In this document: piece after piece, positions 1-64,000 of the stretch | How positions within the stretch are numbered: the stretch's first letter is position 1 | How the letters are laid out: each line of letters begins with the position of its first letter | NCBI RefSeq assembly: GCF_036967205.1 | Contig: NZ_CP146022.1 | Location: 2,294,001 to 2,358,000, forward strand | Direction of reading: 5' to 3' | DNA length: 64,000 nucleotides | DNA from: Streptomyces sp. Q6 | GTDB lineage: Bacteria > Actinomycetota > Actinomycetes > Streptomycetales > Streptomycetaceae | Program-made: the position numbers and the translations under genes | Notes under the pieces: model-generated | What the model was told of the DNA's origin: nothing | What the model saw: the letters and a program-made list of their open reading frames with translations, nothing else | The model's database searches: none

Positions 1-616
1 CCGCCGCCACCTTCGGCAACCGCCCCGCGACCCGCACCGCTTCACGGACGAGCCGGTCCGGGCCGAAGCGTCGCAGACTTGCCGCCGCGCCCGCCTGATC
101 CGGCGTCAATTCCAGCCGGGGAACGCCTTTCGGCACCGTGTCGACCGTCGCAAAACGTACGCCTTCGCGGTCGACTTCGACAAACTTGCCCGAATTTCTG
201 TCGTCTTCGGCAATCAGGACGGGCTTACGTTCCGTCACTTTCAGCCCGATTCCGTGCGGCCAGGAACGCACCACATCAACCGAGTCGATTCGGGGCAATT
301 TCCGGCGCAACCGGTCCTCAATGGCGCCCGTGTCGACGGAAATCAACGGGGACCCGACCGGTACGGCCGCCGCCTCGCGCACCTCGGCGGGCGTCAGCAC
401 GTCCGTCCCCGAGGTCGTGACACGCTCGACGCGCAGCCACTGCGATCCGTACAGGAGCCAGATGCCGCCCGCCCCGATCAGGACGAGCAGCACTCCGGTC
501 ACGACGAGGGTGCGCACGCTCGGCATGCGCACCCCACGAGGGGCGGGGGGCGGGCCCGAATCGGACGGTTCGGCCTTGTCTCGTTCGCCGCGGTCCGCGG
601 TGGTCGCTCCGGCCAC
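1..616 (-). CDS. ftsQ: Cell division protein FtsQ (partial, C-terminus beyond the window)
   Basis: FtsQ/DivIB is a bitopic membrane protein that links FtsL and the septal synthase to the division ring. The first 205 codons are visible. A Pro-rich cytoplasmic tail (about residues 1-33) is followed by one membrane segment (about 35-56), then an external POTRA-like domain beginning near 'LRVERVTTSG' and containing the usual 'GSPLISVDT' and 'RIDSVDVVRSWPHG' stretches. The start is GTG at 616 with a purine-rich GGGGAG a few bases upstream. It lies 28 nt after murG on the same strand, the normal Streptomyces order, in which ftsZ should follow outside the window. Family and start are secure; the missing end is only the window edge. 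Confidence 0.93.
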   Translation of the reverse strand, partial: MAGATTADRGERDKAEPSDSGPPPAPRGVRMPSVRTLVVTGVLLVLIGAGGIWLLYGSQWLRVERVTTSGTDVLTPAEVREAAAVPVGSPLISVDTGAIEDRLRRKLPRIDSVDVVRSWPHGIGLKVTERKPVLIAEDDRNSGKFVEVDREGVRFATVDTVPKGVPRLELTPDQAGAAASLRRFGPDRLVREAVRVAGRLPKVAA

Positions 617-644
617 GCTCCCCTGCCTTTACATCCGTATGTCG

Positions 645-1733
645 CTAGTGACGCGAGTTGATCGCCTCGTAGACCATCCCGACGAGCAGGTCGTCGGCGT
701 CCCTGCGGCCGAACTCGGAGGCTGCGCGGGACATCTCGTACAGCCGGTGCGGCTCGGCGAGCACGGGCAGGACGTTGCCCTGGACCCACTCGGGGCTCAG
801 CTCCGCGTCGTCGACCAGCAGGCCGCCGCCGGCCTTGACCACCGGCTGGGCGTTGAGCCGCTGTTCGCCGTTGCCGATGGGCAGCGGGACGTAGGCGGCC
901 GGGAGCCCGACGGCGGAGAGTTCGGCGACGGTCATTGCGCCCGCGCGGCAGAGCATCATGTCTGCCGCGGCGTACGCGAGGTCCATCCGGTCCACGTACG
1001 GTACCGGGATGTACGGGGGCATCCCCGGCATCTGCTGGACCTGCGGCAGTTCGTTCTTCGGACCGACCACGTGCAGGATCTGGATGCCGGACTGCTGGAG
1101 GAGCGGCGCGACGCGCTGTACGACCTCGTTCAGGTGCCGGGCGCCCTGCGAGCCGCCGGAGACCAGCAGCGTCGGCAGGTTCGGGTCGAGACCGAACGCG
1201 GCGCGCGCCTCGGGCCGCACGGCGGCCCGGTCCAGCATGGCGATGGTGCGGCGCAGCGGGATGCCGATGTAGCGGGCCCCGCGCAGCTTGCTGTCCGGGG
1301 TGGAGACGGCGACCCCCGCGGCGTACCGCGAGCCGATCTTGTTGGCGAGGCCCGGCCGGGCGTTGGCCTCGTGGACGACGATCGGGACGCCGGCGCGCTT
1401 GGCGGCGAGGTAACCGGGCAGCGCGACATAGCCGCCGAAGCCGACGACGCAGTCCGCCTTCGTGCGCTCCAGGATCTGCTCCGCCGCCTTGATCGTGCCG
1501 CGCAGCCGTCCGGGGACGGTGATCAGCTCAGGGGTGGGCTTGCGGGGCAGGGGTACGGCAGGGATCAGCGCCAGGTCGTAGCCGCGCTCCGGTACGAGAC
1601 GGGTCTCCAGGCCGCGCTCCGTGCCGAGGGCCGTGATCCCCACGGTCGGGTCCTGCCTGCGCAGGGCGTCCGCGAGGGCGAGCGCCGGCTCGATGTGGCC
1701 GGCGGTCCCCCCACCGGCGAGTACGACATGCAC
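645..1733 (-). CDS. murG: UDP-N-acetylglucosamine transferase MurG (lipid II synthase)
   Basis: MurG is a peripheral membrane GT-B enzyme. It moves GlcNAc from UDP-GlcNAc to lipid I, making lipid II on the inner face of the membrane. The protein has 362 residues, normal for the family. The N-terminal glycine-rich loop 'GGGTAGHIEPALALADAL' starts at residue 7, a second G-loop 'SGGSQGARHLNE' opens the C-terminal domain, and the donor-site stretch 'RAGAMTVAELSAVGLP' follows. It starts at 1733, six bases after the ftsW stop, so the two are almost certainly co-translated. No anomaly seen. Confidence 0.97.
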   Translation of the reverse strand: MHVVLAGGGTAGHIEPALALADALRRQDPTVGITALGTERGLETRLVPERGYDLALIPAVPLPRKPTPELITVPGRLRGTIKAAEQILERTKADCVVGFGGYVALPGYLAAKRAGVPIVVHEANARPGLANKIGSRYAAGVAVSTPDSKLRGARYIGIPLRRTIAMLDRAAVRPEARAAFGLDPNLPTLLVSGGSQGARHLNEVVQRVAPLLQQSGIQILHVVGPKNELPQVQQMPGMPPYIPVPYVDRMDLAYAAADMMLCRAGAMTVAELSAVGLPAAYVPLPIGNGEQRLNAQPVVKAGGGLLVDDAELSPEWVQGNVLPVLAEPHRLYEMSRAASEFGRRDADDLLVGMVYEAINSRH

Positions 1734-1739
1734 CGAAAT

Positions 1740-3065
1740 TCACCGCTCTCCGGACGTACGCGCCGAAACGCGCCGTCGCATCGTGTTCCATCTCATCCCG
1801 CGCTCCCCCGTGGTTCGCCGCATGGCGAGGGCCGCTCGCGCCGCCGGTTCGTCCCGCGCGAACGCGATCAGAAGTCCCACGGCGAACATGGTCGGCAGCA
1901 GGGCCGACCCCCCGTACGAGAACAGCGGGAGCGGGACGCCGGCGATCGGCAGCAGGCCGAGCACCGCACCGATGTTGACCACGGCCTGCGCCGTGATCCA
2001 GGTCGTCACGCCACCCGCGGCGTATCGAACGAAGGGGTCCTCCGTGCGTCCGGCCACGCGGATACCCGCATAGCCTAGAGCCGCGAACAGGGCGAGCACC
2101 GACAGCGTCCCCGCCAGGCCCAGTTCCTCACCAGTGATGGCGAAGATGAAGTCGGTGTGCGCTTCGGGAAGTTGACCCCATTTTTCCACACTCGCCCCCA
2201 GCCCGGAACCGAAGAATCCGCCGGAGGCGAGAGCGTAGATCCCGTGCAGGCCCTGCCAGCACATGTCGTCCGGTCCCGCGTCGGCGCGGCCCAGGCACGC
2301 GAGGCGGGCCATACGGTTCGGGCTGGTCTTGATCAGCATGACGCCGATCGCGCCGGCCACGGAGAGCACGCCGACGAAGAGCCGGGTGGGCGCCCCCGCC
2401 AGCCACAGCAGGCCGAACAGGATGGCGGTGAGCAGGATCGCCGTGCCCATGTCGCCGCCGAGCATGATCAGGCCGAGCAGCAGGAAGGCGACCGGGACCA
2501 GCGGCACCAGCATGTGTTTCCACTGGGTCAGCAGGCGCTTGTCGTGTTTGCGCGCGAGGAGGTCGGCGCCCCACAGGATCAGCGCCAGCTTCCCGAACTC
2601 GCTGGGCTGGAGCATGAAGGGCCCGCCGAGCGAGATCCAGTTCTGGTTGCCGTTGATCGACACCCCTATCCCCGGCACCTGCACCAGGACCATCAGGAAG
2701 ACGCTGACGGCGAGGATCGGGTACGCGAGCGCGCGGTGCAGCTTCACCGGCATGCGCATGGCGACCAGGAGCAGGATCGTGCCGAGGACGGCCGCGACGA
2801 ACTGCTTGCGGAAGAAGTACGAGCTGGACAGGCCCATCTGGAGGGCCGTGATCATCGACGCCGAGTAGACCATCACCAGGCCGAGCGCGGTGAGCAGCAG
2901 CGCGGACCCGAGGATCAGGTAGTACGCGGTGAGCGGCCGGTCCCAGGCCCGCTTGGCCTGTGCGTACAGGCGGCGGACCGGGTTGGCACGCGCCCGGTAG
3001 ACCTTGCTGGTCCTCCTGGGCGGCGCGGCGGGGCGCTTGGTGGTGCGGGCGCTGCTACCGGCCAT
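1740..3065 (-). CDS. ftsW: Septal peptidoglycan glycosyltransferase FtsW
   Basis: FtsW is the SEDS-family lipid II polymerase that works with the FtsI transpeptidase at the septum. The 441-residue protein has a basic cytoplasmic N-terminus (about 1-45), about ten membrane helices, the family 'GGDMGTAIL' segment, and the large extracellular loop before 'EELGLAGTLSVLALF'. The C-terminus is Arg-rich. ATG 3065 has GGGGAG five bases upstream. It follows murD after an 88-nt gap holding a small hairpin, and precedes murG by 6 nt. RodA is the alternative SEDS protein, but position inside the dcw cluster argues for FtsW. Confidence 0.96.
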   Translation of the reverse strand: MAGSSARTTKRPAAPPRRTSKVYRARANPVRRLYAQAKRAWDRPLTAYYLILGSALLLTALGLVMVYSASMITALQMGLSSSYFFRKQFVAAVLGTILLLVAMRMPVKLHRALAYPILAVSVFLMVLVQVPGIGVSINGNQNWISLGGPFMLQPSEFGKLALILWGADLLARKHDKRLLTQWKHMLVPLVPVAFLLLGLIMLGGDMGTAILLTAILFGLLWLAGAPTRLFVGVLSVAGAIGVMLIKTSPNRMARLACLGRADAGPDDMCWQGLHGIYALASGGFFGSGLGASVEKWGQLPEAHTDFIFAITGEELGLAGTLSVLALFAALGYAGIRVAGRTEDPFVRYAAGGVTTWITAQAVVNIGAVLGLLPIAGVPLPLFSYGGSALLPTMFAVGLLIAFARDEPAARAALAMRRTTGERGMRWNTMRRRVSARTSGER

Positions 3066-3117
3066 TGCCGCTCCCCGACGGTGAGCCGTACGTCAACGCT
3101 GCCACGTCCCCTCCCTG

Positions 3118-3140
3118 GGTGCCCGGCGTCACCGGGCACC
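3118..3140 (-). terminator. Small GC hairpin between murD and ftsW
   Basis: A 9-bp perfect stem (GGTGCCCGG / CCGGGCACC) with a CGTCA loop lies in the only sizeable gap inside the murE-murG part of the cluster. There is no U-tract, so it is at best a partial terminator or an mRNA-stability element that could tune ftsW-murG-ftsQ relative to the mur genes. The structure is seen directly; the role is inference. Confidence 0.35.
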
Positions 3141-3153
3141 TTCGCGGGTCCCC

Positions 3154-4581
3154 TCAGACGCTGGTGGCGCCGAGTGCGCGGACCGCTTCCGCGAACGCTT
3201 CGCCACGCTTGTTGTAGTTGGTGAACATGTCCATCGACGCACAGGCCGGAGCCATCAGCACGGTGTCCCCCGGGCGGGCGAGCCGTGCTGCCTCCTGGAC
3301 CGCCGCCGACATCGCCCCAGTGTCGGTCCGGTCGAGGTCGACGACGGGTACTTCCGGCGCGTGTCGTTCCAGGGCTTCACGGATCAGGCCACGGTCGGCA
3401 CCGATCAGGACGACCCCGCGCAGCCGCTTGGCGGCACCCGCGACCAGTTCGTCGAAGGTGGCGCCTTTGGCCAGCCCGCCCGCGATCCACACGATGGACT
3501 CGTACGAGGCCAACGACGCCTGTGCGGCATGGGTGTTGGTGGCCTTGGAGTCGTCGATGTACGCGACCTCGTCGACGTCGGCGACGTGCGCGATGCGGTG
3601 CGCGTCCGGCGTGAAGTTCCGCAGTCCGTCGCGTACGGCCTGGGGCTCGACGCCGAAGGCGCGGGCGAGGGCAGCCGCCGCGAGGGCGTTGGCGATGTTG
3701 TGCGGGGCCGGCGGGTTCACGTCGGAGATCTCGGCGAGTTCCTGCGCGCTCTTCTGCCGGTTCTCGACGAAGGCGCGGTCGACGAGAATGCCGTCCACGA
3801 CGCCGAGTTCGGAGGGGCCGGGCGTGCCGAGGGTGAAGCCGATGGCGCGGCAGCCCTCCTCGACGTCGGCCTCGACGACCAGGTCCTCGGTGGCCTTGTC
3901 CGCGACGTTGTAGACGCAGGCGACCTGATTGCCTTCGTAGATACGGCCCTTGTCGGCGGCGTACGCCTCCATGGAGCCGTGCCAGTCGAGGTGGTCGGGC
4001 GCCAGGTTCAGGACGGCGCCGGAGTGGGCGCGCAGCGAGGGCGCCCAGTGCAGCTGGTACGAGGAGAGCTCGACGGCGAACACGTCGTACGCGTCGTCGC
4101 CCTGGAGGACGACGTCGACGATCGGCGTGCCGATGTTGCCGACGGCGGCGGTGCGCAGACCGGCCGCCTCCAGGATCGACGCGAGCATCTGCGTCGTCGT
4201 GGTCTTGCCGTTCGTGCCGGTGATCGCGAGCCAGGGCGCGGCGTTGGGGCCGCGCAGGCGCCAGGCGATCTCGACGTCGCCGACGACGTCGACGCCGGCC
4301 GCCGCGGCCGCGGCGAACAGGGGGCTCGAAGGCTTCCAGCCCGGCGACGTGACGACGAGCTCGGTGCCCTCGGGCAGCGTCTCGGCGTCGCCGAGGCGTA
4401 CGGACAGCCCCTCTCCTTCGAGGAGGGCCGCCTTGTCGCGGTGGGCCGCGCTGTCACCGCCGTCCACGACGGTCACCGACGCGCCGAGGCCGGCCAGGGC
4501 GCGGGCGGCGCTGAGGCCGCTCACGCCGAGACCGGCGACGGTGATGTTCATCCCCTGCCAGGAACCCTGACCAGATGTCAC
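3154..4581 (-). CDS. murD: UDP-N-acetylmuramoyl-L-alanine--D-glutamate ligase MurD
   Basis: Cytoplasmic ATP-dependent Mur ligase that adds D-Glu to UDP-MurNAc-L-Ala. Seen: an N-terminal Rossmann strand '[19 protein letters not shown]', the ATP loop '[13 protein letters not shown]' near residue 120, and the C-terminal '[18 protein letters not shown]' of the ligase family. I chose GTG 4581 because it overlaps the mraY stop (GTGA) and leaves the W-Q-G stretch that precedes the first strand in homologues. ATG 4596 (five codons longer) and ATG 4551 (ten shorter) are alternatives. The frame is open far upstream through mraY, but that extension is not coding. Confidence 0.95.
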
Positions 4582-5651
4582 TTCTTGGCTGCCCATCCTG
4601 CGTAGAAGAGGCCGAGTCCGACGATCACGCACATGCCCTGGATGATCCAGAACCTGACCACGACAAGGACTTCGGACCACCCCTTGAGTTCGAAGTGGTG
4701 TTGCAGTGGCGCCATCCGGAAGACGCGCTTGCCGGTCATCTTGAACGAGCCGACCTGGATGACGACGGACATCGTGATGAGCACGAACAGGCCGCCGAGC
4801 AGGGCGAGCAGCATCTCGGTGCGCGAGCAGATCGCGAGACCGGCGAGGGCGCCACCGAGGGCCAGCGAGCCCGTGTCCCCCATGAAGATCTTGGCGGGCG
4901 AGGTGTTCCACCACAGGAAGCCGAAGCAGGAGCCCATGAGCGCCGAGGCGACGACCGCCAGGTCGAGTGGGTCTCTGACCTCGAAACACGCGCCCGGGTT
5001 GGTGAGGGTCTGCGAGTTGGCGCAGGACTCCTGGAACTGCCAGACACCGATGAAGGTGTACGCGCCGAAGACCATCACAGAGGCGCCGGTGGCGAGGCCG
5101 TCGAGGCCGTCGGTGAGGTTCACCCCGTTCGACATCGCGAGGATCATGAACAGCGCCCAGACCACGAAGAGGACCGGGCCGATCGTCCAGCCGAAGTCCT
5201 CCACGAAGGACAGCCGGGTCGAGGCCGGAGTCTGACCGCGCGCGTCCGCGAACTGGAGGGACAGCACCGCGAAGGCGATACCGACGATCAGCTGTCCGGC
5301 CATCTTCGCCTTGGCCCGCAGGCCCAGCGAACGCCGCTTGACGATCTTGATGTAGTCGTCGAGGAAGCCGACGAGGCCCATGCCCGCCATCAGGCCGAGC
5401 ACGAGCAGACCCGACAGGGTCGGGGCCGCGCCGGTGATCAGCTTGCTCACGAAGTACGCGATGAGGGTCGCCAGGATGAAGGCGATACCACCCATGGTCG
5501 GCGTACCGCGCTTGCTGGCGTGCTCGCGCGGGCCGTCGTCGCGGATGTACTGGCCGTAGCCCTTGCGCGCAAGGAGCTTGATGAGCAACGGCGTTCCGGC
5601 CAGGGTCAGGAAGAGGCCGATGACGCCGGCGAAGAGGATCTGCTTCATCAT
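4578..5651 (-). CDS. mraY: Phospho-N-acetylmuramoyl-pentapeptide transferase MraY
   Basis: Integral membrane enzyme that transfers phospho-MurNAc-pentapeptide to undecaprenyl phosphate, making lipid I. It has 357 residues and about ten membrane helices. The catalytic motifs are present: 'FLDDYIKI' with its Asp pair, '[12 protein letters not shown]', and a His-containing loop near '[11 protein letters not shown]'. The stop overlaps murD, and its start overlaps the murF stop by 4 nt (ATGA), so translation is tightly coupled on both sides. Confidence 0.97.
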
Positions 5652-7051
5652 CGGGCATCGCCCCCGTTCTCGAAGCCCTCGAGCAGCGCCTGTGCCAGGC
5701 TCTCCAGGCCGACCGACCTGGATGCCTTCACGAGCACGACGTCACCTGGGCGCAGCTCGCTGCGCAACAGGTCGATCGCCGCCTGTGTGTCGGACACGTG
5801 CACCGACTCCTCACCCCACGAACCCTCGTTATAGGCGCCCAGTTGCAACCAGGACGCTTCCCTGCCCCCGATTGCCACGAGCTTGCTGACGTTGAGCCGG
5901 ACGGCGAGCCGTCCGACCGCGTCGTGCTCGGCCAGCGACTCGTCGCCCAGCTCGGCCATGTGCCCGAGCACCGCCCACGTACGACGCCCCTTGCCCATGG
6001 CCACGAGCGCGCGCAGGGCCGCTCGCATGGACTCGGGGTTCGCGTTGTAGGCGTCATTGACGATCGTGACGCCGTCCGGGCGCTCGGTGACCTCCATGCG
6101 CCAGCGGGACAGGGTGCCCGCGTCGGAGAGCGCGAGGGCGATCTCCTCCACGGACATGCCAAGGTCATGGGCGACGGCGGCCGCGGCGAGCGCGTTCGAC
6201 ACGTGGTGCTCACCGTACAGGCGCAAGGTCACTTCGCTGCACCCGGTGGGTGTGTGAAGGCTGAAGGAGGGCTGTCCGTTCTCCGTGAGCCGGACATTCT
6301 CGGCACGGACGTCGGCGTCGGCGGCCTCTCCGAAGAGGAGCACCCTCGCCTTCGTACGCGACGACATGGCCCGTACGAGCGGATCGTCCGCATTGAGGAT
6401 CGCGGTGCCCTCGGCGGGCAGCGACTCGACCAGCTCGCCCTTCGCCTCCGCGATCTGCTCGCGGCCGCCGAACTCGCCGATGTGGGCGGTGCCGACGTTC
6501 AGGACGACGCCGACCTTCGGGGGGGTGAGGCCCGTCAGGTAGCGGATGTGGCCCTTGCCCCGGGCGCCCATCTCCAGGACGAGGAACCGCGTCTCGTCGG
6601 TGGCGGACAGGGCGGTCAGCGGCAGGCCGATCTCGTTGTTGAACGAGCCGGGCGTGAACACCGTCGGCGCCTTGCGCCGCAGCACCTGGGCGATCAGGTC
6701 CTTGGTACTGGTCTTGCCGGCCGAGCCGGTCAGCGCGACGAGGGTGGCGCCGAGCCGCTCGACGACGTGCCGGGCGAGCGCGCCGAGCGCCGCCTGGACG
6801 TCGTCGACGACGATGGCGGGCACACCGACCGGGCGGGACGCCAGCACGGCGGCCGCGCCCCTGTCCACGACGTCGCGCGCGTAGTCGTGGCCGTCCACGC
6901 GCTCGCCGACGAACGCGGCGAACAGGCTGCCGGCCTCGACCTTGCGCGAGTCGATGACGACCGGACCGGTCACCCGGACCTGCGGATCCGGTATGTCGTA
7001 CGTCTGCCCGCCGACGACTGAGGCGATCTCGGCGAGGGAGAGGGCGATCAC
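5648..7051 (-). CDS. murF: UDP-N-acetylmuramoyl-tripeptide--D-alanyl-D-alanine ligase MurF
   Basis: Adds D-Ala-D-Ala to the UDP-MurNAc-tripeptide, completing the pentapeptide precursor in the cytoplasm. From GTG 7051 the product has 467 residues beginning '[19 protein letters not shown]', the usual MurF N-terminus. The ATP loop '[17 protein letters not shown]' and the '[15 protein letters not shown]' signature are present. It lies four bases after the murE stop and overlaps mraY by 4 nt. The same frame runs open upstream into murE, but that part is a shadow. Confidence 0.96.
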
Positions 7052-7055
7052 AACT

Positions 7056-8720
7056 TCATCCCTGGGTTTGCTCGATGGCTTCGCGAAGCACCAGGCGGTC
7101 GTCGAAGGGACGCACCACCCCGGCGATGTCCTGGCCCTGCTCGTGCCCCTTGCCCGCGACGAGGACCGTGTCGCCCGGCTCGGCGCGGGCGACGGCCGCG
7201 GCAATGGCGGCGGCCCGGTCCTCGAACACGGCGACGTCGCCGCGCTCGTGCGCCGGCACGTCGGCCGCGCCCGCCAGCATCGTGGCGAGGATCGCGAGGG
7301 GGTCCTCGGAGCGCGGGTTGTCGGAGGTGAGGATGGCCGTGTCGGCGAACCGGGCCGCGGCGGCGCCCATGGGCATCCGCTTCGTCCTGTCCCGGTCGCC
7401 ACCGCAGCCGAGCACGATGTGCAGCTTGTTCTCGGTGACCTTGCGCAGCGCCTTGAGCACGGACTCGACGGCGTCGGTCTTGTGGGCGTAGTCGACGACG
7501 GCGAGGTACGGCTGGCCCGCGTCCACCCGCTCCAGGCGGCCGGGGACCCCCGGCACGGCGGCGACGCCGTCGGCCGCGGTCTGCGGGTCGATCCCGGCGA
7601 CGGCGAGGGTGACGATCGCGGCCACGGTGTTCGCGACGTTGAAGGGGCCCGGCAGCGGCGCCGAGGCCGTGATCCGCTCGCCCTTGGGGCCGACGACGGT
7701 CAACGTCGAGCCGAGCGGCCCCACTTCGACGTCCTCGGCGTGCCAGTCGGCGTCCGGGTGGCCCTCGGCGGAGAAGGTGACGACGGGGTACCCCGACGCC
7801 GCGGACTCCTCGACGAGCCGGCGTCCGTACTCGTCGTCGAAGTTCACGACGCCCTGTTTGCTGCGCGCTGGTGTGAACAGCTGCGCCTTCGCCCGGAAGT
7901 AGTCCTCCATGTCGGAGTGGAACTCCATGTGTTCCGGGCTGAGGTTGTTGAAGACGGCGACGTCGAAGACACAACCGTCGACCCGGCCGAGCACGAGGGC
8001 GTGGCTGGACACCTCCATGGCGACGGCGTCGACGCCACGCTCGCGCATGACGGCGAACAGCGCCTGGAGGTCGGTGGCTTCGGGGGTGGTCCGCTCGGAC
8101 TTGATGCGCTCGTCACCGATGCGCATCTCGACCGTGCCGATGAGCCCGGTGCTGCGGACGGCCCTCAGGCCGCCCTCCATGAGGTACGCGGTCGTCGTCT
8201 TGCCCGACGTGCCGGTGATGCCGAGTTGCAGCAGGTCCCTGCCGGGGTGGCCGTAGATGGTGGCGGCCAGTTCCCCCATGCGTCCGCGCGGGTTCTCCAC
8301 GACGAGCGGCACGAGACCGGCGGCGGTGACGCGGTCGGCGCCCGCCGGGTCGGTCAGCGCGGCGACGGCGCCGAGAGAGGCGGCCTGCGCGGCGAAGTCG
8401 GCGCCGTGGGCGCGGGCTCCGGGCAGGGCCGCGTACAGGTCACCGGGGCGCACCGCACGGGAGTCGTGGGTGATGCCGGTGATCGCGACGGCGGCCTGGG
8501 GCGCGGGAACACCCAGCTGAACGGCCAGTTCCGCGAGGGGTGTGGCGGAGACCTCGACCGGTCGCGGCGGCCCGGGATATGTCACGGGTGCGCCCTTCTG
8601 GGTGGTTTGGGACTGATCAGCGTGTGGCACGGCGGTGAGCGTACCGGGCGCACCCCGCCCTGGGCGAAGCGAGGGGCGTGGCGCGGGCCGGTTCCCTGGA
8701 TCGGGGGTGATGGTTGTCAC
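7056..8720 (-). CDS. murE: UDP-N-acetylmuramoyl-tripeptide synthetase MurE
   Basis: Adds the diamino acid to UDP-MurNAc-L-Ala-D-Glu; in Streptomyces this is LL-diaminopimelate (family knowledge). Seen: ATP loop 'TGTSGKTTTAYLMEGGL', the family 'HDSRAVRPGDLYAALPG', and the 'SDNPRSEDP' stretch matching the DNPR diaminopimelate-recognition motif. GTG 8720 has GAAGGG five bases upstream and gives 554 residues, with about 45 poorly conserved residues before the first recognisable segment, so a later start (for example near 'VTYPGPPRPVEV') is possible. It follows ftsI after 40 nt. Confidence 0.95.
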   Translation of the reverse strand: MTTITPDPGNRPAPRPSLRPGRGAPGTLTAVPHADQSQTTQKGAPVTYPGPPRPVEVSATPLAELAVQLGVPAPQAAVAITGITHDSRAVRPGDLYAALPGARAHGADFAAQAASLGAVAALTDPAGADRVTAAGLVPLVVENPRGRMGELAATIYGHPGRDLLQLGITGTSGKTTTAYLMEGGLRAVRSTGLIGTVEMRIGDERIKSERTTPEATDLQALFAVMRERGVDAVAMEVSSHALVLGRVDGCVFDVAVFNNLSPEHMEFHSDMEDYFRAKAQLFTPARSKQGVVNFDDEYGRRLVEESAASGYPVVTFSAEGHPDADWHAEDVEVGPLGSTLTVVGPKGERITASAPLPGPFNVANTVAAIVTLAVAGIDPQTAADGVAAVPGVPGRLERVDAGQPYLAVVDYAHKTDAVESVLKALRKVTENKLHIVLGCGGDRDRTKRMPMGAAAARFADTAILTSDNPRSEDPLAILATMLAGAADVPAHERGDVAVFEDRAAAIAAAVARAEPGDTVLVAGKGHEQGQDIAGVVRPFDDRLVLREAIEQTQG

Positions 8721-8760
8721 GAGCCCTTCAGGAGGTACGGGTGATCATGGTCACGGCCCG

Positions 8761-10725
8761 TCATGGCTGGAAAGCGACGGGGAGCCGCGCGGGCTCGGCG
8801 CCCGTGGGAGGCACTTGCAGGGTCTTCAGGGCGAACTCCATGACCTGCTTGTAGATGGGCCCGCAGATCTGACCGCCGAAGTAACTCCCCTTCGTGGCGT
8901 TCTGGATCGCGCAGTAGACGGTGACGCGTGGCTTGTCCGCCGGCGCGAACCCGGCGAACGACGAGGTGTAGCCCTTGTAGCGGCCGGTGGCCGGATCGAC
9001 GCGGTTGGCCGTACCCGTCTTGCCCGCGACGCGGTAGCCCGGGATACGGGCCTTGGTCCCCGTCCCCTCCTCGTCGTCGACGACGGACTCCAGCATCCGC
9101 GCGACCGTCTTCGCCGTCTTCTCGCTGACGACACGGGTCTGCTTGGGCTTGGCCGCGGGCGTGAACCGGCCGTCGGGCCCCTTGGTTCCGCGCACGAGGG
9201 TCGGCTCGATCCGTACGCCGCCGTTGGCGATGGTCGAGTACACGGAGGCCGCCTGCATCGCGTTGATGGAGAAGCCCTGGCCGAAGGGGATCGTGTACTG
9301 CTGCGAGGTGGACCACTTGTCCGGTGCGGCGAGGATGCCGGACGTCTCGCCGGGGAAGCCGAGACCGCTCTGCTCGCCGATGCCGAACTTGCGCAGGTAC
9401 GAGTACAGGCTCCGGTTGGCCTCGGGCTGCGTGGCGCCGAGCTGGCCGGTCGCCAGGATGGTGCCGATGTTGCTGGACTTGGCGAGCACGCCGTTGAGCG
9501 TGAGGTGCCAGGTCGGATGGTCGATGTCGTCCTGGAAGAGGCGGTCGCCGCGGTGCAGCCGGTTGGGCACGGTGACGTGGGTCGACGGGGTCGCCACGTT
9601 CTCCTCGAGGACGGCCGCCATCGACATGACCTTGGCGGTGGAGCCCGGCTCGTACGCGTCCTGGAGCGCCGCGTTGCCGAGGGCGGCCGCGTTCGCCTGC
9701 GACAGGTCGTTCGGGTCGAAGCCGGGCGCGTTCGCCATGGCCAGGACCTCGCCGGTCCGCGTGTCCTGCACTATCACGTAGCCGCGGTCGGCCCCGGACT
9801 TCTTCACCTGCTCGGAGATCGCGTTCTGCGCGGCCCACTGGATGTCGCGGTCGATGGTCAGCTCGACGTTCGAGCCGGACACCGCGGGCTGCTCGGTGCT
9901 GCCGGCGGTCGGCACCTGCCGGCCGCCGGACTGGGCGTAGCGGATCTTGCCGTCCTTGCCCGAGAGCTCCTTGTCGAGCTGCTGCTCGACACCGCCGCCG
10001 CCCTTGCCGTCGGCGTTGACCCAGCCCAGTATCCCGGCGGCGAGGTCCCCGTTCGGGTACACGCGCTTGCTGCTCGGGTCGGACAGGACGCCGGAGAGGA
10101 CGCTCGCCTCGCGCCCCTCGGCGTTCGCCTTCTCGTTCAGCGTGGAGCGCAGGTCCTTGATCTGCTTCCAGACCTGCGGCGTCTGCCGCGCGGCGAGCCG
10201 CACATAACGGGTGTTCTTCGTCTTCAGCTTCTTGGTCAGCTCGGCGGCGTCGACCCCGATGATCGGCGAGAGGAGCGCCGCGGCCTGCTCGGGCGCGTCC
10301 TTCACCTCGGTCGCCTTGCGCGTGAACAGCGTGGGGTCGGCGGTGATGTCGTACGCGTCCACGCTCGACGCCAGCGAGACGCCGCTGCGGTCGGTGATCC
10401 CGCCGCGCTCGGCGGCGATGGTGTGGCTGACGTAGCGGTTGAGCTGGGCCTTCGCGGCGTACGCGCTCGCGTCGACGCCCTGGACCTGGAGAAGCCGTAC
10501 GACAAAGACCATGAGGACGAGCGTGAGGCCCAGGCTCACCATGCGCAGGCGCGGCCGGGGACTGCCCAGGCGCAGCGGGGTGGAGGACTTCGGACGTGCG
10601 GGGCGCGGGCGCCGTGCGGCGGGGCGTGCGCCGGGACCCGGGCGCCGCTGGGCTCCGGGCCGGGCCGATCTGACCGGGCGCGTGGGTCCTGGCACGCGGC
10701 GGCGCGGAGGCTCCCTGTCGGTCAT
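8761..10725 (-). CDS. ftsI: Septal transpeptidase FtsI (PBP3, class B penicillin-binding protein)
   Basis: D,D-transpeptidase that cross-links septal peptidoglycan, partner of FtsW. It has 654 residues. An Arg/Pro-rich cytoplasmic tail (about 1-60) is followed by one membrane anchor ('MVSLGLTLVLMVFVVRLL'), a dimerisation/pedestal domain, and the penicillin-binding domain. All three active-site motifs are visible: S-T-A-K in 'EPGSTAKVM' (about residue 360), S-S-N in 'AKSSNIG' (about 417) and K-T-G in 'AGKTGTANR' (about 566). It sits 4 nt after ftsL and 40 nt before murE. Confidence 0.97.
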   Translation of the reverse strand: MTDREPPRRRVPGPTRPVRSARPGAQRRPGPGARPAARRPRPARPKSSTPLRLGSPRPRLRMVSLGLTLVLMVFVVRLLQVQGVDASAYAAKAQLNRYVSHTIAAERGGITDRSGVSLASSVDAYDITADPTLFTRKATEVKDAPEQAAALLSPIIGVDAAELTKKLKTKNTRYVRLAARQTPQVWKQIKDLRSTLNEKANAEGREASVLSGVLSDPSSKRVYPNGDLAAGILGWVNADGKGGGGVEQQLDKELSGKDGKIRYAQSGGRQVPTAGSTEQPAVSGSNVELTIDRDIQWAAQNAISEQVKKSGADRGYVIVQDTRTGEVLAMANAPGFDPNDLSQANAAALGNAALQDAYEPGSTAKVMSMAAVLEENVATPSTHVTVPNRLHRGDRLFQDDIDHPTWHLTLNGVLAKSSNIGTILATGQLGATQPEANRSLYSYLRKFGIGEQSGLGFPGETSGILAAPDKWSTSQQYTIPFGQGFSINAMQAASVYSTIANGGVRIEPTLVRGTKGPDGRFTPAAKPKQTRVVSEKTAKTVARMLESVVDDEEGTGTKARIPGYRVAGKTGTANRVDPATGRYKGYTSSFAGFAPADKPRVTVYCAIQNATKGSYFGGQICGPIYKQVMEFALKTLQVPPTGAEPARLPVAFQP

Positions 10726-10729
10726 GGCG

Positions 10730-11344
10730 TCACCTGCCGGAGGTCGAAGGGGCGGAGGCCGCGGGCTTCACCGAGGTGTTCGTGCTCGGCTGCCCGGACG
10801 GTTCGGTGGAAGGCGTCGCTTTTCCCGGGGCCGAGGCGGCGGGGGCCGACGAGGAGGGCGCGGTCGGCGCCGGACGTACCGCTTCCGGCGGCCTCGGCGC
10901 CTGCGTGCGCAGCGGCGAGGGCAGCGAGGCGGGGGTCGGCATGCCGCGGACGGTGCCGTCGGGATCGAGGAAGGCGGGGTCGCCGCCGAACACCATGCCG
11001 AGCTCGCGGGCCCGGCGCTGGAGAGCGTCCGGGGCCGAGTAGGAGTCCACCTCGCGCTGGAGTTCCTGCTCGTCGTCGGTGAGCTCGGTGGTCTGCTTCT
11101 TGAGCTTGCTGAGCTTGAACGATCCTTCATTGAGCGAGGAGTTCAGCATCAGCAGCATGATGAGACCCCCGCCGAGCAGCAGCACGACGAGGAGGACGAA
11201 CGGTGTGCGCGCGGCCTGGGCTCCGCCGGACGGGGAGAGCGGAAGGAGCCGCGCGAGTCTCGCGGCCCTGGCCCGCAGTTCGCCTCGGGACCCTTGAGCG
11301 CCTCGCGCGCTCTTGGAACCTTTCGAGCCACTCCTGGCGCTCAT
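10730..11344 (-). CDS. ftsL: Cell division protein FtsL-like (septum formation initiator)
   Basis: Small bitopic division protein that forms the FtsQLB complex. It has 204 residues. A basic N-terminus is followed by one membrane helix ('FVLLVVLLLGGGLIMLLML'), a heptad-like coiled coil ('KLSKLKKQTTELTDDEQELQ') and a long Pro/Ala/Ser-rich tail of low complexity. ATG 11344 is preferred because GGAGGGG lies six bases upstream; the GTG two codons earlier abuts that site. The primary sequence is poorly conserved, so the name rests on position between rsmH and ftsI and on topology. Confidence 0.88.
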   Translation of the reverse strand: MSARSGSKGSKSARGAQGSRGELRARAARLARLLPLSPSGGAQAARTPFVLLVVLLLGGGLIMLLMLNSSLNEGSFKLSKLKKQTTELTDDEQELQREVDSYSAPDALQRRARELGMVFGGDPAFLDPDGTVRGMPTPASLPSPLRTQAPRPPEAVRPAPTAPSSSAPAASAPGKATPSTEPSGQPSTNTSVKPAASAPSTSGR

Positions 11345-11380
11345 GAACACCCCTCCACGCGCGCGTGCCTCACTCGGCCC

Positions 11381-12337
11381 TCATCCCTCGACATCCTCGC
11401 GGATGCGCTGCGCACCCCGCAGCCGTGCCGGAGCGGCCCGGCGGTTCTCGGCGACCTCTTCTTCGGTGGGAAGCTCGGCGCCACGCGTGAGGAGCTTCAG
11501 GCGCGGCTGGTAGCGCTCGGGGACGACCGGCAGACCGGGCGGCGCCGTGGTGGCGGCACCGGCCGCGAACACCTGCTTGACCAGGCGGTCCTCCAGCGAG
11601 TGGTACGACAGGACGGCGATCCGGCCGCCGACCGCGAGCGCCTTCACGGCACCGGGAACGGCCCGCTCCAGGACGCTCAGCTCGCCGTTGACCTCGATGC
11701 GCAGCGCCTGGAAGGTGCGCTTGGCCGGGTTTCCGCCGGTGCGCTTGGCGGCCTGCGGCAGGGAGTCGCGGATCAGCTCGACGAGCCGCGCGCTGTTGCT
11801 GAACGGCTCCTTCTCGCGCTCGCGCACGATGGCCGAGACGATGCGCTTGGCCTGCTTCTCCTCGCCGTACTGGCGCAGGATCCGCACCAACTCGCCCGGC
11901 GCGTACGTGTTGAGGACCTCGGCGGCGCTCATCCCGGTCGTCTGGTCCATGCGCATGTCGAGCGGCGCGTCCTGCGCGTACGCGAAGCCGCGGTCGGCCT
12001 CGTCGAGCTGCATGGAGGAGACGCCGAGGTCGAACAGGACGCCCTGGACGCGCGGGATGCCCAATCGGTCGAGGACGTCGGGCAGTTCGTCGTAGACGGC
12101 GTGCACGAGGGTGGCGCGGTCGCCGAAGGGCGCGAGGCGCTCGCCGGAGAGGCGCAGCGCTTCCTTGTCGCGGTCGAGGGCGACGAGGCGGCACGAGGGG
12201 AACGTGGAGAGCAGGGCCTCGCTGTGACCGCCGAGCCCGAGCGTGCAGTCGACGACGACCGCGCCCGGCTCGGCGAGGGCGGGGGCCAGCAGGTCCAAGC
12301 AGCGCTGGAGCATGACCGGGACGTGTCGCTGACTCAA
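11381..12337 (-). CDS. rsmH: 16S rRNA m4C1402 methyltransferase RsmH (MraW)
   Basis: SAM-dependent enzyme that N4-methylates C1402 of 16S rRNA; first gene of this dcw operon. It has 318 residues with '[14 protein letters not shown]' at the N-terminus, SAM loop '[15 protein letters not shown]', '[19 protein letters not shown]' and the C-terminal '[14 protein letters not shown]'. The start is TTG 12337. GAGAGG lies just upstream, and the next in-frame ATG would cut into the conserved HVPV motif, so TTG is required. No mraZ precedes it in this window. Confidence 0.95.
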
Positions 12338-12754
12338 GAGGCCCTCTCAGGTCCGGCGCGGCGGCGGTACGCACTGCCGGGTCCCCGCCCGCTCGTGAAG
12401 GGGATGGTGGTCCACCGGCGCCGGGGAAGTGACGCCGGCCGACCGGAGCGGGAGGAGGCCGAGCCGTACGTACGCGCCGCGCACGCGGGGAGCGCCCGGC
12501 GGTACCGGGATCTCCGTGTTGCATCGTTGCGTGGTTATCTGGGGTCGGCGTCACTTTAGTCCACGGCGCCCCTCGGTCAATCAACCGGCCTGCGCGTCGC
12601 GGACCGCATCGGCATGAAGCCGCGTACCGGTCGAATTCACCCGTGCGGCCGAGGCCGGGCCACCCCTGTGGGTTAGCTCACAACAAGGCTCATTGATGTT
12701 CTTTGTCCTCTCTCACAGCGGGCTGCCACCGCCCGTGACCAGTAACGTCGGGGC
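12338..12754. other. Divergent intergenic region: dcw leader and carbonic anhydrase promoter
   Basis: This 417-bp gap separates rsmH (leftward) from the carbonic anhydrase gene (rightward). On the minus strand it holds the strong promoter at 12553-12580 and about 210 nt of untranslated leader before the rsmH TTG. On the plus side a TAACGT box at 12743-12748 ends six bases before the carbonic anhydrase ATG. I see no mraZ-like gene and no recognisable riboswitch in it. Confidence 0.6.
12553..12580 (-). promoter_or_regulatory. Vegetative-type promoter of the dcw operon
   Basis: Reading leftward, -35 TTGACC (12575-12580), a 16-bp spacer and -10 TAAAGT (12553-12558). Both boxes fit the HrdB/sigma-70 consensus closely. 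Transcription would begin near 12546, leaving about 210 nt of leader ahead of rsmH. Confidence 0.7.
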
Positions 12755-13294
12755 ATGACGACTTCCGCTTCCGTCCCGTCCGAAGGCGCCATATCCACCG
12801 GCACCGTCACCGACCGCCTGGTCGACGCGAACGCCCGCTACGCCTCCGCGTTCACCGATCCGGGCATGGACGCCCGCCCGGTGCTCCGGGTCGCCGTCGT
12901 GGCCTGCATGGACGCCCGCCTCGACCTGCACGACGCCCTCGGCCTGGAGCTCGGCGACTGCCACACCGTGCGCAACGCGGGCGGTGTCGTCACCGACGAC
13001 GTGATCCGTTCGCTCACCATCAGTCAGCGGGCGCTCGGCACCCGCAGCGTGGTCCTCATCCACCACACCGGCTGCGGCCTGGAGTCCCTCACCGAGGAGT
13101 TCCGGCACGAGCTGGAGATGGAGGTCGGACAGCGGCCGAGCTGGGCGGTGGAGGGATTCCGCGACGTCGACCAGGACGTGCGGCAGTCCATCCAGAAGGT
13201 GCGCACCTCTCCCTTCCTGCTGCACACCGACGACGTGCGCGGCTTCGTCTTCGACGTGAAGACCGGCCTGCTGCGCGAGATCGACCCGGCCTGA
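12755..13294 (+). CDS. Beta-class carbonic anhydrase
   Basis: Zinc enzyme interconverting CO2 and bicarbonate in the cytoplasm. It has 179 residues, typical of short actinobacterial beta enzymes. Zinc ligands Cys51, His104 and Cys107 ('HHTGCG') and the Asp53-Arg55 dyad of 'ACMDARLDLHDALGL' are all present, as is 'VRNAGGVVTDDVIRSL'. A TAACGT box ends six bases before the ATG and there is no ribosome binding site, so the mRNA is probably leaderless. It stands alone, divergent from rsmH. Confidence 0.93.
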   Translation: MTTSASVPSEGAISTGTVTDRLVDANARYASAFTDPGMDARPVLRVAVVACMDARLDLHDALGLELGDCHTVRNAGGVVTDDVIRSLTISQRALGTRSVVLIHHTGCGLESLTEEFRHELEMEVGQRPSWAVEGFRDVDQDVRQSIQKVRTSPFLLHTDDVRGFVFDVKTGLLREIDPA

Positions 13295-13517
13295 CCTTCC
13301 GGACCGGTCGACCTTCACCTCAAAAGGTCGTAAGACCCGACATATCGCGGCCAGTTATCCACAGGCGAGTGACACGAACCGGTAACGCCAACAAGAATGC
13401 GTGTGTGGCACCCCGCGCGAGCGACGGAACTCTTCGCGCGTGGTGTCCGTGTTTCGGGGTGGGCCGGTCCGCGTCACAGAGCGTCGGCCCGGGAAAGTAC
13501 GGGCCGAGGAGGGCCGG

Positions 13518-14573
13518 GTGACGACCTATGACGATCGAGCGAGCCTCACTGATCTGACCACCACTGTGGAGCGCGTACGCAGGTCGGTGGAGGGTGTGAT
13601 CGAGGGCAAGCCGGAGGTCGTACGGCTTTCGCTGACCGTGCTCCTCGCCGAGGGGCACCTGCTCATCGAGGATGTACCGGGCGTCGGCAAGACGATGCTC
13701 GCCAAGGCGCTGGCGCGGTCCATCGACTGCTCGGTGCGCCGCATCCAGTTCACTCCCGACCTGCTGCCGTCGGACATCACCGGTGTGTCCATCTTCGACC
13801 AGCAGCGGCGGGACTTCGAGTTCAAGCCGGGCGCGATCTTCGCGCAGATCGTGATCGGCGACGAGATCAACCGCGCGTCGCCCAAGACGCAGTCCGCGCT
13901 CCTGGAGTCCATGGAGGAGCGCCAGGTCACCATCGACGGCAAGACCTACGAACTGCCCAGCCCCTTCATGGTGGTGGCGACGCAGAACCCGGTCGAGATG
14001 GAGGGCACCTACCCGCTGCCGGAGGCCCAGCGCGACCGTTTCATGGCCCGAGTCTCCATCGGCTATCCCAGCGCGGAGGCCGAGTTGCAGATGCTGGACA
14101 TCCACGGCGGGGTGAACCCGCTGGACGACCTCCAGCCGGTGGCCCACGCGCACGAGATCGTGAAGCTGGTCGACGCCGTCCGCTCCGTCCATGTCGCCGA
14201 CGCCGTACGGCGCTACGCGGTGGAGCTGGTCGCGGCCACGCGCACCCACCCGGACCTGAGACTCGGCGCGTCCCCGCGCGCGACGCTGCACCTGCTGCGC
14301 GCCGCGAAGGCGTCGGCGGCCCTCAGCGGCCGGGAGTACGCGCTGCCCGACGATGTGCAGTCGCTGGCCGTCGCCGTCCTGGCGCACCGTCTGCTGCCCA
14401 CCGCGCAGGCCCAGTTGAACCGGCGCACGGCCGAGCAGGTCGTGCTCGACATCCTGCAGCGCACCCCGGTCCCCGCCGCCGACACCCGCGCCCCGCAGGC
14501 GCCGCCGCACGGCTACACCAACACGGCCGCTCCGATGTACGGCCAGCAGCCGCCCGGCACACGGAGGCTGTGA
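13518..14573 (+). CDS. MoxR-family AAA+ ATPase
   Basis: MoxR ATPases act as chaperones for partner proteins, often VWA or DUF58 proteins. From GTG 13518 (AGGAGG eight bases upstream) the product has 351 residues: Walker A 'EDVPGVGKTMLAKALA', Walker B 'GDEINRASPKTQSALLESM', sensor 'VATQNPVEMEGTYPLPEAQ' and a C-terminal lid with 'RLGASPRATLHLLRAAK'. The stop overlaps the next gene's start (TGATG), making it the first gene of a three-gene moxR/DUF58/transglutaminase unit. The open frame extends upstream, but only weak codons lie there. Confidence 0.93.
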   Translation: MTTYDDRASLTDLTTTVERVRRSVEGVIEGKPEVVRLSLTVLLAEGHLLIEDVPGVGKTMLAKALARSIDCSVRRIQFTPDLLPSDITGVSIFDQQRRDFEFKPGAIFAQIVIGDEINRASPKTQSALLESMEERQVTIDGKTYELPSPFMVVATQNPVEMEGTYPLPEAQRDRFMARVSIGYPSAEAELQMLDIHGGVNPLDDLQPVAHAHEIVKLVDAVRSVHVADAVRRYAVELVAATRTHPDLRLGASPRATLHLLRAAKASAALSGREYALPDDVQSLAVAVLAHRLLPTAQAQLNRRTAEQVVLDILQRTPVPAADTRAPQAPPHGYTNTAAPMYGQQPPGTRRL

Positions 14574-15970
14574 TGGCGTCCGGGGGGTACTACGGGGCGG
14601 ATCCGGGGGGCGGATTCACGGACGGCGACGGCGCGACGAACGACAAGGGTGACAAGAGCGGCCTGCGCACGGCGCTCGCCGGACTGACCACGCGCGGCCG
14701 TTCGTTCCTCGCCGCCGGCATCGCCGCGGCGATCTGCGCCTACGTCCTCGGGCAGAGCGATCTGCTCCGGGTCGGACTCCTGCTCGCCGCCCTGCCGCTG
14801 GTGTGCGCGGGCGTCCTGTACCGCACCCGCTACCGGGTCGCGGGCAGCCGCCGGCTCTCCCCCGCGCGCGTGCCCGCGAGTTCCGAGGCGCGCGTCCATC
14901 TCCGTATGGACAACATCTCCCGGTTGCCGACGGGCCTGTTGATGCTCCAGGACCGGGTTCCCTACGTGCTCGGTCCGCGGCCCCGCTTCGTCCTCGACCG
15001 GGTCGAGGCGGGCGGCCGCCGCGAGGTGTCGTACCGGGTCCGCTCGGATCTGCGCGGCCGCTATCCGCTGGGCCCGCTCCAGCTGCGCCTGACCGACCCC
15101 TTCGGCATGTGCGAACTGACCAGGTCCTTCTCGACGTACGACACCCTGACCGTGATCCCGCGGGTGGAGGCGCTGCCTCCGGTGCGGCTCACCGGTGAGG
15201 CCAAGGGGTACGGGGACGGGCGGCAGCGCTCGCTCGCCCTGGCCGGCGAGGACGACGTGATCCCGCGCGGCTACCGGCATGGCGACGACCTGCGCCGCGT
15301 CCACTGGCGGTCGACCGCGCGGTACGGCGAGCTGATGGTGCGCCGCGAGGAGCAGCCGCAGCGGGCCCGCTGCACCGTGCTCCTCGACACGCGCGGCACC
15401 GCCTTCCAGGGCGCGGGCCCGGACTCGGCCTTCGAATGGGCGGTGTCCGGCTCGGCCTCGGCCCTGGTGCACATGCTGGAACGGGGCTTCTCCGTCCGCC
15501 TGTTGACGGACACGGGCACCGCGGTGCCGGGCGAGGGCACCGACGGGTTCGCGGGCGCCAGCCAGGAGTCGGCGGACGCGGCGGGCCTGATGATGGACAC
15601 GCTCGCCGTGGTCGACCATTCCGACGGCTACACGCTCTCGCCCGCCTACGACGTGCTGCGCAGCGGGAACGAAGGGCTTCTGATCGCCTTCTTCGGCGAT
15701 CTGGACGAGGAACAGGCCGCCGTCGCCGTGCGGATGCGGCAGCGCTCCGGCGGCGCCGTGGCCTTCCTCCTGGACAGCGAGTCCTGGCTCCAGGGTCCGG
15801 GCTCGCCGCCCTCGCAGCGCTGCGCGGAGCGGCTGCGCATGCTGCGGGAGGCGGGCTGGACCACGGTGGCGGTGCCGCCGGGCGCGCCCATGGCGGACGT
15901 GTGGCGGCAGGCGGACCGGGAGCGTACGGGACTGTCCGGCGCCCCCAGCACCTTGGGGGGTTGGTCATGA
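14573..15970 (+). CDS. DUF58 domain membrane protein
   Basis: The 465-residue protein has a Gly/Asp-rich N-terminus, two membrane helices (about 42-80), a beta-rich region, and the DUF58 signature around 'EDDVIPRGYRHGDDLRRVHW'. A VWA-like segment follows with 'CTVLLDTRG' as a partial MIDAS. DUF58 proteins are usual partners of MoxR ATPases, and the gene overlaps moxR upstream and the transglutaminase downstream (ATGA). The biochemical role is unknown; an envelope-related complex is inferred from membrane anchoring and context. Confidence 0.88.
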   Translation: MASGGYYGADPGGGFTDGDGATNDKGDKSGLRTALAGLTTRGRSFLAAGIAAAICAYVLGQSDLLRVGLLLAALPLVCAGVLYRTRYRVAGSRRLSPARVPASSEARVHLRMDNISRLPTGLLMLQDRVPYVLGPRPRFVLDRVEAGGRREVSYRVRSDLRGRYPLGPLQLRLTDPFGMCELTRSFSTYDTLTVIPRVEALPPVRLTGEAKGYGDGRQRSLALAGEDDVIPRGYRHGDDLRRVHWRSTARYGELMVRREEQPQRARCTVLLDTRGTAFQGAGPDSAFEWAVSGSASALVHMLERGFSVRLLTDTGTAVPGEGTDGFAGASQESADAAGLMMDTLAVVDHSDGYTLSPAYDVLRSGNEGLLIAFFGDLDEEQAAVAVRMRQRSGGAVAFLLDSESWLQGPGSPPSQRCAERLRMLREAGWTTVAVPPGAPMADVWRQADRERTGLSGAPSTLGGWS

Positions 15971-18411
15971 GCGGCGGTGCCCGCCTTTCGATCTGCGCGA
16001 CGCTGGCCACGTTCCTGGCCACCTGCTCGCTGCTCCCGCTCGTCGACCGGTCCACGTGGATCATCCAGGCCGCGGTGCTGCTGGTGATCCAGGCCGCGGT
16101 GGGCGCGGCGGCCCGCCGGGTACCGCTCGCGCGACCGCTGACGGTCCTGGCGCAGGCCGTGGTGTCGCTCCTGCTGCTCACCCTCGTCTTCGCCCACGAC
16201 CAGGCGCTCGGCGCGGTGCTCCCGGGCCCGGACGCGTTCCGGCACTTCGGCGAGCTGTTCCAAGCGGGCGGCGACGACGTGAGCCGGTACGCGATCCCGG
16301 CGCCGCTGACCGACGGCATCCGGCTGATGTTGGTGGGCGGCGCGCTGGTGATCGGGCTCGCGGTGGACGCGCTCGCGGTGACGTTCCGCAGCGCGGCCCC
16401 GGCGGGACTGCCGCTGCTCGCCCTGTACTCGGTGGCCGCCGGGCTGTCCCAGGGCGGCGCCGCCTGGCTGTGGTTCGTGCTCGCGGCCGGCGGCTATCTC
16501 GTGCTGCTGCTCGCCGAGGGCCGCGACCGGCTCTCGCAGTGGGGCCGGGTCTTCGGCGGTACGTCGCGCGCGCCGGGCGGTGGCATGCAGGCGGACGGCG
16601 GGAGCGGCGTGCTCGCCCCGGTCCGCACCGGCCGCAGGATCGGCGTACTGGCCCTCGGCATCGCCCTGGTGGTGCCGCTCGCCCTGCCGGCCCTCGACGG
16701 CGGCCTGCTCGGCACGTCCGGCACCGGCGTGGGCAGCGGGACGGGCGGCGGCGGCACGATCTCCGCGGTCAACCCGCTGGTCTCGCTGAAGGACAGCCTG
16801 AACGAGCCGGAGGACCGGGAGGTGATGGCGTACCGGACGAACGCCGAGCAGACCTCCGACATGTATCTGCGGATCGTGGCGCTCGACGATTTCGACGGCA
16901 CGAACTGGCGCCCCTCGGTGCGCAGCATCACCGCCGTGCCCTCCCCGCTCCCCAGCCCGCGCGGTCTGGACGCGGACGTCCGCAGGACCGAGATCAAGAC
17001 CACGATCTCGGCGGCGGACGAGTACGCGCAGGACTGGCTGCCGATGCCGTTCCCCGCGACCCGCGTGGAGATCGGCGGACGCTGGCGGTACGAGCAGGTC
17101 GGCCGGACCCTGGTGGGAGACCACGGGCAGACGACGCGCGGGAAGACGTACACGGTCAACAGCCTGATCGTGCAGCCGACGGCGGAGCAGCTGGCCGCAT
17201 CGGGGCCGCCCCCGGGCGATCTGGTCCGCGAGTTCACGAAGGTGCCGGATTCGCTGCCGGACGTCGTGGAACAGACCGCGCTGCGGGTCACCGAGGGCGC
17301 GGCGAACAACTACGAGCGCGCGGTGAAGCTCCAGGACTACTTCGCGGTCAGCGGCGGCTTCACGTACAACACCGAGGTGTCGGCCGGCAGCGGCTCCGCC
17401 GCCATCGCCCGTTTCCTCAAGGAGAAGGAGGGCTTCTGCGTCCACTTCTCCTTCTCGATGGCGGCGATGGCCAGGACGCTGGGCATTCCGGCCCGGGTCG
17501 CGGTGGGCTTCACCCCGGGCTCGCCCGCGGGTGACGGGAACTACTCGGTGGGGCTGCGCGACGCGCACGCCTGGCCGGAGCTGTACTTCGAGGGCGTGGG
17601 CTGGACCCGCTTCGAGCCGACGCCGAACCGCGGGACGGTCCCGGAGTACACACAGGACAACACGCCGTCGGGCTCTTCCACCGACCAGGCGGCGCCGAGC
17701 GCCTCCACGTCCGACGCGCCGTCGGCCTCCCAGCCCTCCTCCTCGGAGAGCTGCTCGCTGGCCCAGCGCAAGGACGGCAGCTGCGGCAACACCGCGCCGG
17801 CGGCGATCGGTGGCTCCACGGACGACGGCCCGCCGTTCGGCACGATCCTGCTGGCGACGCTGGCCGGTCTCCTGGTGCTCGTGGTGCCCCTGCTGCCGAT
17901 GCTGTGGCGCAAACGCGTCAGGGCGCTGCGCCTGGGCTCCTCGGGGCGCACGGACGCCGACATCGCCGGGCGCACCCTGGCGGCCTGGCGCGAGGTGACG
18001 GACACGGCCTGGGACCACGGCATCCTGCCGGACGATTCGCAGACCCCGCGGAAGGCGGCGGCCCGTATCGTGCGGGTCGGCCGGCTCGACACGGCGGCCG
18101 CGGAGGCCGTGCACCGGGCGGCGGCCGCGGTGGAGCAGGTGCTGTACGCGCCACGGCCGCAGCCCGCGTCGGGGCTCGGCGAGGACGTGCACCGTGTCTG
18201 CGACGGACTGCACGCCAACATGAGCCGGACGACGCGCCTGCGGGCGACGTTCGCGCCGCGCTCGGCCGTACGGGTGGCGTGGGCGGTCGCACGGCGCTGG
18301 GAGACCTTCGCGGCGGGGCTGCGCGCCCGCTGGACCGCGGCGCTCGACCGGCGACGCTCCGGGGCTTCGAGCCCTTCAGGTCCGTCCCGGCCTTCGAGCC
18401 AGGAAGGCTGA
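15967..18411 (+). CDS. TgpA-type membrane transglutaminase-like protein
   Basis: Large 814-residue membrane protein. It has about six N-terminal helices (residues 1-260), an extracellular region with a transglutaminase fold, an Ser/Pro-rich linker, one more helix (about 628-648) and a cytoplasmic DUF4129-like tail. The catalytic Cys of 'EGFCVHFSFSMAAMARTLG' (about 490) and His of 'RDAHAWPELYF' (about 534) are clear; the third position reads 'RFEPTP', Glu where Asp is common. Start ATG 15967 overlaps the DUF58 stop. It ends the operon and is followed by a strong hairpin. The substrate is unknown. Confidence 0.9.
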   Translation: MSGGARLSICATLATFLATCSLLPLVDRSTWIIQAAVLLVIQAAVGAAARRVPLARPLTVLAQAVVSLLLLTLVFAHDQALGAVLPGPDAFRHFGELFQAGGDDVSRYAIPAPLTDGIRLMLVGGALVIGLAVDALAVTFRSAAPAGLPLLALYSVAAGLSQGGAAWLWFVLAAGGYLVLLLAEGRDRLSQWGRVFGGTSRAPGGGMQADGGSGVLAPVRTGRRIGVLALGIALVVPLALPALDGGLLGTSGTGVGSGTGGGGTISAVNPLVSLKDSLNEPEDREVMAYRTNAEQTSDMYLRIVALDDFDGTNWRPSVRSITAVPSPLPSPRGLDADVRRTEIKTTISAADEYAQDWLPMPFPATRVEIGGRWRYEQVGRTLVGDHGQTTRGKTYTVNSLIVQPTAEQLAASGPPPGDLVREFTKVPDSLPDVVEQTALRVTEGAANNYERAVKLQDYFAVSGGFTYNTEVSAGSGSAAIARFLKEKEGFCVHFSFSMAAMARTLGIPARVAVGFTPGSPAGDGNYSVGLRDAHAWPELYFEGVGWTRFEPTPNRGTVPEYTQDNTPSGSSTDQAAPSASTSDAPSASQPSSSESCSLAQRKDGSCGNTAPAAIGGSTDDGPPFGTILLATLAGLLVLVVPLLPMLWRKRVRALRLGSSGRTDADIAGRTLAAWREVTDTAWDHGILPDDSQTPRKAAARIVRVGRLDTAAAEAVHRAAAAVEQVLYAPRPQPASGLGEDVHRVCDGLHANMSRTTRLRATFAPRSAVRVAWAVARRWETFAAGLRARWTAALDRRRSGASSPSGPSRPSSQEG

Positions 18412-18422
18412 CCGAGCAGAGC

Positions 18423-18462
18423 GGAAGGCGCCGGACTCCCCGAAGGGTGACCGGCGCCTTCC
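18423..18462 (+). terminator. Terminator after the moxR/DUF58/transglutaminase operon
   Basis: Perfect 12-bp stem (18423-18434 with 18451-18462, GGAAGGCGCCGG and its complement) and a 16-nt loop, 12 nt past the stop codon. There is no clear U-tract, as is common in Streptomyces. Confidence 0.75.
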
Positions 18463-18496
18463 GGTCCCGCCAAGAGGTCAGGCCCCGTTACGCACA

Positions 18497-18525
18497 AAGG
18501 GTGACCGCCCGAGGCGGTCACCCTT
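18497..18525 (-). terminator. Bidirectional terminator between convergent genes
   Basis: Perfect 13-bp stem with a CGA loop (AAGGGTGACCGCC and its complement). It lies 46 nt beyond the DUF3040 stop and also past the transglutaminase operon. Each arm begins or ends with AAGGG/CCCTT, so it could work for either strand. Confidence 0.7.
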
Positions 18526-18570
18526 CACGCATGTCTTCACGTGTGTCTGCAACGGTCGGCGCGGAGCCGC

Positions 18571-18978
18571 TCAGCGGCCGCCCTGCTCGTCCCTGCGGCG
18601 CTGCCAGCGCTGCTCGATCCGGTCCATCATCGAGCGCTTCGCCTTCGCCTGCCGTCGCCCTGCGGGGGCACCTGGCACGGCACCGGCCGCGGGCTGTTCG
18701 CCCGGCTTCGGCGCTTTGCGCCATCCGGTGACGGCGAGCACGGCACAGCCCAGCATGACGAGGAATCCCACCACGCTGATCCAGATCTGCTGCGCGACCA
18801 TACCTGCCATGAGGAGCGCGATACCCACCAGGAAGCCCGCGACTGCCTGGTAGACCCGACGTCGGGTGTACGTACGCAGCCCGCTTCCCTCAAGCGCTGT
18901 CGCGAACTTGGGATCTTCGGCGTACAGCGCTCGCTCCATCTGCTCGAGCATTCGCTGCTCGTGCTCCGAGAGCGGCAC
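18571..18978 (-). CDS. DUF3040 domain membrane protein
   Basis: The 135-residue protein begins 'MPLSEHEQRMLEQMERALYAEDPKF', the conserved DUF3040 N-terminus. Two membrane helices (about 42-85) and a basic, Ala/Gly-rich tail follow. GTG 18978 has GAGGAGG six bases upstream. DUF3040 proteins are widespread small actinobacterial membrane proteins of unknown function. Single-gene unit ending at the shared terminator. Confidence 0.88.
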   Translation of the reverse strand: MPLSEHEQRMLEQMERALYAEDPKFATALEGSGLRTYTRRRVYQAVAGFLVGIALLMAGMVAQQIWISVVGFLVMLGCAVLAVTGWRKAPKPGEQPAAGAVPGAPAGRRQAKAKRSMMDRIEQRWQRRRDEQGGR

Positions 18979-19216
18979 GGAGTCCTCCTCATCGTGCAGT
19001 CGCCGGGGCGACCGGGGGTCCCCTTCAGGATAGGCAGGGAATCGCCCCCGTGAAACCCGCCCCTCTACGCCAACTTCACCATTCCGGACCGCGTCACGCC
19101 GTTCCGGCTCACTGAGGCGTCATTCCCCGGTGGCCGACCCGTCATGCCGGACGGTCTACCCAGATCATACGGCGCCGGGCGCCCGATCGGGGGGCCTGTG
19201 GCGTACTCCATCTGCC

Positions 19217-19242
19217 GCTGCGCCGCTGATCAGCGGCGCAGC
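19217..19242 (-). terminator. Perfect palindrome after the methyltransferase gene
   Basis: A 26-bp perfect inverted repeat centred on TGATCA, 11 bases past the methyltransferase stop. It would fold as a terminator hairpin in the leftward transcript. It is the only structure seen in the 275-bp gap between the DUF3040 start and the methyltransferase stop (18979-19253). Confidence 0.65.
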
Positions 19243-19253
19243 GCCGGAGCCGC

Positions 19254-20024
19254 TCAGGCCGCTTCGGCCGCCCGCTTCTCGCCGAGCACGTGCAGTTGGG
19301 TGGCCACGGCGTGGAAGGCGGGCAGTTCCGCGGCGGCCGCCTCCAGCTTGAGGAGCTCCTGGAGGGCGCCCGGCTCGGTGTCCACGAGGACGCCGGGGAC
19401 GAGGTCCGCGAAGACCCGCACACCGTGCACGGCGCCGACATCCACGCCCTCGTCGGCGACGAGCGCGGAGAGCTGGTCGGCGGTGAAGCGCCGCGGTACG
19501 GGGTCGCCCTCGCCCCAGCGGCCCGCCGGGTCGTCGAGCGCCTGCCTGGCCTCCTTGAAGTGGCCGGCCAGGGCCCGCGCGAGCACGGCGCCGCCGAGGC
19601 CCGCGGCGAGCAGGCTGAGCACGCCGCCGGAGCGCAGCGCGCCCACCGCGTTGCGCACGCCCTCCGCCGGGTCGTCGACGTACTCGAGGACTCCGTGGCA
19701 CAGGACCGCGTCGTACCCGTCCCGCTCGACGACGTCGAACAGGCCCGAGATGTCGCCCTGGACGCCGCGCACCCGGTCGGCGACCCCGGCCTCGGCGGCG
19801 CGGCGCTCCAGCGCGAACAGCGCGTTCGGGCTGGGGTCGACGACGGTGACGCGGTGACCCAGACGGGCGACCGGCACCGCGAAGTTGCCGCTGCCGCCTC
19901 CGGTGTCGAGGACGTCAAGGACCTGGCCGCCCGCGGACTTGGCGCGTCGGTCGAGCGAGTCTTTGAGAACGTCCCAGACCACGGCGGTACGGAGGGCGGC
20001 GCGGGGGCGACTGGGGTCCGACAC
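19254..20024 (-). CDS. Class I SAM-dependent methyltransferase
   Basis: 256 residues with a classical Rossmann methyltransferase core: motif I 'VLDTGGGSGNFAVPVARLG' (about residues 37-55), acidic 'VTVVDPSPNALFALERR', 'GDISGL', and motif IV/post-IV 'YDAVLCHGVLEYVDDP'. The C-terminal half resembles the BioC/CmoM/UbiE-like group. The substrate cannot be told. GTG 20024 has GAGGAG nine bases upstream. It probably follows the HEPN-protein gene 119 nt upstream on the same strand. Confidence 0.87.
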   Translation of the reverse strand: MSDPSRPRAALRTAVVWDVLKDSLDRRAKSAGGQVLDVLDTGGGSGNFAVPVARLGHRVTVVDPSPNALFALERRAAEAGVADRVRGVQGDISGLFDVVERDGYDAVLCHGVLEYVDDPAEGVRNAVGALRSGGVLSLLAAGLGGAVLARALAGHFKEARQALDDPAGRWGEGDPVPRRFTADQLSALVADEGVDVGAVHGVRVFADLVPGVLVDTEPGALQELLKLEAAAAELPAFHAVATQLHVLGEKRAAEAA

Positions 20025-20143
20025 TGCAGGTGACTCCTCGGCGCGGCTCCGGCTGGTGGCGGAGCATGAACAGGTTCGGGCGCCTCCACCCTAATGGGCC
20101 CCGGTCATCGCCCATGCCCGCACCGCACGCGGCCCGCGCCCGC

Positions 20144-20755
20144 TCACCCCGCGTCCGGCACCTCCCTGCCCTCGGAGCCCTCGGCATCCTCGGCGATCCT
20201 GGCGTTCCTGGAGTCGAAGGCGTCCATCACGGTCCGGTCGGCGCCGTCCCGGCGGGGCTGCGGCAGCACCGGTTGCAGGACGAGCATGCGCTCGACGAGA
20301 CGGAGGAACATCGCCACGTCGCGCAGCAGGTCGTCGGCGTCGCGGGCGGTGGCCGCGTCGCGTATGCCCGCCTCCGCGCGGGCGCGCTTGGTCGCCCCCG
20401 AGGCGAACAGGGCGCTCCACTCGATCAGTTCGGGCGCTATCTCGGGGAGCACTTCCCAGGCGCTCCGGATCCTGGCGCGGCGCTTGGGCGTGGGCTCGGG
20501 CCTGCCACGGGCGGCGAGCACGGCGGCCGCGGTGCGCAGGGCGGCCAGGTGGGCTGTCGCGTACCGCTCGTTGGGCGCGTCGAGGACGGTCGCCTCGTCG
20601 AGTCCGGCGCGGGCCTGGGCGAGCAGATCGAGGGCGGCGGGCGGGGCGCCGGCCCGGCGCAGGACCGGGTGGACGTCGCTCGGCGGTCCGGTCAGTGAGG
20701 GGGCAGGGCCGGTGGCGGTGCGGCGGCGCGCGGCTGCTGCGGTGTTCCTGGCCAT
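20144..20755 (-). CDS. SAV_6107-like HEPN domain protein
   Basis: 203 residues, mostly alpha-helical and Ala/Arg-rich. I recognise it as the actinobacterial 'SAV_6107 family HEPN' type by its layout. The stretch 'NERYATAHLAALRTAAAVLAARG' contains R-Y-A-T-A-H, which fits the R-x4-H motif of HEPN ribonucleases. ATG 20755 has AGGAGG five bases upstream. No nucleotidyltransferase or other antitoxin-like partner is adjacent. Function unknown; RNase activity is inference. Confidence 0.78.
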   Translation of the reverse strand: MARNTAAAARRRTATGPAPSLTGPPSDVHPVLRRAGAPPAALDLLAQARAGLDEATVLDAPNERYATAHLAALRTAAAVLAARGRPEPTPKRRARIRSAWEVLPEIAPELIEWSALFASGATKRARAEAGIRDAATARDADDLLRDVAMFLRLVERMLVLQPVLPQPRRDGADRTVMDAFDSRNARIAEDAEGSEGREVPDAG

Positions 20756-20845
20756 GACGAACCTCCTGTCGTCTGTGTGACGGCGCAGTGGCCGTATGTG
20801 CCCATCGTGGAGTACGCCACTGACAATCGGCTCTGACCTGGGCTT

Positions 20846-20892
20846 TTGCTTCGATCGAAGGTTCGGGCTAGCTTTTGCACTGACCAGTCAGT
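20846..20892 (+). promoter_or_regulatory. Promoter with TetR-type operator for the ABC/YhgE/TetR operon
   Basis: -35 TTGCTT (20846-20851), 17-bp spacer, -10 TAGCTT (20869-20874). An inverted repeat ACTGAC-CA-GTCAGT (20879-20892) covers the expected start point near 20881. The operon's third gene encodes a TetR regulator, so autorepression at this site is a direct prediction. Confidence 0.62.
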
Positions 20893-20911
20893 TCAAAAGA
20901 GGGGGGCGGTC

Positions 20912-21721
20912 GTGGACGCGGTCGGCCGGGAGGGCGGCGCCGCCGTCACCGCCGAGGGGTTCGGCCTGAAGGGTCCGCGGGGGTGGGCCTTCAGGGGCGT
21001 CGAGGTGGACGCGGCGCCCGGATCACTCATCGCGATCGAGGGGCCTTCGGGCAGCGGCCGCACCTGTCTGCTGCTCGCCCTGACGGGGCGGATGCGCGCC
21101 TCCGAGGGGACGGCCGCGGTCGGCGGGTTCCGGCTGCCGAAGCAGCTGGGCGCGGTGCGCCGGGTGAGCGCGCTCGCGCACGTGCCCGGGGTGACCGACC
21201 TCGATCCCGCCCTCACGGTGGCCGAGCACCTGCGGGAACGGGCGCTGCTGCAAAGGCGGTTCGACGGTTCGCTGCGCTCGCTGCTGCGGCCGCGCGGCGA
21301 GCGCGTGACCGAGGCGAAGCTGCGGATCGACACGGCGCTGAAGGCGGCGGGGCTCGACCGCGAGGCGCTGCCCAAGGGGGGCCGGACCTCCGTGCGCGAT
21401 CTGGAGCGCGCCGAGGCGCTGCGCCTCTCGCTCGCTCTCGCTCTGATCGGCCGCCCCCTCCTGCTCGGCGTGGACGACACCGACCTCAAGCTCGCGGACG
21501 CCGAACGGGCCGCGGTCTGGGACCAGTTGAGGGCGATCGCCGACGCCGGGACCACGGTCCTGGCCGTGTGTAGCGAGGCCCCGGAGGGCGCGACGGTCGT
21601 CTCGACCGCGTCCGCGGACACCACAAGGACCACCGGCACCACGGACCCCTCCGACACCTCCGACACCTCCGACACCGACAAGGAGGCGGCCGATGCGCTC
21701 ACCGAAGCTGGCCGCGCTTGA
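20912..21721 (+). CDS. ABC transporter ATP-binding protein
   Basis: Predicted ATPase partner of the YhgE/Pip membrane protein encoded next. From GTG 20912 (GAGGGG just upstream) the product has 269 residues: Walker A variant 'EGPSGSGRTCLLLALTGRM' (Arg in place of the usual Lys after Gly), a degenerate signature region, and Walker B-like 'RPLLLGVDDTDLKLADAE'. The C-terminus is a Thr/Ser/Asp repeat, mostly Asp-Thr-Ser. The Walker Lys-to-Arg change and weak signature suggest poor or altered ATP turnover. It overlaps the next gene by 29 nt. Confidence 0.85.
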   Translation: MDAVGREGGAAVTAEGFGLKGPRGWAFRGVEVDAAPGSLIAIEGPSGSGRTCLLLALTGRMRASEGTAAVGGFRLPKQLGAVRRVSALAHVPGVTDLDPALTVAEHLRERALLQRRFDGSLRSLLRPRGERVTEAKLRIDTALKAAGLDREALPKGGRTSVRDLERAEALRLSLALALIGRPLLLGVDDTDLKLADAERAAVWDQLRAIADAGTTVLAVCSEAPEGATVVSTASADTTRTTGTTDPSDTSDTSDTDKEAADALTEAGRA

Positions 21722-23777
21722 GCTCAGGCGCTTCGGCAGGGGGAAACTGCCGCGCGCCGCGCTCGTCGCCCTTCTGCTGCTGCCGCTGCTCTACGGGGCG
21801 TTGTACCTGTGGTCCTTCTGGGACCCGTACGGGCGGCTCGACAAGATCCCCGTGGCGCTCGTCAACGACGACAAGGGAGCGAGCGCGGCCGGCAAGAGGA
21901 TCACCGCGGGCGACGACATCACCCGGGGCCTGTACGACAGCGACACCTTCCAGTGGCACGAGGTCAGCGCCGCGCAGGCCGACAAGGGCGTGGAGAACGG
22001 CACGTACTACCTGTCGCTGACCATGCCGAAGGACTTCAGCGAGCGCATCGCGTCCAGTTCGGGCGACTCCCCCGAGACCGGCGCGCTCCAGGTGCGGACG
22101 AACGACGCGAACAACTACATCGTCGGGCAGATCTCCCGCACGGTCTTCTCCGAGGTGCGCTCCGCCGCGTCCACGAACGCCTCGCGCTCCTTCCTCGACA
22201 AGATCTTCATCTCGTTCTCCGACATCCATGACGCGACCAAGAAGGCGGCCAAGGGCGCGGACGACCTCAAGGGCGGCATCGGCAAGGCCAAGAAGGGCTC
22301 CAAGGATCTGGCCGACGGCCTGAAGGACGCCAAGAAGGGCAGCGGTGACCTGGCGCGCGGCCTGAAGAAGCTCGACAAGGGATCCGGTGACCTGGAGACG
22401 GGCTCCCGGCAGGTCGCCGACGGCACACAGGTGCTCGCCGACAAGGTCAACGGCGCCGCGGACCAGGTCCTGCCCTTCCTGAAGGGCAACAAGAAGCAGA
22501 TCGGCGACACCGCCCGGCTCGTCGCCGACTCCGCGAAGGGCATCCGGCACAACCTGGACGACCTGGTGAAGATCGCGCCCACCGCGCGCGCGGGCGCCCA
22601 CGCGGGGTCCGACATCCTGGCCGGGATCTACGAGAAGCGCTGCGAGAAGGCGCTGCTCGACGACCCCGCCTGCCCGGACCTCAAGAAGGCCAGGACGGCC
22701 GCCGAGGACGTCGCCACGGTCTCGGACGACCTCAACACCCTGATCCAGGACGAGAACGGCGACCTCGACCTGATGGACGGCCATCTGGCGACCCTCCAGA
22801 AGCAGTCCGAGGCGCTGGCGAAGCGGGCCCCGACGCTCGACAAGGACGTCGAGGACGCGGTCGCTCAGATCAACAAGCTCAACAAGGGCGCGGGGCAGGT
22901 CGCCGCGGGCGCCAAGACGCTGCATACAGGTCTCGGTACGGCGAAGACCGGCTCCGGTGCGCTCGACTCCGGGGTCGGCAGGCTGAAGACCGGCGCGAAG
23001 GACCTCAACGGCGGCATGTTCAAGCTGGCCGACGGCTCCGGGAAGCTGGCGGGCGGGCTGCACGACGGGGTCGGACGGATCCCCGACTACGACAAGAAGG
23101 ACCGCGATCAGCGCACCGAAGTGATGGCCGATCCGGTGCGGCTGGCCTCCCAGTCGCTGCACGACGCGCCCAACTACGGGACGGGTTTCGCCCCGTACTT
23201 CATTCCGCTGTCCCTGTGGGTGGGCGCCATGGTCGCCTACATGCTGATCCAGCCGCTCAACCGGCGGGCCCTCGCCGTGGGCGCCTCGTCCTGGCGGGTG
23301 GCACTCGCGGGCTGGCTGCCCGTCGCCGCGCTCGGCCTCCTCCAGGTGGCCGCCCTGATGTCCGTCCTCCACTGGGCGCTCGGCCTGCAGATGCTGCACG
23401 CGGCCGGCACGGTCGGGTTCCTGTGCCTGGTCACCGCCTGCTTCGCGGCCATCGTGCAATGGCTGAACGCCCGCTTCGGGGCCGCGGGCCGCATCCTGGT
23501 CCTCGCCTTCCTGATGCTCCAGCTGACGTCGGCGGGCGGCACGTATCCCGTGCAGACGAGCCCCGGCTTCTTCAACGCGATCCACCCGTTCCTGCCCATG
23601 AGCTACGTGGTGGAGGCCCTGCGGCACCTCATCTCCGGCGGCGGGCTCGGCCCCGTGTGGCAGGCGTGCGCGGTGCTGGCGGCGTTCACGGCGGGCGCGC
23701 TCGCGCTCACCGCCCTGACGGCCCGGCGCAAGCAGGTGTGGACCCTGGACCGGCTGCACCCCGAGCTGAGCCTGTGA
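21693..23777 (+). CDS. YhgE/Pip-family membrane protein (ABC-2 type)
   Basis: 694 residues. One N-terminal membrane helix (about 22-42) precedes a large external region with repeated 'KGADDL/GSGDLARGLKKLDKGSGDL' units predicted to form long helices, then five or six C-terminal membrane helices ending near 'VWTLDRLHPEL'. This is the YhgE/Pip layout, a family including phage-infection protein and a type VII-linked exporter component. ATG 21693 has AAGGAGG eight bases upstream. It overlaps the ATPase gene and is followed after 35 nt by tetR. Substrate unknown; export of a lipid or toxic compound is plausible. Confidence 0.9.
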   Translation: MRSPKLAALELRRFGRGKLPRAALVALLLLPLLYGALYLWSFWDPYGRLDKIPVALVNDDKGASAAGKRITAGDDITRGLYDSDTFQWHEVSAAQADKGVENGTYYLSLTMPKDFSERIASSSGDSPETGALQVRTNDANNYIVGQISRTVFSEVRSAASTNASRSFLDKIFISFSDIHDATKKAAKGADDLKGGIGKAKKGSKDLADGLKDAKKGSGDLARGLKKLDKGSGDLETGSRQVADGTQVLADKVNGAADQVLPFLKGNKKQIGDTARLVADSAKGIRHNLDDLVKIAPTARAGAHAGSDILAGIYEKRCEKALLDDPACPDLKKARTAAEDVATVSDDLNTLIQDENGDLDLMDGHLATLQKQSEALAKRAPTLDKDVEDAVAQINKLNKGAGQVAAGAKTLHTGLGTAKTGSGALDSGVGRLKTGAKDLNGGMFKLADGSGKLAGGLHDGVGRIPDYDKKDRDQRTEVMADPVRLASQSLHDAPNYGTGFAPYFIPLSLWVGAMVAYMLIQPLNRRALAVGASSWRVALAGWLPVAALGLLQVAALMSVLHWALGLQMLHAAGTVGFLCLVTACFAAIVQWLNARFGAAGRILVLAFLMLQLTSAGGTYPVQTSPGFFNAIHPFLPMSYVVEALRHLISGGGLGPVWQACAVLAAFTAGALALTALTARRKQVWTLDRLHPELSL

Positions 23778-23812
23778 GCGCGCCCACACGGCGGCCTGTG
23801 AGAATCGGGGGC

Positions 23813-24439
23813 ATGGAAAGCAGCACACGGCGCCAGGCCACCCGGCAGAAGCTCTACGAGGCAGCCGTCACGCTCATCGCGGAGCAGGGTTTCTCCGCGA
23901 CGACGGTCGACGAGATCGCGGAGCGCGCAGGGGTCGCGAAGGGCACGGTCTACTACAACTTCGCCAGCAAGTCGGTCCTCTTCGAGGAGCTGCTGCGGCA
24001 CGGCGTCGGGCTCCTCACCGCCTCCCTCAGGGAAGCGGCGCGGAAGACGGACGAGAAGGGCGGCAGCAAGGTCGACGCCCTGGACGCGATGATCCGCGCG
24101 GGTCTCGTGTTCATCGACGAGTACCCGGCCTTCACCCAGCTGTACGTGGCCGAACTGTGGCGCACCAACCGTGCCTGGCAGTCCACGCTCGCCGTGGTCC
24201 GCCAGGAGGCGGTGGCCGTCGTCGAGGGGGTGCTGCGCGGCGCCGTGGAGGCCGGCGAGCTGAGCGACGAGATCGACGTGCCGCTCACCGCGGCCGCTCT
24301 CGTGGGCATGGTTCTCGTGGCCGCCCTGGACTGGCAGGCGTTCCAGTCGGAGCGGTCCCTGGACGATGTGCACGCCGCGCTGTCGCTGCTCCTTCAGGGG
24401 CGCGTGGGCGGAGGCCAGTCGCTGACCGGAAAAGCGTGA
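23813..24439 (+). CDS. TetR-family transcriptional regulator
   Basis: 208 residues with a typical N-terminal helix-turn-helix: 'RQKLYEAAVTLIAEQGFSATTVDEIAERAGVAKGTVYYNF' spans residues about 10-50 (given here only as the motif order: helix 1, HTH, YYNF). The C-terminal ligand domain is helical. ATG 23813 was chosen as the first codon giving a normal TetR N-terminus; a GTG upstream is possible. It is last in the ABC/YhgE operon and probably binds the inverted repeat at 20879-20892. Confidence 0.92.
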   Translation: MESSTRRQATRQKLYEAAVTLIAEQGFSATTVDEIAERAGVAKGTVYYNFASKSVLFEELLRHGVGLLTASLREAARKTDEKGGSKVDALDAMIRAGLVFIDEYPAFTQLYVAELWRTNRAWQSTLAVVRQEAVAVVEGVLRGAVEAGELSDEIDVPLTAAALVGMVLVAALDWQAFQSERSLDDVHAALSLLLQGRVGGGQSLTGKA

Positions 24440-24450
24440 CCTTCATGTGA

Positions 24451-24502
24451 AGCGCCGGTCCGGCAGGGCCTGTGGTCTTTCTCAGGCCTCACCGGACCGG
24501 CG
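24451..24502 (+). terminator. Terminator after the ABC/YhgE/TetR operon
   Basis: 12-bp perfect outer stem (GCGCCGGTCCGG at 24451-24462 pairing with 24491-24502) enclosing a second small stem (GGCCTG/CAGGCC). It begins 12 nt after the tetR stop. Confidence 0.78.
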
Positions 24503-24787
24503 CATCCCCCGTTGTTCCCCCGTCGGACCCCGTGCGGTCTCCCCCGGGTCCCCCGTGCCTCGCTCCCGCCCCGAGGGCGAGAGGAGCGGCCAAGGGCACC
24601 GCGTCCGTTCCGCCGCCCCGTGTCGGCGGTGCCGGAACCGTGCCCCTCTCCGTGCCCACCACTCTTCCGTCTGCGCAGGTGGGAGCCCATCCGCGCTGCT
24701 ACTCATCTCCCTCCCTAGGTACGGATACTCAGACGTGCGCGCTCATCCCCAGGCACGAAGAGTTCCCTACTGGTTACGATCTTGTCC
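24503..24787. other. Non-coding gap before DUF4126
   Basis: About 285 bp, C-rich near the terminator. A TACGAT box (24775-24780) ends seven bases before the GTG of the DUF4126 gene and probably serves as its -10 element; no good -35 was found. Nothing else recognised. Confidence 0.4.
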
Positions 24788-25399
24788 GTGTCCGTACTCC
24801 CCCTGGTGTTCACCAGTGGCTGGGCGAGCGGCATCAACGCGTACGCGGTGGTCCTGCTGCTCGGCATCTTCGGCGCGACCGGGCTGACCGACGAGGTTCC
24901 CGAGTCGTTGCAGCGTCCGGACGTCCTGATCGTCGCGGGAGTGCTCTTCCTGTGCGAGGCGGTCGCCGACAAGATCCCGTACGTGGACTCGGCGTGGGAC
25001 ACGGTGCACACCGTGATCCGGCCGGTGTCCGGCGCGGTCGTCGGAGCTCTGCTCGCCGGGCAGACCGGTTCGCTGTCCGATCTGGCGGCCGGGGCGATCG
25101 GCGGGTCCACGGCGCTGGCCAGCCACAGCGTGAAGGCCGGCACCCGGATGGCGATCAACACGTCGCCCGAGCCGGTGTCGAACATCGTGATGAGCACCGC
25201 GGAGGACCTCGGGGTCGGCAGCATCCTGACGTTCGCGATGTTCTATCCGGAGGCGGCCGCGATCATCGCGGCGGTGCTGCTCGTCCTGGGTCTGCTGGTG
25301 TTGTTCTTCCTGGTCCGGCGCATCCGCAGGTTCCTGCGCAGACGGGCGCAGCGGCGCGAGGAGAAGCGGCTCGCCCGGGAGTCGCCACCGCCTCCCTGA
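24788..25399 (+). CDS. DUF4126 family membrane protein
   Basis: About 203 residues with five to six membrane helices. The N-terminal 'GWASGINAYAVVLLLGIFG' and central 'GAIGGSTALASHSVKAGTR' match the DUF4126 family, and the C-terminus is strongly basic. GTG 24788 is preferred because the TACGAT box ends seven bases upstream and no ribosome binding site exists (leaderless); TTG 24782 is also in frame. The function of the family is unknown. Next gene starts 43 nt downstream with its own -10. Confidence 0.85.
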   Translation: MSVLPLVFTSGWASGINAYAVVLLLGIFGATGLTDEVPESLQRPDVLIVAGVLFLCEAVADKIPYVDSAWDTVHTVIRPVSGAVVGALLAGQTGSLSDLAAGAIGGSTALASHSVKAGTRMAINTSPEPVSNIVMSTAEDLGVGSILTFAMFYPEAAAIIAAVLLVLGLLVLFFLVRRIRRFLRRRAQRREEKRLARESPPPP

Positions 25400-25442
25400 C
25401 CTGGGAGCGGCGTTGTCGGTGGCGCCGGATAAAGTCCCTGGC

Positions 25443-26939
25443 ATGGCACGAATTGCGGTGATCGGCGCGGGGATGGGCGCCATGGCGGCCGCCGCTCGGC
25501 TGGCCGTCGCGGGCCACCGACCGGTGGTCCTGGAGCGCGCGTCGACGTACGGCGGAGCGGTCGGCGCGATCGAGCGCGACGGGTTCGCGTTCGACACGGG
25601 CCCCGGCCTGCTCCACCTGCCCGCCGTCTACCGCGACCTGTTCATCAAGACCGGCAAGGAGCCCCTGGAGGACCTCATCGGTCTGACCCAGGTGGAGCCC
25701 GCGGTTCGCCATGTCTTCGCGGACGGCACGACGACGGACCTGCCGAACGCGCGGCGCGCGGGCGTGGCCGAGGCTCTGGACGCGGCGGTCGGCGAAGGCG
25801 CGGGCGCGCGCTGGTCGTCGTTCATGAACCGGGCCCGGGAGGCCTGGGACCGCTCGCGCCGCCCCCTGCTGGAAGAGCCGCTGTGGCCCAACTGGCAGGT
25901 GCTCGCCGAGCGCGAGCCCTACCCCGCCGTCGTCCGGCGGCGCCTGCTGCGCAGGGACAGCGCGGCGACGACCCTCGCCGAGATCGGTGCGTTCGAGCTG
26001 GGCGGAGATCCCCGCCTTGTGGCACTTCTGGAGCAGTACGCGCTGGCGTACGGCCTCGATCCCCGTACGGCTCCGGCCGGCGCGGCCGTGCTGCCGTACA
26101 TGGAGCAGACCTTCGGGACATGGGCGGTGACCGGTGGTCTGCGGGCGCTCGCGGATGCCGTGTACGCCCGCTGCCTGAAGCGGAAGGTCGAGTTCAGATT
26201 CGGGGCCGCCGTCAGCCGGATCGTGGAGAAGGACGGGCGCGCGGCGGGTGTCGAGCTGGCTGACGGCTCGGTGGAGGACGCCGAGTTCGTGGTGGCGGGC
26301 GTCGCGCCGGGCGTCCTGGACGGGCTGCTGTCCGGGCGTTCCGTACGAGGTGAGGTACCGGCGCAGTCCGAGTCGGCGGTGCCCGCCCGGATGACGCTCC
26401 ATCTGGCGCTGCGCGGGGCCCGGCCCGAGGGGACGGCGCACCGGACGGTGGTGCACGGGGCGGACCGGGACGCCGAGCTGGCGTGGTTGTTCGACGGCGG
26501 AGCGCCGCCCGTGAGACCGACGGTCACGGTGCTGCGCCCCGGTGACGCGGCGCAGGTGCCGGATGCCGGGCACGAGGCGGTGACCGCCACGGTGGCCGTG
26601 CCGGCGCACGCGCGCGTGGCCGAGGCCGACGTGGAGAGCGTGCTGGCGGCGGTCGAGCGGGCCGTCCCCGACCTGCGCGAGCGGCTGCTCTGGCACGAGG
26701 TCCGTACGCCGCGGGACATCGCCGAGGCGACCGGAGCGGCCGGCGGCGCGGTTCCCGCGCCCGCCCTGGCCGCCGCTCAGGGGCGCCTGCTGCACCCGGC
26801 GAACAGCACCGGGATGCCGGGCCTGTTCACGGTCGGCGGGTGGTCCCATCCGGGCGGCGGGCTGCCGCACGCGGGCATGTCGGGGGCGCTCGTGGCGGGA
26901 CTGATCGTCGAGGGGCCCGAGTTCCGCGGCTCCCAGTGA
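25443..26939 (+). CDS. NAD(P)/FAD-dependent oxidoreductase (phytoene desaturase-like)
   Basis: 498 residues. The dinucleotide fold 'ARIAVIGAGMGAMAAAARLA' is at the N-terminus, followed by 'TYGGAVGAIERDGFAFDTGP'. Near the C-terminus 'LFTVGGWSHPGGGLPHAGMSG' is the closing signature of the CrtI/phytoene-desaturase family. The substrate is unknown; no other carotenoid genes are nearby, so a desaturase or retinol-saturase-like role is only a guess. TAAAGT (25430-25435) ends seven bases before the ATG and there is no ribosome binding site, suggesting leaderless expression. Confidence 0.87.
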   Translation: MARIAVIGAGMGAMAAAARLAVAGHRPVVLERASTYGGAVGAIERDGFAFDTGPGLLHLPAVYRDLFIKTGKEPLEDLIGLTQVEPAVRHVFADGTTTDLPNARRAGVAEALDAAVGEGAGARWSSFMNRAREAWDRSRRPLLEEPLWPNWQVLAEREPYPAVVRRRLLRRDSAATTLAEIGAFELGGDPRLVALLEQYALAYGLDPRTAPAGAAVLPYMEQTFGTWAVTGGLRALADAVYARCLKRKVEFRFGAAVSRIVEKDGRAAGVELADGSVEDAEFVVAGVAPGVLDGLLSGRSVRGEVPAQSESAVPARMTLHLALRGARPEGTAHRTVVHGADRDAELAWLFDGGAPPVRPTVTVLRPGDAAQVPDAGHEAVTATVAVPAHARVAEADVESVLAAVERAVPDLRERLLWHEVRTPRDIAEATGAAGGAVPAPALAAAQGRLLHPANSTGMPGLFTVGGWSHPGGGLPHAGMSGALVAGLIVEGPEFRGSQ

Positions 26940-26955
26940 GCCGCGGGGGGATGCC

Positions 26956-27840
26956 TCAGTAGCGGTACTGCTGCTCGTTGTACCCCGTGTCGTACCCGGT
27001 GTTCGGGTCGTGCTGCGGGTACGCGGGATACGGCTGCTCCGGCGGGAGTTCACCGCCGTAGCTCTGCTGCTGCTCGTCGCCGTTGCGCTGCTGCGGCACC
27101 CAGACGCCGCCGGGCGGAGTGTCCGAGCCGTAGCCGGTGGCCGTCGCGTACGGGTCGCCGTACTGCTGCTGCCCGGTCGCGTACGGGTCGCCGTACTGGG
27201 GCTGCGCGGGGTAGGTCTGCGCGCCGATGTACGGGTCGGAGTAGGGGGCCGCGTACGGCTGCTGGGTGGCGTCGTAGCCGTAGTTCTGCTGGTCGTAGCC
27301 GAAGGACGACGTGTCGTAGCCGTAACCCTGCGCGCTCTGTCCCGCCTGGGCGGTCTGGGCGTAGGCCGAGTCGCTGTAGACGCCGTACTGGCCGGTGTCG
27401 TCGGGCATCGGCTCGGTGGTCGCGTACACCGCGGTGCTCTCGGCCGGGGACTCCGGGGCGTGCGCGTAGTCGGGCGTGCTCTGCTCGTACTCCAGGTCGG
27501 AGACCTCAAGGGTCGGGTCCTGGTGGACGGGTTCCTTCTTGCGGCGCTTGCTCGGACGGGTCTCGGCCCCGCCCTCCTCGGCGGGTCCGTGCTTGATCGC
27601 CCAGCCCGCGGCGAAGCCGCGGCGGAACGACAGCGTGACGTACGTCTGGCCGATCGCGAAGGCGATCGCGCCGAGCCCGATGACGATCACCGACGGCATC
27701 AGGACACCGAGGACGACTCCGAGGAAACCGCCGAAGGCGAGCAGTCGCCAGCGCAGCCGCGCCTTGTACTGGAGCAGCACCTCACCGAGAAGCCACAGCG
27801 CCACCAGTCCGAACGCGATGTAGAGGACCGCCCAGCCCAT
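26956..27840 (-). CDS. Membrane protein with Tyr/Gln/Gly-rich low-complexity tail
   Basis: 294 residues. Two or three membrane helices occupy residues 1-65 ('GWAVLYIAFGLVALWLLGEV', 'LGVLMPSVIVIGLGAIAFAIG'), followed by a short basic region and a tail of about 170 residues made mostly of Tyr, Gln, Gly, Asp, Pro and Ala. It includes the near-repeat GDPYATGQQQ / GDPYATATG and many GYD units. I do not recognise a named family. The tail has the composition of prion-like, phase-separating segments. It lies 45 nt downstream of metF on the same strand and may be co-transcribed. Confidence 0.8.
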   Translation of the reverse strand: MGWAVLYIAFGLVALWLLGEVLLQYKARLRWRLLAFGGFLGVVLGVLMPSVIVIGLGAIAFAIGQTYVTLSFRRGFAAGWAIKHGPAEEGGAETRPSKRRKKEPVHQDPTLEVSDLEYEQSTPDYAHAPESPAESTAVYATTEPMPDDTGQYGVYSDSAYAQTAQAGQSAQGYGYDTSSFGYDQQNYGYDATQQPYAAPYSDPYIGAQTYPAQPQYGDPYATGQQQYGDPYATATGYGSDTPPGGVWVPQQRNGDEQQQSYGGELPPEQPYPAYPQHDPNTGYDTGYNEQQYRY

Positions 27841-27885
27841 GTACGCCCCTCTCGTACGGCCGTATCCCGAGGTGGGTACGGCCCA

Positions 27886-28815
<930 letters not shown>

Positions 28816-28891
28816 TTACTGACGGAATCCGGTTGCCCCTAATCCCCGTCCACCTTGCGGACAGACGGGCGGAGCGCGGGCCTGCCGGGCG

Positions 28892-29539
28892 TCACGCCGT
28901 GCGCATGCGCTTCGCGAACTCGGCCGCCGCGGCGCCCGGATCGTCGGCCTCGGTGATGGCCCGTACGACGACGACGCGACGGGCGCCGGCCTCCAGGACC
29001 TCGTCGAGATGGCCCAGGTCGATGCCGCCGATGGCGAACCAGGGGCGGTCGGTGCCGAGGCCCGCCGTGTACCGCACGAGGTCGAGACCGGGCGCGTACC
29101 GGCCGGGCTTGGTGGGGGTGGGCCAGCAGGGGCCGGTGCAGAAGTAGTCCACGCCGTCCTGCACGGCGGCCGCGGCGGCCTCCGCGTCGGCGTGCGTGGA
29201 GCGGCCGATCAGGACGTCCTCGCCGAGGATCGCGCGGGCGGCAGGCACGGGCAGGTCGCCCTGGCCCAGGTGCAGCACGTCCGCGCCGGTGGCGTGGGCG
29301 ACGTCCGCCCGGTCGTTCACCGCGAAGAGCTTGCCGTGGCGGCGGGCCGCGTCGGCGAACACGGCGAGGTGCTCCAGCTCCTCGCCGGCCTCCATGCCCT
29401 TGTCGCGCAGCTGCACGATGTCCACGCCGCTCGCGAGGACGGCGTCGAGGAACTCCGGCAGATCGCCCTGGCGCTTGCGCGCGTCCGTGCACAGGTAGAG
29501 CCGGGCATCGGCGAGCCGGGCACGCTGGGTGTCCGCCAT
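28892..29539 (-). CDS. thiE: Thiamine phosphate synthase ThiE
   Basis: Joins the pyrimidine (HMP-PP) and thiazole phosphate moieties to thiamine monophosphate in the cytoplasm. 215 residues, a TIM barrel: '[20 protein letters not shown]', '[20 protein letters not shown]', '[11 protein letters not shown]' and the phosphate-binding '[14 protein letters not shown]'. ATG 29539 follows a run of Gs that can serve as binding site. It is 2.4 kb from the thiO-thiS-thiG operon and points the other way. No riboswitch is visible in its 73-nt upstream gap. Confidence 0.95.
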
Positions 29540-29562
29540 GGAGGTCCCCCCGTAAGTGGTGT

Positions 29563-29597
29563 GGCGTGCGCACCCCAGGGCATGGGGTGCGCACGCC
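29563..29597 (-). terminator. Hairpin between the Rv2175c-like gene and thiE
   Basis: A 15-bp perfect stem with a GGGCA loop occupies almost the whole gap between the Rv2175c-like gene and thiE. It should terminate the upstream transcript, so thiE needs its own start or depends on read-through. Confidence 0.72.
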
Positions 29598-29612
29598 GGA
29601 CGGTTGTCAGGT

Positions 29613-29978
29613 TCAGACGGCGAGCGCCTGGGCGCGGCGCTTCACCTCCGTGCCGCGATTCTCGCTCAGTGCCTGCGCGGGCGTGCCCGGCAGGGTCGCG
29701 TCGGGGGTGAAGAGCCACTCCAGCATCTCTTCGTCGCTGAAGCCGTCGTCCCTCAGGACCGTCAGGAGGCCGACGAGCCCCTTGACGATCTTGTCGCCGT
29801 CGATGAAGTCGGCGGGCACGTGCAGTGCCCTGTTCTCACCACGGCGTACGGCGATCAGCTGGCCTTCCTTCACCAGCTGTCGTACACGCGTCACCTCGAT
29901 GCCCAACTGCTCGGCGATGTCGGGGAGGGTGAGCCAGTCGGGGACGAGAGCATCGATCTTTGCGTCAATCTCGGTCAC
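29613..29978 (-). CDS. Rv2175c-family DNA-binding protein
   Basis: 121 residues. The N-terminal winged-helix-like HTH ('[21 protein letters not shown]', about 15-35) and C-terminal region ('[19 protein letters not shown]') match the actinobacterial Rv2175c family. In M. tuberculosis that protein is a DNA-binding substrate of the Ser/Thr kinase PknL (literature memory). A PASTA kinase gene lies 4.2 kb away in this window, but no direct link is shown. Start GTG 29978. Confidence 0.85.
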
Positions 29979-30059
29979 AGGACAAGCGTGCCATCCCGGA
30001 CTGACAGTCGGAAGTCGGGGCTGTCTGACCAGGTGTTTTCCTGACGCGATCGGGCCTCG

Positions 30060-31286
30060 TCAGGCCACCGCGCCCTTGAGCGGGCGGGCCGGATCGGCCA
30101 GTCGCTCCGGGTCGAGGACCGTGCCCGCCTCGATGAGCTTGCGGCCCTGGGCGAGGTCGCGGGGCTTGCCGACGGCGAGGACCGCGACCAGGGCGCCGTC
30201 CCGCAGCCAGCACACCGACCAGGCGGCGCCGGCCGGGTCGCCGCGCCACACCGTGGTGTCCGCGGCGCCGTGGTGGCCCGCGTACTGGACGAAGCGGCCG
30301 AACTGCTCGGACCAGAAGTAGGGCACCGGGTCGTACACGGCGGGTGTCTCACCGATGATGTTGGCCGCGACCGTGCGGGGCCCCTGGAGCGCGTTGTCCC
30401 AGTGGTGCACGAGCAGGCGCTCCGCGTAGCGCGCCGAGGGGAACGAGGCGCAGTCCCCCACCGCGTACACGTCGGGCACGGACGTGCGCAGCCGCTCGTC
30501 GGCCACGACCTCGCGGTGGTCGCCCAGCGTGATGCCGGAGCCGGCCAGCCAGCGGGTGGCGGGGCGGGCGCCGATGCCGACGACGACGGCGCCGGCCGGG
30601 AGCCGCGTCCCGTCGTCCAGGACCACCTCGCCGGTCTCGACGCGCTCCACGCGCGCGCCGGTGCGCAGCCGGGCCCCGGCGTCCGCGTACCAGCGCGCCA
30701 TGGGGGCGGCGATCTCCGCGGGCAGCGCACCGGCCAGCGGCCGCTCGGCCGCCTCCACGACGGTGACCCGGCAGCCGGCCTCACGGGCGGCGGTGGCGAA
30801 CTCGGCGCCGATCCAGCCGGCCCCCACGACCACGACGTCCTGCTGCTCGGCGAGGACGGGCCGCAGCCGCTCGGCGTCGTCCAGGGTGCGCAGCAGATGC
30901 ACTCCGGGGACGGCTTCCGCGCCCGGCAGACGGATCGGTTCGGCGCCCGTCGCGACGACCAGGACGTCGTACGGGACCGGGCCCCGCGCGGTGTCCAGTT
31001 CGTGGTCGCCGGGGCGCAGGCCGGTCACCTCACGGCCCAGGTCGAGCGTGACGCCGAGGGCCTCGAAGTCGACGTCGAAGGCGGAGCCCTCGGCCTTGCC
31101 GAGCAGCACGGCCTTGGACAACGGCGGCCGGTCGTAGGGCTGATGGGGTTCCGCGCCGATCAGCGTGACGGCACCGGCGAAGCCCTGTTCGCGCAGCGCC
31201 ACGGCGGTCTGCACGCCGGCCATTCCCGCGCCCACGATGACGACGCGCCGCTGCCCTGAAGGTGTCCCGTTCCGCTGCTCGTTCAC
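30060..31286 (-). CDS. Ferredoxin reductase-like FAD/NAD(P)H oxidoreductase
   Basis: 408 residues with the two-dinucleotide-domain layout of BphA4/ThcD-type reductases: FAD loop 'VVIVGAGMAGVQTAVAL', 'PYDRPPLSKAVL' (the RPPLSK stretch contacts FAD), NAD loop 'VVVGAGWIGAEFATAARE', 'VYAVGDCASFPS', and a C-terminal reductase dimerisation-like domain. It probably passes electrons from NAD(P)H to a ferredoxin or rubredoxin; no partner gene is adjacent. GTG 31286 lies six bases after a TAAGGT box. Confidence 0.9.
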   Translation of the reverse strand: MNEQRNGTPSGQRRVVIVGAGMAGVQTAVALREQGFAGAVTLIGAEPHQPYDRPPLSKAVLLGKAEGSAFDVDFEALGVTLDLGREVTGLRPGDHELDTARGPVPYDVLVVATGAEPIRLPGAEAVPGVHLLRTLDDAERLRPVLAEQQDVVVVGAGWIGAEFATAAREAGCRVTVVEAAERPLAGALPAEIAAPMARWYADAGARLRTGARVERVETGEVVLDDGTRLPAGAVVVGIGARPATRWLAGSGITLGDHREVVADERLRTSVPDVYAVGDCASFPSARYAERLLVHHWDNALQGPRTVAANIIGETPAVYDPVPYFWSEQFGRFVQYAGHHGAADTTVWRGDPAGAAWSVCWLRDGALVAVLAVGKPRDLAQGRKLIEAGTVLDPERLADPARPLKGAVA

Positions 31287-31292
31287 GGGATC

Positions 31293-31322
31293 ACCTTAGG
31301 CACCTGATCTTCAGTCGGTCAG
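31293..31322 (-). promoter_or_regulatory. Promoter of the ferredoxin reductase-like gene
   Basis: -35 CTGACC (31317-31322), 18-bp spacer, -10 TAAGGT (31293-31298), ending six bases before GTG 31286. This spacing puts transcription start at or next to the start codon. Confidence 0.6.
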
Positions 31323-31388
31323 CGGCGCGGGCCACTCCCGCGCAGTGACGTCCTGCACACGTGTCACCGGTTTAGCGATCAAGAACGA

Positions 31389-31736
31389 TCAGGCCGGTAC
31401 GGCGATCTCCTCGACCACGCTGGTGCCGCTGCCCTCCTGCGACTCCCACTCCCAGGTCTCGTCGAGCCGCACGCGTCCGTCCGGCAGCTCGGACACGGTC
31501 GAGACGCAGTGGCCCGAGGACGTCGATCCGTCCGTCTTCAGCTGCACGTAGCGGAAGTCGAGCCGGTCGCCGGACCGCGTGCCCACCAGGTGTCCCTGGA
31601 CGACGTCGCCCCCTTCGTAGGCGGCCCAGACGCGGCCGTCCCTCTCCTGGTAGGCGAAGCGGGTGCGCGTACCGACCTGACCTGGGGCCTGGTCGGCCAC
31701 GGGGGCGAGGAAGAGACCGTCGAGCGAGCGGGCCAC
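31389..31736 (-). CDS. Small conserved protein of unknown function
   Basis: 115 residues from GTG 31736, which has AGGGAG nine bases upstream; the frame stays open to 31796 but that part lies over the thiO promoter. The predicted beta-rich chain contains 'TRFAYQERDGRVWAAYEGGDV', 'GDRLDFRYVQL', 'GHCVSTVSELPDGRVRLDE' and 'WEWESQEGSGTSVVEEI'. It resembles a widespread family of about 110 residues often mislabelled N-acetylglutamate synthase. No catalytic motif seen, so that label should not be copied. Confidence 0.72.
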   Translation of the reverse strand: MARSLDGLFLAPVADQAPGQVGTRTRFAYQERDGRVWAAYEGGDVVQGHLVGTRSGDRLDFRYVQLKTDGSTSSGHCVSTVSELPDGRVRLDETWEWESQEGSGTSVVEEIAVPA

Positions 31737-31750
31737 GGGCTGAGGCTCCC

Positions 31751-31780
31751 TTACTGGGGGTTGGGGCGAAGGACTAGGGT
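31751..31780 (+). promoter_or_regulatory. Promoter of the thiO-thiS-thiG operon
   Basis: -35 TTACTG (31751-31756), 18-bp spacer, -10 TAGGGT (31775-31780). Predicted start near 31788, just before the TPP riboswitch, which supports the assignment. Confidence 0.55.
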
Positions 31781-31793
31781 GGCCAACGTAAAG

Positions 31794-31888
31794 CACTCGC
31801 GGGAGCCCGTACGCAGCGGGCTGAGAGGGAGGCTGGAGCGGCCTCCGACCGTCCGAACCTGATCCGGGTCATGCCGGCGAAGGGAGGG
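31794..31888 (+). promoter_or_regulatory. TPP riboswitch (THI element)
   Basis: The conserved segments are present in order: 'GCGGGCTGAGAGGGAGG' (the CTGAGA pyrimidine-sensing loop) and 'ACCTGATCCGGGTCATGCCG' followed by GCGAAGGGAG. The closing 3' strand contains AAGGGAGG, which is also the ribosome binding site of thiO, so TPP binding should block translation initiation, the usual actinobacterial and proteobacterial mode. Confidence 0.95.
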
Positions 31889-31899
31889 CCTTGACAGCC

Positions 31900-33071
31900 A
31901 TGTCTTCTGCACAAACAGATGCGCCCCGTACCGACGTACTGATCGTCGGGGGCGGCGTCATCGGTCTGGTCACCGCGTGGAGGGCCGCGCAACGCGGTCT
32001 GTCCGTCGCGGTCGTGGACCCCGAACCCGGCGGCGGTGCCGCCCAGGTGGCGGCCGGGATGCTCGCCGCCGTCACCGAACTCCACTACGGCGAGCAGACG
32101 CTGCTCGCCCTCAACCTCGCGTCCGCGCGCCGCTATCCGGACTTCGCGGCCGAGCTGTCCGAGGCGAGCGGACAGGACCTCGGCTACCGCGCGTGCGGCA
32201 CGCTGGCCGTCGCGCTCGACGCGGACGACCGGGCGCATCTGCGGGAACTGCACGCCCTGCAAAGCAAGTCGGGCCTGGAGTCCGAGTGGCTCTCGGGCCG
32301 CGACTGCCGCCGCCTGGAGCCGATGCTCGCGCCGGGCGTGCGCGGGGGCCTGCGGGTCGACGGTGACCATCAGATCGACCCGAGAAGGCTCGCGGGCGCC
32401 CTCGTGACGGCCTGCGAGCGTGCCGGAGTGGTCTTCCACCGGGCCCTCGCCGAGCGGCTCTCCGTCGTACGGGACCGGGCGCGCGGAGTCGCCCTCGCCG
32501 ACGGCACGGAGCTCACGGCGGGGCAGGTCGTCCTCGCCGCGGGCAGCCGTAGCGGACAGCTCGCCGGGGTCCCGGACGACGTGCTGCCCCCGGTGCGGCC
32601 CGTGAAGGGCCAGGTCCTGCGCCTGACCGTGCCGCGCCGGTACGCGCCGTTCCTCAGCCGCACGATCCGGGCGGTCGTCCGCGGCAGCCACGTCTACCTG
32701 GTGCCGCGCACCAACGGCGAGCTGGTCGTCGGCGCCACCACCGAGGAGCTCGGCTGGGACACCACGGTCACGGCCGGCGGGGTCTACGAGCTGCTGCGCG
32801 ACGCCCACGAGCTCGTCCCCGGCATCACCGAACTGCCGCTGACCGAGACCCGCGCGGGCCTGCGCCCCGGCTCCCCCGACAACGCCCCGCTGCTGGGCCC
32901 GACCACCCTGCCCGGCCTCCTGCTGGCCACGGGCCACTACCGCAACGGCGTGCTGCTGACCCCCGTCACGGGCGACGCCATGGCGCACGTCCTGGCCACC
33001 GGCGAACTCCCGGACGAAGCCCGTCCGTTCACTCCGAAGCGCTTCTGCGACGCGTCCCTGGAGCAGCCCGC

Positions 33072-33075
<4 letters not shown>
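31900..33075 (+). CDS. thiO: Glycine oxidase ThiO
   Basis: FAD enzyme oxidising glycine to the imine needed for thiazole synthesis. 391 residues from ATG 31900: FAD fold 'TDVLIVGGGVIGLVTAWRAA', 'GGGAAQVAAGMLA', and C-terminal 'GLRPGSPDNAPLLGPT' and 'GHYRNGVLLTPVTGDAM', all typical of ThiO. The binding site AAGGGAGG is 12 bases upstream; TTG 31891, three codons earlier, is nearer to it and may be the true start. The stop overlaps thiS (ATGA). Confidence 0.95.
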
Positions 33076-34074
<999 letters not shown>

Positions 34075-34167
34075 CGGTCGAACGGCCGGTCACAGCTCTG
34101 CTGCAGTACGGGTCCGGTCCTGTCGCACGGGACCGGCCTGTCGGTCACTCCTCGTACACTCGCCTGC

Positions 34168-36135
34168 GTGGACACGACCCTTCAGGACCCGTTGCTCGGG
34201 CACGTGCTCGACGGCCGGTACCGCGTCGACGCACGCATCGCGGTCGGCGGGATGGCCACGGTCTACCGGGCCGTGGACACTCGCCTCGACCGCGTGCTCG
34301 CGCTCAAGGTGATGCACCCCTCGCTGGCCGCCGACGTGTCGTTCGTCGACCGCTTCATCCGCGAGGCCAAGTCGGTCGCCCGCCTCTCGCACCCCAATGT
34401 GGTCGGTGTCTACGACCAGGGCGCCGACGGCGCGTACGTCTATCTGGCGATGGAGTACATCGCCGGCTGCACGCTCCGTGACGTCCTGCGCGAGCGCGGG
34501 GCGCTCCAGCCGCGCGCGGCCCTCGACATCCTGGAGCCGGTCCTCGCCGCTCTCGGCGCGGCGCACCGCGCGGGTTTCGTGCACCGCGACATGAAGCCGG
34601 AGAACGTCCTGATAGGGGACGACGGCCGGGTGAAGGTGGCGGACTTCGGTCTGGTCCGCGCCGTGGACACGGTCACGAACACCACCGGCGCGGTCCTCGG
34701 CACGGTCTCCTACCTGGCGCCCGAGCAGATCGAGGACGGCACGGCGACGGCGAGCGTCGACGTGTACGCGTGCGGTGTGGTCCTCTACGAGATGCTCACC
34801 GGCTCCAAGCCGCACTCCGGCGACACCCCGGCGCAGGTCCTCTACAAGCACCTCAACGAGGACGTCCCGCCGCCCTCCGCGCTGGTCCCCGGGCTCCCGT
34901 ACGAGCTGGACGAGTTGGTCGCGTCGGCCACGGCCCGCACCCCGGAGGTCCGCCCGCACGACGCCGTCGCGCTCCTCGCCCACGTCAGGAACGCGCGGGC
35001 GACGCTCACCGACGCCCAGCTGGACGCCGTGCCGCCGCAGGCGCGCGAGGTGGACCACGTGGGCGCGGACGACCGTACGAGCGTGATCCCGCGCGCGGTG
35101 CGCACCAGCGCCGTGCAGCTTCCCCTCCCCACCGCGGAGGAGAACCGCTTCCACGACGCTCCGCACGGCGCTGGGGGCGACGGCGTCCACCGCACGAGCC
35201 TCCTGGAGACCCCTCCGCCCGCACCGCCGGTGCGCCGCGGGACCGGGAACCCGCGCCGGGGCATGTTCGCGATCATCGCCGCGATCCTGCTCGTGCTCGG
35301 TCTCGGCGCGGGCGTCTGGTACATCAACTCGGGTCAGTTCACGAAGGTCCCGCCGCTGCTCACCAAGACCGAGGCCCAGGCCAAGGAGCGGCTGACCGAG
35401 GCGGGTCTCCAGGCCGGTTCGTCGACGTACGAGTTCAGCGACACGTACAAGCGCGGCACGGTGATGGACACCGATCCCGCGGCGGGCTCCCGGATCCGGG
35501 ACGACGGCACGGTGAAGCTGACCGTCTCCAAGGGCCCCGACACCGTGAAGGTCCCGGACCTCAAGGGCACCCCGCTCGCCACGGCGAAGAGCGACCTCAA
35601 GAACCGCGGTCTCGAACCGGGCATGATCACCCGGGCGTTCAGCGAGGAGATCGCGCGGGGCTCCGTGATCAGCACGGACCCGGACGCCGGCACCACGCGG
35701 CGCTCGGGTTCCGCGGTCGCGCTCGTCGTCTCCAAGGGCGCGCCGATCGACGTCCCCGACGTCACGGGCGAGTCCGAGCAGGACGCCATCGCCGACCTCC
35801 GGGACGCGGGTCTCAAGGCGGAGATCGCCACGGAGCGGATCCACTCCGACGAGGACAAGGGCGACGTCGCCCGGCAGTCCCCCGGCGAGGGCAAGCGGCT
35901 CGCCGAGGGCGACACCGTGACACTGACGATCTCCGAGGGCCCCGAGATGATCGAGGTCCCGGACGTCACGGGCCAGAGCGTCGACGACGCCCACTCCGCG
36001 CTGGAGGCCGCCGGCTTCGAGGTCGAGGACGACCGGGGTCTCCTCGGCCTGTTCGGCGACACGGTCAAGAGCCAGTCCGTCGAGGGCGGCGACGAGGCTC
36101 CCAAGGGTTCGACGATCACCATCACGATCCGCTGA
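34168..36135 (+). CDS. PASTA-domain Ser/Thr protein kinase (PknB-like)
   Basis: Transmembrane Hanks kinase that senses muropeptide or lipid II through external PASTA domains (family knowledge). 655 residues: kinase domain 17-280 with 'GGMATVYRA', catalytic Lys47, 'VHRDMKPENVLI' and 'VADFGLVRA'; membrane helix about 365-385; four PASTA repeats to the end, each with a 'VPDVTG/VPDLKG'-type start. GTG 34168 follows TACACT by seven bases and lacks a binding site (leaderless). It stands alone, about 22 kb from the dcw genes. Probably regulates envelope growth. Confidence 0.93.
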   Translation: MDTTLQDPLLGHVLDGRYRVDARIAVGGMATVYRAVDTRLDRVLALKVMHPSLAADVSFVDRFIREAKSVARLSHPNVVGVYDQGADGAYVYLAMEYIAGCTLRDVLRERGALQPRAALDILEPVLAALGAAHRAGFVHRDMKPENVLIGDDGRVKVADFGLVRAVDTVTNTTGAVLGTVSYLAPEQIEDGTATASVDVYACGVVLYEMLTGSKPHSGDTPAQVLYKHLNEDVPPPSALVPGLPYELDELVASATARTPEVRPHDAVALLAHVRNARATLTDAQLDAVPPQAREVDHVGADDRTSVIPRAVRTSAVQLPLPTAEENRFHDAPHGAGGDGVHRTSLLETPPPAPPVRRGTGNPRRGMFAIIAAILLVLGLGAGVWYINSGQFTKVPPLLTKTEAQAKERLTEAGLQAGSSTYEFSDTYKRGTVMDTDPAAGSRIRDDGTVKLTVSKGPDTVKVPDLKGTPLATAKSDLKNRGLEPGMITRAFSEEIARGSVISTDPDAGTTRRSGSAVALVVSKGAPIDVPDVTGESEQDAIADLRDAGLKAEIATERIHSDEDKGDVARQSPGEGKRLAEGDTVTLTISEGPEMIEVPDVTGQSVDDAHSALEAAGFEVEDDRGLLGLFGDTVKSQSVEGGDEAPKGSTITITIR

Positions 36136-36203
36136 GCGGCCGGGCTCCCGAGCGTCGGAGCCCGGCGCGCGGCGCACCCCGGCGCCCGTGACACCCTGAC
36201 CCG

Positions 36204-37097
36204 GTGAACAGCAGCACCCGCACCCCCGCCACCGCCGGCGCCGTCCCCCGCAACCCGATCGGGGGTCACGTGCCCGTCGCCGGCGGGCTCGCCTCCGTAG
36301 GTCTGTCCTACGCCGAGGAGCTGAAGGCCGAGGCCGTCCAGGTCTTCGTCGCCAACCCGCGCGGCTGGGCCACTCCCCCGGGCAACCCGCGGCAGGACGA
36401 GGAGTTCCGTGAGCGGTGCGCCGCCGGGAACATCCCGGCCTACGTGCATGCCCCGTACCTGATCAACTTCGGCTCGCACACCGAGGCCACGGTCGAGAAG
36501 TCCGTCGAGTCGCTGCGGCACTCGCTGCGCCGCGCCCGTGCCATAGGCGCCCTCGGTGTCGTCGTGCACACCGGCTCCGCGACCGGCGGGCGCGAGCGTG
36601 CCGTGGCTCTCGCCCAGGTCCGCACGCACATGCTTCCGCTGCTCGACGAGCTGACCCACGACGACGACCCGTTCCTGCTCCTGGAGTCGACCGCGGGTCA
36701 GGGTTCGTCGCTGTGCTCGCGCACCTGGGACTTCGGCCCGTACTTCGACGCCCTCGACCACCATCCGAAGCTGGGCGTCTGCCTGGACACCTGCCACATC
36801 TTCGCGGCGGGCCACGACCTCACGGGTCCCGCCGGGATGCGCCAGACCCTGGACCTGCTGGTGGAGACGGTCGGCGAGGGCCGCCTCAAGCTGATCCACG
36901 CCAACGACTCCAAGGACGTCGTCGGCGCGCACAAGGACCGTCACGAGAACATCGGCTCCGGCCACATCGGCGCCGACCCGTTCCGCGCGCTCATGTCCCA
37001 CCCGGCGACGGAGAACGTCCCCCTGGTCATCGAGACGCCCGGCGGCAAGGAAGGACACGCGGCGGACGTGGCCCGCCTCAAGGAGCTCCGCCCGTAG
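36204..37097 (+). CDS. Deoxyribonuclease IV (Nfo-type AP endonuclease)
   Basis: Zinc-dependent AP endonuclease of the AP2 family, base excision repair. 297 residues. The metal-ligand stretches are all present: 'GGHVPVAGGL', 'YVHAPYLINFGS', 'VVHTGSATGG', 'LLLESTAGQGSS', 'LGVCLDTCHIFAAGHD', 'LIHANDSKDVVGAHKDRH' and 'LVIETPGG'. Start GTG 36204. The stop codon lies inside a 16-bp tandem duplication. Confidence 0.93.
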   Translation: MNSSTRTPATAGAVPRNPIGGHVPVAGGLASVGLSYAEELKAEAVQVFVANPRGWATPPGNPRQDEEFRERCAAGNIPAYVHAPYLINFGSHTEATVEKSVESLRHSLRRARAIGALGVVVHTGSATGGRERAVALAQVRTHMLPLLDELTHDDDPFLLLESTAGQGSSLCSRTWDFGPYFDALDHHPKLGVCLDTCHIFAAGHDLTGPAGMRQTLDLLVETVGEGRLKLIHANDSKDVVGAHKDRHENIGSGHIGADPFRALMSHPATENVPLVIETPGGKEGHAADVARLKELRP

Positions 37098-37114
37098 AGA
37101 GCTCCGCCCGTAGA
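37083..37114 (+). repeat. 16-bp tandem duplication across the endonuclease stop codon
   Basis: The unit GAGCTCCGCCCGTAGA occurs twice in immediate succession (37083-37098, 37099-37114). The first copy holds the last codons and TAG stop of the endonuclease gene; the second is untranslated. Confidence 0.9.
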
Positions 37115-37127
37115 GATCCCCACCCCG

Positions 37128-37156
37128 TTGAGGAATACCCCTGGGGGGTATACGGT
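37128..37156 (+). promoter_or_regulatory. Promoter with embedded CsoR-like copper operator
   Basis: -35 TTGAGG (37128-37133), 17-bp spacer, -10 TACGGT (37151-37156). The spacer contains a 7-bp inverted repeat ATACCCC-TGG-GGGGTAT (37135-37151), the G-tract palindrome bound by CsoR/RcnR-family metal sensors. A repressor there would block RNA polymerase until copper (or a related signal) releases it. No csoR gene is in the window. Confidence 0.72.
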
Positions 37157-37198
37157 TCTTGTCGAGCGACAGGAACCGCTACTGACGTTGGGGGACCC

Positions 37199-37747
37199 AT
37201 GCGGCACGAGACGCACACCGGCCACGAGCACCACCACGAGCCCGAGCACCGGAGCCAGGACCAGCAGCACCAGCAGCACCAGCAGCACGCAGACCACCAC
37301 ACCCACGGCCAGGTCTCGTGGTCCATGGCCGCCCAGGCCACGCTGCACTGCCTCACCGGCTGCGCCATCGGCGAGATCCTCGGCATGGTGATCGGCACCG
37401 CGCTCGGCTGGGGCAACCTGCCGACGATGATCCTGGCGATCGTGCTCGCGTTCGTCTTCGGCTACTCGCTCACGCTGCGCGGCGTCCTGAAGGCGGGTGT
37501 CGACTTCAGGACGGCGTTCCGTGTCGCGCTGGCCGCGGACACGCTGTCCATCGCGGTGATGGAGCTGATCGACAACGGCGTCATCGCGCTCTGGCCGAAC
37601 GCCATGGACGCGCACCTGGACGACCTGTTGTTCTGGGGAGCGCTGGCCGCGTCCCTGGCGATCGCCTTCGTCGTCACGACGCCGGTCAACCGCTGGATGA
37701 TCGGCCGCGGCAAGGGCCACGCGGTGGTGCACCAGTACCACCACTGA
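37199..37747 (+). CDS. His-rich DUF4396 membrane protein, probably copper-induced
   Basis: 182 residues. The first 37 are dominated by His, Gln and Glu ('HETHTGHEHHHEPEHRS', then QHQQHQQHADHHTHG), a likely metal-binding tail. Four membrane helices of the DUF4396 type follow ('ATLHCLTGCAIGEILGMVIG', 'MELIDNGVIALWPNAM'), and the C-terminus ends in HQYHH. Behind a CsoR-like operator, it is likely a copper (or other soft metal) handling or transport protein; function is inference. ATG 37199 follows a GGGGGA stretch. Confidence 0.85.
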   Translation: MRHETHTGHEHHHEPEHRSQDQQHQQHQQHADHHTHGQVSWSMAAQATLHCLTGCAIGEILGMVIGTALGWGNLPTMILAIVLAFVFGYSLTLRGVLKAGVDFRTAFRVALAADTLSIAVMELIDNGVIALWPNAMDAHLDDLLFWGALAASLAIAFVVTTPVNRWMIGRGKGHAVVHQYHH

Positions 37748-37770
37748 CCCCGGGCACCACACATCCAGGG

Positions 37771-38403
37771 CTAGAGCTCGGGGCCTTCCCCGGGCTCTTC
37801 CTGGTACGAGTAGCGCTGCTCACGCCACGGGTCTCCCACGTTGTGGTAGCCGCGCTCCTCCCAGAAGCCCCGCCGGTCCGCGGTCATGTACTCGACTCCG
37901 CGGACCCACTTGGGGCCCTTCCAGGCGTACAGGTGCGGGACCACGAGGCGCAGCGGGAAGCCGTGCTCGGCGGTGAGCTGCTCACCGTCCTTGTGGGTCG
38001 CGAACATGGTCCGGTCGTCGGCGAAGTCGGCCAGCCGCAGGTTCGACGAGAACCCGTACTCGGCCCAGACCATCACATGGGTGACCCCGGGGTCCGGGGG
38101 CGCGAGCTCCAGGATCGTGGACGCGCGGACGCCACCCCACTCGGCGCCGAGCATGCTGAACTTCGTGACGCAGTGCAGATCGCCGACCACGCTCGTATAC
38201 GGCAGCGCCGAGAACTCCTCGTGGTTCCAGCAGTGCTTCTCGCCGTCGGCGGTGGCCCCGAAGACCCTGAACTCCCAGCGCTCGGGGCGGAACTTGGGCA
38301 CCGGGCCGTAGTGCGTGACCGGCCAGCCGCGCTGGAGCCGCTGCCCCGGTGGAAGCTCCGGTTGCACCGCTCCCCCAGACTCTCGACCCACCGGATGACC
38401 CAT
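37771..38403 (-). CDS. Sulfite oxidase-like (molybdopterin-dependent) protein
   Basis: 210 residues from ATG 38403, which has GGAGG four bases upstream. 'GDLHCVTKFSMLGAEWGGV' carries the Cys that ligates molybdenum in the sulfite-oxidase/YedY fold, and 'HGFPLRLVVPHLYAWKGPKWV' is the matching pterin-binding segment. No signal peptide is seen, so a cytoplasmic enzyme of the 'sulfite oxidase-like oxidoreductase' group. Substrate unknown. Confidence 0.88.
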   Translation of the reverse strand: MGHPVGRESGGAVQPELPPGQRLQRGWPVTHYGPVPKFRPERWEFRVFGATADGEKHCWNHEEFSALPYTSVVGDLHCVTKFSMLGAEWGGVRASTILELAPPDPGVTHVMVWAEYGFSSNLRLADFADDRTMFATHKDGEQLTAEHGFPLRLVVPHLYAWKGPKWVRGVEYMTADRRGFWEERGYHNVGDPWREQRYSYQEEPGEGPEL

Positions 38404-38579
38404 GCCTCCATCCTGACAGACCCCGGGCAGTGGACGTGACCACGCGGGCGCCGACGGGCCGCCGTCGATCATCGATTCGGGCAACTCCTACTAAGCGTGC
38501 ACTTACTGGACGCGTTTCGGCACCGGTGCGAGGATGCGCCGAAACCTGCCCAGTCACCCGCGTGGAAGGAGCCTCTGCG

Positions 38580-39059
38580 ATGCAGGGCGACCCCGAGGTC
38601 ATCGAGTTTCTCAACGAGCAGCTGACCGCCGAACTGACGGCGATCAACCAGTACTTCCTGCACGCCAAGATGCAGGAGAACTTCGGTTGGACCAAGCTCG
38701 CGAAGTACACGCGGTCCGAGTCGTTCGACGAGATGAAGCACGCGGAGGTGCTGACCGACCGGATCCTGTTCCTGGACGGTCTGCCGAACTACCAGCGCCT
38801 GTTCCACGTGCGGGTCGGCCAGACGGTCACGGAGATGTTCCAGGCGGACCGGCAGGTCGAGGTCGAGGCGATCGACCGGCTGAAGCGGGGCATCGAGGTG
38901 ATGCGCGCCAAGGGCGACATCACGTCCGCAAACATCTTCGAGTCGATCCTCGAGGACGAGGAGCACCACATCGACTACCTGGACACGCAGCTGGAGCTGG
39001 TCGAGAAGCTCGGCGAGGCGCTCTACATCGCGCAGCTCATCGAGCAGCCGGAGAGCTGA
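38580..39059 (+). CDS. bfr: Bacterioferritin
   Basis: 24-subunit iron store with a dinuclear ferroxidase centre. 159 residues. Canonical residues fall at the expected numbers: Glu18, Glu51, His54, Glu94, Glu127 and His130 for iron, and Met52 for the inter-subunit haem. ATG 38580 has GGAAGGAG nine bases upstream. Its stop codon directly abuts that of the convergent bfd gene. Confidence 0.96.
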   Translation: MQGDPEVIEFLNEQLTAELTAINQYFLHAKMQENFGWTKLAKYTRSESFDEMKHAEVLTDRILFLDGLPNYQRLFHVRVGQTVTEMFQADRQVEVEAIDRLKRGIEVMRAKGDITSANIFESILEDEEHHIDYLDTQLELVEKLGEALYIAQLIEQPES

Positions 39060-39326
39060 TCAGGCGGCTTCGGGAAGCTCGACCCGGGCGGCCTGGGCCA
39101 CCTGGGCGACCTGCGGCTCCAGCGCCGAGGACGCCTCTCCCTGGTCGACCAGTTCCCGGCGGGGGCAGGCGCCCCGGCCGAGCAGCGCCTGGATCCGGCG
39201 TACGCACGAACCGCAGTCGGTACCGGCCTTGCAGGCCGAAGCTATCTGCCGAGGGGTGCAGGCACCGTCCTCCGCGTGCTTCTTGACCTGCGCCTCAGTG
39301 ACACCGAAGCAGTTGCAGACGTACAC
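39060..39326 (-). CDS. bfd: Bacterioferritin-associated ferredoxin (Bfd-like)
   Basis: Small [2Fe-2S] protein that reduces bacterioferritin to release stored iron. From GTG 39326 (GGGAGG eight bases upstream) 88 residues; Cys4, Cys6, Cys38 and Cys41 ('VYVCNCFGV' and 'TDCGSC') form the usual cluster set, followed by an unusual acidic/Ala-rich tail of about 30 residues. GTG 39335, three codons earlier, is possible but abuts the binding site. An iron box lies upstream. It converges on bfr with no gap. Confidence 0.9.
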   Translation of the reverse strand: MYVCNCFGVTEAQVKKHAEDGACTPRQIASACKAGTDCGSCVRRIQALLGRGACPRRELVDQGEASSALEPQVAQVAQAARVELPEAA

Positions 39327-39397
39327 GCGGTTCACCTCCCGGTCGGTTCGAGGTCGAGACTCATGGGCAGTGCCGTCCCGATGGATCGTCCCGATTG

Positions 39398-39416
39398 ATC
39401 GGTGAGGCTAACCTAA
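39398..39416 (-). promoter_or_regulatory. DmdR/IdeR-type iron box upstream of bfd
   Basis: Reading toward bfd the 19 bases TTAGGTTAGCCTCACCGAT match the actinobacterial iron-box consensus (TTAGGTTAGGCTCACCTAA, from memory) at about 15 of 19 positions. Iron-loaded DmdR1 would repress bfd, so the reductase is made when iron is scarce. Confidence 0.8.
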
Positions 39417-39445
39417 CCTTACCCGCCGGACCGGAAGCACAAAAG

Positions 39446-39486
39446 CGCCGTGGGGCGCGGATCCCTGTGATCCGCGCCCCACGGCG
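39446..39486 (-). terminator. Intrinsic terminator of the DAHP synthase gene
   Basis: Perfect 18-bp stem with a CCTGT loop, followed on the minus strand by CTTTTG. It lies 33 nt after the DAHP synthase stop and shields the bfd promoter region. Confidence 0.88.
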
Positions 39487-39519
39487 TTGTCTTCCGCAAT
39501 CACCTGCGACGAAGGACCG

Positions 39520-41087
<1,568 letters not shown>

Positions 41088-41153
41088 AGTGTTTTCAGGA
41101 CACACCGGCTGTTCCTCCGAACGACTGCTCCGCACGTCACTGGAAGGAACCCG

Positions 41154-43033
41154 ATGCTGGACACCCTGCTCACCGACGACCGCCCCTTCGCCCTCCTGCG
41201 CCGCCGCACGCCGGGCCGCGACCACGACACCGTGGAGCTGCTGATCGGCCCGGTCGCTTCGTACGAACGGCTGGCGGACATCCCCGACGGGCTCGCCCTC
41301 GTCCCCTTCCGGCAGATCCGCGAGCGCGGCTTCGACGTCCGCGACGACGGCACCCCGCTCATGGTCCTCACGCCCGAGGAGTCGTACGAGATCCCGCTGG
41401 CCCGGGCGCTGGACGAGCTGCCACGGCACGACGTCCAGGTCACCGACGGCGGCTTCGACGTCGACGACGACACGTACGCGCAGATCGTCGGCCGGGTGCT
41501 GCGGGACGAGATCGGGCGGGGCGAGGGCGCGAACTTCGTGATCCGCAGGACGTACGAGGGGGAGATCGCCGGGTTCTCACGGGCCGACGCGCTCGCGCTC
41601 TTCCGGCGGCTGCTCGACGGCGAGCGGGGCGCGTACTGGACGTTCGTCGTGCACACCGGAGACAGGACCCTGGTGGGTGCGAGCCCCGAGGTGCATGTGC
41701 GGATGTCCGGCGGCACCGTCGTCATGAACCCGATCAGCGGCACGTACCGGTACCCGGCGGCCGGGCCGACCTCCGACGATCTGCTGCGCTTCCTCGCCGA
41801 CGGCAAGGAGATCGAGGAGCTGTCGATGGTGGTCGACGAGGAGCTCAAGATGATGTGCACCGTCGGCGACATGGGCGGCGTCGTCGTCGGCCCGCGGCTC
41901 AAGGAGATGGCCCATCTCGCGCACACGGAGTACGAGTTGCGGGGGAAGTCGACCCTCGACGTGCGCGAGGTGCTGAAGGAGACGATGTTCGCGGCGACCG
42001 TCACCGGCTCGCCCGTGCAGAACGCCTGCCGGGTCATCGAACGCCATGAGCCCGACGGGCGCGGCTACTACGCGGGGGCGCTCGCGCTCGTCGGCCGGGA
42101 CTCCGGCGGGGCGCAGACCCTGGACTCCCCCATCCTGATCCGGACCGCCGACATCGCAGCGGACGGGCGGCTCCGGGTGCCGGTGGGCGCGACGCTCGTA
42201 CGGGGTTCGGACCCGGCCGGCGAGGTCGCGGAGACGCATGCCAAGGCGGCGGGGTGCTGGCCGCCCTCGGCGTCCGTCCGGCGCGCCCGCGCGAGGACGC
42301 CGCGCGACCCGCGCTCGCCGACGACCCGCGGGTGCGGGCGGCGCTCGACGGCCGGCGCTCGGCGCTCGCGCCGTTCTGGCTGCGGATGCAGCAGCGCGAC
42401 GGCGAGCTGAGCGGGCACGCGCTCGTGGTCGACGCCGAGGACACCTTCACCGCGATGCTGGCGCACGTGCTGCGCTCGTCCGGGCTGGACGTGACGGTCC
42501 GCCGCTACGACGAGGAAGGGCTGCGGGAGGCGGTGCTCACGCACGAGGGGCCGGTCGTGCTCGGCCCCGGTCCGGGGGACCCGTCCGACCGCACCGACCC
42601 GAAGATGCGCTTCCTGCGGGCCCTGGCCGGCGAGGTGATCCGCACGCACGAGCACGGGGTGCTGGGCGTCTGCCTCGGGCACGAGCTGATCGCGGCCGAG
42701 CTGGGCCTGGAGATCGTGCGCAAGGAGGTTCCGTACCAGGGCGCCCAGGTCGACGTCGATCTGTTCGGGCGGACCGAGACCGTCGGGTTCTACAACAGCT
42801 TCGTGGCGCGCTGCGACGACGAGGCGGCCGTGGAGCTGGCCGCGCACGGTGTCGAGGTCAGCAGGGACCCGGCGAACGGCGAGGTGCACGCGGTACGCGG
42901 TCCCGGCTTCGCGGGGGTGCAGTTCCACCCGGAGTCGGTGCTCTCGCTGCGCGGCGCCGGGATCGTACGGGAGCTCGTCGCTCAGCTGGCGGCGGCCGGG
43001 ACCAGCACGTTCTCGGAGCGGCGGCCCGCCTGA
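41154..43033 (+). CDS. trpE: Fused anthranilate synthase TrpEG, with an apparent single-base frameshift
   Basis: Makes anthranilate from chorismate and glutamine. The synthase part (from ATG 41154) shows 'NPISGTYRYP', 'MVVDEELKMMCTVG' and 'TGSPVQNACRVIERHEP'. The glutamine amidotransferase part (ending 43033) shows 'LGPGPGDPSD', 'GVCLGHELIA' (nucleophile Cys) and 'VQFHPES'. The frames switch at the GGGG run 42251-42254: one extra G would read K-A-A-G-V-L-A-A-L-G and give a 626-residue fusion, typical of Streptomyces TrpEG. As written, the synthase frame runs into about 50 nonsense residues. Regulated by the upstream attenuator. The last 52 nt overlap the convergent dehydrogenase gene. Confidence 0.88.
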
Positions 43034-43983
43034 CAGTCGAGGACGTTCTGCACCGTGGTGTCGATGATCTGGCCGACGGCGTCCACGGTGTAGTACGCCT
43101 GGTGCGAGGTGACCAGGACGTTCGGGAAGGTGACGAGGCGGGCCAGGGTGTCGTCCTCGACGATGTCCAGGGACTTGTCGAGGAAGAACAGGCCCGCCTC
43201 GGCCTCGTACACGTCGAGGCCGACGCCCGTGAAGCGGCCCTCGCGGAGCTCCGCGACCAGGGCCTTGGTGTCGATGAGGCCGCCGCGGCTGGAGTTGATG
43301 AGGATCGCGTCGTCCTTCATGGCGCGCAGCGCGGCGGCGTCGACGATGTGCTCGGTGGAGGGCAGCAGCGGGACGTGCAGGCTGATCAGGTCGGCCTCGG
43401 CGAAGAGCCGCTCCTTGTCGACGTACTTCATGCCGAGTTCGACGCAGTTCGGGTTCTCGGCGACGTCCCAGCCGAGCAGGTTCATGCCGAAGCCGTGCGC
43501 GATGCGGGTGAAGGCCTCGCCGATCTTGCCGGTGCCGAGGATGCCGACGGTGCGGCCGCGCATGTCCCGGCCCATCAGGCCGTCGAGGCGGAAGTCGAAG
43601 TCGCGGGTGCGGATGCTGGCGCGGACGATGCGGCGGTTGACGGCCATCGCGAGCGTCCAGGCGAACTCGGCCACCGAGTACGGCGAGTAGTACGAGACCC
43701 GGGCCACGGTCAGGCCCAGGCGCTCGGCGACGTCCAGATCGATGTTGTTGAAGCCGGTGGAGCGCTGGGCGATCATCTGCGTGCCGCCGGCCGCGAGGGT
43801 CTGGAGCACGCGGTTGTTCAGGGTCGCGTTGACGCTGGTGGAGATGACCTCGTAGCCGGCCGCGATGGGTGCGGTGTCCTCGTTCAGGAAGACGTCCAGG
43901 CAGCGCACCTCGTGATGGCCCTCGAAGGCCTTCTCGATGAGGGGCTGCTCGTCGGACTGCACGCCAAAAGCGAGGATCTCCAT
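42982..43983 (-). CDS. D-2-hydroxyacid dehydrogenase (D-lactate dehydrogenase-like)
   Basis: NAD-dependent enzyme of the D-isomer-specific 2-hydroxyacid dehydrogenase family, reducing pyruvate or a related keto acid. 333 residues, close to LdhA in layout: 'AQRSTGFNNIDLDVAERLGL', NAD loop 'TVGILGTGKIGEAFTRIA', catalytic Arg in 'INSSRGGLIDTKAL', Glu in 'GLDVYEAEAGLFF' and His in 'LVTSHQAYYT'. ATG 43983. The 3' end overlaps trpEG by 52 nt in antisense. Confidence 0.92.
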   Translation of the reverse strand: MEILAFGVQSDEQPLIEKAFEGHHEVRCLDVFLNEDTAPIAAGYEVISTSVNATLNNRVLQTLAAGGTQMIAQRSTGFNNIDLDVAERLGLTVARVSYYSPYSVAEFAWTLAMAVNRRIVRASIRTRDFDFRLDGLMGRDMRGRTVGILGTGKIGEAFTRIAHGFGMNLLGWDVAENPNCVELGMKYVDKERLFAEADLISLHVPLLPSTEHIVDAAALRAMKDDAILINSSRGGLIDTKALVAELREGRFTGVGLDVYEAEAGLFFLDKSLDIVEDDTLARLVTFPNVLVTSHQAYYTVDAVGQIIDTTVQNVLDCQAGRRSENVLVPAAAS

Positions 43984-44028
43984 GGCGTGAGTTTATGTAC
44001 GGCCCGCCGGTCCGGCACCTTCGGCGGC

Positions 44029-45057
44029 TCAGCCGAAGAAGACTCCGACCTCCTCGTACAGGGCGGGATCCACGGTCTTCAGCCGGGCCGTCGCGTCGGC
44101 GATGGGCACCCGCACGATGTCCGTCCCGCGCAGCGCGACCATCGTGCCCCACGCCTCGTCCCGTACCGCGTCGATGGCGTGCAGCCCGAAGCGCGTGGCG
44201 AGCCAACGGTCGAAGGCCGAGGGCGTGCCGCCGCGCTGGACGTGCCCGAGGACCGTCGTGCGGGCCTCCTTGCCGGTGCGCTTCTCGATCTGCTTGGCGA
44301 GCCACTCGCCGACACCGGACAGCCGTACGTGTCCGAAGGAGTCGAGGGACTCGTCCTTGAGGACCAGGTCGCCGTCGCGCGGCATCGCGCCCTCCGCGAC
44401 GACCACGATCGGCGCGTACGACGCCTTGAACCGGGAGGTGACCCAGGCGCAGACCTGGTCGAGGTCGAAGCGCTGCTCGGGGATGAGGATGACGTTGGCG
44501 CCGCCGGCCAGGCCCGAGTGCAGGGCGATCCAGCCGGAGTGGCGGCCCATGACCTCGACGACGAGGACCCGCATGTGGGACTCGGCGGTGGTGTGGAGCC
44601 GGTCGATGGCCTCGGTGGCGATGCCGACGGCCGTGTCGAAGCCGAAGGTGTAGTCGGTGGCCGAGAGGTCGTTGTCGATGGTCTTCGGGACGCCGATGGC
44701 CTTGACGCCGTAGTCGTCGGTGAGCTTGGCGGCGACGCCCAGGGTGTCCTCGCCGCCGATCACGATGAGGGCCTCGACCTCCTGCTTGGCGAGGTTGTCC
44801 TTGACGCGACGGATGCCGTTCTCCGCGTTGAGCGGGTTGGTGCGCGACGAGCCGAGGATGGTGCCGCCGCGGGGCAGGATGCCGCGGACGGCCGGGATGT
44901 CGAGAGGGACGGTGTCGTTCTCCAGGGGGCCTCGCCAGCCGTCCCGGAACCCGACGAAGTCGTAGCCGTACTCCTGAACGCCTTTGCGGACGATGCCCCG
45001 GATGACGGCGTTGAGGCCCGGGCAATCGCCGCCTCCGGTGAGAACTCCTACCCGCAT
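44029..45057 (-). CDS. Phosphofructokinase, active-site residues of the PPi-dependent type
   Basis: Phosphorylates fructose 6-phosphate. 342 residues: 'GVLTGGGDCPGLNAVIRG', 'GSSRTNPLN', 'TIDNDLSATDYTFGFDTAV' and 'EVMGRHSGWIALHSG'. At the phosphoryl-donor site it reads G-G-E-D-T with Asp104 and V-P-K-T-I-D with Lys125; ATP enzymes usually have Gly at the first and often at the second. This pair is the hallmark of pyrophosphate-dependent PFKs (as in Amycolatopsis methanolica, from memory). In S. coelicolor the corresponding gene is called a pfkA paralogue. Confidence 0.93.
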   Translation of the reverse strand: MRVGVLTGGGDCPGLNAVIRGIVRKGVQEYGYDFVGFRDGWRGPLENDTVPLDIPAVRGILPRGGTILGSSRTNPLNAENGIRRVKDNLAKQEVEALIVIGGEDTLGVAAKLTDDYGVKAIGVPKTIDNDLSATDYTFGFDTAVGIATEAIDRLHTTAESHMRVLVVEVMGRHSGWIALHSGLAGGANVILIPEQRFDLDQVCAWVTSRFKASYAPIVVVAEGAMPRDGDLVLKDESLDSFGHVRLSGVGEWLAKQIEKRTGKEARTTVLGHVQRGGTPSAFDRWLATRFGLHAIDAVRDEAWGTMVALRGTDIVRVPIADATARLKTVDPALYEEVGVFFG

Positions 45058-45109
45058 CGCGTAACTCCCTTGTCACGGTGGGTGGTTCAGGCCACCTTCC
45101 CGCGCGGGG

Positions 45110-45811
45110 TCACTCGTCGTCCAGACCCCGTTCGATGGCGTACCTGACGAGCTCGACGCGGTTGTGCAACTGGAGCTTGCCGAGGGTGTTCTGCACATGG
45201 TTCTGGACCGTGCGGTGCGAGATGACCAGACGCTCGGCGATCTGCTTGTAGCTCAGGCCCTTCGCGACGAGCCGCAGCACCTCGGTCTCCCGGTCGGTGA
45301 GCTGCGGGACCTTGGGCTCGTCCGGGTCGCTGGTGGGCGTCGGCTCGGAGGCCAGGCGCCGGTACTCGCCGAGGACGAGACCGGCGAGTCCGGGCGTGAA
45401 CACGGGGTCGCCGACGGCCGTGCGGCGCACCGCGTCGATCAGCTCGTCGGTGGACGCGGACTTGAGCAGATAGCCGGTGGCACCGGACTTGACCGCCTCC
45501 AGGACGTCGACGTGCTCGCCGCTCGCGGAGAGCACGAGGACGCGCAACGCCGGGTCGGCGCCGACGACTTCCTTGCAGACCTGGACGCCGGGCTTGGCCG
45601 GCAGGTTCAGGTCGAGGACCAGCACGTCGGGGTCGACGGCGCGGGCGCGGCGCACCGCCTGCTCGCCGTCGCCGGCGGTGGCGACGACGTCGAAGCCGGC
45701 CGCCGCGAGGTCGCGGGCGACGGCGTCGCGCCACATCGGGTGGTCGTCGACGACCATCACCTTGATCGCGGCCGTCTCGCCCGGTGCCTGCCGGGTCTGC
45801 TGCTCGCTCAT
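45110..45811 (-). CDS. macR: NarL/LuxR-type response regulator (MacR-like)
   Basis: 233 residues. Receiver domain with acidic pocket 'VMVVDDHPMWRDAVARDL', phospho-acceptor Asp in 'PDVLVLDLNLPAKPG', and Lys in 'YLLKSAS'. C-terminal LuxR HTH 'LTDRETEVLRLVAKGLSYKQ'. ATG 45811. The adjacent sensor kinase gene lies 29 nt upstream. By position next to pfkA it matches S. coelicolor MacRS (SCO2120/2121), which affects morphogenesis and actinorhodin; the symbol rests on that recollection. Confidence 0.88.
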   Translation of the reverse strand: MSEQQTRQAPGETAAIKVMVVDDHPMWRDAVARDLAAAGFDVVATAGDGEQAVRRARAVDPDVLVLDLNLPAKPGVQVCKEVVGADPALRVLVLSASGEHVDVLEAVKSGATGYLLKSASTDELIDAVRRTAVGDPVFTPGLAGLVLGEYRRLASEPTPTSDPDEPKVPQLTDRETEVLRLVAKGLSYKQIAERLVISHRTVQNHVQNTLGKLQLHNRVELVRYAIERGLDDE

Positions 45812-45839
45812 GACTGGGTCCTGCCTTCCCCCGTGACGA

Positions 45840-47108
45840 TCACTTCGTCCGCTTCGGTACGTTCATCTCGACCTCGGTGCCCTGACCGGGTACGGAGATC
45901 AGCTCGGCGGTGCCGCCGATGTCGCGCAGCCGGCCCCTGATGGACTGGGCGACGCCGAGCCGCCCCTCGCCCTCGGCCTGGACGAGACGGCCGTCCGGGA
46001 TGCCGGGTCCGTCGTCCCGCACGGTCACGATCACCGCGTCCGGCTCGTCCTCCACCAGGATCCACGCGTGCGCGCCGTCACCCGCGTGGCGGCGTACGTT
46101 GTCGAGCGCCGCGCCGACCGCCGCGGCCAGCTCGCGCGCGGCGGCGGGCGGCAGCGGCACCGGGGTGCCCGGGGCGGAGAAGGTGACGTCGGAGCCCGCG
46201 TGTCCGGCGAGCAGGGGCGCAGGTCGCGCGGCTCGTCCGAGGCGCCGACCTCGTCGAGGGGTCGTCGACGGCCCGGACGACCGCGCCGAGCGCCGCGTCC
46301 TCGGAGGCCCGGGACGTGGGGTCAGGCCCGCCGCGACCAGGGTGCGCAGGGCGATCTCCTGCTCGCCCGCCATCCGGCCGAGCTCGGCGGCCTCGCCGCC
46401 CAGGGCCGTGCCGCGCCGCTGCACCATCGCGAGGACCTGGAGCACGCTGTCGTGGATGTCGCGGGCCAGCCGCTCGCGCTCGCGGGTGGCGGCCTCGATC
46501 TCCAGGGCGCGCGCGAGGGTGCGCTCGGAGGCGCGGGCCACCTCGACGACGTAGCCGATCGCTATGGACGCGATGCAGACCAGCAGCACGTTGTGCAGGG
46601 TGCTGCGGCTGAAGCTGCCGCGCTGCACCACGTTGGCCACGCCGATCAGGAGCGACGCGGAGGCCGCCCACCGCCAGCCGCCCTTGATCGCCCAGGCGAG
46701 GACCGCGCCCGCCGTCCAGATCGACGGCAGCGTGGAGCCGCCGGTGACGGCCCGCTCGTGCCCGGCGACCGGGGAGAGCAGGATGCCCACGACGGCGATG
46801 GTCAGGTCGGCGGTGAGGAACCGCTTGGTGCAGCGGCGGGCGCCGGAGACCTGCGGCAGCGTGGCCAGCGTCCAGCCGGCCAGGACCACGTAGTAGGCGA
46901 TGCCGATCCAGGGCCGCTCGTACCGCTCGTACGCGGCGGCGAAGACCACGATCGCGTACCCCATGGTCAGCACGCGGTACGCCATGAGGGCGCGCCACAG
47001 CGGCTGTTCGACCGACATCCGCACGACGCGCTCGCGCCGGACCGTACGCGCTGTGTGCGTCGTGCTCGCCGTTCTCGCCGTGTGCTCTGTGTTCCCCGTG
47101 TGCCCCAT
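45840..47108 (-). CDS. macS: Sensor histidine kinase (MacS-like) with three compensating frameshifts
   Basis: NarX/DegS-type kinase. Four or five membrane helices, then the phospho-acceptor region 'RLARDIHDSVLQVLAMVQ' and a C-terminal HATPase ('AALDNVRRHAGDGAHAWIL', 'VRDDGPGIPDGRL', 'GRLGVAQSIRGRL'). Between the two, about 35 residues are scrambled. Adding one G at each of the plus-strand GGGG runs 46318-46321, 46258-46261 and 46214-46217 restores a family-like acidic linker ending 'DLRPLLAGHAG'. The three deletions sum to one codon, so the frame reopens. The N-terminus from ATG 47108 is Thr/His-rich; ATG 47018 is another start. Confidence 0.86.
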   Translation of the reverse strand: MGHTGNTEHTARTASTTHTARTVRRERVVRMSVEQPLWRALMAYRVLTMGYAIVVFAAAYERYERPWIGIAYYVVLAGWTLATLPQVSGARRCTKRFLTADLTIAVVGILLSPVAGHERAVTGGSTLPSIWTAGAVLAWAIKGGWRWAASASLLIGVANVVQRGSFSRSTLHNVLLVCIASIAIGYVVEVARASERTLARALEIEAATRERERLARDIHDSVLQVLAMVQRRGTALGGEAAELGRMAGEQEIALRTLVAAGLTPRPGPPRTRRSARSSGPSTTPRRGRRLGRAARPAPLLAGHAGSDVTFSAPGTPVPLPPAAARELAAAVGAALDNVRRHAGDGAHAWILVEDEPDAVIVTVRDDGPGIPDGRLVQAEGEGRLGVAQSIRGRLRDIGGTAELISVPGQGTEVEMNVPKRTK

Positions 47109-47145
47109 GCCCCCCGCCCCCCTGGCGTCTTGAAGGACGACGCGG

Positions 47146-47910
47146 CTAGGAGCCGCTGCGTTCCTTCTCGGCCGCCGTTTCCCGCGCCTTCTCCAGCGCC
47201 TTCCTGGCTTCCTTCTCGGCCTTCTCCGCGTCCGCGATCTGCCGCTTGGCGGCGGTCGCGTACATGTCGACGTACTCCTGGCCGGAGAGCTTCATGATCT
47301 CGTACATGACCTCGTCGGTCACGGCCCTGAGGACGAACCGGTCGCTCTCCATGCCCTGGTACCGGGTGAAGTCGAGCGGCTTGCCGATGCGGATGCCGGG
47401 GCGCATGAGCTTCGGCAGCACCTTGCCCGGAGGCTGGATCTTCTCCGTGTCGATCATGGCGACGGGGATGACGGGGGCGCCGGTGGCCAGCGCCACGCGG
47501 GCCAGGCCCCCCGGCTTGCCGCGGTAGAGGCGGCCGTCGGGCGAGCGGGTGCCCTCGGGGTAGATGCCGAAGAGATCGCCGCGCTCCAGGACGTCGATGC
47601 CGCTCTTGATGGCGGCCTCGCCGGCGCCGCGCGACCCGGAACGGTCCACGGGCAGCTGGCCGACACCCTTGAAGAACGCGGCCGTCAGCTTGCCCTTCAC
47701 CCCGGGCGTCGTGAAGTACTCGGCCTTCGCGATGAACGTGACCTTGCGGTCGAGGACGGCCGGCAGGAAGAACGAGTCCGAGAAGGAGAGGTGGTTGCTG
47801 GCGAGGATCGCGGGCCCCTCGGCGGGAATGTTCTCCAGCCCCTCCACCCACGGCCGGAAGCCGAGCTTCAGCGGCCCTCCGATGGCCACCTTCATTGCGC
47901 CGTAGATCAA
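47146..47910 (-). CDS. Lysophospholipid acyltransferase (PlsC family)
   Basis: 1-acylglycerol-3-phosphate O-acyltransferase-type membrane enzyme. 254 residues with the H-x4-D motif in 'ASNHLSFSDSFFLP', 'GIYPEGTRSPDG' and 'VALATGAPVIPVAM'. The C-terminus is a charged Lys/Glu/Ala helix. TTG 47910 follows AAGG at a workable distance and matches homologues that begin five residues before 'MKVAIGGPL'; ATG 47895 is the alternative. It follows macS on the same strand (37 nt) but transcription comes from its own side, upstream of macS. Confidence 0.92.
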   Translation of the reverse strand: MIYGAMKVAIGGPLKLGFRPWVEGLENIPAEGPAILASNHLSFSDSFFLPAVLDRKVTFIAKAEYFTTPGVKGKLTAAFFKGVGQLPVDRSGSRGAGEAAIKSGIDVLERGDLFGIYPEGTRSPDGRLYRGKPGGLARVALATGAPVIPVAMIDTEKIQPPGKVLPKLMRPGIRIGKPLDFTRYQGMESDRFVLRAVTDEVMYEIMKLSGQEYVDMYATAAKRQIADAEKAEKEARKALEKARETAAEKERSGS

Positions 47911-48087
47911 CCCACTGCCTTCCCTTGTGCCCGGACCCTCGTACCCGTATCAGTCCGAGGATCAGACCTTAACCCGCGGGGCCGCTCCGGGGCCCGACGA
48001 CCCTGGTCGGTGTCAGTCCGGTCGCGTACGGTGAAGTTCTCGTCCCGATACCCCCGTCGTTCACCTTTCATGAACAGGAGACCGAAG

Positions 48088-48906
48088 GTGCCGGTCCTTC
48101 CTGGAGCCGAGCCGTACCGCCATGAAGGCGGCGAGGTCGGAGTCCTCCTCTGTCATGGCTTCACCGGATCCCCGCAGTCGCTGCGCCCCTGGGCGGAGTA
48201 CCTCGCCGGGCGCGGTCTGACCGTCTCGCTCCCGCTGCTGCCCGGGCACGGCACCCGCTGGGAGGACCTGTCGGTGACCGCCTGGCAGGACTGGTACGCG
48301 GAGGTGGACCGCGCGCTGCGCGACCTCACCGAGCGCTGCTCCCAGGTCTTCGTCTTCGGTCTGTCGATGGGCGGCGCCCTCGCGCTGCGCCTCGCCGCCC
48401 GGCACGGGGACGACGTCGCGGGCCTCGTCCTGGTGAATCCGGGGAACAAGGTGCACGGTCTGGCCGCCCAGGCCCTCCCGGTCGCGCGTCACTTCGTGCG
48501 GACGGTCGCGGGCATCGCGAGCGACATCGCCAAGGAGGGCTCGGTCGAGGTCGGCTACGACCGGGTGCCGCTGCATTCGGCGCACCAGTTGCGCACGTTC
48601 TTCCGGGTCGTGGACCGTGAACTGCCGCAGGTGACGCAGCCGTTGGTGGTCCTGCACAGCGTGAACGACCATGTGGTGCCGCCCGCCGACTCGGCCCGCG
48701 TGCTCAGCCGTGTCTCGTCCACGGACGTCACCGAGATCGTGCTGGAACAGAGCTACCACGTCGCGACGTTGGACCATGACGCGGACCGGATCTTCGAGGA
48801 GAGCTACGCCTTCGTCGAGCGGCTCGCCCCCAGTGCCGGAAAGATCTCCGGTACGGACGCGACGAGCCCCGGCGAGGGCGCGGAAGGGACGGCCAGCGGT
48901 GGCTGA
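48088..48906 (+). CDS. Alpha/beta hydrolase (carboxylesterase/monoacylglycerol lipase-like)
   Basis: 272 residues. Oxyanion region 'VGVLLCHGFTGSPQSLRPW', nucleophile elbow 'VFGLSMGGALALRLA', acid 'LHSVNDHVVPP' and His 'LEQSYHVATLDHD' complete the triad. GTG 48088 was chosen because AGGAGA sits seven bases upstream; ATG 48070, six codons earlier, lacks a binding site. Divergent from the acyltransferase gene; both may act on membrane lipids. The next gene overlaps by 8 nt. Confidence 0.92.
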   Translation: MPVLPGAEPYRHEGGEVGVLLCHGFTGSPQSLRPWAEYLAGRGLTVSLPLLPGHGTRWEDLSVTAWQDWYAEVDRALRDLTERCSQVFVFGLSMGGALALRLAARHGDDVAGLVLVNPGNKVHGLAAQALPVARHFVRTVAGIASDIAKEGSVEVGYDRVPLHSAHQLRTFFRVVDRELPQVTQPLVVLHSVNDHVVPPADSARVLSRVSSTDVTEIVLEQSYHVATLDHDADRIFEESYAFVERLAPSAGKISGTDATSPGEGAEGTASGG

Positions 48907-49510
48907 GCAGGAGCGACGGGAGCCCGAGAGCCCCGAGCCCGACGAGCAGCACGGCGCGGAGAACCGTGATCCGCTGCTGCCCACCGACGAGGCCGCGGCC
49001 TGGGCGCAGATCGTCGCGGGGTACGGCGAGGAGCCGCCGGACCCGCCGGGCGCCAAGCCGTTCAAGTCGGTGGAGGACCTGGCCCTGCTCGACCCCGAGG
49101 TGAACGGGGCGCCGGACCGGGACGACCCGCCGCGGCAGGAGCAGGAGCCGAAGGCCCCGCTGGGCTCCTCGGTCTCCTTCGCGCCCGGCGTGGCGGCGAC
49201 CCCCGGCCCGCGTGACTACGCGGCACCGGAGCCGTCCGAGGACGACTTCGACGGCGACGACGAGGGCCACTTCGTGCCGCCGGAGCCGCCGCCGCTCCCG
49301 GAGGCCGACGTCACGGCCAAGTTCGCCTGGCTCGCGGTGCTCGGCGGCCCGCTGCTGCTGCTCGTCTCGGTCCTGCTCGGCTGGTCCATGACGTGGTGGC
49401 TGGCGACGGTCTGCATCGGCGGCTTCCTCGGCGGGTTCGGCACGCTGGTCGCCCGGATGAAGTCGGACGACGACGAGGACGACGACCCGGGGCGCGGCGC
49501 GGTCGTCTGA
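48899..49510 (+). CDS. Acidic, Pro-rich protein with C-terminal membrane helices
   Basis: 203 residues from GTG 48899, overlapping the hydrolase stop by 8 nt. Residues 1-140 are Glu/Asp/Pro-rich and probably disordered, with 'TDEAAAWAQIVAGYGEEPPD' the only conserved-looking part. Two helices follow ('FAWLAVLGGPLLLLVSVLLG', 'WLATVCIGGFLGGFGTLVA') and an acidic Asp/Glu end. Unknown function; conserved next to the hydrolase by my recollection of Streptomyces genomes. Followed by a strong terminator. Confidence 0.82.
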   Translation: MAEQERREPESPEPDEQHGAENRDPLLPTDEAAAWAQIVAGYGEEPPDPPGAKPFKSVEDLALLDPEVNGAPDRDDPPRQEQEPKAPLGSSVSFAPGVAATPGPRDYAAPEPSEDDFDGDDEGHFVPPEPPPLPEADVTAKFAWLAVLGGPLLLLVSVLLGWSMTWWLATVCIGGFLGGFGTLVARMKSDDDEDDDPGRGAVV

Positions 49511-49523
49511 GACCCGTACGCCC

Positions 49524-49562
49524 GGAAGGGCCCGGCCGGAGATCCTCCGGCCGGGCCCTTCC
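49524..49562 (+). terminator. Terminator after the hydrolase operon
   Basis: Perfect 18-bp stem with an ATC loop (left arm 49524-49541, right arm 49545-49562), 13 nt past the stop codon. It also separates this unit from the sigma-factor gene. Confidence 0.88.
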
Positions 49563-49667
49563 ACGTATGCCGGGGGAACCCGTTCGCGGGCTGCGGCGAA
49601 GTACCGGTGAACACAGGTTGAACCGACCCGAGCCTTCGAGGCGTTCACACGGACGAAAGGAGCCCCG

Positions 49668-50294
49668 ATGACCGTCGGCCCCCGGGAGCACCGCCAGGAC
49701 CTTCCGGGCGACAGCGACGCCCGGGCGATCGGCCGGTCGCGGGACGAGCCCGAGCAGTTCGCCGCCCTCTTCGACCGGTACGCCGACGCCGTGCACCACT
49801 ACGCGGCGCGCCGGCTCGGTCCCGAGGCGGCGGAGGATCTGACGGCGGAGACCTTCACCACCGCCTTCAAGCAGCGCCACCGCTACGACCTGACCCGGCC
49901 CGACGCCCGTCCCTGGCTCTTCGGGATCGCCACCAACCTCATCGGCGGGCACCGCAGGTCCGAGGCGCGCCGCTTCCGGGCGATGTCCCGGATACCGGGT
50001 CCGGTCGAGCACGAGGAGCCGGTGGCCGATCGCGCGGTGTCCCGGGCCGGGGCGCACGGCCTGCGACGGGAACTGGCGGCCGCCCTCGCCGCGCTTCCGG
50101 CGCGGCAGCGGGACGTGGTGCTGCTGGTGGCCTGGACCGACCTCAGCTACGAGGAGGCGGCCGAGGCCCTGGGGGTCCCGGTGGGCACGATCAGATCCCG
50201 CCTGAGCCGGGCTCGCAGCGCGTTGCGCGAAGCACTGGGTGGTACCGACCCGACCGCCGCGACCACTTTCCGGGAGGCACACGCCCATGACTGA
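49668..50294 (+). CDS. ECF-type RNA polymerase sigma factor
   Basis: 208 residues. Region 2 'FAALFDRYADAVHHYAARRLG' and 'DLTAETFTTAFKQ', then region 4 with 'LPARQRDVVLLVAWTDLSYEE' and HTH 'ALGVPVGTIRSRLSRARSALR'. ATG 49668 has AAAGGAG six bases upstream. The stop overlaps the next gene by 8 nt, the usual layout for a sigma factor with its membrane regulator. Target genes are not evident. Confidence 0.93.
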   Translation: MTVGPREHRQDLPGDSDARAIGRSRDEPEQFAALFDRYADAVHHYAARRLGPEAAEDLTAETFTTAFKQRHRYDLTRPDARPWLFGIATNLIGGHRRSEARRFRAMSRIPGPVEHEEPVADRAVSRAGAHGLRRELAAALAALPARQRDVVLLVAWTDLSYEEAAEALGVPVGTIRSRLSRARSALREALGGTDPTAATTFREAHAHD

Positions 50295-51267
50295 CCGCGA
50301 ACTCGACCCCGTACTGCGTGAACTGAGCGACTGGGAGGGGGACGCTCCGCGCCTCGACCCCGGTGCCCGCCACCGGGCCCGCGCCCGGCTGCTGGCCTCG
50401 ATGTCGGGCCGTCGCCCGCTGTGGCAGCGTCCGGGACTGCGCATCGCCGCGTCGGGACTGGCCACCGCGGTGATCGCCGCGACGGTGCTGGTCGCGGTGC
50501 GCGAGGACGGCGGCACGGTGACGGCCCAGCAGCAGTCGCTGAACGCCCGCACGGTGCTGGTGCAGGCCGCCGCCTACGACCGCGAGCACGCGCGGCCGGT
50601 GACGACGCCACCGCGAGACGACCAGTTCGTCTACACGAGGGAGATCGTCAAGGAGACGAACGCGGCCACGGGCGAGACCACGTCGTACGTCGACGAGAAC
50701 TGGAGGTCGGTCGACGACAAGCAGCGGTCCTGGGTGATGGAGATCGGCAAGGGCCGGTGGTCGCCGCCCCTCGCCAAGAACGAGAGCCGCTGGCCGAGTC
50801 AGCGCTGGGACACCCTGAAGGAGCTGCCGACCGACCCGGATCAGTTGGTCTTCGCGCTCCTCGACCGGTTCGGTCCGGGGCAGACCGACTCGCTCGACGA
50901 GCTGTCGGGCGAGGACTGGTGGACGGTCCAGTCGAGTCTCACCAGCCTGCTCACGATGGTCGCCGTGATGCCCGAGGGTCTGCGCGCCGCGGCGTACGAG
51001 GCGCTCGGCAAGGTGCCCGGTGTGAAGGCCGTGCCGAACCAGAAGGACGCGAAGGGCCGCACCGGCGTGGCGATCATTCCCACACTGGGCCCCGACGGGC
51101 ACCGGACGCGCGACAGGGAGGCGTTCATCTTCGACCCGAAGACCTACCGGTTCCTCGGGTTCTGGCACGTCCGCACCTCCGGTGACGGTGCGGCGAGGAA
51201 GACGTACAGCCGGCTCTCCTGCCTGGACGGCTGGGCGATCACGGACAAGGCGAAGCAGCGTCCGTAG
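50287..51267 (+). CDS. CU044_5270-family membrane protein, putative anti-sigma factor
   Basis: 326 residues from ATG 50287. A short cytoplasmic N-terminus ('DRELDPVLRELSDWEGDAPR') precedes one membrane helix ('AASGLATAVIAATVLVAV', about 58-75) and a large external domain with 'DDQFVYTREIVKET' and 'PGVKAVPNQKDAKGRTGVAI', which I associate with CU044_5270-family proteins. Overlap with the sigma gene and topology suggest an anti-sigma role; no zinc (ZAS) motif is present. Confidence 0.82.
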   Translation: MTDRELDPVLRELSDWEGDAPRLDPGARHRARARLLASMSGRRPLWQRPGLRIAASGLATAVIAATVLVAVREDGGTVTAQQQSLNARTVLVQAAAYDREHARPVTTPPRDDQFVYTREIVKETNAATGETTSYVDENWRSVDDKQRSWVMEIGKGRWSPPLAKNESRWPSQRWDTLKELPTDPDQLVFALLDRFGPGQTDSLDELSGEDWWTVQSSLTSLLTMVAVMPEGLRAAAYEALGKVPGVKAVPNQKDAKGRTGVAIIPTLGPDGHRTRDREAFIFDPKTYRFLGFWHVRTSGDGAARKTYSRLSCLDGWAITDKAKQRP

Positions 51268-51281
51268 TCACCCGGCCGCGG

Positions 51282-52043
51282 TCACGCGGCGGGCACCCTG
51301 AGGGCGGCCAGGACCGGCAGGTGGTCCGTGGCCGCCCTCAGTTCGTCCTCGTCGAGGAAGTCCGGGACGCCGCAGCCCAGCACCTCGATGCCCCGGGTGG
51401 CCAGGATCGCGTCGATCCGCTGGTGCGGGTCGGCCGGCGTCGAGGTGTACTCGCGGCCCCACGGCCGGGTCGCCCAGGCGTCGTTCAGCGCGGCCGCGAG
51501 CCGGCGGAACGTCCGCCCGTCGGGCCGCTCGTTGAGGTCACCGCCCACGACGGCGTGCTCGACACCCATCTCCGCGATCCGGTCGAGCAGCATCCCGCCC
51601 TGCGCGTACCGCTCGTCCTTCTGAAGGCTCAGATGGCAGCTGACGACGCCGAGCCGGACGCCCCCGAACCGCACGACGGCCGTCGCGAAGCCGCGCCGGT
51701 GCAGGCCCGGGGTGAGCGGCAGCAGGACGTCCTCGGTGCGCTCGACGGTGGCCCGCAGGGAGCAGAGCAGCGCCGGTCCCGCGGCCGAGCCGCCGCCCGA
51801 CAGGATGACCAGGTTCGCGGCGCGCGCGAGCCGGGCGAGCTGCTTGCGCCAGCGGAAGAACCGGGGCGCCTCCTGGACGAGCACGAGGTCGGGAGCGCAG
51901 GCCTTCATCACGCGGGCGAGGGCGACGGGGTCGTCGCGCATCGAGCGGATGTTGTAGCTCAGGACGCGGATGACGGCCGAACCGTCGGCTTCCGTACGGG
52001 AGTTGGGCAGATCGGGGAGTTCGGGGTGCGAGCCGGAGTCCAT
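51282..52043 (-). CDS. Endonuclease/exonuclease/phosphatase (EEP) family protein
   Basis: 253 residues from ATG 52043. EEP fold: 'IRVLSYNIRSMRDDPVALAR', metal Glu in 'LVLVQEAPRFF', 'GVVSCHLSLQKDER', 'AVVGGDLNERPDG' and terminal 'ATDHLPVLAALRV'. The substrate may be a nucleic acid, a phosphoinositide or another phosphodiester; sequence alone does not tell. A TATCTT box ends seven bases before the ATG with no binding site (leaderless candidate). Convergent with the CU044_5270 gene, 14 nt apart. Confidence 0.88.
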   Translation of the reverse strand: MDSGSHPELPDLPNSRTEADGSAVIRVLSYNIRSMRDDPVALARVMKACAPDLVLVQEAPRFFRWRKQLARLARAANLVILSGGGSAAGPALLCSLRATVERTEDVLLPLTPGLHRRGFATAVVRFGGVRLGVVSCHLSLQKDERYAQGGMLLDRIAEMGVEHAVVGGDLNERPDGRTFRRLAAALNDAWATRPWGREYTSTPADPHQRIDAILATRGIEVLGCGVPDFLDEDELRAATDHLPVLAALRVPAA

Positions 52044-52110
52044 GGCGATCAAGATACGCCGATGCCCGCCGCCCCCGAGGGGAACGACGGGCACCACGTG
52101 TCCGGGTTCG

Positions 52111-53064
52111 TCACATGACGGGGTCGGGCTCCCGCGCCAGGTCGGCGGCGCCGACCATGCCCGCCTTGTTGCCCAGCTGGGCCGCGATGACGTCGGCCAC
52201 CGGCCGCCAGTTCCCGCCGACCAGCCAGCGCTTGTACGACTTGCGGATCGGGTCGAGGACCAGCTCGCCCTCGTCCGAGAGGCCGCCGCCGACGATGAAC
52301 GCCGAGGGGTCGAAGAGCGAGGCCAGGTCGGCCAGACCGGCGCCGGCCCAGCGGGCCAGCTCGCGGTAGGAGTCGACGGCCACCAGGTCGCCCTGGCGGG
52401 CGGCCATGGAGATGTGCTTGCCCTCGATGCCGTCGGGGGTGCCGTCGCCCAGGGAGAGCAGGTACTCGGCGTTCTCCGGGGTGGCGTTGGCGCGCTGCTT
52501 GGCGTAGCGCACGAGGGCACGCCCGGAGGCGTACTGCTCCCAGCAGCCCTGCGAGCCGCAGCCGCACAGCAGGCCGTCCGGCACCATGCGGATGTGGCCG
52601 AACTCGGCGGCGACGCCGAAGTGACCGCGGCGCAGCTTGTTGCCGATGATGATGCCGCCGCCGAGGCCGGTGCCGAGCGTGATGCAGATGACGTTGCGGT
52701 GGCCCTTGCCGGCCCCGAACTTGTATTCGCCCCAGGCGGCCGCGTTGGCGTCGTTCTCGACGACGACCGGCAGTCCGACGCGCGCCTCGACCTTCTCCTT
52801 CAGCGGCTCCTGGCGCCAGTCGATGTTCGGCGCGAAGTACACGGTGGAGCGCTGACGGTTGACGTAGCCGGCCGCACCGATACCCACGCCCACGATCTCG
52901 TGCCCGGCCCTGGCACCTTCCACGGCCGAGGCGATCGCGTCCACGATCCCGTCAGGCGTGGAAGGCGTCGGCACCTTGAACGTGGAGAGGATGTTGCCGT
53001 CCTCGTCGACCACGCCGGCCGCGATCTTCGTGCCGCCGATATCGACGCCGATGGTGAGTCCCAT
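52111..53064 (-). CDS. glkA: ROK-family glucokinase GlkA
   Basis: Phosphorylates glucose with ATP; in Streptomyces it also takes part in carbon catabolite repression. 317 residues, the length of S. coelicolor GlkA. ATP loop 'TIGVDIGGTKIAAGVVDEDG', 'GIGAAGYVNRQRS', 'ENDANAAAWGEY' and the ROK zinc motif 'CGCGSQGCWEQYASG' are present. ATG 53064. Open frame extends far upstream but only from ATG is it coding. Confidence 0.96.
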   Translation of the reverse strand: MGLTIGVDIGGTKIAAGVVDEDGNILSTFKVPTPSTPDGIVDAIASAVEGARAGHEIVGVGIGAAGYVNRQRSTVYFAPNIDWRQEPLKEKVEARVGLPVVVENDANAAAWGEYKFGAGKGHRNVICITLGTGLGGGIIIGNKLRRGHFGVAAEFGHIRMVPDGLLCGCGSQGCWEQYASGRALVRYAKQRANATPENAEYLLSLGDGTPDGIEGKHISMAARQGDLVAVDSYRELARWAGAGLADLASLFDPSAFIVGGGLSDEGELVLDPIRKSYKRWLVGGNWRPVADVIAAQLGNKAGMVGAADLAREPDPVM

Positions 53065-53117
53065 GAATCCCTCAGTTCGGTCGAGCCCCGCTATGGCCCA
53101 CCGTACCCGAGCGGGCT

Positions 53118-53573
53118 TCAGTCCAGGTCGATGCGCTCCCCGCCTGGGCCTTCGTCGCGGGGGGACTGGGGCGGGCGGGGCTCCTGGGGGCCCTGGGTCC
53201 AGCGGCGCTCCTGGCCCTCGACGGCGGAGCGGTAGGCGGCGAGCAACTCGCCGCCCGCGGCCGCCAGGTGGTCGAACACGTCGGAGTTGCGCTCGATCAC
53301 CGGTTCGACGACGGACCTGGCCTGCCGCACGACCTGCCGGGCGACCTGTTCGGCGGTGCCCTGGGCGACGGCGCCGAGGAAGGGCGCCTGCACGGAGGAG
53401 AGTTTGTCGGCGACCGCGTCGACGAGCTTCTTCAGCTCCTCGGCGGCGGACCCGGGCGGCGGCCCGTAGGCGGCCCGGCGGCGGTCCTGTTCCGCCGCGA
53501 GATCCTCGGCACACGCCTTCTCCCAGGCGTCGGCGTCGACCTGGGGGGCGGGCTGCTCGGTGGCGTCGCTCAT
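53118..53573 (-). CDS. DUF5304 family protein
   Basis: 151 residues from ATG 53573. Helical, with 'VDADAWEKACAEDLAAEQDR' near the N-terminus and 'RRAAYGPPPGSAAEELKKLV' after it, then a Glu/Pro-rich C-terminus. I recognise it as the DUF5304 type that sits beside glucokinase in Streptomyces. Function unknown. It ends 54 nt before glkA's start and is probably transcribed with it. Confidence 0.8.
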   Translation of the reverse strand: MSDATEQPAPQVDADAWEKACAEDLAAEQDRRRAAYGPPPGSAAEELKKLVDAVADKLSSVQAPFLGAVAQGTAEQVARQVVRQARSVVEPVIERNSDVFDHLAAAGGELLAAYRSAVEGQERRWTQGPQEPRPPQSPRDEGPGGERIDLD

Positions 53574-53652
53574 GGCGGCTGACTCCTGCGGAGAGCTGAG
53601 AAGATGCGGAAGCACGGGCACCTTCGACGTTACCCGAACGGGTGCGTGCCCT

Positions 53653-54749
53653 TCACGGGGTCTGCGGCCACAGATCGGGGTCGGGCGCGAACCGTACGCA
53701 CAGTTCGCCGTCGACGAGCCCGGCGCCGGCGACGGTGCAGCGGCGGGGCGCGGAGGGCAGCGGGACGATCCGGCGGAACGCACCGGCGCCGACAACCAGT
53801 TCGTCGCCGCGCCGGATCAGCGTCAGCTCCTCGCGCACGGCGCCGGGCAGCGGGATCCGCCAGACCAGCACGCCGTCCTGCGCGAGCCGGTCGTCGACGG
53901 TCCAGGGGTACGGGGTCCGCGGGCGTCCGGCACCGGGACGTCGAGGTCGCCGGGGCGCGGGTCCCGGCCCAGGTGGGCGACCTCGTACGCGTCCGGCCAC
54001 TCGGCGACGACCTTGCGCTGCCGGGCCGCGGCGTCGGCCAGCCACGGGTCGGTGGAGCCGTCGGGCAGCACCTTGCTGGCGACGACCGACTCGACGGGCA
54101 GCCCGTGCAGGGCGAGCCCGGCGCGGGTGACGCGCAGGGTCTCGGCGGCGGCCTGCGTCGGTTCGGCGACGAGGCGTACGGCGGTGCTGTCGGCGTCGAT
54201 CACGGCCTGCGCGGCGGCGAGTTCGGTGTCCCAGCGGGCCGCGGTCTCGTACAGCCACTGCGCGGGCATCGGCACCCCGGCGAGCCGGCCGAGGACGGGG
54301 CGCAGGGCGCGGGCAGCCTGGCGCTCCGCGGGGAGCAGGCGGCGCAGGTAGCGGCGCAGCTGTTCGGGCAGGGCGAGGATCGCGACGGCGCGCGGGGCGG
54401 CGGGCAGATCGACGACGACCAGGTCGTGCGGTCCTTCGGCGCTGTCCCGCAGGGCCCGCAGCAGGGCCAGTTCGTCGCTGCCGGGCAGCGGCGTCAGCTC
54501 GTCGGCGTCGAGCCGGGCGGCGCCCATCAGGTCGAGCGCGGAGGCCGCGCGGTCCTGGAGGGCGAGCAGATCGTCCCGGAAGTCGTCGGCCGGGGCGAGC
54601 CGCCGCACGGTGACGCCGTCGGGGGCTTCGAGGGCGTCACCGGTGATGAGGAGGGTGCGCACCCCTTGCCGGGCGGCCTGGAGAGCGGTGGCTGAGGCGA
54701 CGGACGTCTTACCGGAGCCACCGGGGCCGGTGACGAGAAGGGTGCGCAT
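53653..54749 (-). CDS. ArsA-like P-loop ATPase with an apparent frameshift
   Basis: Starts 'MRTLLVTGPGGSGKTSVASATAL', a deviant Walker A of the ArsA/GET3 group; 'DLVVVDLPAAPRAVAIL' follows. The first 278 or so residues are in one frame; after the plus-strand GGGG run 53912-53915 the family-like C-terminus ('YPWTVDDRLAQDGVLVWRIP', 'GDELVVGAGAFRRIVPLP') continues in another frame. One added G restores a 365-residue protein. It lies 11 nt after the SRPBCC gene on the same strand. Probably a membrane-protein or metal-related ATPase; exact role unknown. Confidence 0.82.
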
Positions 54750-54760
54750 GAAGCCTGAGG

Positions 54761-55195
54761 CTACTTGGACTCGACCCGCTTCTTCAGACCGGCCAGTGCC
54801 CGGTCGATGATGACCTTCTCCGCCTTGCGCTTGATCATCCCGAGCATCGGGATCTTCACGTCCACGGTCAGCGAGTACGTGACCTCGGTGCCGGTGCCCG
54901 CGGGCTTCAGGACGTAGGAGCCGTCGAGGGAGCGCAGCATCTGGGACTTCACGAGCGTCCAGGACAGCTCGTTCTCGCCCGCCCAGGTGTACCGGAGGGT
55001 CTGGTCGTCCTTGATCGCGCCGGCGTCCATGACGAGGCGGACCTGCTCGGCGCGGCCGGCGTCGTCGGTCGCGAGGACCTCGGCCTCCTTCACCTCGCCG
55101 GTCCAGTCCGGATAACGGGCGAAGTCGGCGATCACTCCCATGACCTCCGCCGGTGCTGCCTCGATCGTGATGCTCGAGCTGGTGTGTTCCGCCAT
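54761..55195 (-). CDS. SRPBCC (START-like) family protein
   Basis: 144 residues with the helix-grip fold pattern: 'SITIEAAPAEVMGVIADFARYP', 'LRYTWAGENELSWTLVK', 'GTEVTYSLTVDVKIP'. Such proteins bind hydrophobic ligands or act as polyketide cyclases/aromatases; the ligand here is unknown. ATG 55195 follows GGAGGAG by nine bases. It likely forms an operon with the ArsA-like ATPase 11 nt downstream. Confidence 0.87.
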   Translation of the reverse strand: MAEHTSSSITIEAAPAEVMGVIADFARYPDWTGEVKEAEVLATDDAGRAEQVRLVMDAGAIKDDQTLRYTWAGENELSWTLVKSQMLRSLDGSYVLKPAGTGTEVTYSLTVDVKIPMLGMIKRKAEKVIIDRALAGLKKRVESK

Positions 55196-55283
55196 CGCCG
55201 TGGCTCCTCCAGATACCGGTCAGGGGTGCGCCGTGCCTACGTGTGTGTCGTGTGCAGGCTATCGCGCATGGGTGGCCCCGCCG

Positions 55284-56045
55284 TCACCACTCCAAAGCCC
55301 AGGGTCTGCCCGCGCTCGCGAAGTGGCCGACATTGACGCACTCGGTGGCTCCGATCCGCATCCGCCGGGCGAGGGGCTGGTGGACGTGGCCGAACAGCGC
55401 GTAGCGGGGCCGCGTCCTGCGGATGGCGTCGAGCAGCGCCCGGCTGCCCCGCTCGAAGCGCCGCGCCACGGTGTCGTAGACCAGCTCCGGCACCTCCGGC
55501 GGGATGTGGGTGCACAGGACATCCACCTCTCCGACGGCCTCGATCTTGGCGGCGTACTCCTCGTCGTCGATCTCGTACGGGGTCCGCATCGGGGTGCGCA
55601 GTCCGCCCCCGACGAAGCCGAAGACCCGCCCGCCGATCTCGACCCGCTCCCCGTCGAGCACGGTCGTGCCCGGTCCGGCGTACTCACGCCACAGGTGCGG
55701 CATGTCGACGTTGCCGTAGGTGGCGTACGTAGGAGTGGGGAACGCCGCGAACAGCTCCGCGTACTGCTTGCGCACCGCTTTTTCGATGGCGGGTCCGCGG
55801 TCGATGCCGGCCCAGAGCTGGGCTCCGAAGGCGCGCGCCTCCTCGAAACGGCGGGCCGTGCGCAGCGCGACGATGCGGTCCGCGTTCTCGACTCCGAACA
55901 AGTCCGGAAAAATGCCCCGCGAGTGGTCTGCATAGTCCAGGAAGAGGACCAGGTCACCGAGGCAGAGCAGAGCGTCGGCACCGTCACCGGCTCGTGCGAG
56001 GTCGGTGGAGTTTCCGTGCACATCGCTGACCACGTGAACGCGCAT
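55284..56045 (-). CDS. Metallophosphoesterase
   Basis: 253 residues of the calcineurin-like fold: 'MRVHVVSDVHGNSTDLARAG', 'ALLCLGDLVLFLDYAD', 'TYGNVDMPHLW', 'DVLCTHIPPEVPELV' and 'ALFGHVHQPLARRMRIG' supply the Asp, Asn and His ligands of the dinuclear metal site. The substrate is unknown. Followed after 88 nt by the SRPBCC gene on the same strand. Confidence 0.92.
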   Translation of the reverse strand: MRVHVVSDVHGNSTDLARAGDGADALLCLGDLVLFLDYADHSRGIFPDLFGVENADRIVALRTARRFEEARAFGAQLWAGIDRGPAIEKAVRKQYAELFAAFPTPTYATYGNVDMPHLWREYAGPGTTVLDGERVEIGGRVFGFVGGGLRTPMRTPYEIDDEEYAAKIEAVGEVDVLCTHIPPEVPELVYDTVARRFERGSRALLDAIRRTRPRYALFGHVHQPLARRMRIGATECVNVGHFASAGRPWALEW

Positions 56046-56336
56046 GCGGTCACCCTAGGACCATGGGTCCCAGGTGGGTAGAGGCCGCCGGACCTGCGGT
56101 TACTTCCGAGTCAGGAACGGCGTGGACTACTCTGCACCGAGCACCGCCGTGACGTGTGACGCAGGGAACATCTGGCCTGGACCCCCTACCGAAAGAGCAG
56201 TACTGGTGGGTAACGTCCGGGCAGTCCAGTCGTGCTCAGTTCAATTAATCCCAGCCCTGAGCACCTGCCCGATCTTGGACCGCACCGACGCAGCACACAA
56301 AGTCGTGGCGCCGGCGCCCTACGAGGAGCAGCAGTC
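56046..56336. other. Divergent gap before the acyl-CoA synthetase
   Basis: 291 bp. A weak rightward promoter may be TTCCGA (56104-56109), 18-bp spacer, TACTCT (56128-56133), leaving about 200 nt of leader before the TTG start. Slightly less GC-rich than the genes. No riboswitch or small gene recognised. Confidence 0.3.
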
Positions 56337-58133
56337 TTGCGCGAGTTCAGCCTTCCGGCTTTGTACGAGGTCCCTGCGGACGGCAATCTGACCGATATCG
56401 TCCGCAGAAACGCCGCGCAGCATCCCGACGTCGCCGTCATCGGCCGCAAGATCGCCGGCACGTGGCAGGACGTCACGTCGACCACGTTCCTGGCCGAGGT
56501 GCTCGCCGCCGCCAAGGGCCTGATCGCCTCCGGCGTGCAGCCGGGCGACCGGGTCGGGCTCATGTCCCGCACGCGGTACGAGTGGACGCTGCTCGACTTC
56601 GCGATCTGGAGCGCCGGCGCGGTCACCGTCCCGGTCTACGAGACGAGCTCGGCCGAGCAGATCCAGTGGATCCTCGGCGACTCGGGTGCCGTCGCGATCG
56701 TCGTCGAGTCGGACGCGCACGTCGCGACCGTCGCCTCCGTGCGCGAAGCCCTGCCGCAGCTCAAGCACGTCTGGCAGATCGACGCGGGCGGTGTCGACGA
56801 GCTGAATCGCGCGGGCGCCGATGTCTCCGACGAGACGGTCGACGAGCGCAGCGCCTCGGCGAAGGCCGACGACCCGGCGACGATCGTCTACACCTCGGGC
56901 ACCACGGGCCGCCCCAAGGGCTGTGTCCTGACCCACCGCAGCTTCTTCGCGGAGTGCGGCAACGTGGTGGAGCGCCTGAAACCGCTGTTCCGTACGGGCG
57001 AGTGCTCGGTGCTCCTCTTCCTCCCCGTCGCGCACGTCTTCGGCCGCCTGGTCGAGGTGGCGTCGCTGATGGCCCCGATCAAGCTGGGCCACGCCCCGGA
57101 CATCAAGCACCTCACGGACGAACTGGCCGCGTTCAGGCCGACGCTGATCCTCGGTGTCCCGCGCGTCTTCGAGAAGGTCTACAACTCGGCGCGGGCCAAG
57201 GCGCAGGCCGACGGCAAGGGCAAGATCTTCGACAAGGCCGCCGACACGGCGATCGAGTACAGCCGCGCGCTCGACACCCCCAAGGGCCCCTCGCTCACCC
57301 TGAAGCTCAAGTACAAGACGTTCGACAAGCTCGTCTACAGCAAGCTGCGTGCCGTCCTCGGCGGCCGCGGCGAGTACGCGATCTCCGGTGGCGCCCCGCT
57401 CGGCGAGCGCCTCGGGCACTTCTTCCGCGGCATCGGCTTCACGGTCCTGGAGGGCTACGGCCTGACCGAGTCCTGCGCCGCGACCGCCTTCAACCCGTGG
57501 GACCGCCAGAAGATCGGCACGGTCGGCCAGCCGCTGCCGGGCTCGGTGGTCCGGATCGCCGACGACGGTGAGGTGCTGCTCCACGGCGAGCACCTGTTCT
57601 CCGGCTACTGGAACAACGAGGGCGCGACCGAGGAGGCGCTGGCCGACGGCTGGTTCCACACGGGCGACATCGGCACCCTCGACGAGGACGGCTACCTGCG
57701 CATCACGGGCCGCAAGAAGGAGATCATCGTGACGGCGGGCGGCAAGAACGTCGCCCCGGCCGTCATCGAGGACCGTATCCGCGCGCACGCCCTGGTCGCC
57801 GAGTGCATGGTCGTCGGCGACGGCCGCCCGTTCGTGGGCGCCCTCGTCACGGTCGACGAGGAGTTCCTCGGCAGGTGGGCCACGGACCACGGCAAGCCGG
57901 CGGACTCGACGGTGGCCTCCCTGCGGGACGACACGGACCTGCTGGCCGCCATCCAGTCGGCGGTGGACGACGGCAACGCGGCGGTGTCCAAGGCGGAGTC
58001 GGTCCGCAAGTTCCGCATCCTGGGGACCCAGTTCACGGAGGACTCGGGTCACCTGACGCCCTCGCTGAAGCTGAAGCGCAACGTCGTGGCGAAGGACTAC
58101 GCGGACGAGATCGAGGCGCTGTACCAGGCCTGA
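56337..58133 (+). CDS. Long-chain acyl-CoA synthetase (AMP-forming)
   Basis: Activates fatty acids with ATP and CoA. 598 residues. AMP-binding motif 'TIVYTSGTTGRPKGCVLTHR', 'FLPVAHVFGR', 'LEGYGLTESCAATAFNP', 'GWFHTGDIGTLDEDGYLRIT' and 'KEIIVTAGGKNVAP' identify the FadD15/FAA1-like class. TTG 56337 was chosen: GAGGAG lies nine bases upstream and the protein then begins 'REFSLPALYEVP', the usual N-terminus. Followed by a terminator. Confidence 0.93.
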   Translation: MREFSLPALYEVPADGNLTDIVRRNAAQHPDVAVIGRKIAGTWQDVTSTTFLAEVLAAAKGLIASGVQPGDRVGLMSRTRYEWTLLDFAIWSAGAVTVPVYETSSAEQIQWILGDSGAVAIVVESDAHVATVASVREALPQLKHVWQIDAGGVDELNRAGADVSDETVDERSASAKADDPATIVYTSGTTGRPKGCVLTHRSFFAECGNVVERLKPLFRTGECSVLLFLPVAHVFGRLVEVASLMAPIKLGHAPDIKHLTDELAAFRPTLILGVPRVFEKVYNSARAKAQADGKGKIFDKAADTAIEYSRALDTPKGPSLTLKLKYKTFDKLVYSKLRAVLGGRGEYAISGGAPLGERLGHFFRGIGFTVLEGYGLTESCAATAFNPWDRQKIGTVGQPLPGSVVRIADDGEVLLHGEHLFSGYWNNEGATEEALADGWFHTGDIGTLDEDGYLRITGRKKEIIVTAGGKNVAPAVIEDRIRAHALVAECMVVGDGRPFVGALVTVDEEFLGRWATDHGKPADSTVASLRDDTDLLAAIQSAVDDGNAAVSKAESVRKFRILGTQFTEDSGHLTPSLKLKRNVVAKDYADEIEALYQA

Positions 58134-58194
58134 CCGCGTCTCGTCGCCGCGAGGCGCCTCTGGTGCGCGGCGGCGGGTTTCGCCGGGGTCGCTC

Positions 58195-58298
58195 GCGCGG
58201 TTCCCCACGCCCCTGAGACGCGCACGTCGTGCGCCCTCTCAGGGGCGCTCCATCTCGTCGAGGAAGCCGCGGGTCTTCAGGGGCGCGGGGAACCGCGC
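58195..58298. repeat. Inverted pair of a Streptomyces-type intergenic repeat
   Basis: GCGCGGTTCCCCACGCCCCTGA (58195-58216) and its inverted near-copy (58277-58298), differing at one base. The sequence TCAGGGGCGCGGGGAACCGCGC is a common intergenic element in Streptomyces genomes (from memory). The left copy overlaps the terminator stem. Confidence 0.7.
58208..58247 (+). terminator. Terminator after the acyl-CoA synthetase gene
   Basis: 11-bp outer stem CGCCCCTGAGA with its complement, containing an inner GCGCAC/GTGCGC stem. It lies between convergent genes and could act in both directions. Confidence 0.7.
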
Positions 58299-58333
58299 GG
58301 CCGGCCCCCACGCACCCGCAGCCGGACCGGCGT

Positions 58334-59485
58334 CTACAACAGCCCCCGCAACCTCTCGGCGAGCAGGTCCCAGCGCCACCGCTCCTCCACCCACGCGCGG
58401 CCCCGCTCCCCCATGCGCCGCCGCAGCTCAGGGTCCTGCAACAGCACGGTGATCCGGTCCGCCGACTCCTCCGCAGAGCCGCCCCGGACGACCCACCCGG
58501 TCTCCCCGTCGAGCACCGCGTCCGGCGCCCCGCCCGAGTCCCCCGCGACCACCGGAAGGCCGGTCGCGGAAGCCTCCAGGTAGACGATGCCGAGGCCCTC
58601 GACGTCCAGGCCGCCGCGCCGCGTACGGCACGGCATCGCGAAGACATCGCCCGCGCCGTAGTGCGCCGGAAGCTCCTCCCACGGCACCGCGCCCGTGAAC
58701 CGCACCGACTCGGCGACCCCGGTCTCCGCCGCCAGCTTGCGGAGCTCCTTCTCGTACGGGCCGCCGCCGACGATCAACAGCACCGCGTCCGGCACCGACG
58801 CCAGGATCCGCGGCATGGCCAGGATCAGCGTGTCCTGCCCCTTGCGCGGGACCAGGCGCGAGACGCAGACGACGACCGGGCGCTCGGAGAGCCCGAGGCG
58901 GGCCCGCACCGCGGCGCCGCCCGAGTCCGGATGGAACGTCTTCTCGTCGACCCCCGGCGGGAGTTGGACCATCCGCCCGGCCGCCGCGGGCGTCAGCGCC
59001 GCCGCGATCCGCGAGCGCGTGTACTCGCCGAGGTAGGTGATCGTGTCCGTGGACTCGCCGATACGCCGCAACAGCTGCCGGGACGCGGGGAGTTGGGCCC
59101 ACCCGGCCTCGTGCCCGTGCGTCGTCGCGACGAGGTTCGTGGCCCCCGCCCCGCGCAGCGCCGACCCCATCAGGCCGAGCGGCGCGGCCGCACCGAACCA
59201 CACCGACGTACAGCCGTGCTCCCGCAACAGGCCCACGGCCCGCCGGGTCACGCGCGGGGTCGGCAGCAGCATCGTCGTACGGTCGCGTACGACGGTGAAC
59301 GGCTGCTCGGCGTCGAAGGCGGCGGTCGCCTCGATGCCTTCCTGGCTCCGCTTCCACGTCGACGCGTAGACGACCAGCCGCTCGGGATCCAGCCGCAGCG
59401 CCATGTTGTGCAGAAACGCCTGGATGCCCCCCGGGCGGGGCGGGAAGTCGTTGGTCACGAGCAGGGTCTTCGGTGTCTGGTGCAT
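58334..59485 (-). CDS. GT4-family glycosyltransferase (PimB-like)
   Basis: 383 residues from ATG 59485. N-terminal acceptor domain 'TLLVTNDFPPRPGGIQAFLHN' and 'VATTHGHEAGWA', then donor domain 'VVCVSRLVPRKGQDTLI', 'LLIVGGGPYEKEL', and the E-x7-E motif within 'EGLGIVYLEASATGLPVVAG'. It resembles PimB, which adds mannose to phosphatidylinositol mannoside in actinobacteria. A TACTGT box ends eight bases before the ATG without a binding site. Divergent from the GT87 gene. Confidence 0.88.
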   Translation of the reverse strand: MHQTPKTLLVTNDFPPRPGGIQAFLHNMALRLDPERLVVYASTWKRSQEGIEATAAFDAEQPFTVVRDRTTMLLPTPRVTRRAVGLLREHGCTSVWFGAAAPLGLMGSALRGAGATNLVATTHGHEAGWAQLPASRQLLRRIGESTDTITYLGEYTRSRIAAALTPAAAGRMVQLPPGVDEKTFHPDSGGAAVRARLGLSERPVVVCVSRLVPRKGQDTLILAMPRILASVPDAVLLIVGGGPYEKELRKLAAETGVAESVRFTGAVPWEELPAHYGAGDVFAMPCRTRRGGLDVEGLGIVYLEASATGLPVVAGDSGGAPDAVLDGETGWVVRGGSAEESADRITVLLQDPELRRRMGERGRAWVEERWRWDLLAERLRGLL

Positions 59486-59564
59486 CGCCGCAGACAGTAC
59501 CGAACCCCCCGGAGAGAGCGCGCCACGCCGCCCGGTCCATGGCCACCACACTGGCCTGCCGGGC

Positions 59565-60821
59565 ATGATGAGTCGAATGAAGACGCGAAATCCCGCAGCG
59601 CTCCTGATCACGTGGGTCCTGACCCGGACCCTGCTCCTGCTGTGCGTCTTCAAAGTCGTGGTGGTCCCCGGCCCGGATGTCACCAGCGACGTCTCCGTCA
59701 TCTACCACGGCTGGTTCGACGTCCTGCGCACCGGAACGTTCCCGCTGGACGACGTGACGTGGCAGTACCCGCCGGCCGCCGCGGTCGCGATCCTCTCCCC
59801 CGCCGTACTGCCCTTCCTGTCGTACGCGTCCGCCTTCTTCCTCCTCGCCTTCCTCGCGGACGCCGCCGTCTTCCTGATGCTCCTGTACGTGGCCGACCGG
59901 CACGGCAAGTCGCGGCGCGGGGTGTGGGTCTGGGTCGCCGGCCTGCCGCTACTGGGACAGACCGTGTACGCGCGCTACGACGTGATGGTGACCGCCGTCG
60001 CCGTCGCGGCGCTGCTCGCGGCGGCCCGGCACCCGAGGGCCGCGGGCGTCATGGCGGCGATCGGCGCGCTGCTCAAGGTGTGGCCCGCGCTGCTGCTCCT
60101 CGGGACCCGGCGCGGCCGGGCGACGCGCGAGTCGTGGGGTGCTGCCGCGCTGACGGCCGGCGGGCTGCTGCTCGCTTTCACGATCGCGATGCCGGGCGCC
60201 CTGGCCTTCCTGACGTTCCAGAAGGACCGGGGCACGGAGGTCGAGTCGCTGGGCTCGCTCGTCTTCCACGTGGCGCGGCAGTTCGGCTGGTCGGGCACGG
60301 TGCAGCTGAACTACGGCTCGGTGGAGTTCCTCGGCCCGTACGTGGACGTGGTGAGCATGCTCGCGCAGCTGCTCACGGCGCTGGCGTTCGGCTGGCTGCT
60401 GCTGTGGCGGTTCAAGGCCCGCGCCTGGGAGTCGAGCACGCTCGCGGACGCCGCGCTGACGGCGGTCCTGCTGTTCACCACGACGAGCCGGGTCATCAGC
60501 CCGCAGTACATGCTGTGGCTGGTCGGGCTCGCCGCGGTCTGCCTGCTGTTCCCGGGCAGCCGGATGACGCTGCCGGTGTGGCTGGTGCTCGCGGCGACGT
60601 TCGTGACGTTCCTGGAGTTCCCCATCTGGTTCTCGCACGTGGTCGCCAGCGACTCGCTCGGCCTCTTCCTCCTTCTCGTGCGCAACGGGCTCCTCGTCAC
60701 GGCCTCGCTCAGCGCCTGCCACCGGCTGTGGCGCGCGACGGTCACCGAGCCGCGCCGCGCCGAGCGCACCCCGCTGCCCACGCAGCCGGCCCGCGACCAG
60801 TCGGTGAGCGCCACCTCCTGA
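59565..60821 (+). CDS. GT87-family integral membrane glycosyltransferase
   Basis: 418 residues with about ten membrane helices. The first external loop carries the Asp motif expected of GT-C enzymes ('GPDVTSDVSVIYHGWFDVL'), followed by 'TWQYPPAAAVAILSP'; 'LLKVWPALLLLGTRRGR' and 'VISPQYMLWLVGLAAV' are typical of the DUF2029/GT87 mannosyltransferases of actinobacteria. They use polyprenyl-phosphate-mannose. Starts ATG 59565, 59568 and 59577 are all in frame; none has a good binding site. Neighbour of the PimB-like GT4, suggesting lipoglycan synthesis. Confidence 0.87.
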   Translation: MMSRMKTRNPAALLITWVLTRTLLLLCVFKVVVVPGPDVTSDVSVIYHGWFDVLRTGTFPLDDVTWQYPPAAAVAILSPAVLPFLSYASAFFLLAFLADAAVFLMLLYVADRHGKSRRGVWVWVAGLPLLGQTVYARYDVMVTAVAVAALLAAARHPRAAGVMAAIGALLKVWPALLLLGTRRGRATRESWGAAALTAGGLLLAFTIAMPGALAFLTFQKDRGTEVESLGSLVFHVARQFGWSGTVQLNYGSVEFLGPYVDVVSMLAQLLTALAFGWLLLWRFKARAWESSTLADAALTAVLLFTTTSRVISPQYMLWLVGLAAVCLLFPGSRMTLPVWLVLAATFVTFLEFPIWFSHVVASDSLGLFLLLVRNGLLVTASLSACHRLWRATVTEPRRAERTPLPTQPARDQSVSATS

Positions 60822-60834
60822 GAGCGCGGCCCGC

Positions 60835-62037
60835 TCAGTCCAGTTCGGCCCGGACGTACGCGCGCCAGCGCGCCACGAAGTCCCGCTCGTCGATCCCCAG
60901 GACGTTCTGGAGCGCGCCCTCCACGGCACCGGCGCGCTGCTTGTGCCCGCCGACCGACGTGTAGAACGCCTTGAGCTTGTCCTCGCCCCACTGGTCGGCG
61001 ATCATCCGGCAGGCCATCCAGCCGCTCTCGTACGCCCGCGCGAGCTTCCCCGCGTCACCGCTGAACCCGAAGTCCTCGTCGGTCGGCAGTCCGACGGGCG
61101 CTGCGCCCTCCTGGACGGCCCGCTGGAGCTCGGGCGCGGCCTGCCCGACGCCGCGGCCCGTGCCCCGGTACCCGACCCAGTCCGCGTACCCCTCCGACAG
61201 CCACAGCGGCGTCGCGGCCGAGGTCACCGCGCGCGTCGCCACATGCGTGGTCTCGTGTGTGAGGACGACCTGCTTGCCGAACGAGCCGAGGACGCCGTAC
61301 GCCTCCGGGTTGATGATCACCCGGTCCGCGGGCGCGCTGCCCGAGCCGCCCGTCTCACCGGTCGTGACCGCCGCGATCCCCCGGTAGTTCGACGCGGGCG
61401 CCGCCAGCAACTCCCCCATGCCCTGGAGGGACTCGGGCACGAGGACGACGATCCGGCGGGCCCAGTCCTTGCCCCAGGCGGCGTCCACGGAAGGCACCGC
61501 GTCGTCGGCGATCCCGGCGTACGCGCGCAGCACGGTCCGCTGCTGCCCGACGCCGAGGACGAGACTGCGCGCGCCCTTGACCGCGATCACCCGGCCCTGG
61601 TCCCACAGTTGCTTGCCGGACTTCTCGGCGGGCTCGTCGCTCGTCACCTGCCAGTGTCCGTCGGTGCGCCGCAGCGCCAGCGTCCGCCGGGCGACGACAG
61701 CCGCCGCGTCGTAGCCCTCGACGCGGTAGCGCAGCTCGACCGCGGCGGTGACGTGGGAGCCGGTGCCGTCGATGCGGGTGAGCTGGTACGCCCAGGAGTC
61801 GAGGGGCACGGCGGCCAGGTCGTGCAGCAGGTTCGGATCGGCGCCGCCGGTCTCCTCGTACGCGGCGTCGTCCCCGTGCAGGACCGCGTCCGCCCGAAGG
61901 TCGAGAACCCGCTGCACGGCGGCCGACCGGCTGTCGGGTGCCGCGTCCTGCCGGGCGCACCCGGCGCCCCCGACGAGCAGGGCGCCGAGTGTCACGAAGC
62001 ACCCCGCCCTGCTCACCGCACGCCGTCGACCAGCCAT
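60835..62037 (-). CDS. Lipoprotein with gluzincin-type metallopeptidase domain
   Basis: 400 residues. Basic start, hydrophobic stretch and lipobox V-G-G-A-G-C at residue 22-27 mark a lipoprotein. The C-terminal half contains 'LTHETTHVATRAV' (H-E-x-x-H zinc motif) and, 25 or so residues later, 'LWLSEGYADWVGY' with the second-domain Glu, typical of peptidase MA-like gluzincins. The N-terminal half resembles a NTF2-like or DUF4878 region. Substrate unknown; anchored outside the cell. Confidence 0.87.
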   Translation of the reverse strand: MAGRRRAVSRAGCFVTLGALLVGGAGCARQDAAPDSRSAAVQRVLDLRADAVLHGDDAAYEETGGADPNLLHDLAAVPLDSWAYQLTRIDGTGSHVTAAVELRYRVEGYDAAAVVARRTLALRRTDGHWQVTSDEPAEKSGKQLWDQGRVIAVKGARSLVLGVGQQRTVLRAYAGIADDAVPSVDAAWGKDWARRIVVLVPESLQGMGELLAAPASNYRGIAAVTTGETGGSGSAPADRVIINPEAYGVLGSFGKQVVLTHETTHVATRAVTSAATPLWLSEGYADWVGYRGTGRGVGQAAPELQRAVQEGAAPVGLPTDEDFGFSGDAGKLARAYESGWMACRMIADQWGEDKLKAFYTSVGGHKQRAGAVEGALQNVLGIDERDFVARWRAYVRAELD

Positions 62038-62071
62038 CTTTCCGATCGTACGGCGTCTTCGAGGGAAGGCC

Positions 62072-63106
62072 TCAGACCCTGGTCACGGATGAGACGGGCA
62101 TCATGCCCACCGGGTCGTAGCGCACCGGGGCGCCGGGATAGGGCGCGTGGATCACCTGGCCGTTGCCCGCGTAGATGCCGATGTGGTGGGCGTCCGACCC
62201 GTAGGCGACCAGGTCGCCGGGCTGCGCCGCGGACAGCGGGACCTGCTGCCCCGCGTACCGCTGGGCCTGCGAGGTGCGCGGCAGACCGACGCCGGCCTGA
62301 CCGTACGACCACTGCATCAGGCCCGAACAGTCGAACCCCGACGGCCCGGTGGCACCCCACACGTACGGCTTGCCGAGCGCCGACTGGGCGGCGGCGAGGG
62401 CCGCGGCGGCGCGCGACGAGGACGCGGCGCCCGCGCCGGACAGGTCGGGCCGTCCGGTGCCGCGCGAGGCACGCTCGTACGCGTCGCGCTCGGCGCTCGG
62501 CATCGAGTTGAGCAGCCGCCGCGCCTTGGCGAGCTTCGTCTCGACGCTGCGCTTGTGCTGCTGCACGGCCTTGCGGCTCTTCTCCAGGTCGGCCAGCTTG
62601 CGCTGCGCCTCGGACCGCTTCTGCGCCAGATCCCGCTGGGCGCCCTGCAGTTCGCTGAGATCACCGGCGTGCCGGGCGCTGAGCCGGTCCAGGGTGCTGG
62701 CCCGGTCGAGGTAGCCGTCCGGGTCGGAGGAGAGCATCAGGGCGAGCGAGGGGTCCATCCCGCCGGAGCGGTACTGGGCGCCCGCGACCATGCCGAGCGC
62801 CTGGCGCATCTTGTTGATGCGCTCCTGCCCGCGGGCCACCTGGTCCTGGGTCGTGGCCAGTTCCTCGCGGAGCCTGTCGGCCCGCTCGTCGGCCTTGTTG
62901 TACGCCTCGGTGGCCTGCTCGGCCTGCTCGTAGAGGCGGTCCACCTCGGCCTTGGTGTCGGCCGGCTTGTCCTGCGGCGCGGCGCCCGCGGGAGCGGCAC
63001 CGAGGGCGGCGGCCGCCGAGGCGGCGGCCACGGTCAGGACGGCGACGCGCGTGCTGCGATCAGCGCCCACGTGCCCGGACTGCGCGATACGGCGATGGGA
63101 CCCCAC
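62072..63106 (-). CDS. NlpC/P60 peptidoglycan endopeptidase with coiled-coil domain
   Basis: Secreted D-gamma-glutamyl-meso/LL-DAP-type hydrolase of the RipA/p60 class. 344 residues from GTG 63106: basic start, signal peptide ('RVAVLTVAAASAAAALGAAPAGAA'-type, cleaved near residue 45), a long coiled coil (about 55-200), and the NlpC/P60 domain with Cys in 'GFDCSGLMQW', His in 'AHHIGIYAGNG' and His/polar in 'HAPYPG'. GGAAGGAG lies 11 bases upstream. A related gene precedes it; the two are separated by a terminator and a 437-nt gap. Confidence 0.92.
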   Translation of the reverse strand: MGSHRRIAQSGHVGADRSTRVAVLTVAAASAAAALGAAPAGAAPQDKPADTKAEVDRLYEQAEQATEAYNKADERADRLREELATTQDQVARGQERINKMRQALGMVAGAQYRSGGMDPSLALMLSSDPDGYLDRASTLDRLSARHAGDLSELQGAQRDLAQKRSEAQRKLADLEKSRKAVQQHKRSVETKLAKARRLLNSMPSAERDAYERASRGTGRPDLSGAGAASSSRAAAALAAAQSALGKPYVWGATGPSGFDCSGLMQWSYGQAGVGLPRTSQAQRYAGQQVPLSAAQPGDLVAYGSDAHHIGIYAGNGQVIHAPYPGAPVRYDPVGMMPVSSVTRV

Positions 63107-63543
63107 GGCGATTGGAACTCCTTCCGTGTCGACGCGCCCCCACCCCCCGGAGGGCGGCAGGGCTGCGGAATGCGTGCCGACTCTGGACGCCCGCCCGGCA
63201 CAGCTGCCGGGCCCCGGCCTGCCGCTCCGCTGCGCGAGGCGGCTTCCGGCGGGTTCCTGCTTCACGGGCCGCCGCGGGAACCGGAATTCCGGCCTCGCGG
63301 AGCCTCCACAGGCGTCACGTCCCGCCCGTCCGGCGGTAGGTCCGCGGACCGGTGCCCACGGACAGCGCGGAAGCTATCACGCAGCGCGACCGGTTCGGAT
63401 TCTCCCCGGAAACCGCACGCCCCCGCATCGACGCAGGTCGATGCGGGGGCGCAAAGTCAGCGGGCCCTGCCGGAATTCGCCCGAACGGGCGCGTTTCCGA
63501 CTGTCTGCGGTCCGTTGGTACGAGGATCGGACGCGAAGGTCGA
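63107..63543. other. Long leader region between the two NlpC/P60 genes
   Basis: 437 bp. It holds the terminator of the upstream gene (63418-63451), then on the minus strand a possible -10 TAGCTT near 63373, and about 260 nt of GC-rich leader with several inverted repeats before GTG 63106. I looked for the c-di-AMP (ydaO) riboswitch known ahead of other Streptomyces cell-wall hydrolase genes but found no GGGGTGAATC or GACAGCTAACC core, so the leader is unassigned. Confidence 0.4.
63418..63451 (-). terminator. Terminator after the second NlpC/P60 gene
   Basis: 15-bp perfect stem (CGCCCCCGCATCGAC and its complement), loop GCAG. It lies 93 nt beyond the stop codon at 63544 and separates the two NlpC/P60 genes. 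Confidence 0.85.
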
Positions 63544-64000
63544 TCAGCCGATGACGCGGACGCCGAACTGGAACGATCCGACGGTGCTCATCGACTCGTA
63601 GCGGACGACGGCACCGGGGTGCGGGGCGTGCAGCACCTGGCCGTTGCCGGCGTACAGGCCCACGTGCGCGAGGTTGTTGAAGAAGACCAGGTCACCGGGC
63701 TTGAGTTGGCTCATGCCGATCTTGGTGCCGTCGTTCTGCTGGGTGTACGTGGTCCGGGTGATGGAGAGACCGGCCTGGTTGTACGCCCACTGCGTCAGAC
63801 CCGAGCAGTCGTACGAGTTGGGACCCGTGCCGCCGGAGACGTAGGCCTTGCCTATCTGCGTGGCGGCGGCGCTCAGGGCGGCGGCACCGAACTTGGAGGC
63901 GGCCGCCTCGTTGCCGAGGTCGACGCGGCCCGCGGAGTCGCGGCTGGCGCGCGCGTCCGCGGCGGCCATCTTCTCGCGCTCGGCGGCGGTCAGGGTGTTG
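63544..64000 (-). CDS. NlpC/P60 endopeptidase (partial, N-terminus beyond the window)
   Basis: The last 152 residues are visible; the N-terminal signal and coiled coil lie past 64000. The catalytic Cys is in 'SYDCSGLTQWAYNQ', His in 'LAHVGLYAGNG', with 'VLHAPHPGAVVRYESM' after. About half of the visible domain matches the neighbouring NlpC/P60 protein, so the pair is an old tandem duplication. Peptidoglycan peptide hydrolase, exported by inference from the family. Confidence 0.92.
   Translation of the reverse strand, partial: NTLTAAEREKMAAADARASRDSAGRVDLGNEAAASKFGAAALSAAATQIGKAYVSGGTGPNSYDCSGLTQWAYNQAGLSITRTTYTQQNDGTKIGMSQLKPGDLVFFNNLAHVGLYAGNGQVLHAPHPGAVVRYESMSTVGSFQFGVRVIG

Follow-up and report, generated by a model that had tools for sequence, protein, structure and literature searches.

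A CsoR-type operator in the promoter of a gene for a His-rich DUF4396 membrane protein in Streptomyces sp. Q6

The DUF4396 locus and its product

The stretch of Streptomyces sp. Q6 DNA analyzed here (64,000 nucleotides; the window) encodes a 182-aa membrane protein of the DUF4396 family (37199..37747, + strand), recognized from Pfam, the sequence itself, and an AlphaFold2 model. Upstream on the same strand is a gene for an AP_endonuc_2 TIM-barrel protein (36204..37097), which ends 30 bp before the -35 element of the DUF4396 promoter. The downstream neighbor, a molybdopterin oxidoreductase gene (37771..38484, - strand), is convergent, so the DUF4396 unit appears to be monocistronic and the operator in its promoter appears to serve this gene alone. 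Inspection by eye of the open reading frame list also places a bacterioferritin-like gene and a convergent BFD-like gene next to the locus (38349-39335).

The promoter was read directly as a -35 hexamer, TTGAGG (37128..37133, + strand), and a -10 hexamer, TACGGT (37151..37156, + strand), separated by a 17-bp spacer (37134-37150); it is absent from the list produced by a strict sigma-70 scan. An earlier note on this DNA had described a perfect 7-bp inverted repeat, ATACCCC-TGG-GGGGTAT, inside the spacer. The palindrome is indeed perfect, but it takes up 16 of the 17 spacer bases and runs one base beyond them (37135..37151), its last T being the first T of the -10 hexamer. The operator stands 47 bp before the start of the gene at 37199, and GGGGGA (37190..37195, + strand) is a candidate ribosome-binding site found by reading the sequence. 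The operator is the sole match in the window at up to three mismatches, for a chance expectation of 0.83 matches.

Copper CsoR operators of Streptomyces (type 2) obey a TAC-N9-GTA inverted-repeat rule, with G/C tracts and outer AT-rich repeats (PMC3902906). The window site follows this rule: written as ATA-CCCCTGGGGGG-TAT, it has two G/C tracts with AT-rich repeats outside them, 11 bp apart. The RcnR (type 1) operator, which needs one uninterrupted G/C tract and AT repeats 6-9 bp apart, was rejected for this site. The CsoR sites measured in Streptomyces lividans are those of csoR, copZA1, and copZA2, with the consensus ATATACCCCTNAGGGGTATAT (PMC3902906). The core of the csoR operator among them, ATACCCCTGGTGGGTAT, for which CsoR binding was shown by calorimetry (PMC3902906), is one base from the window site, and that base completes the palindrome.

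The protein matches the full length of the Pfam DUF4396 model (PF14342; positions 1-141 of 141, E value 6.5e-46, 156.6 bits against a gathering cutoff of 27). The AlphaFold2 model (mean pLDDT 79.4, pTM 0.64, tails at low confidence) predicts four long helices at residues 41-69, 73-98, 103-131, and 143-170, in agreement with the four-helix membrane protein described earlier. Both His-rich ends are also as the earlier note had them. Of residues 1-37 (37199..37309, + strand), 24 are His (13), Gln (7), or Glu (4), and the C terminus carries HQYHH (37730..37744, + strand); 133 of 134 orthologs have a His among their last three residues. Four Lys/Arg residues lie in the loop between TM2 and TM3 and three in the C-terminal tail, whereas the remaining two loops have none. 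The positive-inside rule therefore predicts a cytosolic location for both tails. The N-terminal tail is acidic (two Lys/Arg versus six Asp/Glu) and uninformative on this point. His-rich tails can also bind Ni, Zn, and Co.

Invariant positions in 69 actinobacterial sequences include His50, Cys51, Gly54, Gly58, and Gly62, as well as Asp114, Ser117, Met121, Glu122, and Asp125, and Cys55, Glu59, and Met63 are nearly invariant. Spaced by four residues, Cys51, Cys55, Glu59, and Met63 share one face of helix 1. The His50-Cys51 pair (37346..37351, + strand; codons checked) is invariant more widely, in 22 aligned sequences of which 17 come from outside Actinobacteria, together with Gly54, Gly58, Gly88, Ser117, Trp146, Pro162, and Asn164. 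Cys55 is replaced by Asp in 10 of those 17 sequences, and Glu59 and Met63 are variable there.

No relative of the protein was found by sequence in the PDB. A multicopper oxidase was rejected, as Pfam finds no Cu-oxidase domains in the window protein. So was a DmeF-type CDF transporter: the NCBIfam match scores 17.1 bits against a cutoff of 250 and probably arises from the His-rich stretch, and no CDF domain is among the Pfam matches.

Copies of the operator in the genome and before orthologous genes

The earlier note had suggested comparing the motif with the copZ/copA and csoR promoters across the genome, and this comparison came out in its favor. A pattern search of the 8.95-Mb genome returned four perfect copies: the one before DUF4396, one before copZ-copA, and two between a copA and a gene for a secreted protein. 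The reversed control pattern gave no match at zero mismatches. At up to three mismatches the operator matches 65 places and the control 44, so only near-perfect sites carry meaning. The site at 3073141 precedes copZ, whose product has an MTCGHC motif, and a copA frame that encodes CPCALGLA. The sites at 3845670 and 3845717 are flanked on one side by a divergent copA frame, open for 770 codons, and on the other by the gene of a secreted-looking protein that matches YtkA weakly; counting a third site with two mismatches, three sites fall inside 100 bp here (C1:3845634-3845733). A further site, at 4000677, has one mismatch and precedes a CsoR-family gene (csoR). The csoR and copZA genes of this same genome thus carry the window-type operator, as expected of the Streptomyces copper CsoR operator, and the window operator is a further site of an already known kind.

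The likeness to the S. lividans CsoR regulon lies in operator sequence, spacing, position in the promoter, and the kinds of genes that carry the operator. It differs in that DUF4396 is absent from the three targets named in the available part of PMC3902906. The available part of PMC6414726 names further putative CsoR targets, none of which could be mapped to DUF4396 here.

We also searched for the operator within 450 bp upstream of DUF4396 genes in a sample of 135 actinobacterial loci that includes the window. DUF4396 was located in 134 of these (131 distinct proteins), the exception being L148, which gave no match. The operator is perfect in 95 of the 134 and present at up to three mismatches in 123. 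For the first 110 loci the corresponding counts are 79 and 100; 1,529 control segments from those loci contain no perfect copy and about 0.9% match at up to three mismatches. The 11 loci where no operator is visible at that threshold are L043, L082, L086, L092, L108, L111, L118, L119, L121, L125, and L142, and L125 offers only 37 upstream bases. Orthologs of this group tend to have His-poor tails.

The bases around the operator are far less constant. In 117 distinct sites with at most two mismatches, a selection that itself favors conserved arms, positions at least 10 bases beyond the operator carry 0.05-0.51 bits, and the GG of the -35 and the T-A-N-G-G-T of the -10 carry 0.15-1.57 bits. The hexamers are conserved in part, at 44, 46, 44, 38, 74, and 75% for T, T, G, A, G, and G of the -35 and 92, 73, 39, 56, 79, and 82% for T, A, C, G, G, and T of the -10. 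Gene order matters little: of 80 named loci, the 40 that share the neighborhood of the window keep the operator in 36 cases and the 40 that do not keep it in 35, indicating that the operator travels with the gene and not with the place. The same 80 loci (4-10.6 kb) contain no match to a CPC-type ATPase pattern and, in a single case, a CsoR gene, which leaves the operator as their only link to copper.

Across 150 Streptomycetaceae genomes, perfect sites average 2.5 per genome with DUF4396 (n = 70) and 1.375 per genome without it (n = 80), these being raw averages that ignore kinship; the reversed pattern has no match in any of the 150. Two loci (G102, C1:582593-583133; G103, C1:977561-977912) have DUF4396 in pieces, possibly through sequencing error, with a perfect operator still upstream. 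G102 has a second, whole copy.

The CsoR-family regulator

Three CsoR-family genes were identified in the genome. The product of csoR at the 4000677 site has, by eye, the Cys and His-x3-Cys of copper CsoR, a Cys-His-Cys ligand set that we take to be the mark of a Cu-type CsoR; its best NCBIfam match is RicR (136.2 bits, below the cutoff of 175). The other two genes (in the regions C1:163000-172500 and C1:486000-494000) are CstR-like, encoding two Cys and no His, and adjoin rhodanese-like genes and in one case also a TauE-like gene (all by eye).

CstR-type regulators belong to the same repressor family and bind a similar palindrome, which raises the question of whether the operator belongs to a sulfur-sensing CstR-type paralog, so that the gene would respond to persulfide. 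The persulfide sensor of Streptomyces coelicolor, ScCsoR, binds ATACC-N6-GGTAT (PMC7533328). Spacing distinguishes the two kinds of site, as the window operator has N7, one base more. The three N6 sites of the genome are 1.6, 2.3, and 3.7 kb away from the two CstR-like genes, whose regions contain no N7 site at up to one mismatch. ATACC-N7-GGTAT occurs seven times, as five G-tract sites and two without G tracts, the latter equaling the control count of 2. The one-base difference therefore parts copper from CstR-like sites in this genome.

The same split was observed, with exceptions, in other Streptomycetaceae, for which we took 30 three-kb loci per site type, one per genome. The 17-bp and 16-bp patterns are of unequal stringency (four versus three G/C per arm). 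Among 17-bp-site loci, 27/30 match copper genes or DUF4396, none of the 30 matches the sulfur genes tested, and 3 match neither; with DUF4396 left out, a match to copA/copZ, csoR, or the secreted protein remains in 21/30. The 16-bp-site loci match sulfur genes in 17/30 cases and the copper set in 3, one of them through DUF4396 itself, and 10 match neither. Apart from such exceptions, CstR/ScCsoR operators have other neighbors, and a persulfide response of the window gene is very improbable. As judged from spacing, the window operator is on the copper side of the split, and a copper CsoR is the likely regulator of DUF4396. A palindrome without any regulator is barely conceivable: matches with two or three mismatches are not rare, but the operator stands before most of the orthologs despite diverged flanks, and its reversed form is missing from all 150 genomes.

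Overall, regulation of the DUF4396 gene by CsoR is well supported at the level of sequence. The earlier reading of the palindrome as a CsoR operator gains from the genome-wide sites, the conservation before DUF4396 genes, the site counts, the S. lividans match, and the spacing relative to persulfide sites.

Contexts of DUF4396 and its predicted role in copper handling

The domain occurs in bacteria and haloarchaea. A tblastn search gave 73 plasmid records with DUF4396, of which 22 were taken with 3-6 kb flanks and 21 were annotated. A copper gene is present in the flanks or in the same protein in 14/21 annotated contexts, as a raw count: Brasilonema, Rhizobium, Kineococcus, Haloarcula, Deinococcus, Sphingomonas, Caballeronia, Rhodanobacter, Chroococcidiopsis, Variovorax, Bradyrhizobium, Phyllobacterium, Halorussus, and Nostoc. 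Kineococcus was counted by its CsoR-family, HMA, and heavy-metal ATPase genes, none of which is labeled copper, and Haloarcula by a plastocyanin-type protein. Upstream of the Kineococcus DUF4396 no CsoR site was found, although a CsoR-family gene is close by. No explicit copper gene is seen in the other seven (Staphylococcus casei, two Streptomyces, Frigoribacterium, Halalkalicoccus, Kozakia, and Methylobacterium); on one of these Streptomyces plasmids, genes for a metal-sensitive regulator and a heavy-metal ATPase are found at a distance of 5-6 kb. On the S. casei plasmid (2,505 bp), DUF4396 is the only annotated gene.

Some homologs are physically joined to an oxidase. Five of the 14 contexts encode long homologs (611-682 residues), and in all five DUF4396 is followed by three Pfam matches to Cu-oxidase domains; by eye, a His-rich linker lies between the two parts in the fusions L152, L161, L166, L169, and L170. 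DUF4396 is followed by a copper oxidase gene in Chroococcidiopsis (domains confirmed) and in Nostoc, and in Caballeronia it adjoins cytochrome c oxidase genes. The proteobacterial fusions and cyanobacterial gene pairs share with the window protein the core, the His-Cys pair, and a Pfam score above the cutoff. Unlike the window protein, which has a His-rich tail and lacks an oxidase domain, they have additional N-terminal sequence containing roughly two further hydrophobic stretches, and their oxidase is part of the same protein or encoded by the next gene. These contexts and fusions outside Actinobacteria support, for copper, the suggestion of the earlier note that the protein acts in metal transport or buffering.

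When bound to its operator CsoR is in the apo form, and it is released by Cu(I) (PMC3902906), so the DUF4396 gene is expected to be on at high cytosolic copper. Such a pattern favors defense over uptake, and the product is very probably a copper-defense protein. At low copper, apo-CsoR would occupy the promoter spacer and block RNA polymerase; Cu(I) would remove it, turning on DUF4396 along with the copZ-copA, copA, and csoR genes. The encoded protein would span the inner membrane with four helices and have both tails in the cytosol, where the His-rich N-terminal tail and the C-terminal HQYHH may gather Cu(I) on the inner side. Copper would then be passed into or across the membrane by the His-Cys pair early in helix 1, which is extended in Actinobacteria by the Cys51-Cys55-Glu59-Met63 stripe; this stripe is predicted to face Asp114, Ser117, Met121, Glu122, and Asp125 of helix 3. 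Where the domain is fused or adjacent to a multicopper oxidase, as in other phyla, that oxidase would oxidize the delivered Cu(I). On balance we favor this reading, in which the protein, induced by copper through the CsoR operator, probably takes Cu(I) and hands it into or through the membrane. A broader proposal is more tentative: DUF4396 might represent an unrecognized class of copper membrane protein, in which four helices form a Cu(I) conduit or relay around the His-Cys pair. Cytosolic His tails would feed it in Actinobacteria; elsewhere it would be coupled to a multicopper oxidase outside the membrane that oxidizes the exported copper, making export and oxidation a single unit.

Two other fates of the copper were considered. 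The protein could act by copper-induced buffering only, its membrane part serving as an anchor and its tails holding Cu(I) until export by CopZ/CopA, with no passage through the membrane. The tails would suit such a role in that their length varies widely (5-78 residues in 132 measured) and their richness in His persists (median 28%, range 0-42%). Conservation, however, peaks in the membrane core and not in the tails; a Pseudonocardia ortholog (L103) with almost no tail retains the operator at two mismatches; and homologs outside Actinobacteria keep the core without this N-terminal tail, most of those sampled also keeping copper neighbors. We consider buffering alone unlikely. Still less probable is delivery, in which Cu(I) is handed to an exported multicopper oxidase or a cytochrome oxidase and excess copper merely turns the pathway on. 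The oxidase fusions and neighboring genes, including those of Caballeronia, would be explained in this way, but no such oxidase was noticed among the window neighbors (three proteins scanned with Pfam), and control by CsoR marks defense more than supply. Transfer of Cu(I) into or through the membrane as part of defense thus remains the reading that we prefer.

If correct, this reading connects a domain that is widespread but functionally unassigned with the best-studied copper switch of Streptomyces, in which copper influences development and antibiotic production. DUF4396 gains a testable role, the CsoR regulon gains a member beyond the known pump and chaperone, and the oxidase fusions give the same copper prediction in unrelated phyla. 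A 2012 study in JBC reportedly describes the S. lividans CsoR regulon with a list of predictions, and the DUF4396 gene may already be in that list. A literature search for PF14342 found nothing, and no link between DUF4396 and copper CsoR was found in the parts of the literature covered by our search. The available part of PMC7760498 mentions DUF4396 at the edge of a heavy-metal cluster.
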